From Gaiellaceae bacterium (lineage in GTDB: Bacteria > Actinomycetota > Thermoleophilia > Gaiellales > Gaiellaceae), in contig BPGK01000001.1 of NCBI GenBank assembly GCA_026002995.1, positions 1,240,001-1,304,000 on the forward strand: a stretch of 64,000 bases of DNA, in the 5' to 3' direction. The notes below the pieces were generated by a model that worked only from the letters and a program-made list of their open reading frames with translations, ran no database searches and was not told the DNA's origin. Shown here piece by piece: positions 1 to 64,000 of this stretch (positions are counted from its first letter, which is position 1; each line of letters starts with the position of its first letter). The position numbers were made by a program, and so were the translations under genes.

Positions 1-1
1 C

Positions 2-799
2 GTCGAGCACGAGCGTCAGGCGAAGCACCTCGCCAACCTGCGCGCCGAGCGGTTGCGCAGAGAGCAGCTCGCGCAGCGGCCGCGCCGTCGCGTCTCGCTC
101 GAGACGCTGCACGCCGACCTGCGCGCGGGCGAGGTGAAGGACCTAAACATCGTTCTCAAGGGAGACGTGCAGGGCTCCGTCGAGGCGCTCGTGAGCGAGC
201 TCGCGAAGATCCAGCACCCCGAGGTCCGGGTCAACGTCATCCACGCGGGCGTCGGCGGGATCACGGAGAACGACGTCAACCTCGCGTCCGCCTCAGACGC
301 ACTCGTCATCGGCTTCAACGTGCGTCCGAGCGCAGACGCCCGGGCGCTCGCGGAGCGCGAGGGGGTGGACATCCGGACGTACCGCGTCATCTACCAGCTC
401 ACCGAAGACATCCAGCAGGCGCTCGTCGGCATGCTGTCCCCGGTGGAGACGGAGGAGACGCTCGGCGAGGCCGAGGTGCGCGCGCTCTTCAAGGTCTCGC
501 GCCTCGGCACGATCGCCGGCTGCATGGTCACGAGCGGGGTCGTGCGCCGGGGCGCCAAGGTCCGCGTCGTCCGCGACGGGGCTGTCGTCATCGAGACCTC
601 GATCGCGCAGCTCAAGCGCTTCAAGGACGACGTGCGCGAGGTGAGCGAGGGCTTCGAGTGCGGCATCCTCCTCGACGGCTTCAACGACGTGAAGGAAGGC
701 GACGTCCTCGAGGTGTACGAGACGCGCGCGGTCGAGCGGACGGACCTCGGCACGACGCCGACGCCCGCCGGCGCGCAGACGGCCGACGGGCCCGCGTAG
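2..799 (+). CDS. infB: Translation initiation factor IF-2, C-terminal part (5' end outside window)
   Basis: IF-2 is the GTPase that brings fMet-tRNA to the 30S subunit. Only the last 265 residues are here: the G domain lies upstream of the window. The remaining sequence contains the IF-2 domain III signature (NIVLKGDVQGSVEAL, then VIHAGVGGITENDV) and the C-terminal beta-barrel that binds fMet-tRNA (VSRLGTIAGCMVTSGVVRRGAKVRVVR). It is open from base 2 to a TAG at 797-799. The genes behind it (DUF503, rbfA, nrnA, truB, ribF) are the usual infB downstream neighbours in Gram-positive genomes, which supports the call. Confidence 0.97.
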   Translation, partial: VEHERQAKHLANLRAERLRREQLAQRPRRRVSLETLHADLRAGEVKDLNIVLKGDVQGSVEALVSELAKIQHPEVRVNVIHAGVGGITENDVNLASASDALVIGFNVRPSADARALAEREGVDIRTYRVIYQLTEDIQQALVGMLSPVETEETLGEAEVRALFKVSRLGTIAGCMVTSGVVRRGAKVRVVRDGAVVIETSIAQLKRFKDDVREVSEGFECGILLDGFNDVKEGDVLEVYETRAVERTDLGTTPTPAGAQTADGPA

Positions 800-833
800 A
801 GCGCGTCGAGCTCCCGCGCGCTCGTCATGCTCG

Positions 834-839
834 TACCAT
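834..839 (+). promoter_or_regulatory. -10 hexamer (TACCAT) for the DUF503-rbfA operon
   Basis: TACCAT lies 9 nt before the ATG at 849, which fits the leaderless-promoter spacing seen repeatedly in this window. No convincing -35 is visible. It would give the ribosome-maturation genes a promoter independent of infB. Inference from spacing only. Confidence 0.35.
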
Positions 840-848
840 GCGGACGAG

Positions 849-1148
849 ATGGCGAGCGGTTACGTCGGCATCCTCACCGCGGAGCTCCACTTCCCCGACA
901 ACGGGTCGCTGAAGGGCAAGCGCCGGCACCTGAAGTCGACGAAGGCGCAGCTCCACGAGCGGTTCGGCGTCGCCGTCGCCGAGGTCGACTACCACGACCT
1001 GTGGCAGCGCTCGCGGCTCACCGTCGCGTGCGTGGCCCGCGAGCACCGAGAGCTCGAGGAGCTCCTCGACGCGGTCGAGCGACACCTCGACTCGCAGGGC
1101 TTCGAGCTCCTGCGCACCGAGCGGGAGGTGGTCGTCCCTGGCGAGTGA
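849..1148 (+). CDS. DUF503 (YlxP-like) family protein
   Basis: A 99-residue protein of the DUF503/YlxP family. It opens with VGILTAELHFPDNGSLKGKRRHLKS, the conserved N-terminal beta strand and KGKR turn, followed by VAEVDYHDLWQRSRLTVACVA. The family is small, often sits between infB and rbfA, and is thought to be linked to 30S ribosome maturation; the molecular role is not settled. The ATG at 849 comes just after a possible -10 box, so the message may be leaderless. Its stop is 13 nt before the annotated rbfA start. Confidence 0.9.
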   Translation: MASGYVGILTAELHFPDNGSLKGKRRHLKSTKAQLHERFGVAVAEVDYHDLWQRSRLTVACVAREHRELEELLDAVERHLDSQGFELLRTEREVVVPGE

Positions 1149-1161
1149 GCGACAGCGGCGG

Positions 1162-1506
1162 GTGAACGAGTCGATCCGCCAGCTCCTCTCCGACGCGATC
1201 CCCACGCTCAAGGACCCGCGGATCGGGTTCGTGACCGTGACCGGGGTCGAGACGTCGCGGGACTACGCGTACGCGACCGTCTACGTGAGCGTCCTCGGCT
1301 CCGAGGAGGAGCGAGAGCGGACGCTGGAGGGGCTCGCCGCGGCTCACGGCGTCCTCCAGGCGAGGATCGGTCGGGCGCTCCGGCTTCGGAACACGCCGAT
1401 CCTCCGCTTCGCGTACGATCCCGCGGTCGAGCGCGGCGTCCGGTTGACGCAGATGATCGACGAGCTCGCGCCCGAGGCTTCCGATGTCGCAGACCCCCAT
1501 GAGTGA
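1162..1506 (+). CDS. rbfA: Ribosome-binding factor A
   Basis: RbfA binds the 30S subunit near the 16S rRNA 5' helix during late maturation and cold adaptation. The 114 residues show the KH-like fold signature: VNESIRQLL, then DPRIGFVTVTGVETSRDYAYATVYVSV and LRNTPILRFAYDP. The start is uncertain. The reading frame is open upstream and reads SERQRR before VNESIRQ, which is typical RbfA N-terminal sequence, but no ATG, GTG or TTG covers it (only CTG at 1138). Either translation starts at the GTG at 1162 with a trimmed N-terminus or it uses an uncommon codon upstream. The end overlaps nrnA by 23 nt. Confidence 0.93.
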   Translation: MNESIRQLLSDAIPTLKDPRIGFVTVTGVETSRDYAYATVYVSVLGSEEERERTLEGLAAAHGVLQARIGRALRLRNTPILRFAYDPAVERGVRLTQMIDELAPEASDVADPHE

Positions 1507-2497
1507 CCTCCAGGCCGTGGTCGACGCGCTCCGCGAGCGCGACCGCTTCCTCGTCACCTCCCACGAGGCGCCCGACGGCGACGCGCTCGGGTCGCTCCTC
1601 GCCACGCACCTCGCGCTCGAGCAGCTCGGGAAGGACTCCGTCATGTTCCTCGGCGGGCCGGCGCCGCTTCCGGGCGAGTACCGGTTCCTCGACCTCCCCG
1701 CCCGCGGTCTCCTGCGCGCGCTCCCCGCGGACGCGGGCGAGCGCACCCTCGTCGCCGTGGACTGCGCGAGCGCCGCGCGGGTCGGGGCCGAGCCCGGCGT
1801 CGTCGAGCAGGCTCCCTTCACCGTGAACATCGACCACCACCACGACAACCCGTGCTACGGAGACGTGAACCTCGTCGTCCCCGACGCGTCCTCGACGGGC
1901 GAGGTGCTCGCGGACGTCTTCCGGGAGCTCGGTGTCGAGCTCACTCCCGAGATCGCGGAAGGGCTCTACGTCGCGCTCGTCACCGACACCGGACGCTTCC
2001 AGTATGCGAACACGACGCCGAAGGCGCTCCGCCTGGCCGCCGACCTCGTCGAGGCGGGCGCCGACGTCCATCGCGTCTTCCAGGGCGTGTACGAGAACGT
2101 CCAGCTCGCGAAGCTGAAGCTCCTCGCGCGCGCGCTCGAGCGCGCCCGCGTGCTCGAGGGCGGGGAGATCGTCGTCTCCCATCTCGAGCGTCGCGACTTC
2201 GAGGAGGTGGGAGCGACGGAGCCCTACTCCGAGGGGATCATCGACGTGCTCCGTTCGGTCGAGGGCGCGCTCGTCTCGGCGCTCATCCGCGAGCCGCCGC
2301 GAGATGGCGGGCCGGCGCGCAAGGTCTCGCTCCGGACCTCCGTCGACGAGATCGACGTCAGCGTCATCGCGCGCAAGTCGGGGGGCGGAGGACACCGCCA
2401 GGCCGCGGGCTTCTCGAGCGACCTCTCCGTGGACGAGCTGACGGAGTTCATCGTCCGCGAGGTACGGGCACAGATCGGAGCAGCGGTGGCCCGCTGA
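1484..2497 (+). CDS. nrnA: DHH/DHHA1 phosphoesterase (NrnA-type oligoribonuclease / pAp phosphatase)
   Basis: NrnA hydrolyses short RNA oligomers and 3'-phosphoadenosine 5'-phosphate, using two metal ions. The 337-residue protein has the expected order: HEAPDGDALGS (residues 27-37), AVDCAS (91-96), NIDHHHDNP (115-123, the DHH triad), and the DHHA1 substrate motif GGGGHRQAAGFS (300-311). The start at 1484 is favoured because GAGG lies 6 nt upstream; an in-frame ATG at 1499 is an alternative. It overlaps rbfA at its start, and its stop overlaps the truB ATG (ATG at 2497), so translation is probably coupled. Confidence 0.93.
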   Translation: MSQTPMSDLQAVVDALRERDRFLVTSHEAPDGDALGSLLATHLALEQLGKDSVMFLGGPAPLPGEYRFLDLPARGLLRALPADAGERTLVAVDCASAARVGAEPGVVEQAPFTVNIDHHHDNPCYGDVNLVVPDASSTGEVLADVFRELGVELTPEIAEGLYVALVTDTGRFQYANTTPKALRLAADLVEAGADVHRVFQGVYENVQLAKLKLLARALERARVLEGGEIVVSHLERRDFEEVGATEPYSEGIIDVLRSVEGALVSALIREPPRDGGPARKVSLRTSVDEIDVSVIARKSGGGGHRQAAGFSSDLSVDELTEFIVREVRAQIGAAVAR

Positions 2498-3153
2498 TGC
2501 CTCCGCGCGGCCTCACGCCGAGCGGGATCCTGCTCGTCGACAAGCCGGCCGGGCCGACGTCGTTCGACATCGTCGCGGCTGTCCGACGGCGCACGGGCGC
2601 GCGTACGGGTCACGCGGGGACGCTCGACCCCTTCGCAACCGGGCTGCTCCTCCTCCTCTCGGGCGCCGCGACCCGGCTCCAGGGCCGCTTCGTCGGGCTG
2701 GACAAGCGCTACGTGGCCGAGATCGACCTCTCCGCGCGCACGACGACGGGCGATCCGGAGGGAGAGACGGTCGAGGAGCGCGAGGCGCCGAGCGCGAGAG
2801 AGCTCGCCGCGCTCCTCGAGGGCCTGCGCGGCGAGGTGGAGCTTCGGGTGCCGGCCGCCTCGGCCGTGAAGATCGGCGGCGAGCGCGCTTACCGCCTGCA
2901 CCGAGCCGGCGTCGCGGTCGAGATGCCCGTTCGACGCAGTGTCGTGCGCGAGCTGCGGCTCCAGTCGTACGAGCCTCCGCTCGCGCGACTCGACCTCCTC
3001 GTCTCCTCCGGGACGTACGTGCGCGCGCTCGCGGACGCGCTCGGTGGCCACTGCGTCAGTCTCCGCCGTACCGAGATCGGTCCGTTCTCGGTCGAGGAGG
3101 CCGACGAGCTGCGGATCATCCCCCCCGACGAGGCGCTCGCGAGGCTCGCGTGA
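2497..3153 (+). CDS. truB: tRNA pseudouridine-55 synthase, short form without PUA domain
   Basis: TruB makes the pseudouridine in the T-loop of tRNA. The N-terminal catalytic domain is complete: GILLVDKPAGPTSFD (residues 10-24), GTLDPFATG (41-49) with the catalytic Asp at 44, and the KRYVAE and SSGTYVRALADALG motifs. At 218 residues it is about 80-90 shorter than E. coli TruB and ends right after the catalytic domain, so the C-terminal PUA-like RNA-binding domain is absent. Start and stop overlap the neighbours (TGATG and GTGA), so there is no sign of truncation by frameshift. Confidence 0.95.
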   Translation: MPPRGLTPSGILLVDKPAGPTSFDIVAAVRRRTGARTGHAGTLDPFATGLLLLLSGAATRLQGRFVGLDKRYVAEIDLSARTTTGDPEGETVEEREAPSARELAALLEGLRGEVELRVPAASAVKIGGERAYRLHRAGVAVEMPVRRSVVRELRLQSYEPPLARLDLLVSSGTYVRALADALGGHCVSLRRTEIGPFSVEEADELRIIPPDEALARLA

Positions 3154-4016
3154 GGATCGTGCGCGCTCCTGCGCAGGTCGTGCGCCAGCCGCGCGCGGTC
3201 GCGATCGGAGCCTTCGACGGCGTCCATCTCGGGCACCGCTCGGTGCTCGATACGGTCGCCGCCACCGGCCTCGCGCCGACGGTCATCACCTTCGACCCGC
3301 ACCCGCGGATCGCGTTCGGGCACCGCGTCGAGCTGCTGACGACGCTCGAGCGTCGGCTCGAGCTGCTCGCCGAGGCCGGTGTCGAGACGACGCTCGTCGC
3401 CGCCTTCGTCCCCGAGCTCCAGCGGCTCACCCCGGAGGAGTTTGCGGCCGAGTACCTGCGCGGCATCGGCGCGGAGGTCGTCGTCGCGGGGGAGGACTTC
3501 CGCTTCGGGGTCGAGCGCTCGGGAGACCTCGAGCTCCTCGAACGCCTGGGCTACGAGGTGCGGATCGCGCCCGAGGTGGAAGGCGTGTCCTCGACCGCGA
3601 TCCGTGCGGCGCTCGCCGAGGGAGACGTCGTGCGAGCCGCGCGCATGCTCGGGCGCCCATTCGAGCTCGACGGCGTCGTCGTCGCCGGTCACCAGCGCGG
3701 CGGGAGCCTCGGCTACCCGACGGCGAACCTGCGGCTCGAGCCCGACCTCGCGTGCCCCGCGTACGGGATCTACGCCGGCGCGGCCCGAGGCTACCGGGCG
3801 GCCATCTCGATCGGTACGAACCCGCACTACGGAGGCACGGAGCGGCGCATCGAGCCACACCTACTCGACTTCGAGGGCGATCTCTACGGCGAGCGGCTCC
3901 TCGTCGAGGTCTGGGAGCGGCTGCGGGACGAGGCGGCGTTCGCGTCGGAGGAGGAGCTCGTGGCGCAGATCGCGCGCGACGTCGAGGCAGCGCGCGCCGC
4001 GCGCCGACCGGTATGA
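3150..4016 (+). CDS. ribF: Bifunctional riboflavin kinase / FAD synthetase
   Basis: RibF phosphorylates riboflavin to FMN and adenylates FMN to FAD. The FMN adenylyltransferase half shows GAFDGVHLGH (residues 20-29) and FDPHPR near residue 48. The riboflavin-kinase half begins about residue 168 with GRPFELDGVVVAGHQRGG and contains LGYPTANL. At 288 residues it is near normal length. GTG start at 3150 overlaps the truB stop (GTGA); the stop overlaps the next gene's ATG. There is no FMN riboswitch in front of it, as expected for an internal operon gene. Confidence 0.95.
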   Translation: MRIVRAPAQVVRQPRAVAIGAFDGVHLGHRSVLDTVAATGLAPTVITFDPHPRIAFGHRVELLTTLERRLELLAEAGVETTLVAAFVPELQRLTPEEFAAEYLRGIGAEVVVAGEDFRFGVERSGDLELLERLGYEVRIAPEVEGVSSTAIRAALAEGDVVRAARMLGRPFELDGVVVAGHQRGGSLGYPTANLRLEPDLACPAYGIYAGAARGYRAAISIGTNPHYGGTERRIEPHLLDFEGDLYGERLLVEVWERLRDEAAFASEEELVAQIARDVEAARAARRPV

Positions 4017-4951
4017 ACGCCGCCGAGGGAGGAGAGGTGATCCACGCCCGCGGGCTCGTCAAGCGCTTCGGTGACACCGTCGCGGTCGACGGGATCGACT
4101 TCGACATCGCGCGCGGGGAGGCGTTCGGCTTCCTCGGGCCGAACGGCGCGGGGAAGACGTCCACGATGCGCATGATCGGCTGCGTCTCGCCGGTGAGCGG
4201 TGGGACGCTCCGCGTCTTCGGGCTCGACCCGGCGCGAGACGGGGCGGCGATCCGGGCCCGGCTCGGCGTCGTCCCGCAGCTCGACACCCTCGACCTCGAC
4301 CTCACTGTGAGGGAGAACATCGTCATCTACGGCCGCTACTTCGGCCTGCCGCGCCGCGAGCTGCGTGCGCGGGCCGACGAGCTCCTCGAGTTCGTCCAGC
4401 TCAGCGAGCGCGCCGACGACAAGGTCGAGCCGCTCTCCGGCGGCATGAAGCGGAGGCTCACGATCGCGCGCTCGCTCGTCAACGACCCGGAGGCCTTGCT
4501 CCTCGACGAGCCGACCACCGGCCTCGATCCGCAGGCGCGACACGTCGTCTGGGATCGCCTGTACCGGCTCAAGCAGTCGGGCGTGACGCTCGTCCTCACC
4601 ACCCACTACATGGACGAGGCCGAGCAGCTCTGCGACCGGCTCGTCGTGATGGACAAGGGGCGGATCGCCGCCGCGGGGTCGCCCGCCGAGCTCATCGCTC
4701 GCTACTCGACGCGCGAGGTCGTCGAGCTGCGCTTCGCCGACGGACGGCCGGACGACCTCACGCCATGGACGGACGGGCTCGTCGAGCGCGTCGAGCCGCT
4801 GCCCGACCGCGTGCTCCTGTACACGGACGACGGCGACGCGGCGGCGCACGGCCTGCACGAGCGCGGGCTCGTTCCGGACAGCGTGCTCGTGCGGCGCTCG
4901 ACGCTCGAGGACGTGTTCCTCCACCTGACCGGTCGCACGCTCGTGGACTGA
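4013..4951 (+). CDS. ABC-2 exporter ATP-binding protein (DrrA-like)
   Basis: The nucleotide-binding subunit of an ABC-2 type exporter, 312 residues. Visible motifs are Walker A GPNGAGKTS (42-50), signature LSGGMKRR (141-148), Walker B ALLLDEPTTGLDP (161-173) and the H-loop in VLTTHYMDEAEQ. The C-terminal extension beyond residue 220 resembles the regulatory tail of DrrA/NodI-like ATPases. Two permease genes follow directly, so this is the ATPase of a heterodimeric transporter. The substrate cannot be told from sequence. Its ATG overlaps the ribF stop. Confidence 0.9.
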   Translation: MNAAEGGEVIHARGLVKRFGDTVAVDGIDFDIARGEAFGFLGPNGAGKTSTMRMIGCVSPVSGGTLRVFGLDPARDGAAIRARLGVVPQLDTLDLDLTVRENIVIYGRYFGLPRRELRARADELLEFVQLSERADDKVEPLSGGMKRRLTIARSLVNDPEALLLDEPTTGLDPQARHVVWDRLYRLKQSGVTLVLTTHYMDEAEQLCDRLVVMDKGRIAAAGSPAELIARYSTREVVELRFADGRPDDLTPWTDGLVERVEPLPDRVLLYTDDGDAAAHGLHERGLVPDSVLVRRSTLEDVFLHLTGRTLVD

Positions 4952-4954
4952 GCC

Positions 4955-5731
4955 GTGGGAAACCTCCTCTTCGCGCTCCGTCCGCTCGAGTTCTTCCTCG
5001 TCCAGTACCGACGCGTCTGGCGGGGCACCATCGTCACGAGCGTCGCGAACCCGATCTTCTTCCTGCTCGCACTCGGGGTGGGGCTCGGCGTGTTCGTCGA
5101 TCGGTCGGCCGACCTCGCGGGCGACGTCTCCTACCTCTCGTTCGTCGCGCCGGGGCTCCTCGCCGGGGCGGCCATGCAGATCGCGACCTTCGAGTCGAGC
5201 TGGCCGACGCTCGCCGCGATCAAGTGGTCGCGCCAGTACCACGCCATGCTCGCCTCGCCGCTCCGCGTCGGGGACATTCTCCTCGGCCACCAGGCGTTCA
5301 TCGCGCTCCGCCTCCTCATGACGACGACGATCTACCTGCTCGTCATCACGGTCTTCGGCGCGGTCGAGTCTCCGCTCGCGGTCTTGACCGTTCCGGTCGG
5401 CGTCCTCGTCGGGCTCGCGTTCTCGGCGCCGATGGCGGCATGGGCGGCGCACACCGAGACCGACGCCTCCTTCGTGACCATCTTCCGCTTCGTCATCCTC
5501 CCGATGTTCCTCTTCTCCGGGATCTTCTTCCCGGTGACTCAGCTCCCGCGCGTGTTCGAGCTCGTCGCCTACGCGACGCCTCTCTGGAACGGCGTCGCGC
5601 TCTCGCGGCAGCTCTCCCTCGGCGAGGCCTGGCACTGGAGCGCCGCCTACCACCTCGGGTTCCTGCTCGTGTGGACCGCCGTCGCGCTCGTGCTCGCGTA
5701 CGCGAGCTACCGGAGGAGGCTCGTCGTCTGA
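4955..5731 (+). CDS. ABC-2 type permease, first subunit
   Basis: A 258-residue integral membrane protein with about six hydrophobic segments, typical of ABC-2 permeases (NodJ/DrrB type): the first at roughly residues 28-46, the last at about 228-248 followed by a basic tail (SYRRRLVV). It contains the family's YLSFVAPGLLAGAAMQ and ILPMFLFSGIFFP segments. GTG start lies 3 nt after the ATPase stop. It is similar in plan, though not in sequence detail, to the next gene, so the pair probably forms the membrane channel. Confidence 0.88.
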   Translation: MGNLLFALRPLEFFLVQYRRVWRGTIVTSVANPIFFLLALGVGLGVFVDRSADLAGDVSYLSFVAPGLLAGAAMQIATFESSWPTLAAIKWSRQYHAMLASPLRVGDILLGHQAFIALRLLMTTTIYLLVITVFGAVESPLAVLTVPVGVLVGLAFSAPMAAWAAHTETDASFVTIFRFVILPMFLFSGIFFPVTQLPRVFELVAYATPLWNGVALSRQLSLGEAWHWSAAYHLGFLLVWTAVALVLAYASYRRRLVV

Positions 5732-5757
5732 GCGCGCTCGCCGCCCGTCTGGGCGCC

Positions 5758-6531
5758 GTGATCCCGGCGCGCCCTCCCATCGCAGGGCTCCTGCTCTTCG
5801 AGCGCAACGCGATGGTCTACCGCCGGACGTGGGTGATCCTCTTCTCCGGATTCTTCGAGCCGCTCCTCTACCTGCTCGCGTTCGGCGTCGGGCTCGGCGG
5901 CTACGTCGGCACGGTCGCGCTCGACGGCGAGGCGCTCGAGTACGCGGTCTTCATCGCGCCGGGTCTCCTCGCGGTCTCGGCGATGAACGGAGCGTTCTAC
6001 GACGCGACGAACGTCTTCTGGAAGCTCCGCTACGGGAAGGTGTACGACTCGGTGCTCGCGACGCCCATCAGCCCGCGCGACGTCGCCGTCGGAGAGAGCC
6101 TGTGGGCGGTGTTCCGCTCGTTCCTGTACTCCGCGGCCTTCCTCTCCCTCATCACCGCGATGGGGCTCGTCGAGTCGTGGTGGGCGCTCCTCGCGCTGCC
6201 GGCGACGCTCGTGATCGGGCTCGCGTTCGCGGGCGCGGGCATCGCAGCGGTGACGTGGATGCGGACGTGGAAGGACTTCGAGCTCGTGAACCTCGTCATG
6301 CTCCCGCTCTTCCTCTTCTCGGCCACCTTCTACCCGATCGACGTGTACCCGCAGGCGCTCCAGTGGGTCGTCCAGGCTCTCCCGCTCTACCACGGGGTGG
6401 CACTCGTCCGTGCGCTGACGACGGGAGCGGTCGGCCCGGAGCAGCTCCTCAACATCGCCTACCTCGCCGTCCTCGGGCTCGTCGGCGTCCTGCTGGCGGG
6501 CCGGCGCATCCACGGCCTCCTGCTGACGTAG
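5758..6531 (+). CDS. ABC-2 type permease, second subunit
   Basis: The second ABC-2 permease of the exporter, about 257 residues with six membrane segments. The segments EYAVFIAPGLLAVSAMNGAFYDATNVFWK and LPLFLFSATFYPIDVYP match the family. The start is uncertain: GTG at 5758 has no Shine-Dalgarno, while an in-frame CTG at 5728 overlaps the previous stop and has GGAGGAGG upstream, so the protein may be 10 residues longer. It is the last gene of the ABC cassette and is followed by a 446-bp repeat block. Confidence 0.87.
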   Translation: MIPARPPIAGLLLFERNAMVYRRTWVILFSGFFEPLLYLLAFGVGLGGYVGTVALDGEALEYAVFIAPGLLAVSAMNGAFYDATNVFWKLRYGKVYDSVLATPISPRDVAVGESLWAVFRSFLYSAAFLSLITAMGLVESWWALLALPATLVIGLAFAGAGIAAVTWMRTWKDFELVNLVMLPLFLFSATFYPIDVYPQALQWVVQALPLYHGVALVRALTTGAVGPEQLLNIAYLAVLGLVGVLLAGRRIHGLLLT

Positions 6532-6535
6532 GCGA

Positions 6536-6835
6536 GGGGATCACGGGCGAGGCAAGCCTCGCCCCTACGGGCGGTGGACGGTCGGGGCGTACCGCGCAAC
6601 ACCGGGGTCAGGTCCCTTTCGTTGCGCGCGTGCGCTATGCCTCCCCTGGCTGCAACACGGAAGACCTGACCCTTCTTGTTGCGTAGGCGCGGGGATCACG
6701 GGCGAGGCAAGCCTCGCCCTACGGGCGGTGGACGGTCGGGGCGTAACGCGCAACACCGGGGTCAGGTCCCTTTCGTTGCGCGCGTGCGCGATGCCTCTCC
6801 TGGCTGCAACACGGAAGACCTGACCCCTTTGTCGC
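6536..6835 (+). repeat. Tandem pair of about 155-bp composite repeats, each with two inverted REP units
   Basis: Two nearly identical copies, offset by 155 bp, follow the ABC genes. Each starts with a palindrome (GGCGAGGCAAGCCTCGCC), then GGGCGGTGGACGGTCGGGGC, then a forward REP unit and an inverted REP unit. A REP unit is GCAAC, a core GGGGTCAGGTC and GTTGC, about 30 nt. Units lie at 6596-6625 (+), 6652-6682 (-), 6750-6779 (+) and 6806-6835 (-, 3' arm degenerate). The same core surrounds the transposase at 47.5-48.4 kb. Confidence 0.85.
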
Positions 6836-6845
6836 GGGGGTGCGC

Positions 6846-6977
6846 ACGTAGGGGCGACCATTGGGTCGCTCGAATCGGCAAAGCGGTTCGCCGATCGCCG
6901 TAGGGGCGACCCTTGGGTCGCCCTCGTCCCGGCAGGACGCTGGCGAGGGCACGGGCGAGGGCGAGGCAGGCCTCGCC
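6846..6977 (+). repeat. Palindromic intergenic repeats of the GTAGGGGCGACC and GGCGAGGC types
   Basis: Two copies of a palindrome built on GGCGACC and GGGTCGCC (about 6848-6870 and 6899-6923) and one GGCGAGGCAGGCCTCGCC (about 6960-6977) fill the space up to the gamma-glutamyltransferase stop codon. No ORF of interest is present. Repeats of this kind are widespread as small non-autonomous elements in several phyla; on transcription they would fold into strong hairpins between the convergent genes. Confidence 0.7.
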
Positions 6978-8330
6978 TCACAGGAGGATCGCGGCGCCGC
7001 CGCGGCGTGGATCCCCCGCTGCGCCTCCGCGCCCGACGCAGCTCACGCCGCCGAAGTAGTGGTGCAGCCGCTCCCACCGGCGCACCGCGCGACCCTGCGC
7101 CTCGAGCGCCCGCAGCGCGTCTTCGTCGACGCCCGGCTCGGCGTCGACGAGCGCCGGGGTCGCATGGACGCGGGGGCGAGCGACGGCCTCCTCGGGCGAG
7201 AGCCTCTCGTCGAGCACGCCGGCGACCACCGTCGCGAGGGCGCTGCGCAGGCGCGTCGCTCCCGCCGACCCGATGGCGAGGACGAGCCCCTCATCGTCGA
7301 AGACGAGCGTCGGCGCCATCCGGCTCTCGAGCCGCTCTCCGGGAGCGGGCTCGCCGACCGCGATGTCGGCTTCGCCGAGGAGGTTGTTGAGCTGGACGTC
7401 GAAGCCGGGGAGGTAGACCCCCGCGCCGACGCCGAGCGAGTGCGTGAGCACGCAGGCACGCCCGTGCCCGTCGACCGCCACCATGTTCGTCGTGTGCTCG
7501 CCGGCCTCCTCGTCGGTCGCGAGCGCTTCGACGAGAGCGAGCACGCGCTCGGTCTCGCCGAGGCCCGTGAGCACCGGGAAGCGGGAGAGGAGCGTGGGGA
7601 TCCCGGAGAGCCCGCCGCGCGTCGTCACCCGGCGGCCGTGGAACGTCGCCTGAACGGGATCGCGCCAGATCGCCTCGTACCCGCGGAGGTCATCTGCGGT
7701 GAAAACGACGCCCTCGACTGCGAGGAGGGCCTCGGCGAGCGTTCCCCGGTAGACACTCGCGGCGCCCTCCTCCGCGAGCGCCTCGAGGGTGTCGACGAGG
7801 CCGGGCTGCACGAGCAGCTCCCCGGCTTGCAGCGTGCGTCCGTGGCGGAGGTAGAGGTCGGCACCGCGACCGAGCCCGATCGCCGGCACGAGCGCTTCGA
7901 GCGAGCGGGCGTGCATCTCGGGGAGTGGTACGCCTCGGCGGGCGAGCTCGAGCGCGGGCTCGACCAGGAGCTTCCAGGGCAGTCGCCCCAGTGCCTCCGA
8001 GAGCGCTCCGAGCGCGGCCGGCAACCCGGGCACGGCGCAGGACGCAGGGCCGAGCTGGTAGACGACCACCTCAGCGCCGAACGCGACGGGGACGTCGACG
8101 AGCTCACCCGATCCCGACGGCACCGCTCCGAAGCCGTCGAGGTTGCGGACGCGGGATCCATCGAACACGATCGCGTGGGCGCCTGCGAGGAGCCCGCTCA
8201 TGACGGTCTCGGCCACGCAGGAGGCAAGGGCCATCGCAACCACGGCATCGGCGGCCGTCCCGCCCTCGGCGAGGATCGCAGCGCCGGCCTCCGCGGTCGC
8301 CGGATGCCCGGCTGCCACTGCGGCGCGCAT
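6978..8330 (-). CDS. Gamma-glutamyltransferase family protein (short form)
   Basis: A member of the Ntn-hydrolase family that cleaves gamma-glutamyl bonds, for example in glutathione. It is 450 residues, shorter than typical 520-580-residue GGTs. The autocatalytic cleavage site and Thr nucleophile are preserved in [10 protein letters not shown] (first Thr at residue 280). Other family motifs are [15 protein letters not shown] (23-37) and [11 protein letters not shown]. No signal peptide is visible, so it may act inside the cell, unlike secreted GGTs. ATG at 8330 is chosen because the upstream frame has no family similarity and an operator-like palindrome lies 12 nt ahead. It diverges from rpsO. 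Confidence 0.85.
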
Positions 8331-8341
8331 GGCACCAATCT

Positions 8342-8353
8342 TGTCACGTGACA
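8342..8353. promoter_or_regulatory. Perfect 12-bp palindrome, candidate operator for the gamma-glutamyltransferase gene
   Basis: TGTCACGTGACA is a perfect palindrome 12 nt upstream of the gamma-glutamyltransferase ATG, on its promoter side and facing rpsO. Its position between a possible -35 (TTGTGG) and -10 (AAGATT) of the minus-strand gene suits a repressor site. The binding protein is unknown. Confidence 0.45.
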
Positions 8354-8377
8354 GACTGCCACAAGGTGCCGTCCTGC

Positions 8378-8383
8378 TAGGCT
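8378..8383 (+). promoter_or_regulatory. -10 hexamer (TAGGCT) for rpsO-pnp
   Basis: TAGGCT, the same hexamer as in the trp and pheA promoters of this window, sits about 84 nt upstream of the rpsO start and immediately before the structured leader at 8390-8447. No clear -35 is seen. Confidence 0.45.
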
Positions 8384-8389
8384 TCGCGC

Positions 8390-8447
8390 GTCCCCGATCG
8401 CGGCTCCGGCGTGTCCTTCCTTCACGCGGAGCTGGGACCGGGGGGAC
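8390..8447 (+). ncRNA. Structured 5' leader of rpsO (candidate S15 autoregulatory RNA)
   Basis: Three nested stems can form: GTCCCC (8390-8395) with GGGGAC (8442-8447), GCTCCG (8403-8408) with CGGAGC (8427-8432), and CGTG (8410-8413) with CACG (8423-8426). The last arm ends just before the Shine-Dalgarno GAGGAGG at 8456-8462. In several phyla, S15 represses its own mRNA by binding a structured leader, and the placement fits that. Function is inferred from structure and position. Confidence 0.5.
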
Positions 8448-8466
8448 ATCCACCGAGGAGGAACGC

Positions 8467-8736
8467 ATGAGCCTCACCAAGGAAGCCAAGCTGGAAGTGA
8501 TCGGAAAGCACGGGCGCAGCCCAGCGGACACCGGGTCGCCGCAGGTCCAGGTCGCGCTCCTCACCCGCCGGATCGAGGAGCTTACCGAGCACCTGCGCAG
8601 GCACCCGAAGGACCACCACTCTCGCCGGGGCCTGCTCAAGCTCGTCGGCCGTCGCCGGCGCTTTCTCGACTACCTGCAGCGCACGGACATCGAGGGCTAC
8701 CGCGCCCTCATCAAGGAGCTCGGCCTCCGGCGGTAG
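8467..8736 (+). CDS. rpsO: 30S ribosomal protein S15
   Basis: S15 is a primary 16S rRNA-binding protein of the platform. The 89 residues carry the full family pattern: [50 protein letters not shown] (described here by its ends: DTGSPQVQ at 21-28 and RRGLL near 53). Length and start are normal, with a strong GAGGAGG 5 nt before the ATG. It is followed by pnp with a hairpin in between, the same order as in many bacteria. Confidence 0.98.
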
Positions 8737-8750
8737 GGGCTCCGATCGAT

Positions 8751-8810
8751 GGGAGGTGGAAGTTTGAGCGAGTCGCGCTCCGGCGGGACTGGCTCAAACC
8801 TCCACCTTCC
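8751..8810 (+). ncRNA. Long hairpin in the rpsO-pnp spacer (pnp leader, candidate Actino-pnp RNA)
   Basis: A 19-bp stem with one mismatch and one wobble pairs 8751-8769 with 8792-8810 (core arms GGTGGAAGTTTGAGC and GCTCAAACCTCCACC) around a 22-nt loop. There is no U-run, so it is not a simple terminator. In E. coli an RNase III-cleaved hairpin in the same place controls pnp, and an Actino-pnp RNA motif has been described in actinobacterial pnp leaders. Assignment to that family needs a covariance-model search. Confidence 0.6.
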
Positions 8811-8839
8811 GAACGCAACGGAAAGGTGAAGGGATACGC

Positions 8840-11311
8840 ATGAGCACGATCACCGGGCACCGCGCCACGGTATCCGTCTCGGTCGGAGGCCAAGACATGG
8901 TCTTCGAGACGGGCAGGCTCGCCAAGCAGGCCGACGGCGCCGTCGCCGTCCGCTCGGGCGACACGATGATCCTCGCGACCGCGGTCGGTCGCCGCGACGC
9001 GAGGCCCGACTCCGACTTCTTCCCGCTCACGGTTGACGTCGAGGAGCGGATGTACGCCGCCGGGAAGATCCCCGGCGGCTTCTTCAAGCGCGAGGGCCGA
9101 GCCTCCGAGCGGGCGACGCTCACGGCGCGCATGATCGACCGGCCGATCCGGCCGCTCTGGCCGAAGGGGTTCCGCAACGAGGTCCACCTCGTCTGCACCG
9201 TCCTCTCGGCCGACCTCGTGACGCCACACGACGTCCTCTGCATCAACGGCGCCTCGGCGGCGCTGATGGTGTCGCCGCTCCCGTTCCTCGGGCCCGTCGG
9301 CGCCGTCCGCATCGGGCGCCTCGACGGGCAGCTCGTCGTGAGCCCGTCGCTCGAGGATCTCGAGGAGTCGACCCTCGACCTCGTCGTCGTCGGGACACGG
9401 GAGGCGCTGACGATGGTCGAGGCCGGTGCGAGCGAGGTGCCCGAGGATGTCGTCCTCGAGGCCTTCGAGCTCGCCCATGCCGAGATCGTGAAGATCTGCG
9501 ACGCACTCGAGGAGCTGCGCCGCCTGGCCGGCAAGCCGAAGTGGGTGGACCCGGAGTTGACCGCCGAGCTCGAGGCGACGCACGGCGACACCGTGCGTGC
9601 GGCGATCGCCGAGCACGGGCTGCGCGAGGCGGGAGCCGTCGTGGACGCGCTCGTCGCCGAGCTCTCGCCGCCGATCTCGATGAGCTCGACGGAGGACGAC
9701 ATCACGCGCGGCACGCAGATCCGCGCTGCCTTCGCGACGATCCTCGAGTCGGCCCGCGTGGCGGCGGTCGAGCGTCCCCTGCGCGAGCAGTTCCTCTCGG
9801 AGATCCAGGAGCTCACCGACGCCGAGCAGGACTCGAAGGAGCTCCGCGCAGCCAAGCGCGACCTGCTCCTGGAGCGGATCGTGGAGGGGCTCGAGCTGCC
9901 CTTCCCGGTCGGACCTGCCCCTGCCGAGGGCGAGGCTCCGGTCAAGGACGCGACGACCCGGCAGTACGTGAAGCGGGCCTTCGAGTCGGTCTACAAGAGC
10001 CTCGTCCGGAGGAAGATCGCTGTCGAGAAGCGGCGTCCGGACGGTCGGGCGACGACGGAGATCCGACCCGTCTCGTGCGAGGTGCAGGTCAGCCCGCGCA
10101 CGCACGGCTCGGCGCTCTTCACGCGCGGCCAGACGCAGATCATGACCCTCTTGACGCTCGGCACGGTCAAGGAGGGGCAGAAGATCGACGACCTGTCGCG
10201 CGAGCAGCAGCGCCGCTTCATCCACCACTACAACTTCCCGCCCTACTCGGTCGGCGAGACCGGCTTCATGCGTGGGCCGAAGCGGCGCGACATCGGGCAC
10301 GGCGCTCTCGCGCAGCGCGCGCTCGAGGCCGTGATCCCGTCCGTCGAGGAGTTCCCGTACACGATCCGCCTCGTCTCGGAGACGCTCGAGTCGAACGGGT
10401 CGTCGTCGATGGGATCCGTCTGCGGATCCACCCTCGCGCTCATGGACGCCGGCGTGCCGATCTCGGCGCCGGTGTCGGGCATCGCGATGGGTCTCGTGAA
10501 GGAGGGCGACGACTACGTCATCCTCACGGACATCCAGGGCGCCGAGGATCACTTGGGCGACATGGACTTCAAGGTCGCCGGCACGGCGGAGGGCATCACC
10601 GCGCTGCAGATGGACATCAAGATCACCGGCGTGACCCAGGAGATCATGCGCGCCGCCCTCGAGCAGGCGCGGGACGCGCGGATGGCGATCCTCGACGTCA
10701 TGCTCGCGACGATCCCCGAGCCGCGCGCCGAGATGGCCGGACACGCGCCGCGGATCTCGACGGTCAAGATCGACCCGGAGTTCATCGGCATGGTCATCGG
10801 CAAGGGCGGCGAGACGATCCGCGCGCTCGAGGCCGACTACGACGTCCAGATCGACATCGAGGAGGACGGCACGATCCTCGTCTACGCGACCGAGGGCACG
10901 AAGGCCGAGGCAGCGATCTCTGCGATCACCGCGCTCACGAAGTCGCCGGAGGTGGGCGACACGTACACCGGCAAGGTCGTGAAGACGACGCAGTTCGGCG
11001 CGTTCGTCGAGCTGAAGAAGGGCACCGACGGGCTGCTCCACGTCTCCAACGTCGGGCCGGGCCGCGTCGCGCACATCGAAGACGTGATCACGCGCGGTGA
11101 CGTGCTGGACGTGCTCGTGCAAGAGGTCGACAAGGAGCGCGGCCGCATCGGGCTCAAGCTGATCGCGAAGCACGAGAACGGCGGGCTCGTCACGCCCGAG
11201 GAGCTCATCGAGCGGGCGAAAGCGGCCCCGCCGCGCGAGGACCGCGAGGAGCGCCCGCGCGGCGATCGCGACCGGCGCGGCGGCCGTCGACGCGAGCGCG
11301 AGCGCTCGTAG
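8840..11311 (+). CDS. pnp: Polyribonucleotide nucleotidyltransferase (PNPase)
   Basis: PNPase degrades RNA 3' to 5' by phosphorolysis. The 823-residue chain has two RNase PH domains (about 10-240 and 375-610) flanking a helical domain, then a KH domain with VIGKGGETI near residue 651 and an S1 domain from VGDTYTGKV near 703. The second core keeps FTRGQTQ and SNGSSSMGSVCG active-site segments. It is longer than the 711-residue E. coli protein because of an extended linker between the cores (about residues 335-400) and an Arg/Glu/Asp-rich tail, both common in actinobacteria. Confidence 0.97.
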   Translation: MSTITGHRATVSVSVGGQDMVFETGRLAKQADGAVAVRSGDTMILATAVGRRDARPDSDFFPLTVDVEERMYAAGKIPGGFFKREGRASERATLTARMIDRPIRPLWPKGFRNEVHLVCTVLSADLVTPHDVLCINGASAALMVSPLPFLGPVGAVRIGRLDGQLVVSPSLEDLEESTLDLVVVGTREALTMVEAGASEVPEDVVLEAFELAHAEIVKICDALEELRRLAGKPKWVDPELTAELEATHGDTVRAAIAEHGLREAGAVVDALVAELSPPISMSSTEDDITRGTQIRAAFATILESARVAAVERPLREQFLSEIQELTDAEQDSKELRAAKRDLLLERIVEGLELPFPVGPAPAEGEAPVKDATTRQYVKRAFESVYKSLVRRKIAVEKRRPDGRATTEIRPVSCEVQVSPRTHGSALFTRGQTQIMTLLTLGTVKEGQKIDDLSREQQRRFIHHYNFPPYSVGETGFMRGPKRRDIGHGALAQRALEAVIPSVEEFPYTIRLVSETLESNGSSSMGSVCGSTLALMDAGVPISAPVSGIAMGLVKEGDDYVILTDIQGAEDHLGDMDFKVAGTAEGITALQMDIKITGVTQEIMRAALEQARDARMAILDVMLATIPEPRAEMAGHAPRISTVKIDPEFIGMVIGKGGETIRALEADYDVQIDIEEDGTILVYATEGTKAEAAISAITALTKSPEVGDTYTGKVVKTTQFGAFVELKKGTDGLLHVSNVGPGRVAHIEDVITRGDVLDVLVQEVDKERGRIGLKLIAKHENGGLVTPEELIERAKAAPPREDREERPRGDRDRRGGRRRERERS

Positions 11312-11319
11312 CCTCGTTC

Positions 11320-11352
11320 CTCGGCGAGCGACCGTCCCCGAGGTTCGCCGAG
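11320..11352 (+). terminator. Hairpin downstream of pnp, without a U-run
   Basis: CTCGGCGA (11320-11327) pairs perfectly with TCGCCGAG (11345-11352) 9 nt after the pnp stop. The lack of a T-tract makes it a weak intrinsic terminator at best; it may instead protect the mRNA 3' end. Confidence 0.35.
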
Positions 11353-11392
11353 GGCTTCGCGGACGCTCACTCGGCGAGGCCCGGATCGCCGC

Positions 11393-13603
11393 GTGCGTGG
11401 CGAGCGGGCGGCGGGGACGGACGGCCCCGGTAGCATCGGTCGCATCGCTGTCGCGCCCCCCGACTCGCTCCTCGCCGGCCTGAACGAGGCCCAGGTCGAG
11501 GCCGTCACCCACAGCGAGGGACCGCTCCTCGTCGTGGCCGGCGCGGGCTCCGGGAAGACGCGCGTCCTCACGCACCGGGTCGCCTACCTCCTCCAGCAGG
11601 GCCTCGCGCGGCCGAGCGAGATCCTCGCGATCACCTTCACGAACAAGGCTGCGGGGGAGATGCGGGAGCGGCTCGAGCGCATGCTCGGCGCGACCGCCCG
11701 TGCGATCTGGATCCTCACCTTCCACGCCGCCTGCGGTCGCATACTCCGCCGGGAGGCGGAGCGCCTCGGGTACCGCTCGACCTTCACGATCTACGACGAC
11801 CAGGATCAGGTACGGCTCGTGAGGGCGTGCCTGGAAGAGCTCGGGAAGGACGTCAAGCGCTTCTCGCCGCGCGGCGTCCACGCGCAGATCTCGCGCGCGA
11901 AGAACGAGCTCGTGACCCCCGCCGAGTACGCGAGCCGCGTCGGCTCGTTCTGGGATCAGACGGTCGCCGAGGTCTACGACCTCTACCAGCGTCGCCTGCA
12001 CGCCTCCAACGCGGTCGACTTCGACGACCTCCTCATGCTCACGGTCGAGGTCTTCGAGCGCTTCCCCGAGGCGCTCGAGCGCTGGCGGACGGCGTTCCGG
12101 CACATCCTCGTGGACGAGTACCAGGACACGAACCACGCCCAGTACCGGCTGCTCCAGCTCCTCGGCGGTGAGCACGGGAACGTGTGCGCCGTCGGCGATC
12201 CCGACCAGTCGATCTACGCCTTCCGCGGAGCCGACATCCGCAACATCATGGAGTTCGAGCGGGACTTCCCCGGCACCCGGGTGATCGCGCTCGAGCAGAA
12301 CTACCGCTCGACGAACACGATCCTCCGCGCGGCGAACGCAGTCATCGCGCACAACCGCGAGCGCAAGCCGAAGAGCCTCTTCTCGGAGCTCGGGGAGGGC
12401 GAGCCGGTGCGGGTCGTCGAGCTCGAGGACGAGCACGCCGAGGCGCGCTACGTCGCGGCCGAGATCGCCTCGCTCCTCGACCAGGGGCTCGCCGCCAGCG
12501 AGATCGCCGTTTTCTACCGGACGAACGCGCAGTCCCGCGTGCTCGAGGACGTGCTCACCCGCCAGGACGTCCCCTACCAGGTGATCGGTGGCCCGCGCTT
12601 CTACGAGCGGGCGGAGATCCGCGACGCGCTCGCCTACCTCTCGGTGCTCGTGAACGCGAGCGACGCCGGCGCACTCCTGCGCATCGCGAACCGGCCGCGG
12701 CGCGGCATCGGCGCTACGACGCTCGGGCGGCTCGTGACGTACGCCGAGGCGACCGGGCGCACGCTCTTCCAGGCGCTCGCCGATCCGGAGGCGGCGGGCG
12801 TGTCGGCCGCGTCGGCGAAGGCCGTGCGCTCGTTCCACGCGACGATGGAGTCGCTCATGGCGCTCGCGCAGGAGCTGCCCGTGGACGAGCTCCTCGAGCG
12901 GGTGTTGGAGAAGACGGGAACGCTCGCTGCCCTCGAGGCGGAACGGACGATCGAAGCGCGGGGACGCATCGAGAACCTGCACGAGCTCGTCGGCGTCGCG
13001 CGCGAGTATCGGCTCGAGACGGCCGACGCCTCGACCGCCGGCTTCCTCCAGGAGGTCGCACTCGTCTCCGACCAGGACACGATCTCCGACGAGGGAGGGC
13101 TCGTGACGCTCATGACCCTGCACAACGCGAAGGGCCTCGAGTTTCGGGCCGTGTTCGTAATCGGGATGGAGGAGGGCGTCTTCCCCCATGCGCGCTCGAT
13201 CGAGGAGCAGGGGGTCGAGGAGGAGCGACGGCTCTGTTACGTCGGCATGACGCGCGCGATGGAGCGCCTCACGCTCACCCATACGCTCTCGCGCACGCTC
13301 TTCGGCCGGCGGGCGAGCAACCTCGCCTCGCGGTTCCTCGACGAGCTGCCCGCCGAGGTCGAGCGCGATCGGCTTCGCCCTGCCTCGTGGTCGAGCTACG
13401 GATCGCCGCCCGCCGCCGCTCCCGCGCCGGGCTCCTGCCCGTCGCCGGCGCTCGCGACGGGTGACGCCGTCCGCCACGGCTCGCTCGGCGAGGGGATCGT
13501 CACGGCGGTGGAGCCCGGAGGCGTCGTCACGGTGCGGTTCGCCGAGGACGGCTCCGAGCGTCGGCTCATGGTCGAGTACGCGCCGCTCGAGAAGATCGCC
13601 TGA
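11393..13603 (+). CDS. pcrA: DNA helicase PcrA/UvrD
   Basis: A superfamily 1A helicase that unwinds DNA in repair and removes RecA or stalled polymerase. Motifs in order: Q-motif LLAGLNEAQ, Walker A AGAGSGKT, VDEYQDTNHAQY, QNYRSTNTIL, and VTLMTLHNAKGLEF with CYVGMTRAMERL. The C-terminus (VRHGSLGEGIVTAVEPGG onward) is the PcrA/UvrD Tudor-like domain that contacts RNA polymerase. The start is in doubt. The only canonical start is GTG 11393, which lies upstream of a -10-like TAGCAT (11431-11436). An in-frame ATC at 11444, 7 nt after that box, would give a 719-residue protein with the usual short N-terminus. Confidence 0.94.
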   Translation: MRGERAAGTDGPGSIGRIAVAPPDSLLAGLNEAQVEAVTHSEGPLLVVAGAGSGKTRVLTHRVAYLLQQGLARPSEILAITFTNKAAGEMRERLERMLGATARAIWILTFHAACGRILRREAERLGYRSTFTIYDDQDQVRLVRACLEELGKDVKRFSPRGVHAQISRAKNELVTPAEYASRVGSFWDQTVAEVYDLYQRRLHASNAVDFDDLLMLTVEVFERFPEALERWRTAFRHILVDEYQDTNHAQYRLLQLLGGEHGNVCAVGDPDQSIYAFRGADIRNIMEFERDFPGTRVIALEQNYRSTNTILRAANAVIAHNRERKPKSLFSELGEGEPVRVVELEDEHAEARYVAAEIASLLDQGLAASEIAVFYRTNAQSRVLEDVLTRQDVPYQVIGGPRFYERAEIRDALAYLSVLVNASDAGALLRIANRPRRGIGATTLGRLVTYAEATGRTLFQALADPEAAGVSAASAKAVRSFHATMESLMALAQELPVDELLERVLEKTGTLAALEAERTIEARGRIENLHELVGVAREYRLETADASTAGFLQEVALVSDQDTISDEGGLVTLMTLHNAKGLEFRAVFVIGMEEGVFPHARSIEEQGVEEERRLCYVGMTRAMERLTLTHTLSRTLFGRRASNLASRFLDELPAEVERDRLRPASWSSYGSPPAAAPAPGSCPSPALATGDAVRHGSLGEGIVTAVEPGGVVTVRFAEDGSERRLMVEYAPLEKIA

Positions 13604-13703
13604 GCTGACGACCCAACAGTCCCGGCGGCGCTGACACCAAAACCGGGTTCCCCTACACGGGCGCTGAGCGCGAGTGACTTCCACCGGCCTGCGGGGGGAT
13701 GAC

Positions 13704-13709
13704 TAGGAT
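13704..13709 (+). promoter_or_regulatory. -10 hexamer (TAGGAT) for the acetyltransferase gene, leaderless spacing
   Basis: TAGGAT ends 6 nt before the ATG at 13716, so transcription should begin at or within a few bases of the start codon. The 110 bp upstream, after pcrA, shows no other feature. Confidence 0.45.
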
Positions 13710-13715
13710 CGGCGG

Positions 13716-14930
13716 ATGCCCTACCGCATCCGCCTCTGCCGGTCGATGGAGGAGCTCGGGCGCGCCGTCGGCGCCATCGGCCACTACTTCGGCTGGGTTC
13801 CGGCTCCGCAAGACGTCGAGCGCTTCTCCCGCGTCCTTCCGCCGAAGCGGATGCACGCGGCCTTCGACGGCGATGCGATCGTCGGTGGCGCCGGTGTCTT
13901 CCCCTTCGAGCTGACGATCCCCGGCGGGCCGATCCGGTGCGCCGGAGTCACCGTCGTCGGAGTCCTGCCGACCCATCGACGGCGAGGACTCCTCTCGCGG
14001 CTCATGCGCGCGCAGCTCGACGACGTGCATGAGCGAGGGGAGCCCCTGGCGGCGCTCTTCGCCTCCGAGCCCACGATCTACGGCCGGTTCGGGTACGGGC
14101 TCGCGGCGCTCGAGTACCGGATGGCGCTCCCTCGCACGCACGCAGCGCTGCGCCAGGGACTGCCGGCGCGCGTCGGAGGCGTGCGTCTCGTTGATCACGA
14201 CGAGGCGCTCAGCACGTTCCCGCGCGTGTACGAGCGCGTGCGGCGCGTCAGCCCCGGCTTCCTCTCGCGCTCGAGGACGTGGTGGGAGCTCCGCCGACTC
14301 CGCGACGACCACCGCCCTCCCGGCAGCGGCCCGCTCAATCGCGCCCTCTTCGAGCTCGACGGGAGGCCGCGCGGCTACGCGCTCTACCGGATCGCCGATC
14401 AGGAGGAGGAGGACGGCTGGACGCGCAGACTTCGTGTCGTCGAGGCGATCGGCGTGGATGCGCTCGCAACCCGGGAGGTGTGGCGCTTCCTCCTCGAGGT
14501 GGACTGGATGGAGGACATCCGGGCCTGGCTCCTGCCGATCGACCACCCGCTCATCCACCTCGTCGCCCACCCCGACCGGCTGCGGCTCCGCGCCGACACG
14601 GGGCTCTGGACACGACTCGTGGACGTGGGCACAGCGCTCTCCGCCCGGAGCTACGCCTGTGACGGTCGCGTCGCCTTCGCAGTACGGGATGCGTTCTGCC
14701 CCTGGAACGACGGCACGTGGGCGCTCGCCGACGGCCTTGCCAAGCGGTCACGACGCTCGGCCGACCTCGCCCTCGACGTTGGCTCGCTGGGGGCGGCGTT
14801 CCTCGGCGGCTTCTCCTTCGCGCAGCTCGCGCGGGCGGGGCTCGTCGAGGAGCTCCGTCGCGGGGGCATCGCGCGCGCCGACGCTCTCTTCGCGACAGAT
14901 CGCCAGCCGTGGTGCCCCGAGATCTTCTGA
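13716..14930 (+). CDS. Eis-like GNAT family N-acetyltransferase
   Basis: A 404-residue protein with the three-part Eis layout. The N-terminal GNAT domain has VTVVGVLPTHRRRGLLSRLM (residues about 79-98), whose V-x-P-x-x-R-R-x-G-L is the acetyl-CoA loop. A second degenerate GNAT fold follows, and an SCP2-like C-terminal domain ends in PWCPEIF. In Eis enzymes the terminal carboxylate of the last aromatic residue takes part in catalysis, and a terminal Phe is present here. Eis proteins acetylate aminoglycosides or peptide/polyamine amines; the natural substrate here is unknown. It stands alone between pcrA and a repeat block. Confidence 0.82.
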   Translation: MPYRIRLCRSMEELGRAVGAIGHYFGWVPAPQDVERFSRVLPPKRMHAAFDGDAIVGGAGVFPFELTIPGGPIRCAGVTVVGVLPTHRRRGLLSRLMRAQLDDVHERGEPLAALFASEPTIYGRFGYGLAALEYRMALPRTHAALRQGLPARVGGVRLVDHDEALSTFPRVYERVRRVSPGFLSRSRTWWELRRLRDDHRPPGSGPLNRALFELDGRPRGYALYRIADQEEEDGWTRRLRVVEAIGVDALATREVWRFLLEVDWMEDIRAWLLPIDHPLIHLVAHPDRLRLRADTGLWTRLVDVGTALSARSYACDGRVAFAVRDAFCPWNDGTWALADGLAKRSRRSADLALDVGSLGAAFLGGFSFAQLARAGLVEELRRGGIARADALFATDRQPWCPEIF

Positions 14931-14944
14931 GCCGCGGTCCGGCG

Positions 14945-15178
14945 AGAGCGCGATCGTAGGGGCGACCCTCGGTCCGTCCTCGTCCCGGCAGGACGCGGGC
15001 GAGGCACGCCTCGCCCGACGGGCGGTGGACAGTCGGTGCGTACTGCGCAACACGGGGTCAGGTCCCTTTCGTTGCGCGCCCGCTCGATGCCTTCCCTCGC
15101 CGCAACACGGGAGACCTGACCCCGGTGTTGCACCCGCCGGCTTCCTGATCGCCGTAGGGGCAACCCTCGGGTCGCTCG
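14945..15178 (+). repeat. Composite repeat block with an inverted REP pair
   Basis: Same building blocks as at 6.5-7.0 kb: GTAGGGGCGACC-type sequence (about 14956), GGGCGAGGCACGCCTCGCCC (about 14997-15016), the GGGCGGTGGAC segment, forward REP 15047-15075, inverted REP 15102-15131, and a final GTAGGGGCAACC-type sequence (about 15154). It fills the whole space between two convergent genes and contains no gene. Confidence 0.8.
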
Positions 15179-15188
15179 CGCGGCTGCC

Positions 15189-17549
15189 TCAGCGGTAGGG
15201 GAGCTCGAGTCGGAGGGTGCCGGGAGCCGGGGGAAGCTCGACCGTCTCGCCGTCGGCGAGGACGCGGCCGACCGGCGCCCCGTCGAGGATGGCGGCTGCG
15301 ACCCGCTTGCCGTCCGGCAGCCGGAGCCGCAGGCGGAGCGAGCCGATGGGCGCTCGCTCCGGGATGTGGAGCGTCACGAGCGCGGAGCTCGCTCCCGCCT
15401 CGATCCGGAAGGAGACGCGTCCGAAGCTCGTTCGCATCCGCTCGACCGCGATCGCCTTCCCGGGCTCGAGCCAGGCGCGTGGGGTGGCGTGGGCGAGCTC
15501 GAGCGCGACGGGCCGACCCGCGCCGTCGAGGCGCTCGCGCACGAGCATGAGCCGCACCGTCTCCAGGAAGGCGGCGTTGCTCGCCGCGTTCGGCGGGAGG
15601 TACGTCGTGCGGTACGGGCCGCCGAGGGGCGTCACCGAGACGCTCTCACCGGAGACGAAGGTGCCACGGGTCATCGCCGCGGCGAGCTGTCCGTACAGCG
15701 TGAGGACGAGCGCGTCGGCGCGGTCGTTGTCCGCGAGGAAGCGAGCGAGGTTGAGCCCGTAGACGGGGTTCGAGCCCGTCCCGCGCCGCTTGGCGGGGCC
15801 GTACAGGGGATAGGCGCCCGAGCGGACGAGGCCGAGCAGCCGCGAGCCGTGGCGATCGAGGTAGGTCAGGATGCCCTCCGCCCGCCGTCCCCCCGGCGCG
15901 AACAGGCCCGAGGCGAGCGCGTACGGCATGACGAGGTTCCAGTAGCTCCCTGCGCGGCTGGCGGGCAGGAGAGCGTACGGCCGCTCGTCGTCGAGCAGCC
16001 GCACCGGGACGAAGAGCGCGCCGCCCGGCAGGCGTCGCTCCGAGCGTCGCACCGCGCGCTCGAGGCCGGCGCGCAGGCGCCGCTCGAGCCGTGCGCACTC
16101 GGCGGCGAGAGCGCGGTTGCCGGTCGCCTCCCAGACCTGCCCCATCGCGCGCAGGCCCTGCCAGACGACCGCTTGCGAGTGCAGCCCGTACACCCGCTGG
16201 GAGACGTCCGAGGAGAAGCGCTCGCGGTGCAGGATCCCGTAGCGAGACGTGTCGAGCTGGCGAGCGAGGCGGCGGACGTAGGCGCGGAGCGTCGGCGTCG
16301 CGCGCCGGATCTCCGCGGTGTCGCCGGAGACACGCCAGTAGTACGCGAAGGCGACGAGCCGCGCGCCCATCCGCCAGTTCGTGCTCCGGGTGAGCGCCGT
16401 CGGCGGGATCGCCGGTCGCTTGCGGAGCGAGGTGCGCAGGATCGCCCGCGTCACGGGCAGGTGGCCGTACGCCGCGAGGACGCGCGCCACGTCCATCGCC
16501 TCGGGCGTCGAGAGCTGCTCGTAGCGGTTGCCCACCGAGTAGCGCCAGGAGAGCCCGATGTTCTGGACGAGGAGGTTGCGGACGGCGTCGTTCACGCGCG
16601 GTTCGGGCACCTCGACCGCTGCTCCGGCTGCGAGCTTTCGGCGCCAGAACGCGCGCAGCGACTCTCGGGCCTGCGTCACCCGCTCCTCGTCGAGGACGAT
16701 GTCGGGCATCCGTCCGGGGACGTGGAGCCACGCCGCGTACACCGTGCGCACGCCTCCCGGTGGCACCGGATAGCGCACCGCGCCGTCCTCGAACGTCCCG
16801 CCCTCGCCGAGCACGGCGTACGTCCTCCCGTCGCGGCGCAGGCGGGCCCCGTCGAGCTCGAGGCCCACCACCGACGGCGTGAGACGGATCTCCGTACGGC
16901 GCGCCTGCGAGCGGCTCGCGTCGGCCGTCACCGTGACGACGCTCACGAGCGAGCGTGTCTCCGGGATGTGAGCGGCGAACGACTCCTGCTCGTAGCGGAC
17001 GCCCTGGCGGTCGACGTAGCTCGTCTCGAGGATCGGCAGGTAGCCCTCGGCGAGCGCGGAACTGCGCAGGCGGCGCAGGCAGGAGCCGTACGGCTCGCGA
17101 CCTCGCTCGCCGACGCTCACCGCGAGCGAGCGGCCGTGGGCGCGTCGCGAGATCACCCGGCTTCCGTCGGCGACGTGGAGGGCGACCGAGGTCGCGCCCT
17201 TCGGCGACTCGGGCAACGAGAAGTGCGTGTAGTGAACGCCGGAGGGCGTGAGGAGGCGCCCGTCCTGGGCGCGCGCGAAGAAGAGTGGGCGGAGGAAGCG
17301 CTCCGCGCGCTCGAGCGTCGGCCCTTCCGGTGCCGCGAGCAGCTGCTTGCCCCACGTGTCCTGCTGCGCCCGGAGTGCGCGCTCGATGCGCGCGTTCTCC
17401 CGGCGGCTCGGCTGCGCCTCGCGGCAGGTCGTCGGCCGCGCCTCGAGCGCCCCCGCTGCGCTCGGCGCGCCGACGCTCGCCCCGGCGGTGGCGGCGACGG
17501 GCGCCGTTGCGAGGGCGAGGATCGCGAGGCGGCGAGCGAGAGGCAGCAT
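15189..17549 (-). CDS. Exported protein of unknown function with a predicted (alpha/alpha)-barrel glycosidase-like region
   Basis: I do not recognise this gene. It encodes 786 residues. The N-terminus (MLPLARRLAILALATAPVAATAGASVGAP) is a clear signal peptide, so the protein is secreted or surface-bound. Residues about 350-680 are helical with repeated W/Y/N motifs (TRSTNWRMGARLVAFAYYW, GSYWNLVMPYALASGLF, GSNPVYGLNLARFLADNDRAD), like six-hairpin glycosidase folds. Beta-rich segments flank it, and the last 100 residues look like a small beta-sandwich. ATG at 17549 is chosen because it begins the signal peptide; the upstream frame is unlikely. A TAGGAT box lies 16 nt upstream of it. Confidence 0.7.
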   Translation of the reverse strand: MLPLARRLAILALATAPVAATAGASVGAPSAAGALEARPTTCREAQPSRRENARIERALRAQQDTWGKQLLAAPEGPTLERAERFLRPLFFARAQDGRLLTPSGVHYTHFSLPESPKGATSVALHVADGSRVISRRAHGRSLAVSVGERGREPYGSCLRRLRSSALAEGYLPILETSYVDRQGVRYEQESFAAHIPETRSLVSVVTVTADASRSQARRTEIRLTPSVVGLELDGARLRRDGRTYAVLGEGGTFEDGAVRYPVPPGGVRTVYAAWLHVPGRMPDIVLDEERVTQARESLRAFWRRKLAAGAAVEVPEPRVNDAVRNLLVQNIGLSWRYSVGNRYEQLSTPEAMDVARVLAAYGHLPVTRAILRTSLRKRPAIPPTALTRSTNWRMGARLVAFAYYWRVSGDTAEIRRATPTLRAYVRRLARQLDTSRYGILHRERFSSDVSQRVYGLHSQAVVWQGLRAMGQVWEATGNRALAAECARLERRLRAGLERAVRRSERRLPGGALFVPVRLLDDERPYALLPASRAGSYWNLVMPYALASGLFAPGGRRAEGILTYLDRHGSRLLGLVRSGAYPLYGPAKRRGTGSNPVYGLNLARFLADNDRADALVLTLYGQLAAAMTRGTFVSGESVSVTPLGGPYRTTYLPPNAASNAAFLETVRLMLVRERLDGAGRPVALELAHATPRAWLEPGKAIAVERMRTSFGRVSFRIEAGASSALVTLHIPERAPIGSLRLRLRLPDGKRVAAAILDGAPVGRVLADGETVELPPAPGTLRLELPYR

Positions 17550-17593
17550 CTCGGGTGCGTGACATCCTAGGTCGCGAGCGCGGCCGCCACGGC

Positions 17594-17623
17594 TTGCGGC
17601 GGGCACGGCCCACCCGGTAGGCT
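17594..17623 (+). promoter_or_regulatory. trp operon promoter (TTGCGG, 18 bp, TAGGCT)
   Basis: -35 TTGCGG at 17594-17599 and -10 TAGGCT at 17618-17623, separated by 18 bp. The -10 ends 8 nt before the leader-peptide ATG, so the leader ORF is probably translated from a leaderless end. Confidence 0.65.
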
Positions 17624-17631
17624 GGCGCCCG

Positions 17632-17694
17632 ATGACTCCCGCGCGGATCCAGGCCTGGTGGTGGCGATGGATGCGAGGCGGGAGCCTGCGCTGA
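17632..17694 (+). CDS. trpL: trp operon leader peptide with four Trp codons
   Basis: A 20-codon ORF ahead of trpE with the core AWWWRWMR: Trp at codons 9, 10, 11 and 13 (17656-17664 and 17668-17670). Four Trp in 20 codons is far above chance and is the hallmark of ribosome-mediated attenuation. The TGA stop starts on the last base of a 5' hairpin arm and runs into its loop: CTGCGCT (17686-17692), AGCGCAG (17696-17702). A longer stem pairs 17672-17682 with 17710-17720. The ORF starts 8 nt after a -10 box. When Trp-tRNA is scarce, a ribosome stalled on the Trp run would keep the downstream terminator from forming. Confidence 0.85.
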   Translation: MTPARIQAWWWRWMRGGSLR

Positions 17695-17724
17695 GAGCGC
17701 AGCCGACATCCCGCTTCGCAGCGA

Positions 17725-17747
17725 CGGTCTCGCACGAGGCCGTTTTT
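17725..17747 (+). terminator. trp attenuator terminator
   Basis: CGGTCTC (17725-17731), a GCAC loop and GAGGCCG (17736-17742), 7 bp with one G-T wobble, followed by TTTTT (17743-17747). This intrinsic terminator lies between trpL and trpE and completes the attenuator. It also covers the GAGG that could serve as the trpE Shine-Dalgarno. Confidence 0.82.
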
Positions 17748-17753
17748 CGTTCC

Positions 17754-18989
17754 ATGACTCCGACGCACGCGCTACCGGCCGACCTCCTCACCCCCCTCGG
17801 GGCGTACCTGCGCCTGCGCGCTGGCGCGGGCGGGAGCTTCCTCCTCGAGTCGGTCGAGCGCGGCCGCCTCGGCCGCAACTCGTTCGTCGGCTGCGGCTCC
17901 CGCCTCGTGAGCCTCGCCGAGGCCGAGTCGCTCGACGCTCCGGTGGTCGGCTACCTCGCATACGACCACGCCGCCGTCCTCGAGCCGACGGTTCCGCTCC
18001 CCGCGGACGGCCCGCCGTTCCCCGAGAGCCTCTTCGTGGTCGCCGAGACGCTCCTGCGCTTCGATCACGGGGCCGGCGTCGTCGAGGTGCTCACCGGCGA
18101 CCCGGATGCGCTCGCGGAGGCGCTCGAGCGCCCGCTCGTGGCTGCGCCGCCCGCTCGGAGCGGCGAGCGCGGCCCGCTTCGGCGCTTCCCGTCCCGTGAG
18201 CGCTACGAGGAGATGGTCGCCCGCTGCCAGGAGCACATCCGCGCGGGCGACGCCTACCAGATCGTCCCCTCGCAGCGCGCCCTGCGACCGACCTCCGCCT
18301 CCGCGCTCGCCCTCTACCGCGCGCTCCGGCGGGTGAATCCCTCCCCGTACCTCTTCCTCCTCGAGCTCGGCGACCTCGCGCTCGTCGGCTCGTCGCCGGA
18401 GCGCCTCGTCGCCTGCGAGGACGGGCGCGCGAGCGTGTGCCCGATCGCGGGCACGACCGCAGTGGGTGCGGGCGACGCCGAGCGGCTCCTCTCGTCGGAG
18501 AAGGATCGGGCGGAGCACGTCATGCTCGTCGACCTCGGCCGCAACGACCTCTCGCGGGTCTGCCAGGCAGGGACGGTGCGCGTCGTCCGCTCGCTCGAGG
18601 TCGAGCGCTTTTCGCACGTCGCGCACCTCGTCTCGGAGGTCGTCGGGGAGCTGTGCGAGGGGGTGACGCCGTTCGACGTGCTGCGCGCCTGCTTCCCCGC
18701 CGGGACGGTCACGGGCGCGCCGAAGGTGCGGGCGATGCAGATCATCTCCGAGCTCGAGGGCTACCGCCGCGGGCCGTACGCCGGCGCCGTCGGCTACGTC
18801 CTGCCGGACGGGACGATGGACACCTGCATCGCGCTCCGGACGATCGTCCTCGCCGACGGCGTGGCGCGGCTGCAGGCCGGTGCCGGCGTCGTGGCAGACT
18901 CGGATCCCGCGGCCGAGCACCGCGAGTGCCTGGCCAAGCTCGCGGCGCTCGAGGCGGCGATCGAGCTCGCAGAGGAGGAGGCCGGATGA
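17754..18989 (+). CDS. trpE: Anthranilate synthase component I
   Basis: TrpE makes anthranilate from chorismate with ammonia from TrpG. The 411-residue form contains LLTPLGAYLRL, SFLLESVE, NPSPYLFLLE, VGSSPERLV, IAGTTAVG and the chorismate-site motif GTVTGAPKVRAMQII. The frame is open further upstream (GTG 17658, ATG 17667), but those starts lie inside the leader peptide and ahead of the terminator, so ATG 17754, right after the U-run, is the logical start. This gives a protein that begins close to the first conserved block. The stop overlaps trpG (ATGA). Confidence 0.93.
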   Translation: MTPTHALPADLLTPLGAYLRLRAGAGGSFLLESVERGRLGRNSFVGCGSRLVSLAEAESLDAPVVGYLAYDHAAVLEPTVPLPADGPPFPESLFVVAETLLRFDHGAGVVEVLTGDPDALAEALERPLVAAPPARSGERGPLRRFPSRERYEEMVARCQEHIRAGDAYQIVPSQRALRPTSASALALYRALRRVNPSPYLFLLELGDLALVGSSPERLVACEDGRASVCPIAGTTAVGAGDAERLLSSEKDRAEHVMLVDLGRNDLSRVCQAGTVRVVRSLEVERFSHVAHLVSEVVGELCEGVTPFDVLRACFPAGTVTGAPKVRAMQIISELEGYRRGPYAGAVGYVLPDGTMDTCIALRTIVLADGVARLQAGAGVVADSDPAAEHRECLAKLAALEAAIELAEEEAG

Positions 18990-19543
18990 GGCTCCTTATG
19001 ATCGACAACTACGACTCGTTCACGTACAACCTCGTCCACCTGTTCGAGGAGCTCGGGGCGCAGGTCGTCGTCTACCGCAACGACGCGCTCACAGTGGACG
19101 AGGCAGAGGCGCTCCGACCGGATCGGCTCGTCGTCTCGCCGGGACCCGGACGCCCCGAGGACGCGGGGATCTCGGTCGAGGTGATACGCCGGCTCGGGCC
19201 GTCGGTTCCCACCCTCGGCGTCTGCCTCGGGCACCAGGCGATCGTCGAGGCGTTCGGCGGCGAGGTCGGCCGCGCGAAGGCCCTCCTGCACGGTAAGTCG
19301 AGTCGGATCCGCCACGACGGACGCGGCGTCTACGAGGGCCTGGCGGAGGAGGTCGAGGTGGGGCGCTACCACTCGCTCGCCGCCACGCGCGTTCCCCACG
19401 AGCTCGTCGTCAGCGCGCGGACCGCCGACGGCGAGGTGATGGGCGTGCGCCACGCTCGGTACCCGATCGAGGGCGTCCAGTTCCACCCCGAGTCCGTCCT
19501 CACCCCCGACGGCCGCACGATGGCGAGGAACTTCCTCTCGTGA
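18986..19543 (+). CDS. trpG: Anthranilate synthase component II (glutamine amidotransferase)
   Basis: The class I glutaminase subunit that supplies ammonia to TrpE; 185 residues. It shows IDNYDSFTYNLVH near the start, PGPGRPEDAG (52-61), the nucleophile in GVCLGHQ (Cys80), and FHPES (His167, Glu169) completing the triad. Such subunits often also serve p-aminobenzoate synthase. Start and stop overlap trpE and trpD, so expression follows the trp attenuator. Confidence 0.96.
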   Translation: MRLLMIDNYDSFTYNLVHLFEELGAQVVVYRNDALTVDEAEALRPDRLVVSPGPGRPEDAGISVEVIRRLGPSVPTLGVCLGHQAIVEAFGGEVGRAKALLHGKSSRIRHDGRGVYEGLAEEVEVGRYHSLAATRVPHELVVSARTADGEVMGVRHARYPIEGVQFHPESVLTPDGRTMARNFLS

Positions 19544-20556
19544 TCCAGCAGGCGATCGCGACCATGCTCGACGGCGGCGACCTCTCGCGGGAGGACGCGC
19601 GCGCGGTCATGCACACCATCATGCGCGGCGAGGCGACGCCCGCGCAGATCGGCGGCTTCCTCGTCGCGCTCCGGGCGAAGGGCGAGACCGTGGACGAGAT
19701 CGCGGGGTGCGCGGAGGCGATGCGCGAGCACGTGCTGGCGGTGCGCCCGTCGCGGGACGACGTCGTCGACGTCGTGGGGACGGGCGGCGACGGCGCGCGC
19801 ACCTTCAACATCTCGACGACGGCGGCGCTCGTGGCCGCGGCGGCGGGCGCGGCCGTCGCCAAGCACGGCAATCGCGCAGTCAGCTCGGCCTCCGGCTCCG
19901 CGGACCTGCTCGAGGCTCTCGGCCTCCGTCTCGAGCAGCCGCCGGAGCGGATCGCGGAGTCGATCGACCGTTTCGGCTTCGGGTTCATGTTCGCCCCGGC
20001 GCACCATCCGGCGATGCGGCACGCCGCGCCCGTGCGCCGCGAGCTCGGGATGCGCACGATCTTCAACGTCCTCGGGCCGCTCACGAACCCCGCCGGCGCG
20101 CGGGCGGGGATCTTCGGCGTCTACGCGCTCTCGCTCGTCCGCACGATCGGCGAGGTGCTCGCGTCGACGGGGACACGCCGCGCGTTCGTCGTGCACGGCG
20201 CATTCGGGATCGACGAGCTCTCGCCTGCTGGGCCGAACGCGGTGGCCGAGGTCGTCGACGGGCGCGTGCGCGAGCGGACGATCGACGCGCTCGAGCTCGG
20301 CCTCGAGCGGTGCGCTCCCGAGGCGCTCGTGGGCGGCACTCCCGAGGAGAACGCGCGCACCGCCCGCGCGATCCTCGCCGGCGCTCGCGGCCCCATGCGC
20401 GACGCCGTCCTCCTCAACGCCGCCGGCGCGATCGCGGCGGCCGGCGACGCTGCGGATCTCCGCGAGGGGATCGCGCTCGCGGCCGAGGCGATCGACAGCG
20501 GGCGGGCGGGCGAGCGGCTCGAGGAGCTCGTCCGCTTCTCGCGGGAGGTCGCCTGA
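19540..20556 (+). CDS. trpD: Anthranilate phosphoribosyltransferase
   Basis: TrpD joins anthranilate to PRPP. The 338-residue protein has the PRPP-binding loop [19 protein letters not shown] (from about residue 81), [21 protein letters not shown], and [13 protein letters not shown]. Length is normal. GTG start at 19540 overlaps the trpG stop, and its stop overlaps the ATG of the next gene. Confidence 0.96.
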
Positions 20557-21725
20557 TGGGCCGGTTCCGGGAGGCGCTCGCCGGGCCGGGCCTCGCCGCC
20601 ATCGCGGAGATCAAGCGTCGCTCGCCCTCCGCCGGCGACCTGCGTCCCGACGCCGACCCCGCCGCCATCGCCGCCGCGTACGAGCGCGCCGGAGCGGCTG
20701 CGGTCTCCGTGCTCGTGGACGAGCGCTTCGGCGGCTCCTGGGACGACCTGCGCGCGGCCCGCGCCGCCGCGACGCTGCCGCTCCTCGCGAAGGGCTTCTT
20801 CTCGAGCGAGGACGACCTGCGCACCGCGCGGGAGGCGGGCGCGGACGCCGCGCTCCTCCTGCTCAGGGACCTCGACGACGCGATGTGCGCCCGGCTCCTC
20901 GGAGCGGCGAGCGCCCTCGGCCTCGACGCGCTCGTCGAGGCGCACGACGCCGCGGAGCTCGAGCGTGCGCTCGCCCTCGAGGCGCCGGTCGTGGGGGTGA
21001 ACGCCCGCGATCTCTCGACGTTCGCCATCGACCGCGCGGCGCAGCTCGAGCTCGTGGCGCGGGCCCGCCGGCGCGCGCCCGGGCGCGTGCTCGTCGCCGA
21101 GAGCGGGATCGAGACGCGCGCCCAGGGCGCCGAGGCCGAGCTCGCCGGCGCGGACGCGATGCTCGTGGGGTCGGCGCTCATGCGGGCGCCCGACCCGGCG
21201 GGCCGGCTCGCGGAGCTCCTCGCGCGACCGCTCGTGAAGGTGTGCGGGCTCACGCGCGAGGAGGACGTCGCCGTCGCGGCCGAGGCCGGCGCCGACCTCC
21301 TCGGCTTCGTGCTCGTGCCCGCGAGCCCGCGTGCCGCGGCCGAGGTGCTCCCCGTCCCCGAGGGCACGCTGTCCGTGGCCGTCTGGGTGGGCGAGGCGGG
21401 CGAGAGCGCTGCCGACCTCGACCAGGTGCACGAGCGTGCGCCCGGGAAGGTGCGCGGCCGCGACGCCGTCCTCCTCCGCCAGGGCGAGCCGGTGGCGACG
21501 CACCTCGACCTTCCCTGGGAGGAGGACGATCCGGCGCACTGGGAGCGAGCGGCGACGGTCGAGGGACGGGTCGTGCTCGCGGGCGGGCTCGGCCCGGACA
21601 ACGTCCGCGAGGCGATCGCGCGCGTCCGGCCGTGGGCGGTCGACGCGAGCTCGCGGCTCGAGGTCGCGCCGGGAGTCAAGGATCACGCGCGCGTCCGTGC
21701 GTACGTGGAGGCGGCGCGGAGATGA
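20556..21725 (+). CDS. trpCF: Fused indole-3-glycerol-phosphate synthase / phosphoribosylanthranilate isomerase
   Basis: Two successive TIM barrels in one 389-residue chain. The TrpC half (about 1-220) has [15 protein letters not shown] with the catalytic Lys, LLAKGFF, and VLVAESGI. The TrpF half (about 225-389) begins [26 protein letters not shown] and ends with [10 protein letters not shown] and [17 protein letters not shown]. The joint is very short ([12 protein letters not shown]), and both halves are smaller than usual: TrpC lacks the usual N-terminal extension. The order C-F matches the enterobacterial fusion, but close sequence relation cannot be judged by eye. Confidence 0.93.
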
Positions 21726-22852
21726 CGGCGAGCTTCGGAGAGTACGGGGGGCGCTACGTCCCCGAGACGCTCGTCCCGGCGCTCGACGAGCTCGAAGCGG
21801 CGTGGCGGGCGGCGCGCGACGACGAGGCGTTCTGGGCCGAGGTCGGGGAGCTCGGGCGGACGTACGCCGGCCGGCCGACGCCGCTCACGGTGGCCGAGCG
21901 CTTCGCGCCGGGCAAGCGCGTCTCCCTGAAGCGCGAGGACCTCCTGCATACGGGCGCGCACAAGCTGAACAACGCGCTCGGTCAGGCGGTGCTCGCGCGT
22001 CGCCTCGGCAAGCGGAGAGTCGTGGCCGAGACGGGCGCCGGCCAGCACGGCGTCGCGACGGCGACGGTGTGCGCACGCTTCGGGCTTCAGTGCGTCGTCT
22101 ACATGGGCGCCGAGGACATGCGCCGCCAGCGACCCAACGTCGAGCGGATGCGGCTCCTCGGCGCCGAGGTGCGTCCCGTCGAGATCGGGACGCGGACGCT
22201 CAAGGAGGCGACGAGCGAAGCGATCCGGGACTGGATCTCGAACGTCGAGACGACGCACTACCTCATCGGCTCCTGCGTCGGCCCGGCACCGTACCCGGAG
22301 CTCGTGCGCGAGCTCCAAGCGGTCGTCGGTCGAGAGGCGCGCGCCCAGCACCTCGAGCGCGAGGGTCGGCTCCCGGAGGCGGTGCTCGCGTGCGTGGGCG
22401 GCGGGTCGAACGCGATCGGGACGTTCGCGGGGTTCCTCGAGGACGAGGGCGTCGAGCTCGTCGGCGTCGAGGCCGCGGGCGCCGCATCGCTCTCCTCCGG
22501 CCGCACGGGTGTCCTGCACGGGGCGCGCTCGTCGATCCTCGCCGACGACGACGGGCAGATCGTCGACGCCCACTCCATCTCCGCCGGCCTCGACTACCCC
22601 GGCGTCGGCCCGGAGCACGCGTGGCTTCGCGACACGGGGCGGGTGCGCTACGTCACCGCGACCGACGAGGAGGCGCTGCGCGCCTTCCGCCGCCTGGCCG
22701 AGACCGAGGGGATCGTCCCGGCCCTCGAGCCCGCGCACGCGCTCGCGCGGGTCGCCGACCTCGACGCCGAGCTCGTCCTCGTGTGCCTCTCGGGCCGCGG
22801 CGACAAGGACCTCGACGAGGCGCTGCGCGCGCTCGCCGCGCTGGAGGCGTAG
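21722..22852 (+). CDS. trpB: Tryptophan synthase beta subunit
   Basis: TrpB condenses indole with serine using PLP. The 376-residue sequence is canonical TrpB1: [10 protein letters not shown] at the start, [15 protein letters not shown] with PLP Lys81, [12 protein letters not shown], and the phosphate-binding [24 protein letters not shown] is the C-terminal signature. The ATG overlaps the trpCF stop. A 1-nt gap separates its stop from the GTG of trpA. Confidence 0.97.
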
Positions 22853-22853
22853 C

Positions 22854-23558
22854 GTGGTGCGGAAGGCGCTCGTCGTCTACCTGATGGCGGGAGCGGAGGC
22901 GCCCGAGCTCGCGGAGGCGGCGGTCGACGCCGGCGCCGACCTCGTCGAGCTCGGGTTCCCCTTCTCGGACCCGCTCGCGGACGGCCCGGTCGTGCGTCGG
23001 GCGGCCGAGCGCGCGCTCGCGAGCGGGATGCGCACCCGCGCCTGTCTCGAGTGCCTCGCGGCGACGCGGGAGCGCGTGGGGGAGACGCCGCTCGTCCCCA
23101 TGACGTACGCCGCGCTGCTCGAGGCCTACGGGTGGGAGCGCTTCGCGGACGACGCTCGCGCGCACGGGGCGACGAGTCTCATCGTCGCCGACCTGCCCGC
23201 GGGCGAGCGGCCGGAGCTGCGCCGTGTCCAGCTCGTGGCCCCGACCTCGACGGACGAGCGTCTCGCGCTCGCCGCGCACGAGACGGACGGGTGGCTCTAC
23301 CTCGTCACCGTGACTGGCACGACGGGCGTGCGCGACGCGCTCTCGCCCGCCCTCGGGCCCCTCGTCGCGCGCGCGCGCGCCGTGAGCGACGTCCCGCTGT
23401 ACGCCGGGTTTGGCATCTCCACCCCGGCGCAGGCGGCGGCCGCCGCCGAGCTCGCAGACGGCGTCGTCGTCGGCTCGGCCGCGCTCCTCGCCGCCGAGGA
23501 GGGCCCCGGCGCGCTCGCGCGCTTCGTCTCGTCGCTGCGGGCGGCGCTGGACGCCTGA
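22854..23558 (+). CDS. trpA: Tryptophan synthase alpha subunit (short)
   Basis: TrpA splits indole-3-glycerol phosphate and channels indole to TrpB. The catalytic residues are present in LVELGFPFSDPLADGPVV (Glu and Asp of the family), and the phosphate site in YAGFGISTP is intact. At 234 residues it is about 30 shorter than typical; the chain begins directly at LVVYLMAG, so helix 0 is missing. Starts at GTG 22854 or 22857 are equally possible. It is the last trp gene and converges with the aminotransferase 13 nt away. Confidence 0.95.
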   Translation: MVRKALVVYLMAGAEAPELAEAAVDAGADLVELGFPFSDPLADGPVVRRAAERALASGMRTRACLECLAATRERVGETPLVPMTYAALLEAYGWERFADDARAHGATSLIVADLPAGERPELRRVQLVAPTSTDERLALAAHETDGWLYLVTVTGTTGVRDALSPALGPLVARARAVSDVPLYAGFGISTPAQAAAAAELADGVVVGSAALLAAEEGPGALARFVSSLRAALDA

Positions 23559-23571
23559 GCGGGCGGGCGTC

Positions 23572-24744
23572 TCAGCGCAGGTGCAGCTCCCGGTCGATCC
23601 CACGCACAGCCTGGCGGATCCGCTGCTCGTTCTCGACGAGCGCGAAGCGGACGTGCCCCTTGCCGCCCGGCCCGAAGCCCTCGCCGGGACTGACGGCGAC
23701 CCTCGCCCGACGGGCGAGCAGCGAGGCGAACTCGAGCGAGCTCAGGGCGCGGTAGGGCTCGGGGATCTCCGCCCAGACGAACATGGTCGCCTGCGGCTTC
23801 GCCACCGGCCAGCCGATGCGCCGGAGCCCCTCGCAGAGCGCGTCGCGGCGCGCCCGGTACACGGCGGAGACCGCGTCCGGATGCTCGGGCGCCTCGCGGA
23901 GCGTCGTGATGGCGGCGATCTGGATCGGCTGGAAGGTGCCGTAGTCGAGGTACGACTTGAGCCGTCCGAGCGCGTGCACGACCTCGGCGTTCCCGAGGAG
24001 GAAGCCCACCCGCCAGCCCGCGAGCGAGAACCCCTTCGTCAGCGAGTAGAGCTCGACGGCGACCTCCTTCGCGCCGTCCACCTGGAGGATCGAGGGAGGC
24101 TCGTACCCGTCGAAGGAGAGGTCGGCGTAGGCGAAGTCGTGGACGACGAGCAGCTCCCGCTCTCGCGCGAACGCGACGAGCTCGCGGAGCAGGTCGAGGT
24201 CGGCGACCGCGGTCGTCGGGTTGTGGGGGAAGGAGAGGACGAGCACCCGGGGGCGAGGCGTCGAGCGCTCGTACGCCTCCTCGAGCGCGGAGGGAAGCTC
24301 GTGCGCGGGCGCGACCGGAACGCGGACGAGCGAGGCGCCGGCGAACGCGGGCGCGAAGAGGTGGATCGGGTAGCTCGGGCTGGGAACGAGGACCGCGTCG
24401 CCGGGCTCGACGAGCACCCAGAAGAGGTGGCAGAAGCCCTCCTTCGCTCCCATCGTCGCGATCGCCTCCGTCTCCGGGTCGAGCTCGACGCCGTAGCGGG
24501 TCGCGTACCGCTCGCAGATCGCCGCCCGCAGGTTGGGGAGGCCCCTGCTCGTCGAGTAGCGGTGGTTTCGCGGGTTGCGGGCGGCCTCGCAGAGCTTCTC
24601 CACCGCGACCTCCGGGGAGGCGAGGTCGGGATTCCCGAAGCCGAGGTCGACGACGTCCTCGCCCGCGCGGCGCAGCTCGAGCTTCAGGCGGTCGATCTCG
24701 GCGAAGACGTACGGGGGAAGGCTCGGAATGCGGCGGAGGTCCAT
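23572..24744 (-). CDS. Class I/II aminotransferase, AlaC / LL-DAP aminotransferase-like
   Basis: A PLP-dependent fold-type I aminotransferase of 390 residues. PLP Lys237 lies in ELYSLTKGFSLAGWRVGF; SYP near 124-126, PHNPT (173-177) and HDFAYADL (202-209) are the other cofactor-site motifs. The N-terminus LPPYVFAEIDRLKLELRRAGEDVVDLGFGNPD resembles AlaC-type alanine aminotransferases. It starts 2 nt after the ppc stop, so the two are co-transcribed. Pairing with PEP carboxylase suggests transamination of pyruvate- or oxaloacetate-derived keto acids, but the substrate is not fixed by sequence. Confidence 0.88.
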   Translation of the reverse strand: MDLRRIPSLPPYVFAEIDRLKLELRRAGEDVVDLGFGNPDLASPEVAVEKLCEAARNPRNHRYSTSRGLPNLRAAICERYATRYGVELDPETEAIATMGAKEGFCHLFWVLVEPGDAVLVPSPSYPIHLFAPAFAGASLVRVPVAPAHELPSALEEAYERSTPRPRVLVLSFPHNPTTAVADLDLLRELVAFARERELLVVHDFAYADLSFDGYEPPSILQVDGAKEVAVELYSLTKGFSLAGWRVGFLLGNAEVVHALGRLKSYLDYGTFQPIQIAAITTLREAPEHPDAVSAVYRARRDALCEGLRRIGWPVAKPQATMFVWAEIPEPYRALSSLEFASLLARRARVAVSPGEGFGPGGKGHVRFALVENEQRIRQAVRGIDRELHLR

Positions 24745-24746
24745 GG

Positions 24747-27296
24747 CTACCCGGTGTTGCGGAGCGCCGCCGCGATGGAGGCGATCGAGCGCAGGAGCGA
24801 CGGGCGCACGCGGTCGCGCTCGGCGTCCGAGGCCTCGGGATCGCGGTAGCGGCGCAGCAGCTCGACCTGGATCGCGTTCATCGGGTCGACGTAGGGGTTG
24901 CGGAGGCGAATCGAGCGCTGGATGACGGGGTGACGGTCGAGGAGCTCACGGGCGCCGACGATCGCGAGGACGCTCTCGACGGTTCGCTCGTGCTCGGCCG
25001 CGATCGCAGCGTACAGGCGCTCGCGGTCCGGGCCTTCGTCGACGAGCTCGAGGTAGCTGGCCGCGATCTCGAGGCTCGACTTCGCGAGCGCCATCTCGAG
25101 GTTCTCGACGAGCGAGCGGAAGAACGGCCAGCGCCGGTAGAGACGCCGGAGCTCCTGTCGGCTTGCGGAGGCGAAGGCTGTGCCGCAGCCGTACCAGGCG
25201 GGGAGGAGGCAGCGGTTCTGCGTCCAGGCGAAGACCCAGGGGATCGCGCGCAGCGCCGCGATGCCCTCTCCCGACGCCGGCCGTCGAGCGGGGCGCGAGC
25301 CGAGCGCGAGCAGGGCCAGCTCGTCGATCGGCGTGAACTGGCGAAAGAAGCCCGGGAACGCCTCGTCTTCCCAGACGAGCGCGCGGTAGGCGCGCTCGGC
25401 CTCGAGAGAGAGGGAGTCGAGGAGATCGTCCGCGCCGGTGGGGGGCTCGGCTCCGGTCACCTGCGGGAAGGCCGAGAGCAGCGTCGCCGCGAGGGCGGCC
25501 TCGAGGTTCCGGTAGGCGAGCCCCGGGAGCCCGTACTTGAAGGAGACGGTCTCGCCCTGCTCGGTGAGCTTCAACCGCCCCGGCGGGTGGCCGGGAGGCT
25601 GGGCGAGGATCGCGGCGTGGGTCGGCCCGCCCCCACGGCCGGTGCTCCCGCCGCGGCCGTGGAAGATCGTCAGCTCGATCCCGCGCCGCGCCGCGAGGGC
25701 GGCCAGCGAACGCTGCGCGCGGTAGATCTCCCACTGGGCCGTCAGGTAGCCGCCGTCCTTGCCCGAGTCCGAGTAGCCGACCATCACCTCGAGCCGCCCT
25801 TCGCGCCGCTCGACGAGGGAGGAGAAGCGGGGGTCGTCGAGCAGCTCCTCCACGACCTGCGCCGCCGAGCGCAGCGCGGCGATCGTCTCGAAGAGGGGGA
25901 CGACCGAGAGGCCGGAGCTCTCGCCCGCGAGCAGCTCGACCGCCGCGAGCACATCGGAGGCGGAGGTCGTTCCCGACACGATCACCGTGTCGAGCGCGGC
26001 GTCCCCGTGCCGCGCCCTGGCCTGGGCGATGGCCGCGGGGAGCCGAGCGAGCCGGCTCGAGTCTGCGCGGAGCTCGTCGGCGTGGACACGGACGTCGAGC
26101 TTTGCGAGGTGGAAGCCGAAGAGCTCCACGCGCCGCCGCAGCGCCGCGAGGCGCCCGTCGGCGACGCGTCCCGCGCGCGCCGCCCGCAGGGCGCGGTCGA
26201 GGAGATCGAGGTCCGAGAGGAACGCATCCACGCAGTCGTAGCCCCCGGAGCGACCGGCGAGCGCGTCGAGGAGGCGTCGCCGGACGAACGCGAGCTTGCG
26301 CCGGAAGGGCTCGTCCTGGCTCGCCTCGCCGAGCTCGGCCGCGAGCTCCGGGAGGTCGCGCTCGTCGCTCGCGATGGAGGCGGCGAGCTCCGGCGGGGTG
26401 GGCACGATCCTGCTCGAGCTCGCGAGCGCGCCGGCGAGCTCGCCGACCTCCGCAGCGTACGCCTGCAGGACGAGCGCCCGCGCCCGCTCGAGCGCCTCGG
26501 CGATCGTCTCGGGCCCCGTCGCCGGGTTCCCGTCGAGGTCGCCGCCGATCCAGGAGCCGAACCGGAACGGCGCCGGCGCGCCGGGCAGGAGGCGCCGGTA
26601 CTCGGCGAGCACGAGCTCCGCGGCGCGCAGGAGGCTCTGCTCGAAGAACCAGAGCCCGTGCCGGATCTCGTCCGTCACCCGCGGCTGCTGCGAGCGCACC
26701 TCGTCCGTCTGCCAGAGGAGCGTGATCTCCTCGGCGAGCGCCGCCTCGACGTGGCGCCGTCTGGTCGGGGTCAGGCGCGGGTCGTCGAGCTGCGCGAGGA
26801 GCCGGCTCAGCCGGAGGTGCGCGGCGAGGATCGTCCGGCGCGTCGCTTCGGTCGGGTGGGCGGTGAGCACGAGCTCGAGCGAGACGCGGCCGGCCGCGGC
26901 TGCGAGCTGCGACTCGTCCACGTGCGCCGCTTCGAGCCGCGCCCGCGCGTCCGCCAACGACTCGCGGGGGATCCGTCCCTCGTGCTCGTACTCCCGGCGC
27001 CGACGGAGGCGATGGTGCTGCTCCGCGAGGTTCGCGAGCTGGAAGTAGACCCCGAACGCGCGCAACACGAGCGCCTGGCGGTCGAGCTCGAGCCCCGCCA
27101 CCGCGTCGCGAAGGCGCGCGCGGAGCGTCGCTCGCCCGGTTCGGCGCGCCTCGCGCGCGAGCAGCCGAATCTGCTCCTCGGCCTCGAGCAGCTCCGGGCC
27201 TTCCTGCTCGACGAGGACGCGCCCGAGCGTCTCGCCGAGGAGCCGGACGTCTCGACGCAACGCGGCGTCGGCGCGCTCGCTACCGTTTGGGCTCAT
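24747..27296 (-). CDS. ppc: Phosphoenolpyruvate carboxylase
   Basis: PEPC carboxylates PEP to oxaloacetate to refill the TCA cycle. The 849-residue protein keeps all key sites: [17 protein letters not shown] (catalytic His), [53 protein letters not shown] (second His and glycine loop), and the C-terminal [16 protein letters not shown] ending in NTG, where the terminal residues form the aspartate/effector site. The ATG lies in a CATG shared with the leuC ATG on the other strand, so the two start codons overlap. A TTG 12 codons further in, just before RRDVRLLGE, is an alternative start. Confidence 0.96.
27281..27286 (+). promoter_or_regulatory. -10 hexamer (TACCGT) for leuCD, leaderless spacing
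   Basis: TACCGT ends 8 nt before the leuC ATG at 27295. The box lies inside the ppc coding region because the two genes share their start point. Inference from spacing. Confidence 0.4.
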
Positions 27297-28701
27297 GGCA
27301 AAGACCCTGTTCGAGCGGATCTGGGAGCGGCACGTCGTGCGCGAGGAGCCGGGCGAGCCCGCGCTCCTGTACATCGACCTGCACCTCATCCACGAGGTCA
27401 CCTCGCCGCAGGCGTTCGAGTCGCTGCGGCTCGCGGGCCGCCGCGTGCGCCGACCGGATCGCTCGCTCGCGACCATGGATCACAACGTCCCGACCGACGG
27501 CCTCCCGGTCAGCGATCCGCTCGCGCGAGCGCAGCTCGACGCGCTCCGCGCGAACTGCGCCGAGTTCGGCATCCCGCTGTACGAGACGGGAAGCGGGCGC
27601 GAGGGGATCGTGCACGTCATCGGCCCCGAGCTCGGCGTCACGCAGCCCGGGATGACGATCGTGTGCGGCGACAGCCACACCTCGACGCACGGGGCGTTCG
27701 GCGCGCTCGCCTTCGGGATTGGGACGACCGAGGTCGAGCACGTGCTCGCGACGCAGTGCCTGCCCCGGCCACGGCCGAAGACGATGCGCATCCTCTACCG
27801 CGGCGAGCTTCCCCTGGGGGTGACGCCGAAGGACGTCATCCTCGGCACCATCGGTCGGATCGGCGTGGACGGCGCGGTCGGGCACGTCCTCGAGTACGCG
27901 GGCGAGCCGATCGAGCGGATGTCGATGGAGGGGCGCATGACGATCTGCAACATGTCGATCGAGGCCGGCGCGCGCGCCGGGCTGGTCGCCCCAGACGACA
28001 CGACCTTCGCCTACCTCGAGGGCCGGCCTGCGGCCCCAAAGGGTGCGGACTGGGAGCGCGCGCTCGACGACTGGCGCACGCTGCGGACCGATCCCGGAGC
28101 CACCTTCGACCGGGAGGTCGAGATCGACGTCTCCGAGCTCGAGCCGCAGGTCACCTGGGGTACGACCCCGGCCATGGTCGCGCCGGTCGGCGGCGTCGTC
28201 CCCGACCCGTCCTCGTTCGCCGATCCGGATGCGCGGGCGGCCGCGGAGCGCGCGCTCGCGTACATGGGGCTCGAGCCCGGCACGCCGCTCCAGGAGCTGC
28301 GGCTCGACCGCGTCTTCATCGGCTCCTGCACGAATGCGCGGATCGAGGACCTCCGCGAGGCCGCCAAGGTCGTGGCCGGCAGGCGCGTGCACCCGAACGT
28401 GCGCGCGATGGTCGTCCCCGGCTCGGCGACGGTGAAGCGGCTCGCCGAGGAGGAGGGGCTCGACCGCATCTTCACGGAGGCGGGCTTCGAGTGGCGTCAT
28501 GCAGGCTGCTCCATGTGTCTCGGGATGAACCCGGACGTCTTGGCGCCGCAGGAGCGCTGCGCGTCCACCTCGAACCGGAACTTCGAGGGTCGGCAGGGGC
28601 GTGGGGGACGCACCCACCTCGTCAGTCCGGCGATGGCGGCCGCGGCGGCGATCGCCGGCCGCTTCGTGGACGTCCGCGAGTGGGACGGGGCGCGGGGATG
28701 A
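27295..28701 (+). CDS. leuC: 3-isopropylmalate dehydratase large subunit
   Basis: LeuC and LeuD isomerise 2- to 3-isopropylmalate through a [4Fe-4S] cluster. The 468-residue protein shows TMDHNVPT, the aconitase signature [39 protein letters not shown] (first cluster Cys) and [13 protein letters not shown] (second and third). It starts without a 5' UTR opposite ppc. The stop overlaps the leuD ATG. Confidence 0.97.
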
Positions 28702-29282
28702 AGCCGATCCGCTCCGTCACCTCGGTCGCCGCCGTCCTCGATCGGCCGGACGTCGACACGGATCAGATCATCCCCAAGCAGTTCCTCAAGCGCATCGAGC
28801 GCAGCGGCTTCGGGGAGTTCCTCTTCTACGACTGGCGCCAGGATCCCGACTTCGAGCTCAACCGCCCCGGGCTCGAGGGCGCGCGCATCCTCCTCGCGGG
28901 GCCGAACTTCGGCTGTGGCTCCTCGCGCGAGCACGCCGCTTGGGCGCTCCAGGACTACGGCTTCGACGTCGTCGTCGCGCCCTCGTTCGGGGACATCTTC
29001 TTCTCGAACGCGACGCAGATCGGCCTCGCCCCGGTGACGCTCCCGGCGGAGGAGGTGAAGGAGGTCATGCGGGTCGCCGAGACCGGGGCGGAGGTGACGG
29101 TCGACCTCGAGGCGCAGGAGATCGTCGCCGGGGGGCGCAGGTGGTCGTTCGAGATGGATCCCTTCGTTCGCCACTGCCTCGTGAACGGGCTCGACACGAT
29201 CGCATTGACACTCCAGCACGAGGCGGACATCGCTGCCTTCGAGGCGCGGACGCCCGCGCGGGTCGTCACGACCGCTCTCTAG
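28698..29282 (+). CDS. leuD: 3-isopropylmalate dehydratase small subunit
   Basis: The swivelling small subunit, 194 residues, with [15 protein letters not shown] near the start and [17 protein letters not shown], the family signature loop. It overlaps leuC by 4 nt. Its 3' end overlaps the convergent chorismate mutase gene by 17 bp, so there is no terminator space between them. Besides leucine synthesis, the LeuCD pair could serve the citramalate route to isoleucine if the short LeuA at 54.3 kb makes citramalate. Confidence 0.97.
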
Positions 29283-29544
29283 CGACCTCCCGCTTCGTCA
29301 GCTCGAGTACGGACGCGACGAGCTCGTGCAGGCCCTCCCGGCTGAGTGGGCCTCGGTTCGCGCGCTCGAGCTCCTCGAGGAGCTGGCGCTCACGGTCGGG
29401 GTCGAGGAAGGGGAGTCCGACCTCCTCCTTGTAGCGCTTGAGCTCCGCGACGAGCTCGATGCGCTCGTTCACCGCTTCCACGATTGCGCGGTCGAGCGCC
29501 GAGATGCGCGCGCGGAAGTCGCGAAGGGTCCCGTCGCCGCTCAC
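29266..29544 (-). CDS. Chorismate mutase, AroQ type
   Basis: A 92-residue all-helical chorismate mutase that makes prephenate. The pattern is RARISALDRAIVEAVNERIELVAELKRYKEEVG, with the Arg and Lys residues that bind chorismate, then DPDRERQLLEEL. Its GTG start overlaps the pheA stop, so prephenate is made and used by two adjacent products. The 3' end overlaps leuD from the other strand by 17 bp. Confidence 0.9.
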   Translation of the reverse strand: MSGDGTLRDFRARISALDRAIVEAVNERIELVAELKRYKEEVGLPFLDPDRERQLLEELERANRGPLSREGLHELVASVLELTKREVARERS

Positions 29545-30395
29545 GGGCGCTCCGCCGGGTAGGAGCCGAAGATCCGGAGCACGCGCGTCCTCGCGCGGAG
29601 CTCCTCCAGCGACTCGCGCACGACCGGGTCGAGCGGGTGCCCGGTGAGCACCGCGTCGAAGCGGTAGCGCCAGGGCGTCTGCGGAATCGGGCGCGAGACG
29701 AGCTGGACGAGGTCGATCGAGTGCCGCGCGAAGGCCTCGAGCGCGCGGTGCAGCGCGCCCGGCTGGTGGTCGGTGACGAACGAGAACGCCGTGCGCCAGG
29801 GCGTGCCGTTGCGGTCGAGCCGCATGTGCGGGGCGACGGCAACGAAGCGCGTGTACGCCTCCGGGTGGTCGCCGACGTCGGCCTCGAGCACCGCGAGCCC
29901 GTGCAGGGCGGCAGCTCGTTCGCTCGCGATCGCCGCCTCCGTCGGGTCGCCGTGCGCCGCGACCTCCGCGGCGGCGTCTCCCGTCGTCGGCGCCGCGATC
30001 GCCGTCGCCTGCGGCATGCGGGCGAGCAGGAGACGGCACTGGTCGAGCGCGACCGGGTGCGAGCGCACGATGCGGATCTCCTCGAGCGGCACGCGCTCGA
30101 CGCCCACGAGGCAGTGCCGGATCGGGATCGCCGTCTCCCGCGTGATGGCGAGGGGGGCCGTGTACAGGAGGTCGTGGGTCTCGGCGACGGGCCCGACGAG
30201 CGAGCTCTCCATCGGGAGCACGCCGTAGTCGACGTCGCAGGCCACGGTGGCCTCGACGACCGCTTGGAAGCTCGGGAGCGGGACGAGCTCCGCGCCGCCG
30301 GGGAAGAGGCGGTCGGCCGCAGCGGCGCTATGCGCGCCGTCGCGGCCGGGGTAGGCGACGGTCGGTCTCGTCTCGGTTGTCGTGTGGTCGTGCAT
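29541..30395 (-). CDS. pheA: Prephenate dehydratase
   Basis: Converts prephenate to phenylpyruvate for phenylalanine. The 284-residue protein has the PDT domain (AYPGRDGAHSAAAA, DYGVLPMESSLVGPVAETHDLL, SHPVALDQC) and an ACT domain from about residue 195 (RTAFSFVTDHQPGALHRALEAFARHSIDLVQLVSRP), the Phe feedback site. GGAG lies 8 nt before the ATG. It is preceded by a Phe-rich leader peptide and hairpin, so both feedback inhibition and attenuation are likely. The stop overlaps the chorismate mutase GTG. Confidence 0.95.
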   Translation of the reverse strand: MHDHTTTETRPTVAYPGRDGAHSAAAADRLFPGGAELVPLPSFQAVVEATVACDVDYGVLPMESSLVGPVAETHDLLYTAPLAITRETAIPIRHCLVGVERVPLEEIRIVRSHPVALDQCRLLLARMPQATAIAAPTTGDAAAEVAAHGDPTEAAIASERAAALHGLAVLEADVGDHPEAYTRFVAVAPHMRLDRNGTPWRTAFSFVTDHQPGALHRALEAFARHSIDLVQLVSRPIPQTPWRYRFDAVLTGHPLDPVVRESLEELRARTRVLRIFGSYPAERP

Positions 30396-30421
30396 GGGAA
30401 GGGCTCCGGGTCAGAGGGGCA

Positions 30422-30476
30422 CCCGCCTGGTGGATCGAGCTAGCCGGCGAAGGCGGGGAGCGGAACGCCGGCTAGC
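30422..30476 (-). ncRNA. pheA leader hairpin with possible pseudoknot
   Basis: In the transcript, GCTAGCCGGCG (30476-30466) pairs perfectly with CGCCGGCTAGC (30449-30439), 11 bp around a 16-nt loop. The loop CCCGCCT (30457-30451) can pair with AGGCGGG (30428-30422) downstream, as an H-type pseudoknot or an alternative helix. The leader stop codon TAG lies in the 5' arm. No U-run follows, so control may be by another termination route or on translation. The gltB leader has almost the same element. Confidence 0.6.
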
Positions 30477-30537
30477 GCGCAAAGATGCGCGCGCCGAAGG
30501 CGAAGCTGAAAGCGAAGAAGTCGCGTGCGCGCGGCAT
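30472..30537 (-). CDS. pheL: Phe leader peptide with six Phe codons
   Basis: A 21-codon ORF with the core DFFAFSFAF and a further Phe near the end: six Phe in 21 residues, ahead of the Phe biosynthetic gene. The ATG lies 7 nt after the -10 box, and the TAG stop lies in the 5' arm of the hairpin. This is the classic attenuation design: a ribosome stalling for lack of Phe-tRNA changes the downstream fold. Confidence 0.85.
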   Translation of the reverse strand: MPRARDFFAFSFAFGARIFAR

Positions 30538-30544
30538 CGGTCAG

Positions 30545-30573
30545 AGCCTAGGGATCGCACGGAGCCGCGTCAA
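30545..30573 (-). promoter_or_regulatory. pheL-pheA promoter (TTGACG, 17 bp, TAGGCT)
   Basis: -35 TTGACG (30573-30568) and -10 TAGGCT (30550-30545) with a 17-bp spacer, close to consensus. The -35 overlaps the leuB stop codon, so the promoter begins exactly where the upstream gene ends. The pheL ATG is 7 nt downstream. Confidence 0.75.
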
Positions 30574-31577
30574 CCGGAGAGCGCGCGGAGAACCGCAGCG
30601 GAGACGTCGGCCGTCGTCGCCGTCCCACCGAGGTCTGGCGTCGGCGTCGACGCGAGCGCCCGCTCGACGGCCACCTCGAGCGCGCGCGCCTCCTCCGGGC
30701 GTCCCAGCCCGTGCTCGAGGAGGAGCGCCGTCGAGCGGAGCATCGCCGCCGGGTTCGCGATCCCGCGGCCGGCGATGTCGGGCGCCGAGCCGTGCACCGG
30801 CTCGAAGAGCCCGGGCCCGGCATCGCCCAGGCTCGCGGAGGGAGCGAGCCCGAGGCCGCCCGTGACCGCGGCGGCGAGGTCGGAGAGGATGTCGCCGAAC
30901 ATGTTCTCGGTGACGAGGACGTCGAACTGCTCGGGCCGCACGGCGAGTTGCATGGCCGCGTTGTCGACGAGGAGATCCTCGACCTCGACGTCCGGGTAGT
31001 CGGCGGCGACCTCGTGCACGACCCGCCGCCACAGGCGCGAGGTCTCGAGCACGTTCGCCTTGTCGACGGAGGTGAGCTTGCCGCGGCGGGCGCGCGCCAG
31101 CTCGAACGCCCTGCGCGCGATCCGCTCCACCTCGCGCGGGTGGTACTCGCATGTGTCGAAGACCGTGCCGTCCTCGCGAACGCCCCGCGCGCCGAAGTAG
31201 AGCCCCCCGACGAGCTCGCGCACGATGAGCAGGTCGACCGCTCCCTGCCGGGCGGGCCGGAGGTTCGCGTACACGTCGAGCTCCGCGCGCAGCTGGAGCA
31301 TGCCCTGCTCGGGGCGGACGTCCGCGGCGTCGAACTCGGGGTCGCCGATCGGCGCCTTCAGGACCGCGTCCGCTGTGCGACACGCCTCGAGCGTCTCGGG
31401 GGGGAGCGGCGTGCCGACAGCCCGGATGGCCGCGGCTCCGAAGAGCCGCTCCTCGAGCTCGACGTCGGGCGCGAGCGCGCGCAGGGCACGCTGCGCCGCG
31501 GCCATCACCTCGGGGCCGATGCCGTCGCCCGCAAGGCAGACCACCCGCGGACGGTCGCTCGCTGCGCGGCCGCTCAT
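30570..31577 (-). CDS. leuB: 3-isopropylmalate dehydrogenase
   Basis: Oxidises and decarboxylates 3-isopropylmalate in leucine synthesis. The 335-residue protein is fully canonical: AGDGIGPEV near residue 17, LRAELDVYANLRP, CEYHP with the catalytic Tyr, SVDKANVL with the catalytic Lys, and NMFGDILSDLAAAVTGGLGLAPSAS with the metal-binding Asp pair. EPVHGSAPDIAGRGIANP binds NAD. This is the working LeuB; the second copy at 53.4 kb lacks these residues. It follows the peroxiredoxin gene by 43 nt on the same strand. Confidence 0.96.
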   Translation of the reverse strand: MSGRAASDRPRVVCLAGDGIGPEVMAAAQRALRALAPDVELEERLFGAAAIRAVGTPLPPETLEACRTADAVLKAPIGDPEFDAADVRPEQGMLQLRAELDVYANLRPARQGAVDLLIVRELVGGLYFGARGVREDGTVFDTCEYHPREVERIARRAFELARARRGKLTSVDKANVLETSRLWRRVVHEVAADYPDVEVEDLLVDNAAMQLAVRPEQFDVLVTENMFGDILSDLAAAVTGGLGLAPSASLGDAGPGLFEPVHGSAPDIAGRGIANPAAMLRSTALLLEHGLGRPEEARALEVAVERALASTPTPDLGGTATTADVSAAVLRALSG

Positions 31578-31620
31578 GCTCGCGCGAGCCTAGCGACCGT
31601 CCCCGGCATGCGGCATCGTC

Positions 31621-32304
31621 TCAGGCGGCGCTCCCTGCGGGCGCTTCCTTCCGAGGCTGGGGGACGATCCGGATGTACGGCTTCGGCTCCTCCCAGCTCC
31701 CGAACAGCTCCCGCGCCTCCTCATTCGAGACCGAGCCGGCGATGATCACGTCCTCGCCCGGGCGCCAGTTCACCGGGGTCGAGACCTTGTGCTCGGCGGT
31801 GAGCTGCAGCGAGTCGATCACCCGCAGGACCTCGTCGAAGTTTCGTCCCGTCGTCATCGGGTAGACCATGACGAGCTTGATCTTCTTGTCCGGCCCGATG
31901 ACGAAGACGTTGCGCACCGTCTGGTTGTCGGCGGGCGTGCGCGAGCGCGCGTCGCCCGAGACCTCGGCGGGGAGCATCCCGTACAGCTTCGAGACGGTGA
32001 AGTCGTCGTCGCCGATGATCGGGTAGTTGGGCGCCGCGCCCTGCGTCTCCTCGATGTCGCGCGCCCAGCCCTCGTGGTCGGCTGTCGAGTCGACCGAGAG
32101 CCCGATGATCTTCACGTTCCGGCGGTCGAACTCGGGCTTGATCTTCGCCATGTACCCGAGCTCGGTCGTGCACACCGGCGTGAAGTCCTTCGGGTGGGAG
32201 AAGAGCACGGCCCACGAGTCGCCGATCCACTCGTGGAACGAGATCTCGCCCTCTGTCGTCTTGGCTCTGAAGTCGGGGGCGGTGTCACCGATGGTCAGGG
32301 GCAT
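31621..32304 (-). CDS. 1-Cys peroxiredoxin (Prx6 type)
   Basis: Reduces peroxides with a single active Cys. The 227-residue sequence has the Prx6 pattern: LFSHPKDFTPVCTTELG with peroxidatic Cys45, and the long C-terminal domain (RNVFVIGPDKKIKLVMVYPMTTGRNFDEVLRVIDSLQ then VNWRPGEDVII) that makes the dimer. No resolving Cys is present. An AAGGAGG Shine-Dalgarno precedes the ATG. The promoter region carries a sequence shared with the sulfite-reductase promoter, suggesting common redox or sulfur control. Confidence 0.94.
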   Translation of the reverse strand: MPLTIGDTAPDFRAKTTEGEISFHEWIGDSWAVLFSHPKDFTPVCTTELGYMAKIKPEFDRRNVKIIGLSVDSTADHEGWARDIEETQGAAPNYPIIGDDDFTVSKLYGMLPAEVSGDARSRTPADNQTVRNVFVIGPDKKIKLVMVYPMTTGRNFDEVLRVIDSLQLTAEHKVSTPVNWRPGEDVIIAGSVSNEEARELFGSWEEPKPYIRIVPQPRKEAPAGSAA

Positions 32305-32334
32305 CTGTTCCTCCTTTCGCCCGGTTGACCGAGT

Positions 32335-32362
32335 ACGTTACTTCATTTCGGAAAGTTTTACC
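32335..32362 (-). promoter_or_regulatory. Peroxiredoxin promoter with shared operator-like motif
   Basis: -10 TAACGT (32340-32335). The motif CTTTCCGAAATGAAG lies just upstream, in the spacer, within a 23-bp stretch (32362-32340) that matches the stretch at 38318-38340 at most positions. The AT-rich composition stands out from its surroundings. Position over the spacer suits a repressor site. Confidence 0.45.
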
Positions 32363-32411
32363 GCAGAGGGTCACCTCGACTCCTCCTCGCCGGATTTCGG
32401 GCGCACGCGCC

Positions 32412-32999
32412 TCATCGCCTCGTCCTCGACCCGACGACCCGCCAGGCCGCGGGAAGCGTCACGGCGGCGAGGTAGAGCTTGAGCACGTCGCCGGGCACGA
32501 ACGGGTACAAGCCGAGCTCGAGGGTTCGCTCGAGGCTCGTGTCGAGCGAGACGGCGAGCCACGGCAGGCCGATCAGGTAGACGACGACGTTCCCGGTCAG
32601 AAGCGCGCCGAGCGAGGACGAGAAGCGGCGATCCCAGCGCCGCTCCGCGAGCCGTCCCGTGAGCGCCGCGGCGACGGGGAAGGCGAGGAGGTAGCCGCCC
32701 GTCGGTCCGGTGAGGGCGGCGAGGCCGCCGCTGCCCTCCGCGTACACCGGCGCGCCGAGCGCGCCGGCGAGGACGTAGAGGAGACCGCTCGCTCCGCCTC
32801 GGGTCGTCCCGAGCGCGGCGCCGACGAGGAGGACGGAGAAGGTCTGGCCCGTGATCGGGACGGGCGTGAACGGAAGGGGGATGGCGATCTGCGCGGACGC
32901 CGCGATGAGGCCTGCGCCCGCGACCACGAGGAGCGCGTCCACGAGCCGGCCTGCGTGCGGGAGCGCGGCGCTCCGGAGCGTCGTCGCCTCGGCGCTCAT
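32412..32999 (-). CDS. bioY: BioY family transporter, distal duplicate copy
   Basis: Substrate-binding membrane subunit (S component) of a biotin ECF transporter, 195 residues with about six membrane segments. Diagnostic BioY sequence includes AIPLPFTPVPITGQTFSVLLVGAALG and GPTGGYLLAFPVAAALTG. It is identical to the proximal copy. Upstream it has only a 26-codon remnant of the SUMT 3' end rather than a full gene. No bioM/bioN ATPase or permease is nearby. Confidence 0.9.
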   Translation of the reverse strand: MSAEATTLRSAALPHAGRLVDALLVVAGAGLIAASAQIAIPLPFTPVPITGQTFSVLLVGAALGTTRGGASGLLYVLAGALGAPVYAEGSGGLAALTGPTGGYLLAFPVAAALTGRLAERRWDRRFSSSLGALLTGNVVVYLIGLPWLAVSLDTSLERTLELGLYPFVPGDVLKLYLAAVTLPAAWRVVGSRTRR

Positions 33000-33075
33000 A
33001 CCGCGGCCCTCACTGCGTCGACGGTCTGCGGGAGCGCGCCGGCGAGCCTCTCCGCGAGCGCGACCACCTCGCCGA
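33000..33075 (-). pseudogene. Remnant of the SUMT gene 3' end in the duplication
   Basis: Reads GEVVALAERLAGALPQTVDAVRAAV in frame, identical to the C-terminus of the methyltransferase at 33684-34415, and stops at the distal bioY start. It was copied with bioY and cannot make an enzyme. Confidence 0.8.
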
Positions 33076-33099
33076 TGCCGGACCTCGGGCGCACGCGCC

Positions 33100-33687
33100 T
33101 CATCGCCTCGTCCTCGACCCGACGACCCGCCAGGCCGCGGGAAGCGTCACGGCGGCGAGGTAGAGCTTGAGCACGTCGCCGGGCACGAACGGGTACAAGC
33201 CGAGCTCGAGGGTTCGCTCGAGGCTCGTGTCGAGCGAGACGGCGAGCCACGGCAGGCCGATCAGGTAGACGACGACGTTCCCGGTCAGAAGCGCGCCGAG
33301 CGAGGACGAGAAGCGGCGATCCCAGCGCCGCTCCGCGAGCCGTCCCGTGAGCGCCGCGGCGACGGGGAAGGCGAGGAGGTAGCCGCCCGTCGGTCCGGTG
33401 AGGGCGGCGAGGCCGCCGCTGCCCTCCGCGTACACCGGCGCGCCGAGCGCGCCGGCGAGGACGTAGAGGAGACCGCTCGCTCCGCCTCGGGTCGTCCCGA
33501 GCGCGGCGCCGACGAGGAGGACGGAGAAGGTCTGGCCCGTGATCGGGACGGGCGTGAACGGAAGGGGGATGGCGATCTGCGCGGACGCCGCGATGAGGCC
33601 TGCGCCCGCGACCACGAGGAGCGCGTCCACGAGCCGGCCTGCGTGCGGGAGCGCGGCGCTCCGGAGCGTCGTCGCCTCGGCGCTCAT
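33100..33687 (-). CDS. bioY: BioY family transporter, proximal copy
   Basis: Identical to the distal copy: a 195-residue S component for biotin uptake. Its ATG overlaps the SUMT stop (ATGA), so it is the original last gene of the sulfate/siroheme operon. The presence of a vitamin transporter there may reflect use of ECF-type uptake for biotin without a biosynthetic set, but no biotin synthesis gene lies in the window to test this. Confidence 0.92.
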   Translation of the reverse strand: MSAEATTLRSAALPHAGRLVDALLVVAGAGLIAASAQIAIPLPFTPVPITGQTFSVLLVGAALGTTRGGASGLLYVLAGALGAPVYAEGSGGLAALTGPTGGYLLAFPVAAALTGRLAERRWDRRFSSSLGALLTGNVVVYLIGLPWLAVSLDTSLERTLELGLYPFVPGDVLKLYLAAVTLPAAWRVVGSRTRR

Positions 33688-34415
33688 ACCGCGGCCCTCA
33701 CTGCGTCGACGGTCTGCGGGAGCGCGCCGGCGAGCCTCTCCGCGAGCGCGACCACCTCGCCGATCACGACGAGTGCGGGCTGCTCGAGGCTCTCGGCGGC
33801 AGCCGCGATCTCGGCGAGGGGCGCCCGCACGACGGTCTGCGAGGCGGTCGTTCCGCGCGAGACGACCGCCGCGGGCGTCGCGGGTGGCTTGCCGTGGCGC
33901 AGCAGGCCGTCGACGAGGGCGCCGAGCGTCCCGAGGCCCATGAAGACGACGAGCGTGCCCGGCGTCCGCGCGAGCTCCGCCGGCGCGAGCGCGTCGGGAT
34001 CGTGGCCGGAGACGACCGTCACCTGCGAGGAGAGGCCGCGGTGCGTCACCGGGATGCCGGCTGCCGCCGGCACCGCGGCGAGCGACGAGACTCCGGGGAC
34101 GACCTGGAAGGGCACGCCCGCGGCGGCGAGCGCGAGCGCCTCCTCGCCTCCCCGTCCGAACACGAACGGGTCGCCGCCCTTCAGCCTGACGACGTCGAGG
34201 CCGCGGCGCCCGAGGCGGACGAGGAGCTCGGAGATCTCCGCCTGAGAGAGCGTCTCGCGGCAGACCCGCATCGCGCCCTCCGGCGCCTCGGCGACGAGCT
34301 CTTCCGCGACGAGGCGGTCGTACACGAGCGCGTCGCAGCGCCGCACGAGCTCGAGGCCGCGCACCGTGATGAGGCCGGGATCGCCGGGCCCGGCGCCGAC
34401 GAGCGAGACCGTCAT
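33684..34415 (-). CDS. cobA: Uroporphyrinogen-III C-methyltransferase (SUMT)
   Basis: Adds two methyl groups to uroporphyrinogen III to give precorrin-2, the first step toward siroheme. The 243-residue protein has SLVGAGPGDPGLITVRGLELV at the N-terminus, VYDRLV, the SAM-site VVRLKGGDPFVFGRGGEEALAL, and the VPGVSS block. Together with the upstream precorrin-2 dehydrogenase it would make the siroheme needed by the sulfite reductase at the head of the operon. The ATG overlaps the upstream stop. Confidence 0.95.
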   Translation of the reverse strand: MTVSLVGAGPGDPGLITVRGLELVRRCDALVYDRLVAEELVAEAPEGAMRVCRETLSQAEISELLVRLGRRGLDVVRLKGGDPFVFGRGGEEALALAAAGVPFQVVPGVSSLAAVPAAAGIPVTHRGLSSQVTVVSGHDPDALAPAELARTPGTLVVFMGLGTLGALVDGLLRHGKPPATPAAVVSRGTTASQTVVRAPLAEIAAAAESLEQPALVVIGEVVALAERLAGALPQTVDAVRAAV

Positions 34416-34978
34416 CCGAGCTCCTCCGCGACGAGGCTCGCGAAGAACCGGCGTCGCGACTCGTACGTCTTCAGGTTCGTGCGCGCCCACGGCCGCAGGG
34501 CGCGGAGCCGCTCCGCGAGGTCTGCGACCTCCGGGCGCAGGAGGCGCTCGGCCGCTTCGTCGCGGAGGCGCTGCGCGAGCGCGGGAGACGCCCCCGAGGT
34601 GGAGACGGCGATCGCGAGCGGGCCACGCCGAGCGACGGCGGGGAGGATGAAGGTGCAGCGCTCGGGGTCGTCGGCGACGTTGCAGAAGAGCGAGCGTGCG
34701 CGCGCGTCGCGCGACACGCGCGCGTTCACCCCTGCCCGCGAGGTGGCTGCGATGACGAGGAACCGGTTGTCCAGGTCGGTCGGGCGGTACGGCCGTTCGA
34801 GGATCTCCACGTCGAGCGCGCGCAGCTCCTCGCACACCTCGGGGGCCACGACGGTGACGTGCGCGCCGCACTCGAGCAGCCCACGCACTTTCTCGAGCGC
34901 AACGGAGCCGCCGCCGACGACGAGGCAGCTCCGCCGCTCGAGGTCGAGGCAGGCCATGTAGTAGCGCTTCTCAGCCAT
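34412..34978 (-). CDS. Precorrin-2 dehydrogenase / sirohydrochlorin ferrochelatase (Met8/CysG-N type)
   Basis: A 188-residue protein for the last steps of siroheme synthesis. MACLDLERRSCLVVGGGSVALEKVRGLLECGAHVTVVAP is the NAD-binding start, and VIAATSRAGVN and FCNVADDPERCTFILPAVARRGPLAIAVSTSGASPALA are characteristic of CysG-N/Met8. Its start overlaps the ferredoxin gene end by 8 nt, and its stop overlaps the SUMT ATG. In E. coli these two activities and SUMT are one protein; here they are separate. Confidence 0.93.
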   Translation of the reverse strand: MAEKRYYMACLDLERRSCLVVGGGSVALEKVRGLLECGAHVTVVAPEVCEELRALDVEILERPYRPTDLDNRFLVIAATSRAGVNARVSRDARARSLFCNVADDPERCTFILPAVARRGPLAIAVSTSGASPALAQRLRDEAAERLLRPEVADLAERLRALRPWARTNLKTYESRRRFFASLVAEELG

Positions 34979-35255
34979 GGCCGTTCAGCTCGGCCAGGCG
35001 CTCGGCGACCGCCTCCGCTCCGCCCTCGCGCCACGCGGCGTTGACGGCGACGAACGGAAGCCAGCGCTCGGGCAAGGCGTCTTCGGGGTAGATCGCCTCG
35101 ACTGGGCACTCCGGCTCGCAGGCCGAGCAGTCGATGCACTCGACCGGGTCGATGACGAGCATGCGCTCGGTCTCGTAGATGCAGTCGACCGGGCAGACCT
35201 CGATGCACGTCTTGTCCTTGACGTCGATGCAGGGCTCCGCGATCACGTACGCCAC
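34971..35255 (-). CDS. Seven-iron ferredoxin (3Fe-4S / 4Fe-4S)
   Basis: A 94-residue low-potential ferredoxin. Cys9-x7-Cys17-x3-Cys21-Pro can hold a 3Fe-4S cluster with help from Cys50, and Cys40-x2-Cys43-x2-Cys46-x3-Cys50-Pro the 4Fe-4S cluster; Cys25 is an extra. The pattern EPCIDVKDKTCIEVCPVDCI is typical of actinobacterial FdxA-type proteins. In this operon it is the natural electron donor for the ferredoxin-type sulfite reductase. Confidence 0.93.
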   Translation of the reverse strand: MAYVIAEPCIDVKDKTCIEVCPVDCIYETERMLVIDPVECIDCSACEPECPVEAIYPEDALPERWLPFVAVNAAWREGGAEAVAERLAELNGHG

Positions 35256-35268
35256 GCTCTCTCCTTCC

Positions 35269-35727
35269 TCACGTTCCCACCGTCGTCAGCCGCGCCCCCT
35301 GCCGGTCGAGCCGGACGCTCAGCTCCCGTCCACCCGCGGCGAGCGAGAGCTGGTAGGCGCCTGGCCCGAGCGCCTGGATCGCGATACGCTCGATGCCCCC
35401 GTCGGCGAGCGCGGCGAGGGCGGCGGTCACCTCGTCCGCCGAGCGCGTCAGCTCCTGCCCCCGCGGCAGCCGTCGGTACAGGCGCAGCGCGGCCTGCTCG
35501 CCACCCGGGCCGTAGAGGGCGCGCAGGCGGCCGGTCTGGAGGCCGAGCTCGAGCAGCTCCTCGAGCGCCTCCGCGTCCTCGTCCGTCACCTCGCCGTCTG
35601 CGAGGGCGGCGACGAGCGCGGCGAGCCGTCCGCGCCGGTCCTCGTCGCGCACGAGCGCGAGGACGGCCTGCGCTTCGCCCAGGGCGACCTCCGCCGCCTC
35701 GCCCGTCACCGGCACCGCGCTAGCCAT
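35269..35727 (-). CDS. Uncharacterised 152-residue protein in the sulfate-assimilation operon
   Basis: Not recognised. The ATG at 35727 overlaps the end of cysH by 8 nt, and the ferredoxin gene starts 14 nt downstream, so it is a genuine operon member. The N-terminal two thirds is strongly acidic and helical (LADGEVTDEDAEALEELLELG), with QTGRLRALYGPGGEQAALRLYRRLPRG in the middle. The C-terminus (QLSLAAGGRELSVRLDRQGARLTTVG) looks like a small beta-hairpin domain. No cysteines, signal peptide or membrane segment. A small regulator or adaptor is possible, but nothing proves it. Confidence 0.7.
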   Translation of the reverse strand: MASAVPVTGEAAEVALGEAQAVLALVRDEDRRGRLAALVAALADGEVTDEDAEALEELLELGLQTGRLRALYGPGGEQAALRLYRRLPRGQELTRSADEVTAALAALADGGIERIAIQALGPGAYQLSLAAGGRELSVRLDRQGARLTTVGT

Positions 35728-36505
35728 GCGTGTCCTCGCCGAGGATCGCGTGGAGCTCGTGCTCGAAGCCACCCGTCTCGATCGCGCAGTGGATGCCGCA
35801 CTCCTTCGGCGCGTTCGTCTCCCACCACCAGCGGCCGGATCGGCTCGGCGCGCCGGGCGCGACAGGCCGCGTGCACGGCGCGCAGCCGATCGACGTGTAG
35901 CCCCGGTCGTAGAGGGCGTTCGTCGGCAGGTCGCGCTCGCGGACGTACGCCCACACCTCGTCCTCCGTCCACTCGGCGAGCGGGTTGAGCTTCACGATCG
36001 CGCCGTGGTCGTGGTCGATCTCGACCTTGCGGATGTTCGTGCGGGTCGCCCACTGGTCGCGCCGCAGGCCGGTGATCCAGGCGTCGAGCGTCGCCAGGTG
36101 GCGCGTCAGCGGCTGGACTTTGCGGATGTTGCAGCAGAGGAGGCGGTTCTCGACCGACTCGAGGAACAGGTTCGGGCCCTTGCGGGCGACGAGCCGCTGG
36201 AGGTGGAGCGGATCCGGGGCGAGGAGCTCGAGCTGCATCCGCGGGTAGCGCTTGCGCAGCCGCTCGATGAGGTCGAACGTCTCCTGCGGCAGCCGCCCGG
36301 TGTCCACGCTGAACACGCGGATCTCGGGGTCGATCTCGGCCGCCATGTCGAGCACGACGACGCCGTCGACCTGAAAGGCGGTCGAGATTGCGATGCGCGG
36401 CGAGAAGCGCTCGATCGCCCACTCGAGCACGACCTGCGGCTCCTCGCCCTCGAACTCGACGGAGAGCTCGCCGGCCTCCAGCTCGTCGATCAGCTCGACT
36501 GCCAC
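35720..36505 (-). CDS. cysH: Assimilatory adenylyl-sulfate (APS) reductase
   Basis: Reduces activated sulfate to sulfite with thioredoxin. The 261-residue protein has the PP-loop-like start (IAISTAFQVDGVVVLDMA), SVDTGRLPQETFDL, and the cluster motif CCNIRKVQPL plus IGCAPCTR. The CC...CxxC set marks the [4Fe-4S] APS-specific form, and ECGIHC near the C-terminus carries the catalytic Cys. GTG start shares one base with the sir TAG stop. No sulfate adenylyltransferase is in the window. Confidence 0.94.
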   Translation of the reverse strand: MAVELIDELEAGELSVEFEGEEPQVVLEWAIERFSPRIAISTAFQVDGVVVLDMAAEIDPEIRVFSVDTGRLPQETFDLIERLRKRYPRMQLELLAPDPLHLQRLVARKGPNLFLESVENRLLCCNIRKVQPLTRHLATLDAWITGLRRDQWATRTNIRKVEIDHDHGAIVKLNPLAEWTEDEVWAYVRERDLPTNALYDRGYTSIGCAPCTRPVAPGAPSRSGRWWWETNAPKECGIHCAIETGGFEHELHAILGEDTHG

Positions 36506-38160
36506 TACGCGGCCTCCCGTCGCTCGCGTCGGCGTGCGGGCTCGACGCCGGCGAGGGCGGCGAGCTCGTCGTCGGAGAGGCGCTTCGCGAACGCCGAGAA
36601 GGTCTCCCCGTCGCGTCGGGCGGCGAGCCAGCCTCCGACGAGGCCCTCCGCGACGGCGTCGAGGTCGTCCGTGGGGACGCGCCGGAAGAGCGGCTGGCCG
36701 ATTGCGGCGTCCGGCCCCAGGCCCCCGCGCACGAAGACGTCGTATGCCTGGCGACGTCGGCCCTCGTCGTCGCGCGCGGTCGTCCCCTGGAAGCCGAGGT
36801 CGCCGACCCAGTGCTGTCCGCAGGCGTGCGGGCAGCCGTCGAGGTGGAGGCGGAGGTCGGCGATCGCGTCGCCGAAGCGCTCCTCGAGTCGCTCGATCAG
36901 ACGGCCGAGGCGCGTCTTCGTCTCCGTCACCGAGAAGTTGCAGTGCGGCTCGCCCGTGCACGCGACCGAGCGTCCGCGCACCGGGTTCACGTCGAGCGGG
37001 AGACCGATCGCCTCGAGCTCGGAGACGACCTCCTCGACCCGGCCCTCGGGGACGTTCGCGACGACGAGGTTCTGGAGCCGGGTGACGCGGATGTCGCCGC
37101 CGACGCGCTCGGCGAGGTCGGCGACGGCGATGAGCTGGTCTCCCGAGACGAGACCGAGGTGGACGGGGACGCCGACGGAGACGAGCCCCGCCTGCTTCTG
37201 AGGACGGACGCCGAGGTGATCCGAGGGCGGCCCCGCCACCGGCGGCAGGGAGAAGTCGGGGAGCCGGCGACCGAGCCGCTCCTCGAGGCGGGCGCGCATC
37301 CCCTCGGGACCGATGTCGTCGATCATGAACTTGAGCCGCGCCTTCACCCTCGAGACGCGGTAGCGGAGGTCCTCGGACCAGGCGGTCGTGATCGCGGCGA
37401 GCACCTCGAGCGCCTCCTCGGCGCGGACGAACACGCCGAGCTCGCGCCCGAGGCGCGGGACCGAGGAGAGGCCCCCGCCCACGAGCACGGCGAAGCCCTC
37501 CCGGCCCTCGTGGATCGCGCCGACGAGCGCGATGCAGTTGATCTCCGGCGCGTTGCAGCGGTCGGGGCAGGCCGCGATCGTGATCTTGTGCTTGCGCGGG
37601 AGGTCGCAGAAGTCCGGGTTCCCGTAGAAGAAGTCCGCCGCCTCGCGGACGATCCCCGAGCAGTCGAAGAGCTCGTTCGGATCGAGGCCCTGGAGCGGGC
37701 AGCCGGTGATGTTGCGCACCGTGTCGCCGCACCCGCCGGCGGTCGTGATCCCGGCGGCGTCGAGGTGTGCGAAGACGTCGGGGAGGCTGCCGAGCTCGAG
37801 CCAGTGGAGTTGGATGTTCTGCCGGGTGGCGAGCTCCGCGTCGCCGCGGCCGTAGCGGTTCGACACCTCCCCGATCGCACGGAGCTTCGCGGGCGTGAGG
37901 TGGCCGCTCGGCAGCTTGATGCGGAGCATGAAGCGCCCGACCTTCGGCTTGTCGTGGTAGAGACCCCACCACTGCAAGCGGACGATGTCCTCCTCGGGGA
38001 CGGCCTCGTAGCCGGCCGCGATGAGCGCCGGCAGCTCGTCCCGGATCCCGAGCGGCGCGCGCTCCTTCTTGATGCGCTCGACCGGGTTGCGCTGGAGGAC
38101 GAGCTCCCAGTCGGGCTCCGGTCTCTGCGATGGGGTGGGTGTGTCGGTCGGTACCGGCAT
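36505..38160 (-). CDS. sir: Ferredoxin-dependent sulfite (nitrite/sulfite) reductase
   Basis: A siroheme/[4Fe-4S] hemoprotein that reduces sulfite to sulfide by six electrons. The 551-residue chain has two ferrite-like halves: LRIKLPSGHLTPAKLRAIGEVSNRYGRGDAELATRQNIQLHWL, then the cluster/siroheme Cys motifs CTGEPHC and CPHACGQHWVGDLGF. Linkage to APS reductase, siroheme genes and a ferredoxin points to sulfite rather than nitrite as substrate. ATG 38160 is preferred over an upstream frame extension because a structured leader with its own short ORF lies just ahead. Confidence 0.93.
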   Translation of the reverse strand: MPVPTDTPTPSQRPEPDWELVLQRNPVERIKKERAPLGIRDELPALIAAGYEAVPEEDIVRLQWWGLYHDKPKVGRFMLRIKLPSGHLTPAKLRAIGEVSNRYGRGDAELATRQNIQLHWLELGSLPDVFAHLDAAGITTAGGCGDTVRNITGCPLQGLDPNELFDCSGIVREAADFFYGNPDFCDLPRKHKITIAACPDRCNAPEINCIALVGAIHEGREGFAVLVGGGLSSVPRLGRELGVFVRAEEALEVLAAITTAWSEDLRYRVSRVKARLKFMIDDIGPEGMRARLEERLGRRLPDFSLPPVAGPPSDHLGVRPQKQAGLVSVGVPVHLGLVSGDQLIAVADLAERVGGDIRVTRLQNLVVANVPEGRVEEVVSELEAIGLPLDVNPVRGRSVACTGEPHCNFSVTETKTRLGRLIERLEERFGDAIADLRLHLDGCPHACGQHWVGDLGFQGTTARDDEGRRRQAYDVFVRGGLGPDAAIGQPLFRRVPTDDLDAVAEGLVGGWLAARRDGETFSAFAKRLSDDELAALAGVEPARRRERREAA

Positions 38161-38185
38161 CGTCCTCGCGGGTGGTAGCGGGAGG

Positions 38186-38278
38186 TCAGCCGGTGGGAAG
38201 CGCCGTGCGGCGCATCCCACCGGCACTCAGGCAGGTGGAGCCGGTGGAGGGAGAGTGCGACCGGGCTCCGTGGTGCAT
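38186..38278 (-). CDS. Leaderless short ORF upstream of sir (candidate leader peptide)
   Basis: A 30-codon ORF starting 8 nt after the -10 TAAGGT and ending in TGA directly after a strong hairpin arm. It contains one Cys codon (GSTCLSAGG) and three His. Its position and leaderless start copy the Trp, Phe and Leu leaders of this window. Cys-responsive leaderless uORFs are known in front of actinobacterial sulfur operons, but those carry several Cys codons; here only one is present, so the sensing role is unproved. Confidence 0.45.
   Translation of the reverse strand: MHHGARSHSPSTGSTCLSAGGMRRTALPTG
38189..38224 (-). ncRNA. Strong hairpin in the sir leader
   Basis: GCCGGTGGGA (38189-38198) pairs perfectly with TCCCACCGGC (38215-38224), with an inner GCGCC/GGCGC stem (38200-38204 / 38209-38213) and one A-A mismatch. 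It ends 29 nt before the sir ATG and overlaps the last codons of the leader ORF, so translation of the ORF would melt it. Confidence 0.55.
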
Positions 38279-38286
38279 GGACGGCG

Positions 38287-38340
38287 ACCTTAGCAGCATT
38301 GCTTCCAAAAGTAAAGTGATAACGCTTTCCGAAGTGAAGC
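38287..38340 (-). promoter_or_regulatory. sir operon promoter with upstream shared motif
   Basis: -35 TTTACT (38315-38310) and -10 TAAGGT (38292-38287) with a 17-bp spacer. Directly upstream (38318-38340) lies the stretch containing CTTTCCGAAGTGAAG on the plus strand, which matches the peroxiredoxin promoter. Its place just above the -35 fits an activator site. The region is locally AT-rich. Confidence 0.55.
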
Positions 38341-38343
38341 GTG

Positions 38344-39564
38344 CTACAGGACGACGCCCAGGCGTTCGAGGAGCGCGTCGCCGTCAGGCTCGACGACGAT
38401 CGGCTGCACGGAGTCGGCGACCGGCTGCGGGGTCTTGAGGCCGTCGCCGGTGACGAGGAGCACGACCGTGTCCTGCTCGCCGACCTCGCCGCGCCGAACC
38501 GCCTCGCGGAGCGCGCCCAGCGTCACGCCCGCCGCGGTCTCGCCGAAGACGCCCGTCGTCTCCGCGAGGAGCGCCATGTTCGCCCCGATCTCGTCCTCGG
38601 CGACGGCGTAGACGGCGCCGCCCGAGGCCTGTGCGGTCGCGACGGCGAGGTCGCCGTCGGCGGGGTTCCCGATCGCGAGGGAGCGCGCCAGCGTGCTCGG
38701 TCGCAGCGGCTTCACCGCCCGTCCCTCGGCGAACGCCGCCGCCACCGGCGCGCAACCCTCGGCCTGCCCGCCGTAGAGCCGCGGCGCCGCGTCGTCGAGG
38801 AGGCCGAGCGTGCGGAGCTCCGCGAAGCCCTGGTGCACCTTCGAGTAGAGGGCGCCGGAGGCGATCGGCGCGACGACCGCGTCCGGGGCGCGCCAGCCGA
38901 GCTGCTCGGCGATCTCGAAGGCGAGCGTCTTCGAGCCCTCCGCGTAGTACGCGCGGAGGCCGACGTTCACGAACGCCCACTCCAGCTCGAAGGAGAGCTC
39001 GACCGAGAGCCGGCTACAGTCGTCGTACGTTCCATCGACGGCGTAGATCGTCGCCCCGTACACCGCGGTGGCGGCGAGCTTCTCCGGCTCGAGGTCGGCG
39101 GGGCAGAGGATGACCGCCTCGAGCCCCTCCGCGGCCGCTCGTGCGGCGACGGCGTTCGCGAGGTTGCCGGTGGACGAGCAGGAGAGCGTCGTGGCGCCGA
39201 TCTCGAGCGCCTTCGCCGCCGCGACCGCGACGACGCGATCCTTGAACGAGTGCGTCGGGTTCGCCGTCTCGAGCTTGAGCCAGACCTCGCCGACTCCGAG
39301 CGCGGTCGCGAGCCTCGGCGCGCGGACGAGCGGGGTCAGGCCCGGCGCGAGCCGCGGCTCCGCCGGCGCGGCGACGGGCAAGAGGTCGGCGTAGCGCCAG
39401 AGCGACGGGGGCCCCGAGGCGATCGTCTCGGCGCTGACGGACTCCCGCAGGGCGTCCCAGTCGTAGACGGGATCGAGGGGTCCGAAGCAGCGGCTACAGA
39501 CGCCGATCGGCTCGAGCCCGTGCTCCTGCTCGCAGACCCGACATCGAAGGGAGATGGCTGGCAC
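38344..39564 (-). CDS. thrC: Threonine synthase
   Basis: A PLP enzyme that makes threonine from O-phosphohomoserine. The 406-residue protein opens with a zinc-ribbon-like segment (RCRVCEQEHGLEPIGVCSRCFGPLDPVYDWD) that is common in this family. PLP Lys is in ETANPTHSFKDR, SCSSTGNLANAVAARAA is the phosphate-site loop, and IASGALYSKVHQGF follows. GTG 39564 is chosen for its GGAGG 6 nt upstream; the frame extends 15 codons further but into the riboswitch. Control by a SAM riboswitch is unusual for threonine synthase. Confidence 0.92.
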   Translation of the reverse strand: MPAISLRCRVCEQEHGLEPIGVCSRCFGPLDPVYDWDALRESVSAETIASGPPSLWRYADLLPVAAPAEPRLAPGLTPLVRAPRLATALGVGEVWLKLETANPTHSFKDRVVAVAAAKALEIGATTLSCSSTGNLANAVAARAAAEGLEAVILCPADLEPEKLAATAVYGATIYAVDGTYDDCSRLSVELSFELEWAFVNVGLRAYYAEGSKTLAFEIAEQLGWRAPDAVVAPIASGALYSKVHQGFAELRTLGLLDDAAPRLYGGQAEGCAPVAAAFAEGRAVKPLRPSTLARSLAIGNPADGDLAVATAQASGGAVYAVAEDEIGANMALLAETTGVFGETAAGVTLGALREAVRRGEVGEQDTVVLLVTGDGLKTPQPVADSVQPIVVEPDGDALLERLGVVL

Positions 39565-39587
39565 GACGTTCCTCCTTCCTCGCTCGA

Positions 39588-39671
39588 CACATCCGTCCGG
39601 GCTTGGCACCGTGCTCGTCGAGCCGGTTGCCGAGGCTTCACAGGGCCGGTCCCTCAGCCTCTCTCGATGCG
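39588..39671 (-). ncRNA. SAM riboswitch (S-box type) upstream of thrC
   Basis: In transcript order: P1 CGCATC (39671-39666), GAGAGGCTGAGGGACCGGCCC, TGAAGCCTCGGCAACC, then CGGTGCCAAGCCCGGA and the P1 partner GATGTG (39593-39588). GAGGGACCGGCCC, CGGCAACC and GGTGCCAA are the conserved SAM-I/IV core segments. Outside P1, CCTCGCTC (39679-39672) is complementary to GAGCGAGG (39585-39578), so the stem can extend to the edge of the Shine-Dalgarno (39579-39571). Ligand binding would then hide the ribosome site. Subclass SAM-I versus SAM-IV is not decided here. Confidence 0.85.
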
Positions 39672-39701
39672 GAGCGAGGACGCGCCTCGCTGCCGGTCGT
39701 C

Positions 39702-39709
39702 ACTATACA
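39702..39709. promoter_or_regulatory. Overlapping divergent -10 boxes for thrC (TATAGT) and proA (TATACA)
   Basis: CACTATACAC holds TATAGT on the minus strand (39707-39702), about 30 nt before the riboswitch P1, and TATACA on the plus strand (39704-39709), ending 7 nt before the proA GTG. The two promoters share the same few bases and may compete. Confidence 0.55.
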
Positions 39710-39716
39710 CAGGGAA

Positions 39717-40964
39717 GTGGACGCGCTGCAGCGACAGATCGAGCACGAGGCGCTCGAGGCCGGCCGGGCGGCGCCCGCGCTCCGCGACGACCTCGTCGCC
39801 GAGGCGCTGCGGAGGGCGGCGGCGCTCGTGCGGGAGCGGCGCTCGGCGATCCTCGCGGCGAACGCCGAGGACTGCGCGCGGGCCGAGGGGACGCTCGACG
39901 CCGGCACGCTCGACCGCCTGCGGCTGGACGACGACCGGGTCGAGGCGCTCGCTCGGCAGGTCGCCGCCGTGGCCGAGCTCGAGCCGCTCGAGCGCGAGGT
40001 GGCGAGCTGGACGCTCGCGAACGGGCTGCGGGTCAGCGAGCGGCGGATCCCGATCGGCGTCGTCGGCGCGAACTTCGAGGCCCGGCCGAACGTTGCCCTC
40101 GACGTCGCAGGCCAGCTCCTCAAGAGCCTCAACACGGCGGTGCTCCGGACGGGTGGGGCGGCGCTCGGCACGGTGACCGTGCTCGTCGACGACGTCCTGC
40201 GCCCGGCGCTCGCCGACGCCGGTCTGCCTCCGGGCGCGGTCGGTCTCGTGCGCTCGCCGAAGCGTGAGGGGGCGCGGATCCTCGTCTCGCTCCCGCGGCG
40301 GATCCCCCTCGTCATCCTGCGCGGGAGCGGCGAGACGACCGCCGCGCTCGCGCGGCTCGCCGCCGAGAGCGGCGTGCGCGCGCTCGCGCACGCGGAAGGG
40401 GGCGGTGTCCTCTACGTGCACGCCTCGGCCGACCCGGTCAAGGCGCGCGCGCTCGTGGACGCCTCACTCGACCGGCTCGGTGTCTGCAACCGGCTGAACC
40501 TGCTCCTGGTCGACCGGGCTGCGGAGGAGCTCGTTCCCGAGCTCCTCGCGGTGCTCTCGGAGCGGGGCATCGAGGCGCGCGGGACGGTCGCGGGCACGCT
40601 CCCGCTCGACCGCCCGCTCGGCTACGAGTGGGCGAACGACCCGGAGCGCGTCGCGACCGTGACCGTCGCCTCGGTGGAGGGGGTCGACGAGGCTGTGCGC
40701 ATCGCGAACGAGGAGACGTCGGGTCTCGCGGCGGGGATCGTCGCCGAAGACGAGGCGAGCGCGCAGCGGTTCCTCGACGGCTACCGGGGGACGGCCGCCT
40801 TCTGGCATGCGTCGACGCGGTTCGCCGACGGGTACGAGCTCACCGGAGCGCCCGAGACCGGGATCAACGTCGACTGGACACCTGGGCCGCGCGGGCCTGT
40901 CACCTACCGCGATCTCTTCCTCCGCCAGTACCGCGTCATCGGGGACGCGACCCAGCGCCGGTGA
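39717..40964 (+). CDS. proA: Glutamate-5-semialdehyde dehydrogenase (gamma-glutamyl phosphate reductase)
   Basis: Second step of proline synthesis. The 415-residue protein has GVVGANFEARPNVALDVAGQLLKSLNTAVLRTGGAAL, the NADPH-binding part, RGSGETTAALARLA, and the catalytic Cys in LGVCNRLNLLLVD. WHASTRFADGYELTGAPETGI is the C-terminal signature. GTG 39717 lies 7 nt after TATACA and has no spaced Shine-Dalgarno, so the message is probably leaderless; the frame upstream runs into the divergent riboswitch and is not coding. It precedes proB, the reverse of the common proBA order. Confidence 0.95.
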   Translation: MDALQRQIEHEALEAGRAAPALRDDLVAEALRRAAALVRERRSAILAANAEDCARAEGTLDAGTLDRLRLDDDRVEALARQVAAVAELEPLEREVASWTLANGLRVSERRIPIGVVGANFEARPNVALDVAGQLLKSLNTAVLRTGGAALGTVTVLVDDVLRPALADAGLPPGAVGLVRSPKREGARILVSLPRRIPLVILRGSGETTAALARLAAESGVRALAHAEGGGVLYVHASADPVKARALVDASLDRLGVCNRLNLLLVDRAAEELVPELLAVLSERGIEARGTVAGTLPLDRPLGYEWANDPERVATVTVASVEGVDEAVRIANEETSGLAAGIVAEDEASAQRFLDGYRGTAAFWHASTRFADGYELTGAPETGINVDWTPGPRGPVTYRDLFLRQYRVIGDATQRR

Positions 40965-41998
40965 CCGTCGTCGTCAAGCTCGGCACGAGCCTCGTCGTCG
41001 GGCCGGGCGGGCGGCCGCGCTCGCGGCTGCTCGCGCAGCGCGCGCGGGAGATCGCGAGCGTCGTCCGCGGAGGCGAGCCGGTGGCCGTCGTCTCGTCGGG
41101 CGCGATCGCACTCGGACTGCCGGTGCTCGGACTCGATCGCCGGCCCCGCTCGCTGCCCAAGCTCCAGGCCGCCTCTGCGCTCGGGCAGGCGCGGCTCCAG
41201 CGGGCCTGGGAGCGTGCCCTGGCGGGCGAGGGGCTGCACGCGGCGCAGATCCTCCTCACGGCGGGCGACGTGGCGGACCGCTCGGCGTACGTCAACGCGC
41301 GGCACGCGCTGCACGCGCTCTTCGCGCTCGGAGCTGTGCCTGTGGTGAACGAGAACGACGCCACGGCGACCGACGAGATCTCGTTCGGCGACAACGACGG
41401 CCTCGCCGCGCACGTGGCGATCCTCGTGCGCGCTCGTCTGCTCGTCTTGCTCACCGAGGTCGAGGGCGTCTACACGAGGGCTCCCGGCCTCCCGGGCGCG
41501 GAGCTCGTCGGCGACGGGCACGCGATCGACGAGGCCGCGCTCGGGCAGGCGTCCAGGCTCGGGAAGGGCGGCATGCGAAGCAAGGTGCTCGCCGCGGAGA
41601 TGGCGGCTGCGGCCGGTATTCCGACCGTCATCGCGGGGGGCCGGGGCGCGGACGTCCTCCTGCCCATCCTCGCCGGCGAGCCTCGTGGGACGCGGTTTCG
41701 CGGCGCAGAGCGCGCCCTCTCGGCGTACAAGCTGTGGCTCCGCTTCGGGCTTCCGGCCGTCGGGAGGCTGCACGTGGACGCGGGCGCAGAGCGTGCCGTG
41801 ACGGCCGAGGGTCGCAGCCTCCTCGCGGTCGGGGTCGTGCGCGCCGAGGGCGAGTTCGATGCCGGAGAGGCGGTCGAGCTCGTCGGGCCCGACGGCACCG
41901 TCTTCGGCAAGGGGATCGCGACCGCCTCCGCCGCCGAGATCGCCACCCGGCCGCGCGGTCTCGAGGCGGTGCACCGGGATCGGCTCGTCGTGTACTGA
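40961..41998 (+). CDS. proB: Glutamate 5-kinase with PUA domain
   Basis: First step of proline synthesis, feedback-inhibited by proline. The 345-residue chain has the amino-acid kinase fold (VVVKLGTSLV, VSSGAIALG, PVVNENDATATDEISFGDND, GKGGMRSKVLAAEMA) and a C-terminal PUA domain from about residue 265 (GRLHVDAGAERAVTAEGRSLLAVGVV). GTG start overlaps the proA stop. It converges with aceK 33 nt away. Confidence 0.95.
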   Translation: MTVVVKLGTSLVVGPGGRPRSRLLAQRAREIASVVRGGEPVAVVSSGAIALGLPVLGLDRRPRSLPKLQAASALGQARLQRAWERALAGEGLHAAQILLTAGDVADRSAYVNARHALHALFALGAVPVVNENDATATDEISFGDNDGLAAHVAILVRARLLVLLTEVEGVYTRAPGLPGAELVGDGHAIDEAALGQASRLGKGGMRSKVLAAEMAAAAGIPTVIAGGRGADVLLPILAGEPRGTRFRGAERALSAYKLWLRFGLPAVGRLHVDAGAERAVTAEGRSLLAVGVVRAEGEFDAGEAVELVGPDGTVFGKGIATASAAEIATRPRGLEAVHRDRLVVY

Positions 41999-42030
41999 CG
42001 AGGTCGACCCGGTCGCCGGCTGTGCCCCGC

Positions 42031-43767
42031 CTACGGCGCGTAGCGGTTGCGGAACCGCTTCGACTCGGGGTAGGGAAAGAAGTCGGCGATCTCGCCCGCT
42101 GCGACCCGCTCCTGGCACTCGCGCCAGAACTCCGCCCGCAGGAGGTCGGCGTGGTGGCGGAGGAACGCCTCCCGCACGTCCTCCCGTCCGAGCAGGAAGC
42201 GTGCGAACTCCTCCGGGAACACGTCGCGGGGCCCGATCGGGTACCAGGGCTCGTCCGCGAGCTCGGCCTCCGGTGTCGGCGGGGGCGGGATCTCGCGGAA
42301 GACGCAGTCGGTCAGGTACTCGACCTCGTCGTAGTCGTAGAAGACGACCCGCCCGTAGCGCGTCAGCCCGAAGTTCCGCCACAAGAGATCGCCGGGGAAG
42401 ATGTTCGCGATCGCGAGCTCGCGCAGCGCGTTCCCGTACTCGAGGACGACGCGCTCGAGCTCCGCTCCGGTGACCGTGGGCAGGTAGAGATCGAGCGGCA
42501 CGAGGCGGCGTTCGATGTAGCAGTGGTGGAGGACGAGGCTTGAACCGTCGATCTCGACCGCCGACGGCGCGAGCTCGAGGAGCTCCTCGAGGAGGTCGGG
42601 CGAGAAGCGCGCGAGGGGGAGCGCGAGCTCCGTGAACTCGAGCGCGTCCGCCATGCGCCCGACGCGATCCGTCTCCTTCACGAGCTGGAACTTGCGCTTC
42701 ACCGTCTCCCGGTCGACGGTCTTCGTCGGCCCGAAGACGTCCTTGATCACCTTGAACACGTACGGGTAGGAGGCGAGGTTGAAGACGTGCATGACGAGGC
42801 CCGGGGTGCCCGGGGCGACGACGAAGGGGTCGCGCGAGTGGTAGAGGTGCTGGCGCAGGTCGCGGGCGAAGAGCGTCTTTCCCTGCTTGCCGAGGCCCAC
42901 GGCCGTGTACAGCTCCGACCTCGGCTTCGTCGGCATGAGCTCCTGGAGGAACTCGACCGTGCCCGAAGGGACGTCGAGGTCGGCGAGGAAGTAGGCGCGC
43001 GAGAGGGAGAAGACGATCGAGAGCTCCTCCGGGTCGCAGATCACCGTGTCGAGGACGAGGCGCCCGTCGTCGTCGTGCAGAACCGGGATGACGAACGCCG
43101 TCTCCTCGTGGCCGTTCACGAGCCGGCCGATCACGAACGCGGCCTTGTTGCGGTAGAAGGCCGAGCTCAGGACCTGGACTTGGAAGTTCGGCTGGCGCTC
43201 CGGCCAGCGCCCGCCGAGGTGCTCGAGGAGCGCGCGGAGCACGAAGTCGACGTCGCGCTCGAGGTCGGCGAAGGGGCGCCGCCAGCCCATGCTGCGGAGC
43301 ACCTCCACGAAGGTCGCGTGGAGCTCTCCCTCCTCGGGGTAGTAGCTTCGGTAGACGGGTGGCTCGGCCTCGATGTACTCGGTCGAGATCGCGGCGCGGA
43401 CGAAGATGAAGTCGTTGTGCCGGTAGGTGCGGCCGAGGATGCGGGTGACGACGGAGTTGAAGAACGTCTCCGCGAGCTCGGGCCGCTTGTGGTCGACGAG
43501 GAGCCCGATGTACACGAGCTTCGCCTGCTGCCAGGTCTCGTCGTCGAGCCGGTCGGCGCCGAGCTCCTCCCGCAGCCGGGTCACGCACTCGCGCACGCGC
43601 TGGTCGTAGAAGCCGATGCGCTCGCGCACGACGTGCTGCACGCCGACCCAGTCGGCCTCCTCGAAGAGCTCCTTCGCGCGGGCGCTCGCCTCGCGGAAGA
43701 GCCGATAGTGCCGGTCGAACCCCTCGACGATGACTCGGGCGATCTGCGCTGCGACGTCGCTCGTCAT
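42031..43767 (-). CDS. aceK: Isocitrate dehydrogenase kinase/phosphatase
   Basis: AceK switches isocitrate dehydrogenase off (kinase) and on (phosphatase) to steer isocitrate to the glyoxylate bypass. The 578-residue sequence is unmistakable: YRHNDFIFVRAAISTEY, PGLVMHVFNLASYPYVFKVIKDVFGPTK with the ATP-site Lys, DRVGRMADALEF, and ANIFPGDLLWRNFGLTRYGRVVFYDYDE with the catalytic Asp. Its natural target, Icd with the phospho-Ser, is the divergent neighbour. AceK is best known from Proteobacteria; no aceA/aceB lies in the window. TACGCT ends 8 nt before the ATG, so it may be leaderless. Confidence 0.96.
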   Translation of the reverse strand: MTSDVAAQIARVIVEGFDRHYRLFREASARAKELFEEADWVGVQHVVRERIGFYDQRVRECVTRLREELGADRLDDETWQQAKLVYIGLLVDHKRPELAETFFNSVVTRILGRTYRHNDFIFVRAAISTEYIEAEPPVYRSYYPEEGELHATFVEVLRSMGWRRPFADLERDVDFVLRALLEHLGGRWPERQPNFQVQVLSSAFYRNKAAFVIGRLVNGHEETAFVIPVLHDDDGRLVLDTVICDPEELSIVFSLSRAYFLADLDVPSGTVEFLQELMPTKPRSELYTAVGLGKQGKTLFARDLRQHLYHSRDPFVVAPGTPGLVMHVFNLASYPYVFKVIKDVFGPTKTVDRETVKRKFQLVKETDRVGRMADALEFTELALPLARFSPDLLEELLELAPSAVEIDGSSLVLHHCYIERRLVPLDLYLPTVTGAELERVVLEYGNALRELAIANIFPGDLLWRNFGLTRYGRVVFYDYDEVEYLTDCVFREIPPPPTPEAELADEPWYPIGPRDVFPEEFARFLLGREDVREAFLRHHADLLRAEFWRECQERVAAGEIADFFPYPESKRFRNRYAP

Positions 43768-43775
43768 ACGGCGCG

Positions 43776-43800
43776 AGCGTAGAGGACGAGCGACTAGCCT
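43776..43800. promoter_or_regulatory. Divergent -10 boxes for aceK (TACGCT) and icd (TAGCCT)
   Basis: Minus strand TACGCT at 43781-43776 ends 8 nt before the aceK ATG; plus strand TAGCCT at 43795-43800 ends 9 nt before the icd ATG. The 42-bp space must carry both promoters, so the target enzyme and its kinase can be controlled together. Confidence 0.45.
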
Positions 43801-43809
43801 ACGCGCGAC

Positions 43810-45054
43810 ATGAGCGAGTCGTTCATCCGCGTCCCCGAGGGAGGCGCGAAGGTCGTCCCCGGCGAGCCGACGCCCGACAACCCGATCATTCCTTTCATCG
43901 AGGGTGACGGGATCGGGGTCGACATCACCCCGGTCATGCGCGAGGTCGTGGACGCGGCCGTGGCGCGGTCGTACGAAGGCCGGCGGCAGATCCACTGGCT
44001 GGAGATCTACGCGGGTGAGAAGGCGACACGGCTGTACGGGCCCGACGTCTGGCTCCCCCAGGAGACGCTCGCCGCCGTGCGCGAGTACGCGGTCGCGATC
44101 AAGGGCCCGCTGACGACTCCGGTCGGTGGCGGCATCCGCTCGCTCAACGTCACCCTCCGCCAGGAGCTCGACCTCTACGTCTGCCTGCGACCCGTGCGCT
44201 GGCTCCGGGGAGTGCCGAGCCCGCTCAAGGACCCCTCGCAGACGGACATGGTCATCTTCCGCGAGAACACCGAGGACATCTACGCAGGAATCGAGTGGGA
44301 GGCTGAGTCGGAGGGAGCGCGCAAGGTGATCTCCTTCCTGGAGAACGAGATGGGGGTCCGGAAGATCCGTTTCCCCGAGACGTCCGGGGTCGGCGTCAAG
44401 CCCGTGTCTCGTGAGGGTACGGAGCGGCTCGTGCGCAAGGCGCTCGAGTACGCGATCGACAACGAGCGCCGCTCGGTGACGCTCGTGCACAAGGGAAACA
44501 TCATGAAGTTCACGGAGGGCGCGTTCCGCGACTGGGGGTACGCGCTCGCCCGCGCCGAGTTCGGCGCCGAGCCGCTCGACGGCGGGCCGTGGCTCACGTT
44601 GGCGAGCCCGCGGACTGGGGAGCCGATCGTCGTGAAGGACGTGATCGCCGACGCCTTTCTCCAGCAGATCCTCCTCCGGCCGGCCGAGTACGACGTGATC
44701 GCGACGACGAATCTGAACGGCGACTACATCTCGGACGCCCTCGCGGCGCAGGTCGGTGGGATCGGGATCGCGCCGGGGGCGAACCTCTCGGACGAGGTGG
44801 CCATCTTCGAGGCGACGCACGGAACAGCCCCCAAGTATGCGGGGCAGGACAAGGTGAACCCCGGCTCGCTCATCCTTTCCGCGGAGATGATGCTGCGCCA
44901 CCTCGGCTGGCGAGAGGCAGCCGACCTCATCGTCGCCGCGATGGAGGCGGCGATCTCGGACAAGATCGTCACCTACGACTTCGCGCGCCTCATGGACGGC
45001 GCGACCGAGGTCTCCTGCTCGGGGTTCGGCCGGGCAGTGATCGAGCGCATGTAG
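43810..45054 (+). CDS. icd: NADP-dependent isocitrate dehydrogenase, E. coli type
   Basis: Oxidises isocitrate to 2-oxoglutarate. The 414-residue dimeric type matches E. coli Icd: [79 protein letters not shown], and [18 protein letters not shown]. Ser111 in GGGIRSLNV corresponds to the Ser that AceK phosphorylates in E. coli. Most actinobacteria use an unrelated monomeric Idh, so this dimeric Icd and its adjacent AceK look like a matched pair. Confidence 0.96.
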
Positions 45055-45100
45055 CTTCGCCGCGCGACCGCCCGACCGGGTCGCGGGCGCATGACCGCGC

Positions 45101-45330
45101 GCAACGGGGGGTCAGGTCCGCGCCGTTGCACTCGAGCTCGACGTCCATCTCGAGCGCGACAGGGCCGCAACAAGGGGTCAGGTCCGCCCCGTTGCACGGG
45201 AGCGGGTGCGTCATCGATCGAGCGTCCGCCCTGGAGCCGTGTGGCTGCGCAACGATGCAGACCTGACCCCTCGTTGCGCAATCTCCCTCTCGTCGGTTGC
45301 GCAACGCTAGAGACCTGACCCCGGTGTTGC
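45101..45330 (+). repeat. Cluster of four REP units between icd and the P-II gene
   Basis: Two forward units (45101-45129, 45167-45195) face two inverted ones (45249-45277, 45301-45330). Each has GCAAC and GTTGC ends around a GGGGTCAGGTC core. The stretch 45055-45377 holds no convincing gene. Four units this close to a transposase 2 kb away suggest recent local spread. Confidence 0.85.
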
Positions 45331-45377
45331 GTTGGCCGCGCACACTGGAGACCCGACCTCTGCGAGAACGAGGCTGC

Positions 45378-45407
45378 TTGCGCTCCGACCGAGCGCTCGG
45401 CTATCGT
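45378..45407 (+). promoter_or_regulatory. P-II/amtB promoter (TTGCGC, 18 bp, TATCGT)
   Basis: -35 TTGCGC 45378-45383 and -10 TATCGT 45402-45407. The same two hexamers, with a 17-bp spacer, form the gltB leader promoter at 57.6 kb; both are nitrogen-assimilation genes. Confidence 0.6.
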
Positions 45408-45415
45408 GCCGATCT

Positions 45416-45483
45416 CACGCCGCCGCTGCAGGTGGCGTGGGAAGGCAGTGACGCCTCGGGGCTCGTGGCCCTGGGGCTTTTTT
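45416..45483 (+). terminator. Attenuator-like leader with intrinsic terminator before the P-II gene
   Basis: Stem 1: CACGCCGCC (45416-45424) with GGTGGCGTG (45431-45439). Terminator: GCCTCGGGG (45453-45461) with CCCTGGGGC (45469-45477), then TTTTTT (45478-45483), only 29 nt before the GTG start. GGCGT (45434-45438) can instead pair with ACGCC (45451-45455), breaking both stems. No short leader ORF is evident, so the signal may be a protein, an ion or a small molecule such as glutamine. Confidence 0.6.
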
Positions 45484-45512
45484 GTTGGTCCGACGAAGGG
45501 AGGTCGAGGACG

Positions 45513-45863
45513 GTGATCAAGGTCGAGGCGGTCGTCCTCCGCGAGCGCGTCGAGACAGTCATCGACGCGGTCGAAGAGGAGACCGGACACGTCGGCGTGA
45601 CGGTCGTAGAGGCGATCGGCCACGGGCGCCAGCGGGGCATCACGCACGAGTACCGGGGCCGCGTGTTCGAGTCGCGCTTCCTCCCGAAGGCGCTTCTCGC
45701 CTTCCTCGTCCGCGACGAGATAGCGGACGACGTGGTGGAGACGATCGTGGACGCGGCGCGGAGCGGGAACCCGTCGGGCGACGGGATCGTCTGGACGGTT
45801 CCGGTGGGGCGGGTGCTGCACAACCGAACCGGTCGCACGCTCGAGGAGGTGGAGGTCGCATGA
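45513..45863 (+). CDS. P-II family nitrogen regulatory protein
   Basis: A trimeric signalling protein that binds ATP/ADP and 2-oxoglutarate and gates AmtB. The 116-residue protein has the T-loop region GHGRQRGITHEYRGRVFESRFLPKA (described by its ends: GHGRQ at 36-40, FLPKA at 56-60) and the B-loop TGHVGVTV. Tyr47 matches Tyr46 of E. coli GlnB, but the residue modified by uridylylation or adenylylation (Tyr51) is Phe52 here, so this copy is probably not covalently switched. GTG 45513 is chosen because it starts the family sequence; the frame upstream is repeat DNA. The stop overlaps amtB. Confidence 0.9.
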   Translation: MIKVEAVVLRERVETVIDAVEEETGHVGVTVVEAIGHGRQRGITHEYRGRVFESRFLPKALLAFLVRDEIADDVVETIVDAARSGNPSGDGIVWTVPVGRVLHNRTGRTLEEVEVA

Positions 45864-47266
45864 CGACGAGGGAGCTCACTGTGGCCGCGAGCACGATCTG
45901 GGTCGTCCTCGCGGCGATTCTCGTCATGTTCATGCAGGCTGGCTTTTCCTTCCTCGAGGCGGGGCTGACGCGGATGAAGAACGTCGGTCACGTCGCGGCC
46001 AAGAACGTCCTCACGTTCGCCATCGCCTCGGTCGTCTTCTTCTGCGTCGGCTTCGGCATCGCCTTCGGCGACGGCGGGAACGGCGTCGTCGGTGGGTCGG
46101 GTTTCTTCCCCTCGGTCGACGACCTGCTCGCGGTCGGGGAGGCGCCGTTCTCGTGGTTCGCGACCGTGCCCGCAGGCGCTGCGTACTTCTTCCAGGCCGT
46201 GTTCTGCGGTGTCTCCCTCGCGATCGTGTGGGGCGCGATGGCGGAGCGCACGAAGCTCTGGGTCTACTTCGCCTTCAGCGTCGCGTACGTCCTCGTGTAC
46301 TCGGTCGTCGCCCACTGGATCTGGGGAGCGAACGGTTGGCTCGCCGGCCTCGGCATGCAGGACTTCGCCGGCTCGACGGTCGTCCACTACCAAGGGGCGC
46401 TCGCAGGTCTCGCGGGTGCGCTCCTGCTCGGCCCGCGGATCGGCAAGTTCGACGCGGACGGACGTCCCAATGCGATCCCCGGCCACAACATGGCCTTCGT
46501 CACGCTCGGCGTCATCATCCTCTGGTTCGGGTGGTTCGGCTTCAACCCGGGGTCGACGCTCGGAGTCGACGCGCCGGAGGTCGGCTTCTTCGCCTACGTG
46601 GCGGTGACGACGAACATCGCCGCAGCCGCCGGTGTGCTCGGTGCCGTGCTCGTCGCGTGGCTCGTGATCGGCAAGCCCGACCTGTCGATGATGCTCAACG
46701 GCGCCGTCGGAGCGCTCGTGGCGATCACCGCGGCGTGCGCATTCGTCGCTCCCTGGGCGGCGGTGGTCGTCGGCTTCGTGGCGGGAGCGATCGTCGTGCT
46801 CGGCATCCTCCTTGTCGAGCGGATGGGGATCGACGACCCCATCGGCGCGCTCGCGGCGCACGGGCTCTCCGGTGTCTGGGGCACCCTCTCGCTCGGCTTC
46901 CTCGCTGCGCCGAGCCTCGTCGAGAAGCTCGGGGTGGGGGAGCCTGGTCTCCTGTACGGCGGTGGGCTCCGTCAGCTCGGCGTGCAGGCGCTCGGGCTCG
47001 TCGCGGTGGGTGTGTTCACCTTCGCCGCGTCGTTCCTCGTCCTTGCCGCGTTGAAGACGACGCTCGGGATTCGGGTGGAGCCGGAGGTCGAGACGGCGGG
47101 CCTCGACGTCTCCGAGCATGGAATGTGGGGCTACCCCGAGCTCTACATCCCCGTGCCCGGAGGCTACGGGACCGAGGCGCACGGCCACCTCGGCCTTGCC
47201 CATGGGGCGCGCCCCGCGGGCGCCGCGGTCCGCGCTGCGGTGCCCGTACCGGATTCCCTGCAGTAA
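45860..47266 (+). CDS. amtB: Ammonium transporter
   Basis: An Amt/Rh channel, 468 residues and about 11 membrane segments. Key parts are MQAGFSFLEAGLTRMKN near the N-terminus, FFQAVFCGVSLAIVWGAMAERTKLW, the first pore His in TVVHYQGALAG, WFGWFGFNPGS, and the twin His in AAHGLSGVWGTLSLGFLA. The cytosolic tail after the last helix is long (about 60 residues). It overlaps the P-II gene by 4 nt, the usual glnK-amtB pair in reverse-free order. The TAA stop lies directly against the REP cluster at 47268. Confidence 0.95.
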   Translation: MTTRELTVAASTIWVVLAAILVMFMQAGFSFLEAGLTRMKNVGHVAAKNVLTFAIASVVFFCVGFGIAFGDGGNGVVGGSGFFPSVDDLLAVGEAPFSWFATVPAGAAYFFQAVFCGVSLAIVWGAMAERTKLWVYFAFSVAYVLVYSVVAHWIWGANGWLAGLGMQDFAGSTVVHYQGALAGLAGALLLGPRIGKFDADGRPNAIPGHNMAFVTLGVIILWFGWFGFNPGSTLGVDAPEVGFFAYVAVTTNIAAAAGVLGAVLVAWLVIGKPDLSMMLNGAVGALVAITAACAFVAPWAAVVVGFVAGAIVVLGILLVERMGIDDPIGALAAHGLSGVWGTLSLGFLAAPSLVEKLGVGEPGLLYGGGLRQLGVQALGLVAVGVFTFAASFLVLAALKTTLGIRVEPEVETAGLDVSEHGMWGYPELYIPVPGGYGTEAHGHLGLAHGARPAGAAVRAAVPVPDSLQ

Positions 47267-47267
47267 C

Positions 47268-47419
47268 GCAACGGGGGGTCAGGTCCGTGTTGTTGCACGC
47301 GAGGGAATGTGCGCCCAGGAGGGAGCGCGCGACCCCGGAGCACTCGCGGGCGCTCGTGCAACGCTGCGGACCTGACCCCGGCGTTGCGCGCAACGCAGGG
47401 GTCGGGTCCGCGCCGTTGC
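47268..47419 (+). repeat. REP cluster upstream of the transposase gene
   Basis: Forward unit 47268-47296, inverted unit 47358-47386, forward unit 47390-47419 (core GGGGTCGGGTCC, one change). They separate amtB from the transposase and flank it on the 5' side. Confidence 0.85.
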
Positions 47420-47502
47420 ATCTGTGGTTGCATCTGTGTCGATTGCGTCACAACCGTGCGCGACGCGCTCGTCCGGCGCTTCGGCGGGGGTAGCCTCGTC
47501 GC

Positions 47503-48357
47503 ATCGCGCGACCGCCTCGTTTTGAGATCGCCGGTGGGATCTACCACCTGATCGCGCGCGGGAACGATCGACGACGCATCTACCTCGACGACACGGATCG
47601 CTGGCGGTTCCTCGAGCTGCTCCGCGAAGTCAAGGATCGCTACCGCTGGCGAGTCCTCGCCTACTGTCTCATGGGGAACCACTACCACCTGCTCGCGCAG
47701 ACCCTCGATGGTCAGCTCTCCAGGGGGATGCGACAGCTGAACGGCGTCTACGCGCAGTGGCTCAACCGACGCCACGGTCGGGTCGGCCACGTCTTCCAAG
47801 GCCGGTACGTCGGGAGGCTCGTGCAGGCCGACGGCCACGTTCTCGCGAGCGCTCGGTACATCGTCCGGAACCCGGTGGCCGTCGGCCTCTGCGCTCGGCC
47901 CTCCGAGTGGCCGTGGTCGAGCTGTCGAGCGACGCTCGGGGTCGAGCCGGATCGTTGCTGCGACGACGTGTTCCTGCTCTCGTTCTACGGCACGACGGAG
48001 GAGGGAGCGCGCCGCTTGTACCGCGAGCACGTCGAGCATGGGGACGACCAGGCGGATGCCGGACACCCCCTCGTCGTCGGTGATGACGCCTACATCCGAG
48101 GAGTGCTCGAACGGCTCGAGCCGAGGCCCGGCGTGCCCGAGCGCTACCGACGGGCGCTGCGCCCACCGCTCCGCGACGTTCTCGGCGCCAACCCTGACGC
48201 AGCGGCGCTCGATCGCGCTCGTGACTGCGGCTACTCCCTGCGCGAGATCGCGCGTGAAGTTGGGGTGGACGCTTCGACGATCAGCCGACGGCTGCGGAGG
48301 CAGCGCGCTCTCGCCGGTATCGAGCCCGCCGGCGGCTATGCAACAACGCGGACCTGA
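47503..48357 (+). CDS. REP-associated tyrosine transposase (RAYT, Y1/HUH family), non-canonical ATC start
   Basis: A single-strand DNA transposase of the TnpA-REP kind. HUH motif GNHYHLL and the tyrosine segment NGVYAQWLNRRHGRVGHVFQGRY are intact; the C-terminus has a helix-turn-helix (YSLREIAREVGVDASTISRRLRRQ). The frame from 47503 reads (I/M)ARPPRFEIAGGIYHLIARGN, an ideal RAYT N-terminus, but the first codon is ATC and no ATG, GTG or TTG occurs until 47671, which would remove the first beta strand. ATC lies 6 nt after TAGCCT (47491-47496). Either ATC is used or the start codon has decayed. The TGA stop lies within a REP unit. Confidence 0.88.
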   Translation: MARPPRFEIAGGIYHLIARGNDRRRIYLDDTDRWRFLELLREVKDRYRWRVLAYCLMGNHYHLLAQTLDGQLSRGMRQLNGVYAQWLNRRHGRVGHVFQGRYVGRLVQADGHVLASARYIVRNPVAVGLCARPSEWPWSSCRATLGVEPDRCCDDVFLLSFYGTTEEGARRLYREHVEHGDDQADAGHPLVVGDDAYIRGVLERLEPRPGVPERYRRALRPPLRDVLGANPDAAALDRARDCGYSLREIAREVGVDASTISRRLRRQRALAGIEPAGGYATTRT

Positions 48358-48398
48358 CCCCCTCCGCGCAACGCTGTGGACCTGACCCCATCTGTTGC
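48340..48398 (+). repeat. REP units downstream of the transposase gene
   Basis: A half unit from 48340 (lacking the GTTGC arm) and a full inverted unit 48368-48398. The transposase stop codon is inside the first core (ACCTGACCCC), so gene and repeat are fused at the 3' end. Confidence 0.82.
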
Positions 48399-48406
48399 GG
48401 GACGCC

Positions 48407-48437
48407 CGCGGCCTCCTCGCTCAGCGAGGAGGCCGCG
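48407..48437 (-). terminator. Hairpin at the end of ilvD
   Basis: A perfect 13-bp stem, CGCGGCCTCCTCG (48407-48419) with CGAGGAGGCCGCG (48425-48437), and a 5-nt loop holding the ilvD stop codon. No U-run on either side, so it probably protects the mRNA end or works with Rho. Confidence 0.6.
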
Positions 48438-50124
48438 TCACCGCACCCTCCGACGCCGACGACACGAGCGCCGCGTACTTCGCGAACACGCCGTCCGTGT
48501 AGCGCGGGGGAGGGGGAGACCAGTCGCGGAGGCGAGCGGCGAGCTCGTCGTCGGAGAGCTCGACCCGGAGCTCTCGCGCCTCGACGTCCACGACGACGAT
48601 GTCGCCGTCGCGGAGCGCAGCGAGTGGGCCGCCGCGCGCCGCCTCCGGCGAGACGTGCCCGACCATGAGCCCGTGCGTCGCCCCCGAGAAGCGTCCGTCG
48701 GTGACGAGCGCGATCGCGTCGCCGAGCCCTTCGCCGACGATGGCGGCCGTGACGTGCAGCATCTCGCGCATCCCCGGGCCGCCGGCAGGCCCCTCGTAGC
48801 GGATGACGACGACGTCGCCCTTGCGTAGGGAGCGCGCCTTCACCGCCGCGAAGCACGCTTCCTCGGAGTCGAAGACGCGCGCTGGGCCTCGGTGCAGCAG
48901 CCGCTCGTGTCCCGCGAGCTTGACGACGCACCCCTCCGGTGCGAGGTTGCCGCGGAGGACGGCGAGCCCGCCGGTCGGCTTGAGCGGCGTCTCGACCGGG
49001 ACAACGACCTCCTGGCCCGGACGCTCGACGACGGCCGTCGCGACCTCGCCGAGCGTCCGCCCGTCGACCGTCCGCGCGTCCGCGTGCACGAGCCCCGCCT
49101 TCACGAGCTCGCGCGCGACGAGGGCGACGCCGCCCGCCTCGTACAGGTCGGTGGCGACGAAGCGCCCGCCGGGCTTGAGGCTCGCGACCACGGGCGTCCG
49201 GGCGGCGATGCGGTCGAAGTCCTCGAGCTCGAATGGGATGCCGAGCTCGCGCGCGATCGCGAGCAGGTGGAGCACGCCGTTCGTCGAGCCCCCGGTCGCG
49301 GCGACCGAGGCCGCCGCGTTCTCGAGCGCCTCGCGGGTGATGATCTGCGACGGGCGCGTCCCTGCGCGGACGAGCTCCATCGCCAGCCGACCCGCCTCCT
49401 CGGCGGCCTGCTCCTTCTCCGGGCGTAGTGCGGGGATGCCGTTGAGCCCCGGGGGGCTGATCCCGAGGAACTCGAGCGCGGTGGCCATCGTGTTCGCGGT
49501 GAACTGCCCGCCGCAGGCTCCGGCTCCGGGGCAGGCGACGGACTCGAGCTCGTGCAGCTCGTCCGCGCTCATCGTGCCGGCGGCGTGCGCGCCCACCGCC
49601 TCGAAGACGTCCTGGATGGTGACGTCGCGTCCGCGGAAGCGGCCGGGAGCGATCGAGCCGTTGTAGAGCACGAGCCCCGGCAGATCGAGCCGGCAGAGCG
49701 CCATCACCGCCGCGGGAATGGTCTTGTCGCAGCCGACGAGACAGACGAGGCCGTCGAAGAGGTGGCCGCGGGCGACGAGCTCGATCGAGTCCGCGATCAC
49801 CTCGCGCGAGACGAGGGAGGCCCGCATGCCCTCCGTGCCCATCGCCACGCCGTCCGACACGGAGACGGTGTTGAACTCGAGCGGCGTACCGCCCGCTGCG
49901 CGGATCCCGCGCTTCACGTGCTCCGCGAGCTCGCGTTGGTTCAGGTTGCAGGGCATGGTCTCGATCCAGGTCGTCGAGACGCCGACGAGCGGCTTCGCGA
50001 GGTCGTCGTCGGTGAGCCCGATCGCCTTCAGCATCGCCCGTGCAGGCGCGCGGTCGGGACCGTCGGTCAGCGCCGCGCTGACCCGCTTGGCTGCGTCCGA
50101 CGGCAGCGTGTACGGATTCGTCAT
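48421..50124 (-). CDS. ilvD: Dihydroxy-acid dehydratase
   Basis: An iron-sulfur dehydratase acting in both valine and isoleucine synthesis. The 567-residue protein has [22 protein letters not shown] (first cluster Cys), [13 protein letters not shown] (second), and [19 protein letters not shown] (third). The 3' half includes [17 protein letters not shown] and [21 protein letters not shown]. It starts 7 nt after the ilvC stop, so it is the last gene of the ilv operon. The leader ATG 50124 fits family length. Confidence 0.96.
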
Positions 50125-50131
50125 CGACGAG

Positions 50132-51130
<999 letters not shown>

Positions 51131-51151
51131 CGTTCGCTCCTTCCTTGACTT

Positions 51152-51667
51152 CTAGCGGAGGATGTGTTGGGGGCGGTGGTTCGTCTTCGGCGAGGAGGCT
51201 CGTCCGAGGCCAATCCTCCCGGTTCGCACGAGCTCCTTCAACCCGTGGGGGCGGACGAGCTCCTCGAAGGAGTCGATCTCCTCCGGATGCCCGACCACCT
51301 CGAACACGATCGCGTCGGGGCCGACGTCGGCGACCTTCGCGTCGAAGGCCTGCGCGAGGGTGATGAGCTCCCCGCGGCGGGACGCGGGGGCCGCGACCTT
51401 GAGCAGCGCGAGCTCTCGCTCGACGGCCTCGTCGGGGACGAGCTCGTTCACGCGCAGGACGTTCACGAGCTTGTGCATCTGCTTCTCGATCTGGTCGAGC
51501 GGGTGCTGCTCGCAGTCGACGCGCAGGGTGATGCGCGAGACGTCGTGGCGCTCCGTGGGGCCGACGGCGAGGCTCTCGATGTTGTAGCCGCGGCGCGCGA
51601 ACATGCTCGAGATGCGCATGAGGGCGCCGGGCTTGTTCTCGACGAGCACGCTCAGCGTGTGCTTCAT
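51152..51667 (-). CDS. ilvN: Acetolactate synthase small (regulatory) subunit
   Basis: The ACT-domain subunit that activates IlvB and conveys valine inhibition. 171 residues: HTLSVLVENKPGALMRISSMFARRGYNIESLAVGPTE is the ACT domain, followed by RITLRVDCEQHPLDQIEKQMHKLVNVLRV and a C-terminal half ending EELVRPHGLKELVRTGRI. The ATG overlaps the ilvB stop (ATGA). Confidence 0.96.
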   Translation of the reverse strand: MKHTLSVLVENKPGALMRISSMFARRGYNIESLAVGPTERHDVSRITLRVDCEQHPLDQIEKQMHKLVNVLRVNELVPDEAVERELALLKVAAPASRRGELITLAQAFDAKVADVGPDAIVFEVVGHPEEIDSFEELVRPHGLKELVRTGRIGLGRASSPKTNHRPQHILR

Positions 51668-53394
51668 GCTGCCTCCACGCGCTCGCGCTCCTCGTACTCG
51701 ACGAGGTCGAGGGCGGCGGCGCCGGCGGGGATCATCGGGAAGCAGTGCTCGGCCGGGTCGACGCGGGCGTCCACGACGGCGGTGCGGCCGCAGGAGAGCG
51801 CCTCCTCGAGGGCGCCGGCGAGCTCGTCCTCTCGCTCCACGGTGAGCCCGACCGCGCCGTACGCCTCGGCGAGCTTCGCGTAGTCGGGGACGTGGTGCGT
51901 GAGATGGATCTCCGAGAAGCGCTCCTCGAAGAACATGTCCTGCCACTGCCGGACCATGCCCAGGTAGCCGTTGTTCACGATCACGACGACGATCGGCAGG
52001 CCCTCGAGCACCGAGGTGGCGAGCTCCTGACCCGTCATCTGGAAGCAGCCGTCGCCGTCCACGCAGACGACGGTCGCTTCCGGGCGCGCCGCCTTCGCGC
52101 CGATCGCGGCCGGAACGCCGTAGCCCATTGTCCCGAGCCCGCCGGAGGTGATGAACGAGCGCGGGCGGTCGCAGACGAGGTACTGCATGGCCCACATCTG
52201 ATGCTGGCCGACGCCGGTCGTCCAGATCACGTCGCGCCCCGCCGTCAGCGCCTGCAGCGTCTCGAGCACGCGCTGCGGCTTGAGCATGTCGCCGCCTTGC
52301 CCGTAGCGCAGGGGGAACTCCTCGCGCCAGTCGGCGAGCTGGCGCAGCCACGCCTCGGTGCGGGGCACGGCTCCCTCGCTCTGGAGGCGACGGAGCTCCT
52401 CGGTGAGACCCGCGAGCACCTGCTTGAGCGGGCCGACCACGGGGATGTCCGCGTGTCGGAGCTTCGAGATCTCGGCCGAATCGATGTCGAGGTGGATGAC
52501 CGTCGCCCCGGGGGCGAAGGCGGAGAGCTTGCCGGTGACCCGATCGTCGAAGCGCGCCCCGACCGCGATGAGGAGGTCGCACTTGTTCATCCCCCAGTTC
52601 GACCACTTCGGCCCGTGCATGCCGGGCCAGCCGAAGTGCAGCTCGTGGCTCTCCGGGAACGCGCTCTTGCCCATGAGCGTCGTCACGACCGGGAGGCGAC
52701 CCACCTCCGCGAGCTCGAGGAGCTCGGCGCAGGCGTCGGCGTTGAGCGTCCCGCCGCCGACGTACAGCATCGGCTTCTCCGCCTCGGCGATCGCACGTGC
52801 GGCCGTGCGGATCTGGAGGGGGTGCCCGCGCTTGGGCGGCTTCCAGCCGGGGAGGTCGACCTCGTCCGGGTAGGCGAAGTCGAGCTCGGCCTCCTGCACG
52901 TCGCGTGGGACGTCGACGAGGACCGGCCCGCAGCGGCCCGTCCGGGCGACGTGGAAGGCAGCCTTCAGGACGTGCGGGAGCTCCTCCACGTCCTGCACGA
53001 GCCAGGAGTGCTTCACGATGGGGATGGTGATGCCGGTGATGTCGCACTCCTGGAAGGCGTCGGTGCCGATGAGGTGCGTGCGCACCTGGCCGGTGATGGC
53101 GACGAGCGGGGTGGAGTCCATCCAGGCGTCCGCGATCGGCGTGACGAGGTTCGTCGCACCGGGGCCGGAGGTCGCGAGGGCGACGCCGACCTTCCCCGTC
53201 GCCCGTGCGTAGCCCTCGGCCATGTGGCCGGCGCCCTGCTCGTGCCGCGCGAGCACGTGGCGGACGCTCGTGCCGCGGGCGATGGCGTCGTACGTGGGGA
53301 GGATCGCGCCGCCGGGGATTCCGAACATCACCTCGACTCCCTCCGCCTCGAGCGCGCGGAGGATGGCGTCGGCGCCGAGCATCCGCTGCTTCAT
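51664..53394 (-). CDS. ilvB: Acetolactate synthase large subunit
   Basis: A ThDP enzyme for the first shared step of Val/Ile/Leu synthesis. The 576-residue protein has GIPGGAILPTYDAI, RHEQGAGHMAEGYARATGKVG with the catalytic Glu, SGPGATNLVTPIADAWMDSTPLVAITGQV, and the ThDP motif GDGCFQMTGQELATSVLEGLPIVVVIVNN. Its ATG overlaps the stop of the degenerate LeuB, so all of leuA'-leuB'-ilvB-ilvN-ilvC-ilvD is one transcript. Confidence 0.97.
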   Translation of the reverse strand: MKQRMLGADAILRALEAEGVEVMFGIPGGAILPTYDAIARGTSVRHVLARHEQGAGHMAEGYARATGKVGVALATSGPGATNLVTPIADAWMDSTPLVAITGQVRTHLIGTDAFQECDITGITIPIVKHSWLVQDVEELPHVLKAAFHVARTGRCGPVLVDVPRDVQEAELDFAYPDEVDLPGWKPPKRGHPLQIRTAARAIAEAEKPMLYVGGGTLNADACAELLELAEVGRLPVVTTLMGKSAFPESHELHFGWPGMHGPKWSNWGMNKCDLLIAVGARFDDRVTGKLSAFAPGATVIHLDIDSAEISKLRHADIPVVGPLKQVLAGLTEELRRLQSEGAVPRTEAWLRQLADWREEFPLRYGQGGDMLKPQRVLETLQALTAGRDVIWTTGVGQHQMWAMQYLVCDRPRSFITSGGLGTMGYGVPAAIGAKAARPEATVVCVDGDGCFQMTGQELATSVLEGLPIVVVIVNNGYLGMVRQWQDMFFEERFSEIHLTHHVPDYAKLAEAYGAVGLTVEREDELAGALEEALSCGRTAVVDARVDPAEHCFPMIPAGAAALDLVEYEERERVEAA

Positions 53395-54323
53395 GCCACG
53401 GCCTCCCGGTAGAACTCGGCGTTCGTCAGCGCATTGGGGAGCTCGGCGAGGACGACGTCCGCGAACTCCCGCGTCGTCGCTCCGACGCCGCTCGAGAGCA
53501 TGTCCGGTGTCCGCGTCCCCCGTGCGCATGCCGCGAGCACCGCGCCGGTCAACGTCTCCGCGGCGCGCCGCTCGCGGAGGCCCTCACCGAGCAGCAACGC
53601 GGCGGCGAGCAGCATCGATGCGGGGTTGGCGACTCCCTGCCCGGCGATGTCCTCGGCTGCGCCGTGCGCCGGGGCGAAGATGCCCGGGCCGGTTCGCGCG
53701 AGACGACCCGAGGCGACGACGTGCGGCGTGCTTCCGTGCGCGACGAGGCCCGGGAGCGCCTCCGCGTACGGCGTCGGCGCGAGGACGACGTCGAAGCGTC
53801 GAGGCTCGAAGGCAAGCGCGGACACCGCGGCTTTCAGCTCGAGCTCCTCGACGAGCACGCCCGGGTGACGTCTCGCCTCCGCTCGGACGGCGGTGCGCCA
53901 GGAGGCGTCGCCTCCGACCGACGCGATCCGGGCGCGGCTCGCGCGCGCGAGCTCGAAGCCGCGGGCGATCGTCCACTCGGGCACAGCTCCGGGGAGCGGA
54001 CTGAGGACGGTGATGGTGTCACGCACGTCGAAGGCGACACGGTCGACACGCGCGGACAGGTCGAGCTGCGACTCGACCCCCGCGAGCGCCGGCTCGTTCC
54101 AGCTCGCGGCGAGGATCGCATCCGCGGCGAGCGTCGCGTCGCGCGTCCCGGGTGGGAGTGCGTGTCCCGACCGCGTGACGGCCTCCGCGCCGAAGGGAGG
54201 GTGCGTCTCGGCAACCCGGAACCCGTGCAGGCGAGACACGCGCTCGAGCGCTCGGCTGGCGGCGCCCATCACCTCGGGCCCGATCCCGTGTCCGGAGAGG
54301 CAGGCGACGCTGTACGTCCTCAT
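53391..54323 (-). CDS. LeuB/Icd-family paralog lacking catalytic residues
   Basis: A 310-residue homolog of isopropylmalate dehydrogenase: CLSGHGIGPEVMGAA at the start and APAHGAAEDIAGQGVANPASMLLAAALLL at the end match the fold. The catalytic parts are changed. The substrate-Arg motif reads VESQLDLSARVDR instead of LRAELDVYANLRP, the SVDKANVL Lys segment reads SVGGDASW, and FGDILSD with its metal Asp reads YAEALPG; the CEYHP Tyr segment is missing. It is in frame, overlaps both neighbours, and shows no stop codons, so it is kept as a protein, likely a pseudoenzyme. A changed activity cannot be excluded. Confidence 0.8.
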   Translation of the reverse strand: MRTYSVACLSGHGIGPEVMGAASRALERVSRLHGFRVAETHPPFGAEAVTRSGHALPPGTRDATLAADAILAASWNEPALAGVESQLDLSARVDRVAFDVRDTITVLSPLPGAVPEWTIARGFELARASRARIASVGGDASWRTAVRAEARRHPGVLVEELELKAAVSALAFEPRRFDVVLAPTPYAEALPGLVAHGSTPHVVASGRLARTGPGIFAPAHGAAEDIAGQGVANPASMLLAAALLLGEGLRERRAAETLTGAVLAACARGTRTPDMLSSGVGATTREFADVVLAELPNALTNAEFYREAVA

Positions 54324-55468
54324 GCCGCCACCCCCTCGAGCACGTCGTGAACGGTAACCGGCGTACGCATGCCCGCGAGCGCCTTGAAGCGCTGGAACGC
54401 AGATGCGAGCTCCTCCTCCGAGAGCCGGATGCCGGCCTCCTCGCAGGCCTTGCGGAAGGCGTGCCGGCCGGAGTGCTTGCCGAGCGGAAGCGTCGTCTCG
54501 AGCCCGAGCTCCGCGGGGTCGAGGATCTGGTAGGTGGAGGGGTGCTTGAGCATCCCGTCCTGGTGGATGCCCGCTTCGTGCGCGAACGCGCTCGCGCCGA
54601 CGATCGCCTTGTTCGGCTGGACGACGTAGCCTGTGCGCTCGGAGACGAGGCGCGAGACGTGTCCGATCTCGCCGACGTCGATGCCCGTCTCGTAGCCGAG
54701 GCGCTCGTGTACCCGGAGCGCCATGACGACCTCCTCGAGGGCGGCGTTCCCGGCCCGCTCGCCGATCCCGTTGATCGTGCACTCGACCTGCGTCGCCCCG
54801 GCCTCGATCCCGGCGAGGGTGTTCGCGACGGCAAGGCCGAGGTCGTCGTGGCAGTGGGCCGAGAGGGTGACGTGGCGGAGCGCGGGGCAGCGCTCCTGCA
54901 CGTCCCGGAGGAAGGCACCGTACTCGCCGGGAAGCGCGCACCCCACCGTGTCCGGGAGGTTGACGACGCTCGCGCCCGCCTCGATCGCGGCGGTGCAGAC
55001 CTCGGCGACGAAGGCCGGGTCGGAGCGCGTGGCGTCCTCGCAGCAGAACTCCACCTCGTCGACGCGGTCGACGACGTGCGCGACCGAGGACCGCGCCAGC
55101 TCGAGCACCTCGGTCGGCTCGAGCCCGAGCTTGTGCTCCATGTGGATCGGGCTCGTGCCGAGGACGACGTGGATTCGTGTCCTCGAGCGGGCGCCCGCGA
55201 GCGCCTCGACGGCTGCGTCGAGATCCTCCTCCCGTGCGCGGGCGAACGATGCGACGGTGGGACGGACGACGGCCTCGCCGACCGCGCGCACGCCCTCGAA
55301 GTCGCTGGGCGAGGAGATCGCGAAGCCCGCCTCGATCACGTCGACGCCCAAGCGCTCGAGCGCCAGCGCGATCTCGACCTTCTCGTCGGGCGTCAGCGCG
55401 ATGCCCGGGGACTGCTCGCCGTCCCTGAGCGTAGTGTCGAAGATCGTGATTCTGCGGCGGTCTGTCAC
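54320..55468 (-). CDS. 2-isopropylmalate synthase-like enzyme without regulatory domain
   Basis: An acyl-CoA condensing enzyme of the LeuA/CimA/NifV family, 382 residues. Catalytic parts are intact: [47 protein letters not shown] with the metal His pair, and [14 protein letters not shown]. It stops after about residue 380, so the C-terminal LeuA dimer domain that binds leucine is absent. As a full LeuA lies just upstream, this copy may make citramalate for isoleucine, or leucine precursor without feedback. GTG 55468 has AGGAGG 7 nt upstream and follows a leader peptide. Confidence 0.85.
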
Positions 55469-55494
55469 GTACGTTCCTCCTGATCCGGTGGCCC

Positions 55495-55574
55495 ACAGGA
55501 CGCACTCGTCCTGTACTTCGGTCGGCGTCTGCGCCTGTCTGGCGCGTAGGTCGCGTCTCCCCCTAGAGGGGGAG
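55495..55574 (-). ncRNA. Structured leader of the leuA'-leuB'-ilvBNCD operon
   Basis: Three hairpins in transcript order: CTCCCCC/GGGGGAG (55574-55568 with 55563-55557) with the leader stop codon TAG at the loop, GCGCC/GGCGC (55545-55531), and ACAGGACG/CGTCCTGT (55514-55507 with 55502-55495), the last a perfect 8-bp stem about 14 nt before the Shine-Dalgarno. No U-run is present. Confidence 0.6.
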
Positions 55575-55664
55575 AATCAGGAGAATCGCGATGCCGACGC
55601 CGAAGCCGGCTACGCCGACGTCGGTGGCGGAGGGGCGTACGGATACGAACGCGTGGCTCGGCAT
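55563..55664 (-). CDS. Branched-chain leader peptide (Ile/Leu/Val-rich)
   Basis: A 33-codon ORF ending [10 protein letters not shown] before TAG: three Ile and four Leu in the last nine residues, and five Val earlier (VSV, DVGV, GVG). It precedes an operon whose products serve all three branched-chain amino acids, which fits multivalent attenuation as in E. coli ilvGMEDA. The ATG is 10 nt after a -10-like box, and the stop lies in a hairpin. Confidence 0.82.
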
Positions 55665-55674
55665 CGAGACTCGT

Positions 55675-57632
<1,958 letters not shown>

Positions 57633-57641
57633 TCGCCGCTC

Positions 57642-57719
57642 ATGCTGGGCGCCGTAGCAGCCGGAACCATCGCCGCGGGCTTCAAGTCCGCGATTACCGG
57701 CTTCGGCCTGCCCAGCTAG
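57642..57719 (+). CDS. Leaderless short ORF upstream of gltB
   Basis: A 25-codon ORF (core AAGTIAAGF then SAITGFGLPS) starting 9 nt after the -10 box. Rich in Gly and Ala, with no Glu or Gln, so simple end-product codon sensing is not indicated. The TAG stop lies in the 5' arm of a hairpin almost identical to the pheL hairpin. Position and structure make translation likely. Confidence 0.5.
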   Translation: MLGAVAAGTIAAGFKSAITGFGLPS

Positions 57720-57768
57720 CCGGCGCTCACGCTCCCGCCCCCGCCGAGCTAGCTGACACCCCGGCGGG
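57713..57768 (+). ncRNA. gltB leader hairpin with possible pseudoknot, homologous to the pheA leader
   Basis: CAGCTAGCCGGCG (57713-57725) pairs with CGCCGAGCTAGCTG (57742-57755) with one bulged A; the loop is 16 nt. Loop TCCCGCC (57733-57739) can pair with GGCGGGA (57763-57769). Arm sequence, loop length, loop sequence and the downstream GGCGGG all match the pheA leader, so this looks like a reused RNA element. Confidence 0.6.
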
Positions 57769-57812
57769 AAGCGCATCACCCTTGGAAGCGAGCGGAGAGG
57801 CGGCACCGACCA

Positions 57813-60800
57813 GTGCGAACCCGTAGCGACTACGACCCAACCGAGCTCCTCTACGACCCCCGCGCCGAGCGCGACGCGTGTGGCATCGGCCTCGTGGCGG
57901 ACGTCCAGGGACGCGCCTCGCGGGAGGTGCTCGATCGTGCGCTCGCCGGGCTCGCGGCCGTCGGGCACCGTGGCGCCTGGGCCGCCGACGGCGTGACCGG
58001 CGACGGCGCAGGGGTTCTGCTCCCGCTGACGGAGAGCCTCGCGAAGGCGCTCGCGGATGCCCCCGGGGCCGGGATCGCCATGTGCTTCCTCCGCGACAGC
58101 TGGCTCCGGCCCCACGTCGAGGACGCCTGTCGAGCGGAGGGACTCGTCCCGCTCGGGTGGCGGCCGGTTCCCATCCGTACCTCGTCCCTCGGGATCACCG
58201 CCCTCTCCTCGCTCCCGAGGATCGAGCAACTCGTGCTCGCTCCCTCCGAGCACGCGGACGCCGAGCGACGCGCCTACCGCGCGCGCCGCCGGGCGGAGCG
58301 CGTCGCCGGCGTCTACGTGGCCTCCCTCTCCTTCCGGACCGTCACCTACAAAGCGCTCTGCGCCGCCGCGCAGCTCGCCCGGATCTACCCCGACCTCGAG
58401 GATCCGACGATCGCCGTCCCCTTCGCGATCTTCCACCAGCGGTTCTCGACGAACACGGAGCCGAGCTGGGAGCGTGCGCAGCCCTTCCGCACGCTGTGCC
58501 ACAACGGTGAGATCAACACGATCGAGGGCAACGCCGCCTGGCTTGAGGCGCGCGAGCGCGCCGCTCCGGACGAGCCCGAGCTGGCGCCGGTTCTCGATCG
58601 CGACGGGTCCGACTCCGCGCTCCTCGACAACGCGCTCGAGCACCTCGTGCGCGGGCTCGGCAAGGAGGTCGCGGAGGCCGTCTCCATGCTCGTCCCGCCC
58701 GCGTGGCAGAACGACCCGCGACTCGCGCCCGAGGTTCGTGATCTGCACCGCTACCACGCGCTCCTCTGCGAGCCGTGGGACGGTCCCGCCGCGCTCTGCT
58801 TCACGGACGGGCGCACGTGCGGCGCAGCGCTCGACCGCAACGGGCTGCGACCCCTGCGGGTCGCGGTGGGATCCGACGGGGTCGTCGCCGTCGCGTCGGA
58901 GGCCGGCGCCGTTCCTCTCCCCGACGGCGCCGCCGTCCGACGCGGCCGGCTCGGCCCCGGCGGGATCCTCGTCGTCGACCCGGATCGCGGCCTGCGCCTC
59001 GACGCCGAGGTCCGGCTCGATCTCGCGCGCCGACGCCCGTACGGCCGCTGGGTGGCGGAGAGCGTCGAGCGACGCGAGCTCGGCGACCCGCTCGAGCCGC
59101 CCGCGGAAGCTCTCGAGCGCCGTCACGTCCTCCATGGCTACACGCGCGAGGAGCTGAACGCCATGCTCAGGCCGATCGCGCAGACCGGCCACGACCCGGT
59201 GTACTCGATGGGGGACGACGCGGCGATCGCGCCGCTCGCCGGCCGCGCTCGGCCACTCTCCACGTACCTCCGACAGCGGTTCGCGCAGGTCACGAACCCT
59301 GCGATCGACCACCTCCGCGAGCGCCTCGTGATGTCGGTCGCGACCTTCCTCGGCCCGCGACCACCTCTCGAGGTCGAGGGGCCGGTGGAGACGGTGATCG
59401 TCCTCCCGAGCTTCCTGCTTCGGCCGTCGGGCCTGGAGGCTCTCGAGCCGCTCCGCCTCGACGCCACCTTCACCGCGGAGGAGGGCCTCGGGCGGGCGCT
59501 CGAGCGCCTGCGGCGGGAGGCCGCGGGCGCGGTTGAGGAGGGGGCGACGCTCCTCTGCGTCTCGGATCGCGACGCCGGCGGCGAGCGCGCCCCGGTTCCG
59601 GCGCTCCTCGCCCTCTCGGCCGTCCACACGCACCTCGCGCAGCGCGGCCTGCGGACACGGTGCTCGCTCCTCGTCGAGTCGGACGAGCCGCGGGACACGC
59701 ACGCAGTCGCGTGCCTTCTCGGGTACGGCGCGGATGCGATCTGCCCGCGGCTCGCGCTCGAGACGGTCGCGCAGCTCGCAGCCGACGACAAGGTGGGGGG
59801 CGACCGCCCCTCGCCGGCCGAGGCGCAGGCCCGGCTCCTCGGCGCCCTCGAGGAGGGCGTGCTCAAGGTGATGTCCAAGATGGGGATCTCGGACGTCGCG
59901 AGCTACCGCGGCGCGCAGCTCTTCGAGGCGGTCGGGCTCGACCGCGTGCTCTGTCGCGACTACTTGGGAGGCACCCGGTCGGCGATCGGCGGCACGGGAC
60001 TCGAGCGCCTCGAGCGCGAGGCGCTCGAGCGTCTCGCGGCCGCGAGCGAGGATCGCGTCCAGCTCGAGAACCCCGGGTACTACAAGTTCCGCAAAGGCGG
60101 CGAGCCGCACGCCACCGACCCGGACGTGGTCGCGGCGCTCCAGGAGGCCGTCTCGGGCGCCCACGCCCTGCGTCGCGCGGTACGCGACGGGCGTTCAGAG
60201 GAGTACGAGCGCTTCGCCGAGCTCGTGAACACCCGGACGCCGATCGAGCCGCGTGACCTGCTCGAGCTCGTCCCCGCGGGACCGCCGGTTCCGCTCGAGG
60301 AGGTGGAGCCCGCGGAGGCGATCGTGCGCCGCTTCTCGGGCGGGGCGATGTCGCACGGGGCGCTGTCGGCCGAGGCGCACGAGACGATCGCGATCGCCCT
60401 CAACCGGCTCGGCGCGCGCGCGAACTCGGGCGAAGGCGGCGAGGACCCGTCCAGGTACCGCGACGAGCGGAACTCGAAGATCAAGCAGATCGCGTCGGGG
60501 CGGTTCGGCGTCACCGCCGAGTACGCCGTGTACGCGGAAGAGCTCCAGATCAAGATCGCCCAGGGGTCGAAGCCCGGCGAAGGAGGCCAGATCCCGGCGC
60601 ACAAGGTGACGGAGGAGATCGCGCGCCTGCGCAAGACGCAGCCCGGCGTCTCGCTCATCTCGCCCCCGCCGCACCACGACATCTACTCGATCGAGGACCT
60701 CGCTCAGCTCATCCACGACCTGCGCGAGGTGAACCCCGAGGCCGCGGTGTCGGTCAAGCTCGTGGCCTCCGCCGGCGTCGGCCTCGTCGCCGCGGGCGTC

Positions 60801-62177
60801 GCGAAGGCGCACGCGGACGTGATCCACGTCGCCGGCGCGGACGGGGGCACCGGTGCGAGCCCGCTGCCCTCGATCAAGCACGCCGGAGCCCCCTGGGAGC
60901 TCGGGCTCGCCGAGACGCAGCAGGCGCTCGTCGCCAACCACCTCCGCGGCCGCGTCCGCCTGCGGGTAGACGGCGGCTTCAAGACCGGGCGAGACGTCGT
61001 CGTCGCTGCCCTCCTGGGAGCCGACGAGTACTCGTTCGGAACCGCGCTCCTGCTCGCCGAGGGGTGTCTGATGGTGCGCTCCTGCCACCTGGACACGTGC
61101 CCGGTCGGCATCGCGACGCAGCGGCCCGAGCTGCGGGCGAAGTTCCACGCGACGCCCGAGATGGTTCAGGCGTACGTCCTGTTCGTCGCCGAGGAGGTGC
61201 GCCGACTGCTCGCCTCCCTCGGGCTCCGCTCGCTCGACGAGGCGATCGGCCGCGTCGACTGCCTGCGGCAGCGTCGCACCGGGGATCCCGCTGCGGACGC
61301 GCTCGACCTCTCTCCGCTCCTCGCGCGGGCCGGTGAGAGCGCCCGCCGGTTCGCCGGCGCAGCGGAGCCGCCGGCCGGCGACCGCCTCGGGATCCTCGTC
61401 CACGCGCAAGGGAAGGCGGCGATCGGTCGGCCGACGCTCGTCGAGCCGCGGCACGTGATCACGAACGCCGACCGTGCCGTCGGCGCGCGCCTCGCGGGCG
61501 CGATCGCGAAGGAGGTCGGCTCGGGTCGCCCGCAAGGGCGGGTGCGCGTCCGCTTCGAGGGCTCGGCGGGGCAGAGTTTCGGCGCGTTCCTCACGAACGG
61601 CGTCGAGCTCGACCTCGTCGGCGAGGCGAACGACTACGTCGGCAAGTCGATGAGCGGCGGCCGGATCGTGATCTCGCCTCCCCCGAACGACGTCGGCGAC
61701 CCCTGCCTGATCGGGAACACCGCGCTCTACGGCGCCACCGGCGGCGAGCTCTTCTGCGCCGGCTCGGCCGGCGAGCGCTTCGCCGTGCGCAACTCGGGAG
61801 CGGTGGCGGTCGTCGAGGGCGTCGGAGATCACGCCTGCGAGTACATGACGGCCGGAACCGTGGTCGTCCTCGGCGCGACGGGGCTCAACTTCGGAGCCGG
61901 CATGACCGGGGGCGAGGCCTACGTGCTCACGGACGAAGGCTCGCTCTCGTACCGCCTCAACGTGGACACGGTGCAGGAGTGCGCGCCCGACGCGGACGAG
62001 CTCGCCGTGCTCCGCGAGCTCGTCGAGCGGCACCTCCGGCACACGGGCTCTTCTCGGGCCGCGGCGCTCCTCGAGCGGTGGGAGGACGCGTCGCGCCGGT
62101 TCGTGCGCGTCGCCCCCGTGTCGGCGACGACGGTCGAGCACGTGCACGAAGACGCGGCGCTCGGGACGCGCGCGTAA
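57813..62177 (+). CDS. gltB: Glutamate synthase large subunit
   Basis: Makes glutamate from glutamine and 2-oxoglutarate. The 1454-residue chain has an N-terminal class II glutaminase whose nucleophile is the Cys in ERDACGIGLVAD, after a roughly 22-residue propeptide, then HQRFSTNTEPSW. The central part follows, then the FMN/synthase domain (SGGAMSHGALSAEAHETIAIALNRLGARANSGEGGEDPSRY and RVDGGFKTGRDVVVAALLGADEYSFGTA) with the 3Fe-4S Cys set in CHLDTCPVGIATQ. A C-terminal beta-helix ends the chain. GGAGAGG lies 12 nt before the GTG. The gltD partner is not in the window. Confidence 0.96.
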   Translation: MRTRSDYDPTELLYDPRAERDACGIGLVADVQGRASREVLDRALAGLAAVGHRGAWAADGVTGDGAGVLLPLTESLAKALADAPGAGIAMCFLRDSWLRPHVEDACRAEGLVPLGWRPVPIRTSSLGITALSSLPRIEQLVLAPSEHADAERRAYRARRRAERVAGVYVASLSFRTVTYKALCAAAQLARIYPDLEDPTIAVPFAIFHQRFSTNTEPSWERAQPFRTLCHNGEINTIEGNAAWLEARERAAPDEPELAPVLDRDGSDSALLDNALEHLVRGLGKEVAEAVSMLVPPAWQNDPRLAPEVRDLHRYHALLCEPWDGPAALCFTDGRTCGAALDRNGLRPLRVAVGSDGVVAVASEAGAVPLPDGAAVRRGRLGPGGILVVDPDRGLRLDAEVRLDLARRRPYGRWVAESVERRELGDPLEPPAEALERRHVLHGYTREELNAMLRPIAQTGHDPVYSMGDDAAIAPLAGRARPLSTYLRQRFAQVTNPAIDHLRERLVMSVATFLGPRPPLEVEGPVETVIVLPSFLLRPSGLEALEPLRLDATFTAEEGLGRALERLRREAAGAVEEGATLLCVSDRDAGGERAPVPALLALSAVHTHLAQRGLRTRCSLLVESDEPRDTHAVACLLGYGADAICPRLALETVAQLAADDKVGGDRPSPAEAQARLLGALEEGVLKVMSKMGISDVASYRGAQLFEAVGLDRVLCRDYLGGTRSAIGGTGLERLEREALERLAAASEDRVQLENPGYYKFRKGGEPHATDPDVVAALQEAVSGAHALRRAVRDGRSEEYERFAELVNTRTPIEPRDLLELVPAGPPVPLEEVEPAEAIVRRFSGGAMSHGALSAEAHETIAIALNRLGARANSGEGGEDPSRYRDERNSKIKQIASGRFGVTAEYAVYAEELQIKIAQGSKPGEGGQIPAHKVTEEIARLRKTQPGVSLISPPPHHDIYSIEDLAQLIHDLREVNPEAAVSVKLVASAGVGLVAAGVAKAHADVIHVAGADGGTGASPLPSIKHAGAPWELGLAETQQALVANHLRGRVRLRVDGGFKTGRDVVVAALLGADEYSFGTALLLAEGCLMVRSCHLDTCPVGIATQRPELRAKFHATPEMVQAYVLFVAEEVRRLLASLGLRSLDEAIGRVDCLRQRRTGDPAADALDLSPLLARAGESARRFAGAAEPPAGDRLGILVHAQGKAAIGRPTLVEPRHVITNADRAVGARLAGAIAKEVGSGRPQGRVRVRFEGSAGQSFGAFLTNGVELDLVGEANDYVGKSMSGGRIVISPPPNDVGDPCLIGNTALYGATGGELFCAGSAGERFAVRNSGAVAVVEGVGDHACEYMTAGTVVVLGATGLNFGAGMTGGEAYVLTDEGSLSYRLNVDTVQECAPDADELAVLRELVERHLRHTGSSRAAALLERWEDASRRFVRVAPVSATTVEHVHEDAALGTRA

Positions 62178-62183
62178 GCGGCC

Positions 62184-63269
62184 TCAGCTCTCGAGCACGG
62201 GCGCGACGACGACGCCGTAGCCCTGGGCCTCGAGGAGCGCGGCTGCCGCTGCGGCGTCGTCCTGCCCCGTGACGAAGATCGTGAGGGTGCCGCCCCGTTC
62301 GGGGGAGAGGTGCTCGAGGTCGAAGTCGGAGACGTTGATCCGCGCCGCGCCGAGAGCCTGGAAGATGCCGGCGAGCACCCCCGGCCGATCCGGGACGTGC
62401 ACGCGGATGCGATGCAGCGCGCCCGCGTCCTCGTACGAGGTCTCGAGCATGCGGCGCCTGGCGCCGCTCGCCTCGCCTATCCAGCGGGCGAGGAAACCGG
62501 CGTCACCTTCGGCGAGCGCGGTCTCGAGCTGCTCGACGCGGCGGCGGTGCTCCGCGAGCGCGTCGACGAGCGCCTCCCGGTTCTCGAGGAAGATGTCGAC
62601 CCAGACACGCGGGTTCGCTCCGGCGATGCGGGTCATGTCACGGAGCGAGCCACCGGCGGTCTGGAGTGGGTCGTGTCCTTCGATACGCGAAGCGCCTGCC
62701 TGCGTCACAAGGAGGTTCGCGAGCGCATGGGGGAGGTGGCTCGTAACGGCGACGAGTCGGTCGTGTGCGGCCGGGTCGATCGCCACCGGGCGCGCTCCCA
62801 ACGTGGTCACGAGGGAGTGGATCGCGCGGTAGCGCTCTGGCTCGGTCGTCCGCAGCGGCGTCAGGAACCAGGTCGCTCCCTCGAAGAGATCTGCGCTCGC
62901 CCGTGCGGGGCCGCGCGTCTCGGCGCCGCAGATCGGATGCCCGCCCACGTAGCGAGGGTCGCCCCCGGCCGCAGCGCAGACCGCGGCCTTCGTCGATCCG
63001 ACGTCCGTCACCGTGCACGCCTCCGGGGCCGTCGCGAGCACCGAGTGGACGACGGTTGGCAGAGACGCGACCGGGACGGCTACGAGGGCGACGTCCGCGC
63101 CCGCGAGCGCCCCCGCGAGCGTCGGGGACGGCTCGCAGGCGCCGCGCTCGGCGGCGATGGCGAGCGTGTCGCCGTCCTCGTCCCAGCCGGACACCTCCAG
63201 ACCGGCCCGGCGCGCGGCCAGCCCGGCCGACGCGCCGATGAGCCCGGTGCCGACGACAGCCAGCCGCAC
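62184..63269 (-). CDS. tyrA: Prephenate dehydrogenase with C-terminal ACT domain
   Basis: Oxidises prephenate to 4-hydroxyphenylpyruvate for tyrosine. The 361-residue protein has the NAD site VVGTGLIGASAGLAARRAG, TDVGSTKAAVC, VGGHPICGAETRGPARASADLF, and the active-site His in AVTSHLPHALANLL. An ACT domain from about residue 285 (IRVHVPDRPGVLAGIFQALGAARINVSDFDL) suggests feedback control. It follows the DAHP synthase gene by 6 nt and converges with gltB. Confidence 0.95.
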   Translation of the reverse strand: MRLAVVGTGLIGASAGLAARRAGLEVSGWDEDGDTLAIAAERGACEPSPTLAGALAGADVALVAVPVASLPTVVHSVLATAPEACTVTDVGSTKAAVCAAAGGDPRYVGGHPICGAETRGPARASADLFEGATWFLTPLRTTEPERYRAIHSLVTTLGARPVAIDPAAHDRLVAVTSHLPHALANLLVTQAGASRIEGHDPLQTAGGSLRDMTRIAGANPRVWVDIFLENREALVDALAEHRRRVEQLETALAEGDAGFLARWIGEASGARRRMLETSYEDAGALHRIRVHVPDRPGVLAGIFQALGAARINVSDFDLEHLSPERGGTLTIFVTGQDDAAAAAALLEAQGYGVVVAPVLES

Positions 63270-63275
63270 GTCGCC

Positions 63276-64000
63276 TCAGCGGGCCCGCATGAGCTCGGCG
63301 ACGAGGAAGGCGAGGTCGAGCGCCTGCCGTCCGTTCAGTCGCGGATCGCAGAGCGTCTCGTACCGGTGGTCGAGCTGATCCTCGCGGACCTCCGTCGACC
63401 CACCGAGGCACTCGGTCACGTCCTCGCCCGTGAACTCGAGGTGCACGCCTCCGGGCCACGTCCCGACCTCACGGTGTGCGGCGAAGAAGCCGCGAACCTC
63501 CTCGAGGATCGCGTCGAAGTGGCGTGTCTTCGTGCCCGAGGGCGTGCGGAGGAGGTTGCCGTGCATCGGATCGCAGGCCCAGACGACGGGGATGCCGCTC
63601 TCCCGCACCGCGCGGAGGAGCGGGGGGAGCGCCTCGCGGATCGTGTCCGCACCGAGGCGTGTGATGAAGGTGAGCCTGCCGGGGATCCGGCGCGGGTTCA
63701 GGCGCTCCGCGAGCGCGACGGCGTCCTCGGGGCTCGCGCTCGGCCCGAGCTTCACGGCAACGGGGTTCTGCACGCCGGCGAAGAACTCGACGTGGGCGCC
63801 GTCGAGCTGTCGCGTGCGGTCGCCGATCCAGAGCAAGTGCGCCGAGCAGTCGTACGGCTCGCCCGTGAGCGAGTCCGTCCGCGTGAGTGCCTCCTCGTAC
63901 TCGAGCAGGAGCCCCTCGTGGCTCGTCCAGACGTCGACCTCGTGGAGCGTCGGCTCGTGCTCGAGGTCGATCCCGACCGCCTTCATGAAGCGGAGCGCGC
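63276..64000 (-). CDS. Class II 3-deoxy-7-phosphoheptulonate (DAHP) synthase, C-terminal part
   Basis: Committed step of the shikimate pathway, plant/actinobacterial class II type. About 241 residues are present; the frame stays open to the window edge (reading ALRF before MKAVG), so the N-terminus lies outside. Visible motifs are EVDVWTSHEGLLLEYEEALTR, SAHLLWIGDRTRQLDGAHVEF, NPVAVKLGPS, CDPMHGNLLRTPSGTKTRHFD and GGVHLEFTGEDVTECLGGS, holding the metal and PEP ligands. Next to tyrA, it feeds the Trp, Phe and Tyr branches that are also in this window. Confidence 0.93.
   Translation of the reverse strand, partial: ALRFMKAVGIDLEHEPTLHEVDVWTSHEGLLLEYEEALTRTDSLTGEPYDCSAHLLWIGDRTRQLDGAHVEFFAGVQNPVAVKLGPSASPEDAVALAERLNPRRIPGRLTFITRLGADTIREALPPLLRAVRESGIPVVWACDPMHGNLLRTPSGTKTRHFDAILEEVRGFFAAHREVGTWPGGVHLEFTGEDVTECLGGSTEVREDQLDHRYETLCDPRLNGRQALDLAFLVAELMRAR

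What the first reader, a model, noticed from the sequence alone, without database searches (positions are those of the whole stretch)
39571..39707. SAM riboswitch controlling threonine synthase, with a P1 extension reaching the ribosome site
All conserved core segments of the SAM-I/IV family are present upstream of thrC. Outside P1, an 8-bp helix (39672-39679 with 39578-39585) abuts the AAGGAGG Shine-Dalgarno, a direct translation-control design. SAM riboswitches normally control Met/Cys/SAM genes. Threonine synthase competes with methionine synthesis for phosphohomoserine, so repressing it at high SAM is unexpected; it may instead be an ON switch, or the enzyme may be tied to Met flux.
Basis: partly seen in the sequence, partly recalled or inferred. 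Interest (0 to 1): 0.75.

Follow-up and report, generated by a model that had tools for sequence, protein, structure and literature searches.

The report
SAM riboswitch on a homocysteine-synthase gene
The RNA switch is real, but the gene it controls is very probably not an ordinary threonine synthase: it belongs to a look-alike family (MetM type) that makes the methionine precursor homocysteine, so turning it off when the methionine product SAM is plentiful is ordinary feedback control.

Summary
Observation confirmed. A SAM-I aptamer (RF00162, 67.4 bits) lies on the minus strand at 39673..39586. An 8-bp extension of P1 ends exactly at the AAGGAGG Shine-Dalgarno (SD) of the next gene.

The paradox dissolves. 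That gene is a threonine-synthase paralogue; the genome has a separate canonical thrC beside hom. The paralogue's clade splits cleanly from canonical ThrC (SH-aLRT 100), with its own active-site motifs. 80 of 112 members have a SAM riboswitch directly upstream, against 0 of 24 canonical ThrCs. Members sit beside sulfite reductase and APS/PAPS reductase (window), homocysteine methyltransferase, or a CysO-like sulfur carrier. This matches MetM, the O-phosphohomoserine-dependent homocysteine synthase of Streptomyces, itself reported to have a SAM riboswitch (Hasebe 2024, read only through a citing paper). The window genome lacks MetX and MetA.

Regulation is most likely OFF. In Solirubrobacterales the same gene carries antisequestor/terminator or SD-sequestor platforms with OFF logic. 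In the window lineage the likely mechanism is direct: SAM-bound P1 plus extension abuts the SD, competing with a conserved 5' hairpin that uses the same strand. Folding energies alone do not settle the sign.

Side finding: 37 of 78 measurable linked aptamers, including this one, lack P4. Verdict: real and well explained; new member of a known kind.

The parts
39586..39673 (-). SAM-I aptamer (P1, P2 with K-turn, P3, loop pseudoknot); P4 absent (11-nt linker AAGCCCGGACG between GGUGCC and GAUG)
   Evidence: cmscan RF00162 67.4 bits; own covariance model R1 87.3 bits; P4 measurement
39672..39679 (-). 5' strand of the P1 extension (CCUCGCUC)
   Evidence: sequence check, duplex energy against shuffles
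39578..39585 (-). 3' strand of the P1 extension (GAGCGAGG), ends directly at the SD
39673..39691 (-). Competing 5' (anti-P1) hairpin AGCGAGG-CGCGU-CCUCGCU, mutually exclusive with the P1 extension
   Evidence: RNAfold; 5' region of 29 related leaders folds better than dinucleotide shuffles, mean z -1.67
39571..39577 (-). Shine-Dalgarno AAGGAGG, 6 nt before the GUG start
   Evidence: sequence
39702..39707 (-). Putative -10 element TATAGT; would start the transcript just before the 5' hairpin (inferred)
   Evidence: sequence; the consensus scan found no full sigma-70 site
38344..39564 (-). ThrC-family paralogue, MetM type (406 aa), probable O-phosphohomoserine-dependent homocysteine synthase
36505..38226 (-). 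Sulfite/nitrite reductase family protein (siroheme, ferredoxin type), downstream on the same strand
35720..36430 (-). CysH-type APS/PAPS reductase
33684..35255 (-). Ferredoxin, siroheme synthase N-domain and uroporphyrinogen-III methyltransferase (sulfite-reductase support genes)

Best explanation
A SAM-I riboswitch of the OFF type controls translation of a MetM-type enzyme: a threonine-synthase paralogue that converts O-phosphohomoserine plus reduced sulfur to homocysteine. When SAM is low, the 5' strand of the P1 extension is taken up by an upstream hairpin, the 3' strand and SD are free, and homocysteine synthase is made. When SAM is high, it locks P1; the extension zips up to the first base of the SD, and 30S binding is blocked. 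Shown here: aptamer, extension, competing hairpin, clade membership, genomic context, conservation of the linkage. Inferred: SAM binding, sign of control, steric block, and the enzyme's reaction.
For: Aptamer. Gene is not the only ThrC: canonical thrC lies beside hom. Paralogue clade separated from 24 canonical ThrCs at SH-aLRT 100, 80/112 with a riboswitch against 0/24. Motifs differ: NPTxSFKDRVV / STGNL / EGSKT against NPTGSFKDRGM / STGNT / EGQKT. Linkage: 37 of 43 order genomes with the gene and 51 of 80 named loci from a scan that used only the protein. Sulfur context: sulfite reductase and CysH downstream; homocysteine S-methyltransferase overlapping the gene in L088; CysO-like carrier directly downstream in other clades. 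No MetX or MetA in the genome. Where MetX exists in the order, a riboswitch sits before metY-metX. OFF platforms in Solirubrobacterales. P1 extension reaches within 0-2 nt of the SD in about half of 29 leaders. Literature: MetM with SAM riboswitch (via PMC12172450); SAM-I direct translation attenuation frequent in Actinobacteria (PMC2258182).
Against: Predicted SD accessibility does not separate the states: mean 0.58 with P1 formed against 0.49 without. No assay exists for this protein, and a Microcystis relative of MetM acts as threonine synthase and deaminase in vitro (PMC12172450). The window gene lacks the adjacent carrier gene found in other clades; the nearest carrier is in a CysM-JAB cluster elsewhere. 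ThrC* and MetX are not complementary across the order: 17 of 43 good genomes have neither. The original MetM paper could not be read.
Confidence: 0.82

Rival explanations
1. The gene is a genuine second threonine synthase and SAM represses it.
For: NCBIfam names it threonine synthase (TIGR00260 227 bits against a cut-off of 167); a Microcystis relative of MetM has threonine synthase activity (PMC12172450).
Against: A canonical thrC is already present; distinct clade and motifs; sulfur-assimilation, homocysteine methyltransferase or sulfur-carrier neighbours; riboswitch linkage kept across clades with different platforms.
Confidence: 0.1
2. The riboswitch is an ON switch: SAM raises threonine synthase to divert phosphohomoserine to threonine.
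For: In the window the unbound fold leaves the SD no more accessible than the P1-formed fold (0.45 against 0.74).
Against: OFF logic of the same gene's platforms in Solirubrobacterales; SD placed at or beside P1 in related Actinobacteria, a layout described as direct translation attenuation (PMC2258182); sulfur context.
Confidence: 0.06
3. The riboswitch acts mainly at transcription (Rho-dependent or intrinsic termination) and the SD contact is incidental.
For: Related Solirubrobacterales leaders have intrinsic terminators; blocked translation often causes Rho termination (general knowledge).
Against: In this lineage only 17-29 nt separate P1 from the start codon, leaving no room for a terminator; the scan found none on this strand.
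Confidence: 0.1

Closest known systems
MetM homocysteine synthase of Streptomyces albulus (Hasebe et al. 2024, AEM 90:e01247-24; cited in PMC12172450)
   Same: ThrC-like PLP enzyme using O-phosphohomoserine; SAM riboswitch upstream. The Nonomuraea homologue fetched here has the riboswitch directly upstream and a sulfur-carrier gene directly downstream.
   Different: Window copy is in a Thermoleophilia-type genome, about 48% identical to the Nonomuraea one, with sulfite reductase and CysH downstream instead of the carrier gene.
SAM-I (S-box) riboswitches with direct translation attenuation (Barrick and Breaker 2007, PMC2258182)
   Same: SD at the 3' side of P1, no separate expression platform; [quoted passage not shown]
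   Different: Here the SD lies just outside an extended P1, and a 5' hairpin competes for the extension strand.
Xanthomonas met operon SAM-I riboswitch (PMC7270179)
   Same: SAM-I aptamer, translational OFF control of a methionine gene.
   Different: Uses a downstream SD/AUG-sequestering hairpin and senses initiator tRNA; the window leader has no such hairpin.
SAM-IV riboswitch (PMC6890682)
   Same: Same core, and no P4.
   Different: SAM-IV has P5 and a second pseudoknot and no SAM-I K-turn; none of these fits here, and RF00162 is the best clan model.
CysM/CysO cysteine synthesis (M. tuberculosis, PDB 3dwg)
   Same: PALP-fold enzyme paired with a sulfur carrier; MetM-linked carriers match CysO (5.1e-25).
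   Different: Different substrate; the genome's own CysO-CysM-JAB-like cluster is unlinked to the window gene.

Membership tests
SAM-I riboswitch (RF00162) | Covariance-model score above the curated cut-off | tested here: met
   67.4 bits against 44.4
SAM-I riboswitch (RF00162) | P4 helix present | tested here: not met
   11-nt linker only; same in 37 of 78 measurable linked aptamers. Rfam's model still scores such members above its cut-off, so this is read as a subtype.
SAM-I riboswitch (RF00162) | Binds SAM | not testable with these tools
   needs in-line probing or ITC
SAM-IV riboswitch | P5 with second pseudoknot, no K-turn | tested here: not met
   RF00162 best in clan; the aptamer ends at P1 directly before the SD, leaving no 3' element. 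Feature list from PMC6890682
Direct translation attenuation (SAM-I) | SD within or directly beside the 3' strand of P1 | tested here: met
   0 nt between extension and AAGGAGG
Direct translation attenuation (SAM-I) | Ligand lowers translation | not testable with these tools
   folding energies inconclusive; OFF logic only by comparison
MetM homocysteine synthase | ThrC-like sequence distinct from canonical ThrC | tested here: met
MetM homocysteine synthase | Direct sequence match to S. albulus MetM | not tested
   that sequence is not held; a Nonomuraea homologue (48%) was used as a stand-in
MetM homocysteine synthase | SAM riboswitch directly upstream | tested here: met
MetM homocysteine synthase | Adjacent sulfur-carrier gene (metO; from memory of the 2024 abstract) | tested here: not met
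   absent beside the window gene; two carriers elsewhere in the genome
MetM homocysteine synthase | Makes homocysteine from O-phosphohomoserine | not testable with these tools
   needs an enzyme assay
Canonical threonine synthase (ThrC) | NPTGSFKDRGM / STGNT / EGQKT motifs | tested here: not met
   window gene has NPTHSFKDRVV / STGNL / EGSKT

The most novel reading that the evidence does not exclude
MetM genes of Actinomycetota-type lineages are controlled by a P4-less SAM-I subtype with a constant 11-nt linker; in the window's lineage it is coupled to a minimal platform in which a 5' anti-P1 hairpin and a P1 extension abutting the SD exchange one strand. The window enzyme may take sulfide straight from the adjacent sulfite-reductase genes rather than from a dedicated carrier.
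Probability: 0.4. Interest if true: 0.5.

Novelty: new member of a known kind. Interest (0 to 1): 0.42.

Why it matters
Many genomes without MetX or MetA look methionine-auxotrophic, and their MetM-type gene is annotated as threonine synthase. A SAM riboswitch in front of a threonine synthase is a cheap flag for the O-phosphohomoserine route to methionine. Here it links that route to Thermoleophilia, Solirubrobacterales, Acidimicrobiia and some Chloroflexota. The leader is also a very compact SAM-I switch (aptamer without P4, no separate expression platform), useful for asking how little RNA a working SAM-I switch needs.

Tried and rejected
Phyletic complementarity of the paralogue and MetX: tested and not found (Fisher p = 1; 5 both, 14 paralogue only, 7 MetX only, 17 neither in 43 good genomes), so it is not used as evidence. 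Sign of regulation from RNA energies: inconclusive; a first run used a constraint that wrongly unpaired bases and was replaced. A first tree with a faulty label rule was redone. MAFFT misplaced the P1 3' strand of P4-less aptamers, so the covariance model was built from P4-containing ones only. Weak 28-bit second SAM hit in the genome: not pursued, probably chance. Rfam on 26 homologue loci without an R1 hit next to the gene gave no adjacent riboswitch (L155's lies 2.5 kb away). The original MetM paper is not held. Structure prediction was not run, because no coordinates would be available to inspect the pocket.

Full report
WHAT IS THERE. On the minus strand, RF00162 (SAM-I) matches 39673..39586 at 67.4 bits over the whole model. 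Other clan members scored lower and were removed. It is the only above-cut-off copy in the 2,622,036-bp genome. Reading 5' to 3', the leader has a TATAGT -10-like element (39707..39702), a small hairpin AGCGAGG-CGCGU-CCUCGCU (39691..39673), the aptamer, an 8-bp P1 extension CCUCGCUC/GAGCGAGG (39679..39672 with 39585..39578, after a UC bulge), then AAGGAGG (39577..39571) and GUG 39564. The hairpin and the extension use the same 5' strand, so they cannot coexist.

THE GENE. The 406-aa product is annotated threonine synthase by NCBIfam. The genome holds a second, 41%-identical ThrC at 2583893 directly after hom, followed by a third gene that I take to be thrB from its position (not tested against a family library). 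Downstream of the riboswitch gene on the same strand are a siroheme sulfite/nitrite reductase, CysH, a ferredoxin and siroheme-synthesis genes. About 120-180 nt separate the two coding regions; no terminator was found on this strand between them, but co-transcription is not shown.

CLADE. In a 143-row tree (quick search, SH-aLRT only), 24 canonical ThrCs, including this genome's own, separate from 112 paralogues plus a third type with support 100. Motifs separate too: canonical NPTGSFKDRGM, STGNT, NPxRxEGQKT; paralogue NPTxSFKDRVV, STGNL, NxRxYYAEGSKT. A riboswitch stands directly upstream of 80 of 112 paralogues and of none of the 24 canonical genes. The named set came from a scan with the protein alone, of which 51 of 80 have the riboswitch. 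Within the order it is 37 of 43 genomes.

CONTEXT ELSEWHERE. In L088 the paralogue overlaps a homocysteine S-methyltransferase. In many Solirubrobacterales, Acidimicrobiia and Chloroflexota and in Nonomuraea gerenzanensis, the next gene is a ThiS/MoaD-type carrier ending PAVAGG, closest to M. tuberculosis CysO among solved structures. Nonomuraea also has the SAM riboswitch directly upstream. Riboswitches of the order without this gene stand before homocysteine methyltransferase or metY-metX. MetX is absent from the window genome and MetA from the whole order.

WHAT IT MOST LIKELY IS. Hasebe et al. 2024 described MetM, a ThrC-like homocysteine synthase acting on O-phosphohomoserine in Streptomyces; I could read it only through PMC12172450, which also states that metM has an upstream SAM riboswitch. 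From memory of its abstract, a sulfur carrier MetO is encoded downstream of metM. The window gene fits this family, apart from having no adjacent carrier. The reported metabolic paradox then disappears: SAM shuts off synthesis of its own precursor.

HOW IT SWITCHES. The same gene uses different platforms in different clades. In Solirubrobacterales the P1 3' strand (GUGGGG, GUGAGU, GUGGCG) is complementary to the arm of a hairpin that carries the SD or precedes a U-run: a classical antisequestor/antiterminator with OFF logic. In Acidimicrobiia P1 runs straight into AGGAGG. In the window's family the P1 extension varies in sequence and reaches within 0-2 nt of the SD in about half of 29 leaders. 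The 5' region folds better than dinucleotide shuffles in 28 of 29 (mean z -1.67; the sequences are related, so this is not a probability). Compensatory changes occur, for example CGCUC/GAGCG against GGCUC/GAGCC. Energies alone do not show whether SAM opens or closes the SD, so OFF control rests on comparison and on known direct attenuation in Actinobacteria (PMC2258182).

APTAMER SUBTYPE. The window aptamer has no P4. Of 78 linked aptamers that could be measured, 37 have only an 11-12-nt linker in its place, in three clades (one further short call, L172, looks like a measuring error). Whether this subtype has been described was not established.

LIMITS. No binding, expression or enzyme data. 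S. albulus MetM itself was not compared. The paralogue and MetX are not complementary across the order, so the missing MetX is consistent with, not proof of, the MetM role.

Noticed in passing
window 32397-33076 and 33085-33764: A perfect 680-bp tandem duplication carrying the same 195-aa membrane protein gene twice (BioY-like by eye, not tested), zero differences; either a very recent duplication or an assembly artefact.
   Followed up: partly
window 39702-39717: The -10-like element TATAGT (minus) overlaps TATACA on the plus strand a few nt before the GTG of divergent proA, suggesting a shared bidirectional promoter and a leaderless proA. Divergent proA is kept beside the paralogue in several relatives (L088, L090, L091, L095, L096, L097, L105).
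   Followed up: partly
window 38188-38225 (-): Strong hairpin in the gap before the sulfite-reductase gene; the 171-nt gap folds with z -2.5, and no Rfam family fits.
   Followed up: partly
L187, L188, L189, L190, L202, L203, L205: A third ThrC-like type (EGAKT motif, 49-53% identical to the window gene) without riboswitch; in G086, G090 and G092 a CysO-like carrier lies within a few kb. Function unknown.
   Followed up: no
L217 4153-5766 (genome 1940152-1941765): CysO-like carrier, PALP enzyme and JAB-domain genes in a row: an M. tuberculosis-type CysO-CysM-Mec-like cysteine cluster in the window genome.
   Followed up: partly
L050, L051, L055: In a related family the strand 5' of P1 (CGAUCCCC) is complementary to the SD region (GGGGAUCG), so there the extension itself may bury the SD.
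   Followed up: partly
order-level genomes: 17 of 43 good-quality genomes have neither the paralogue nor MetX; how they obtain homocysteine is open.
   Followed up: no
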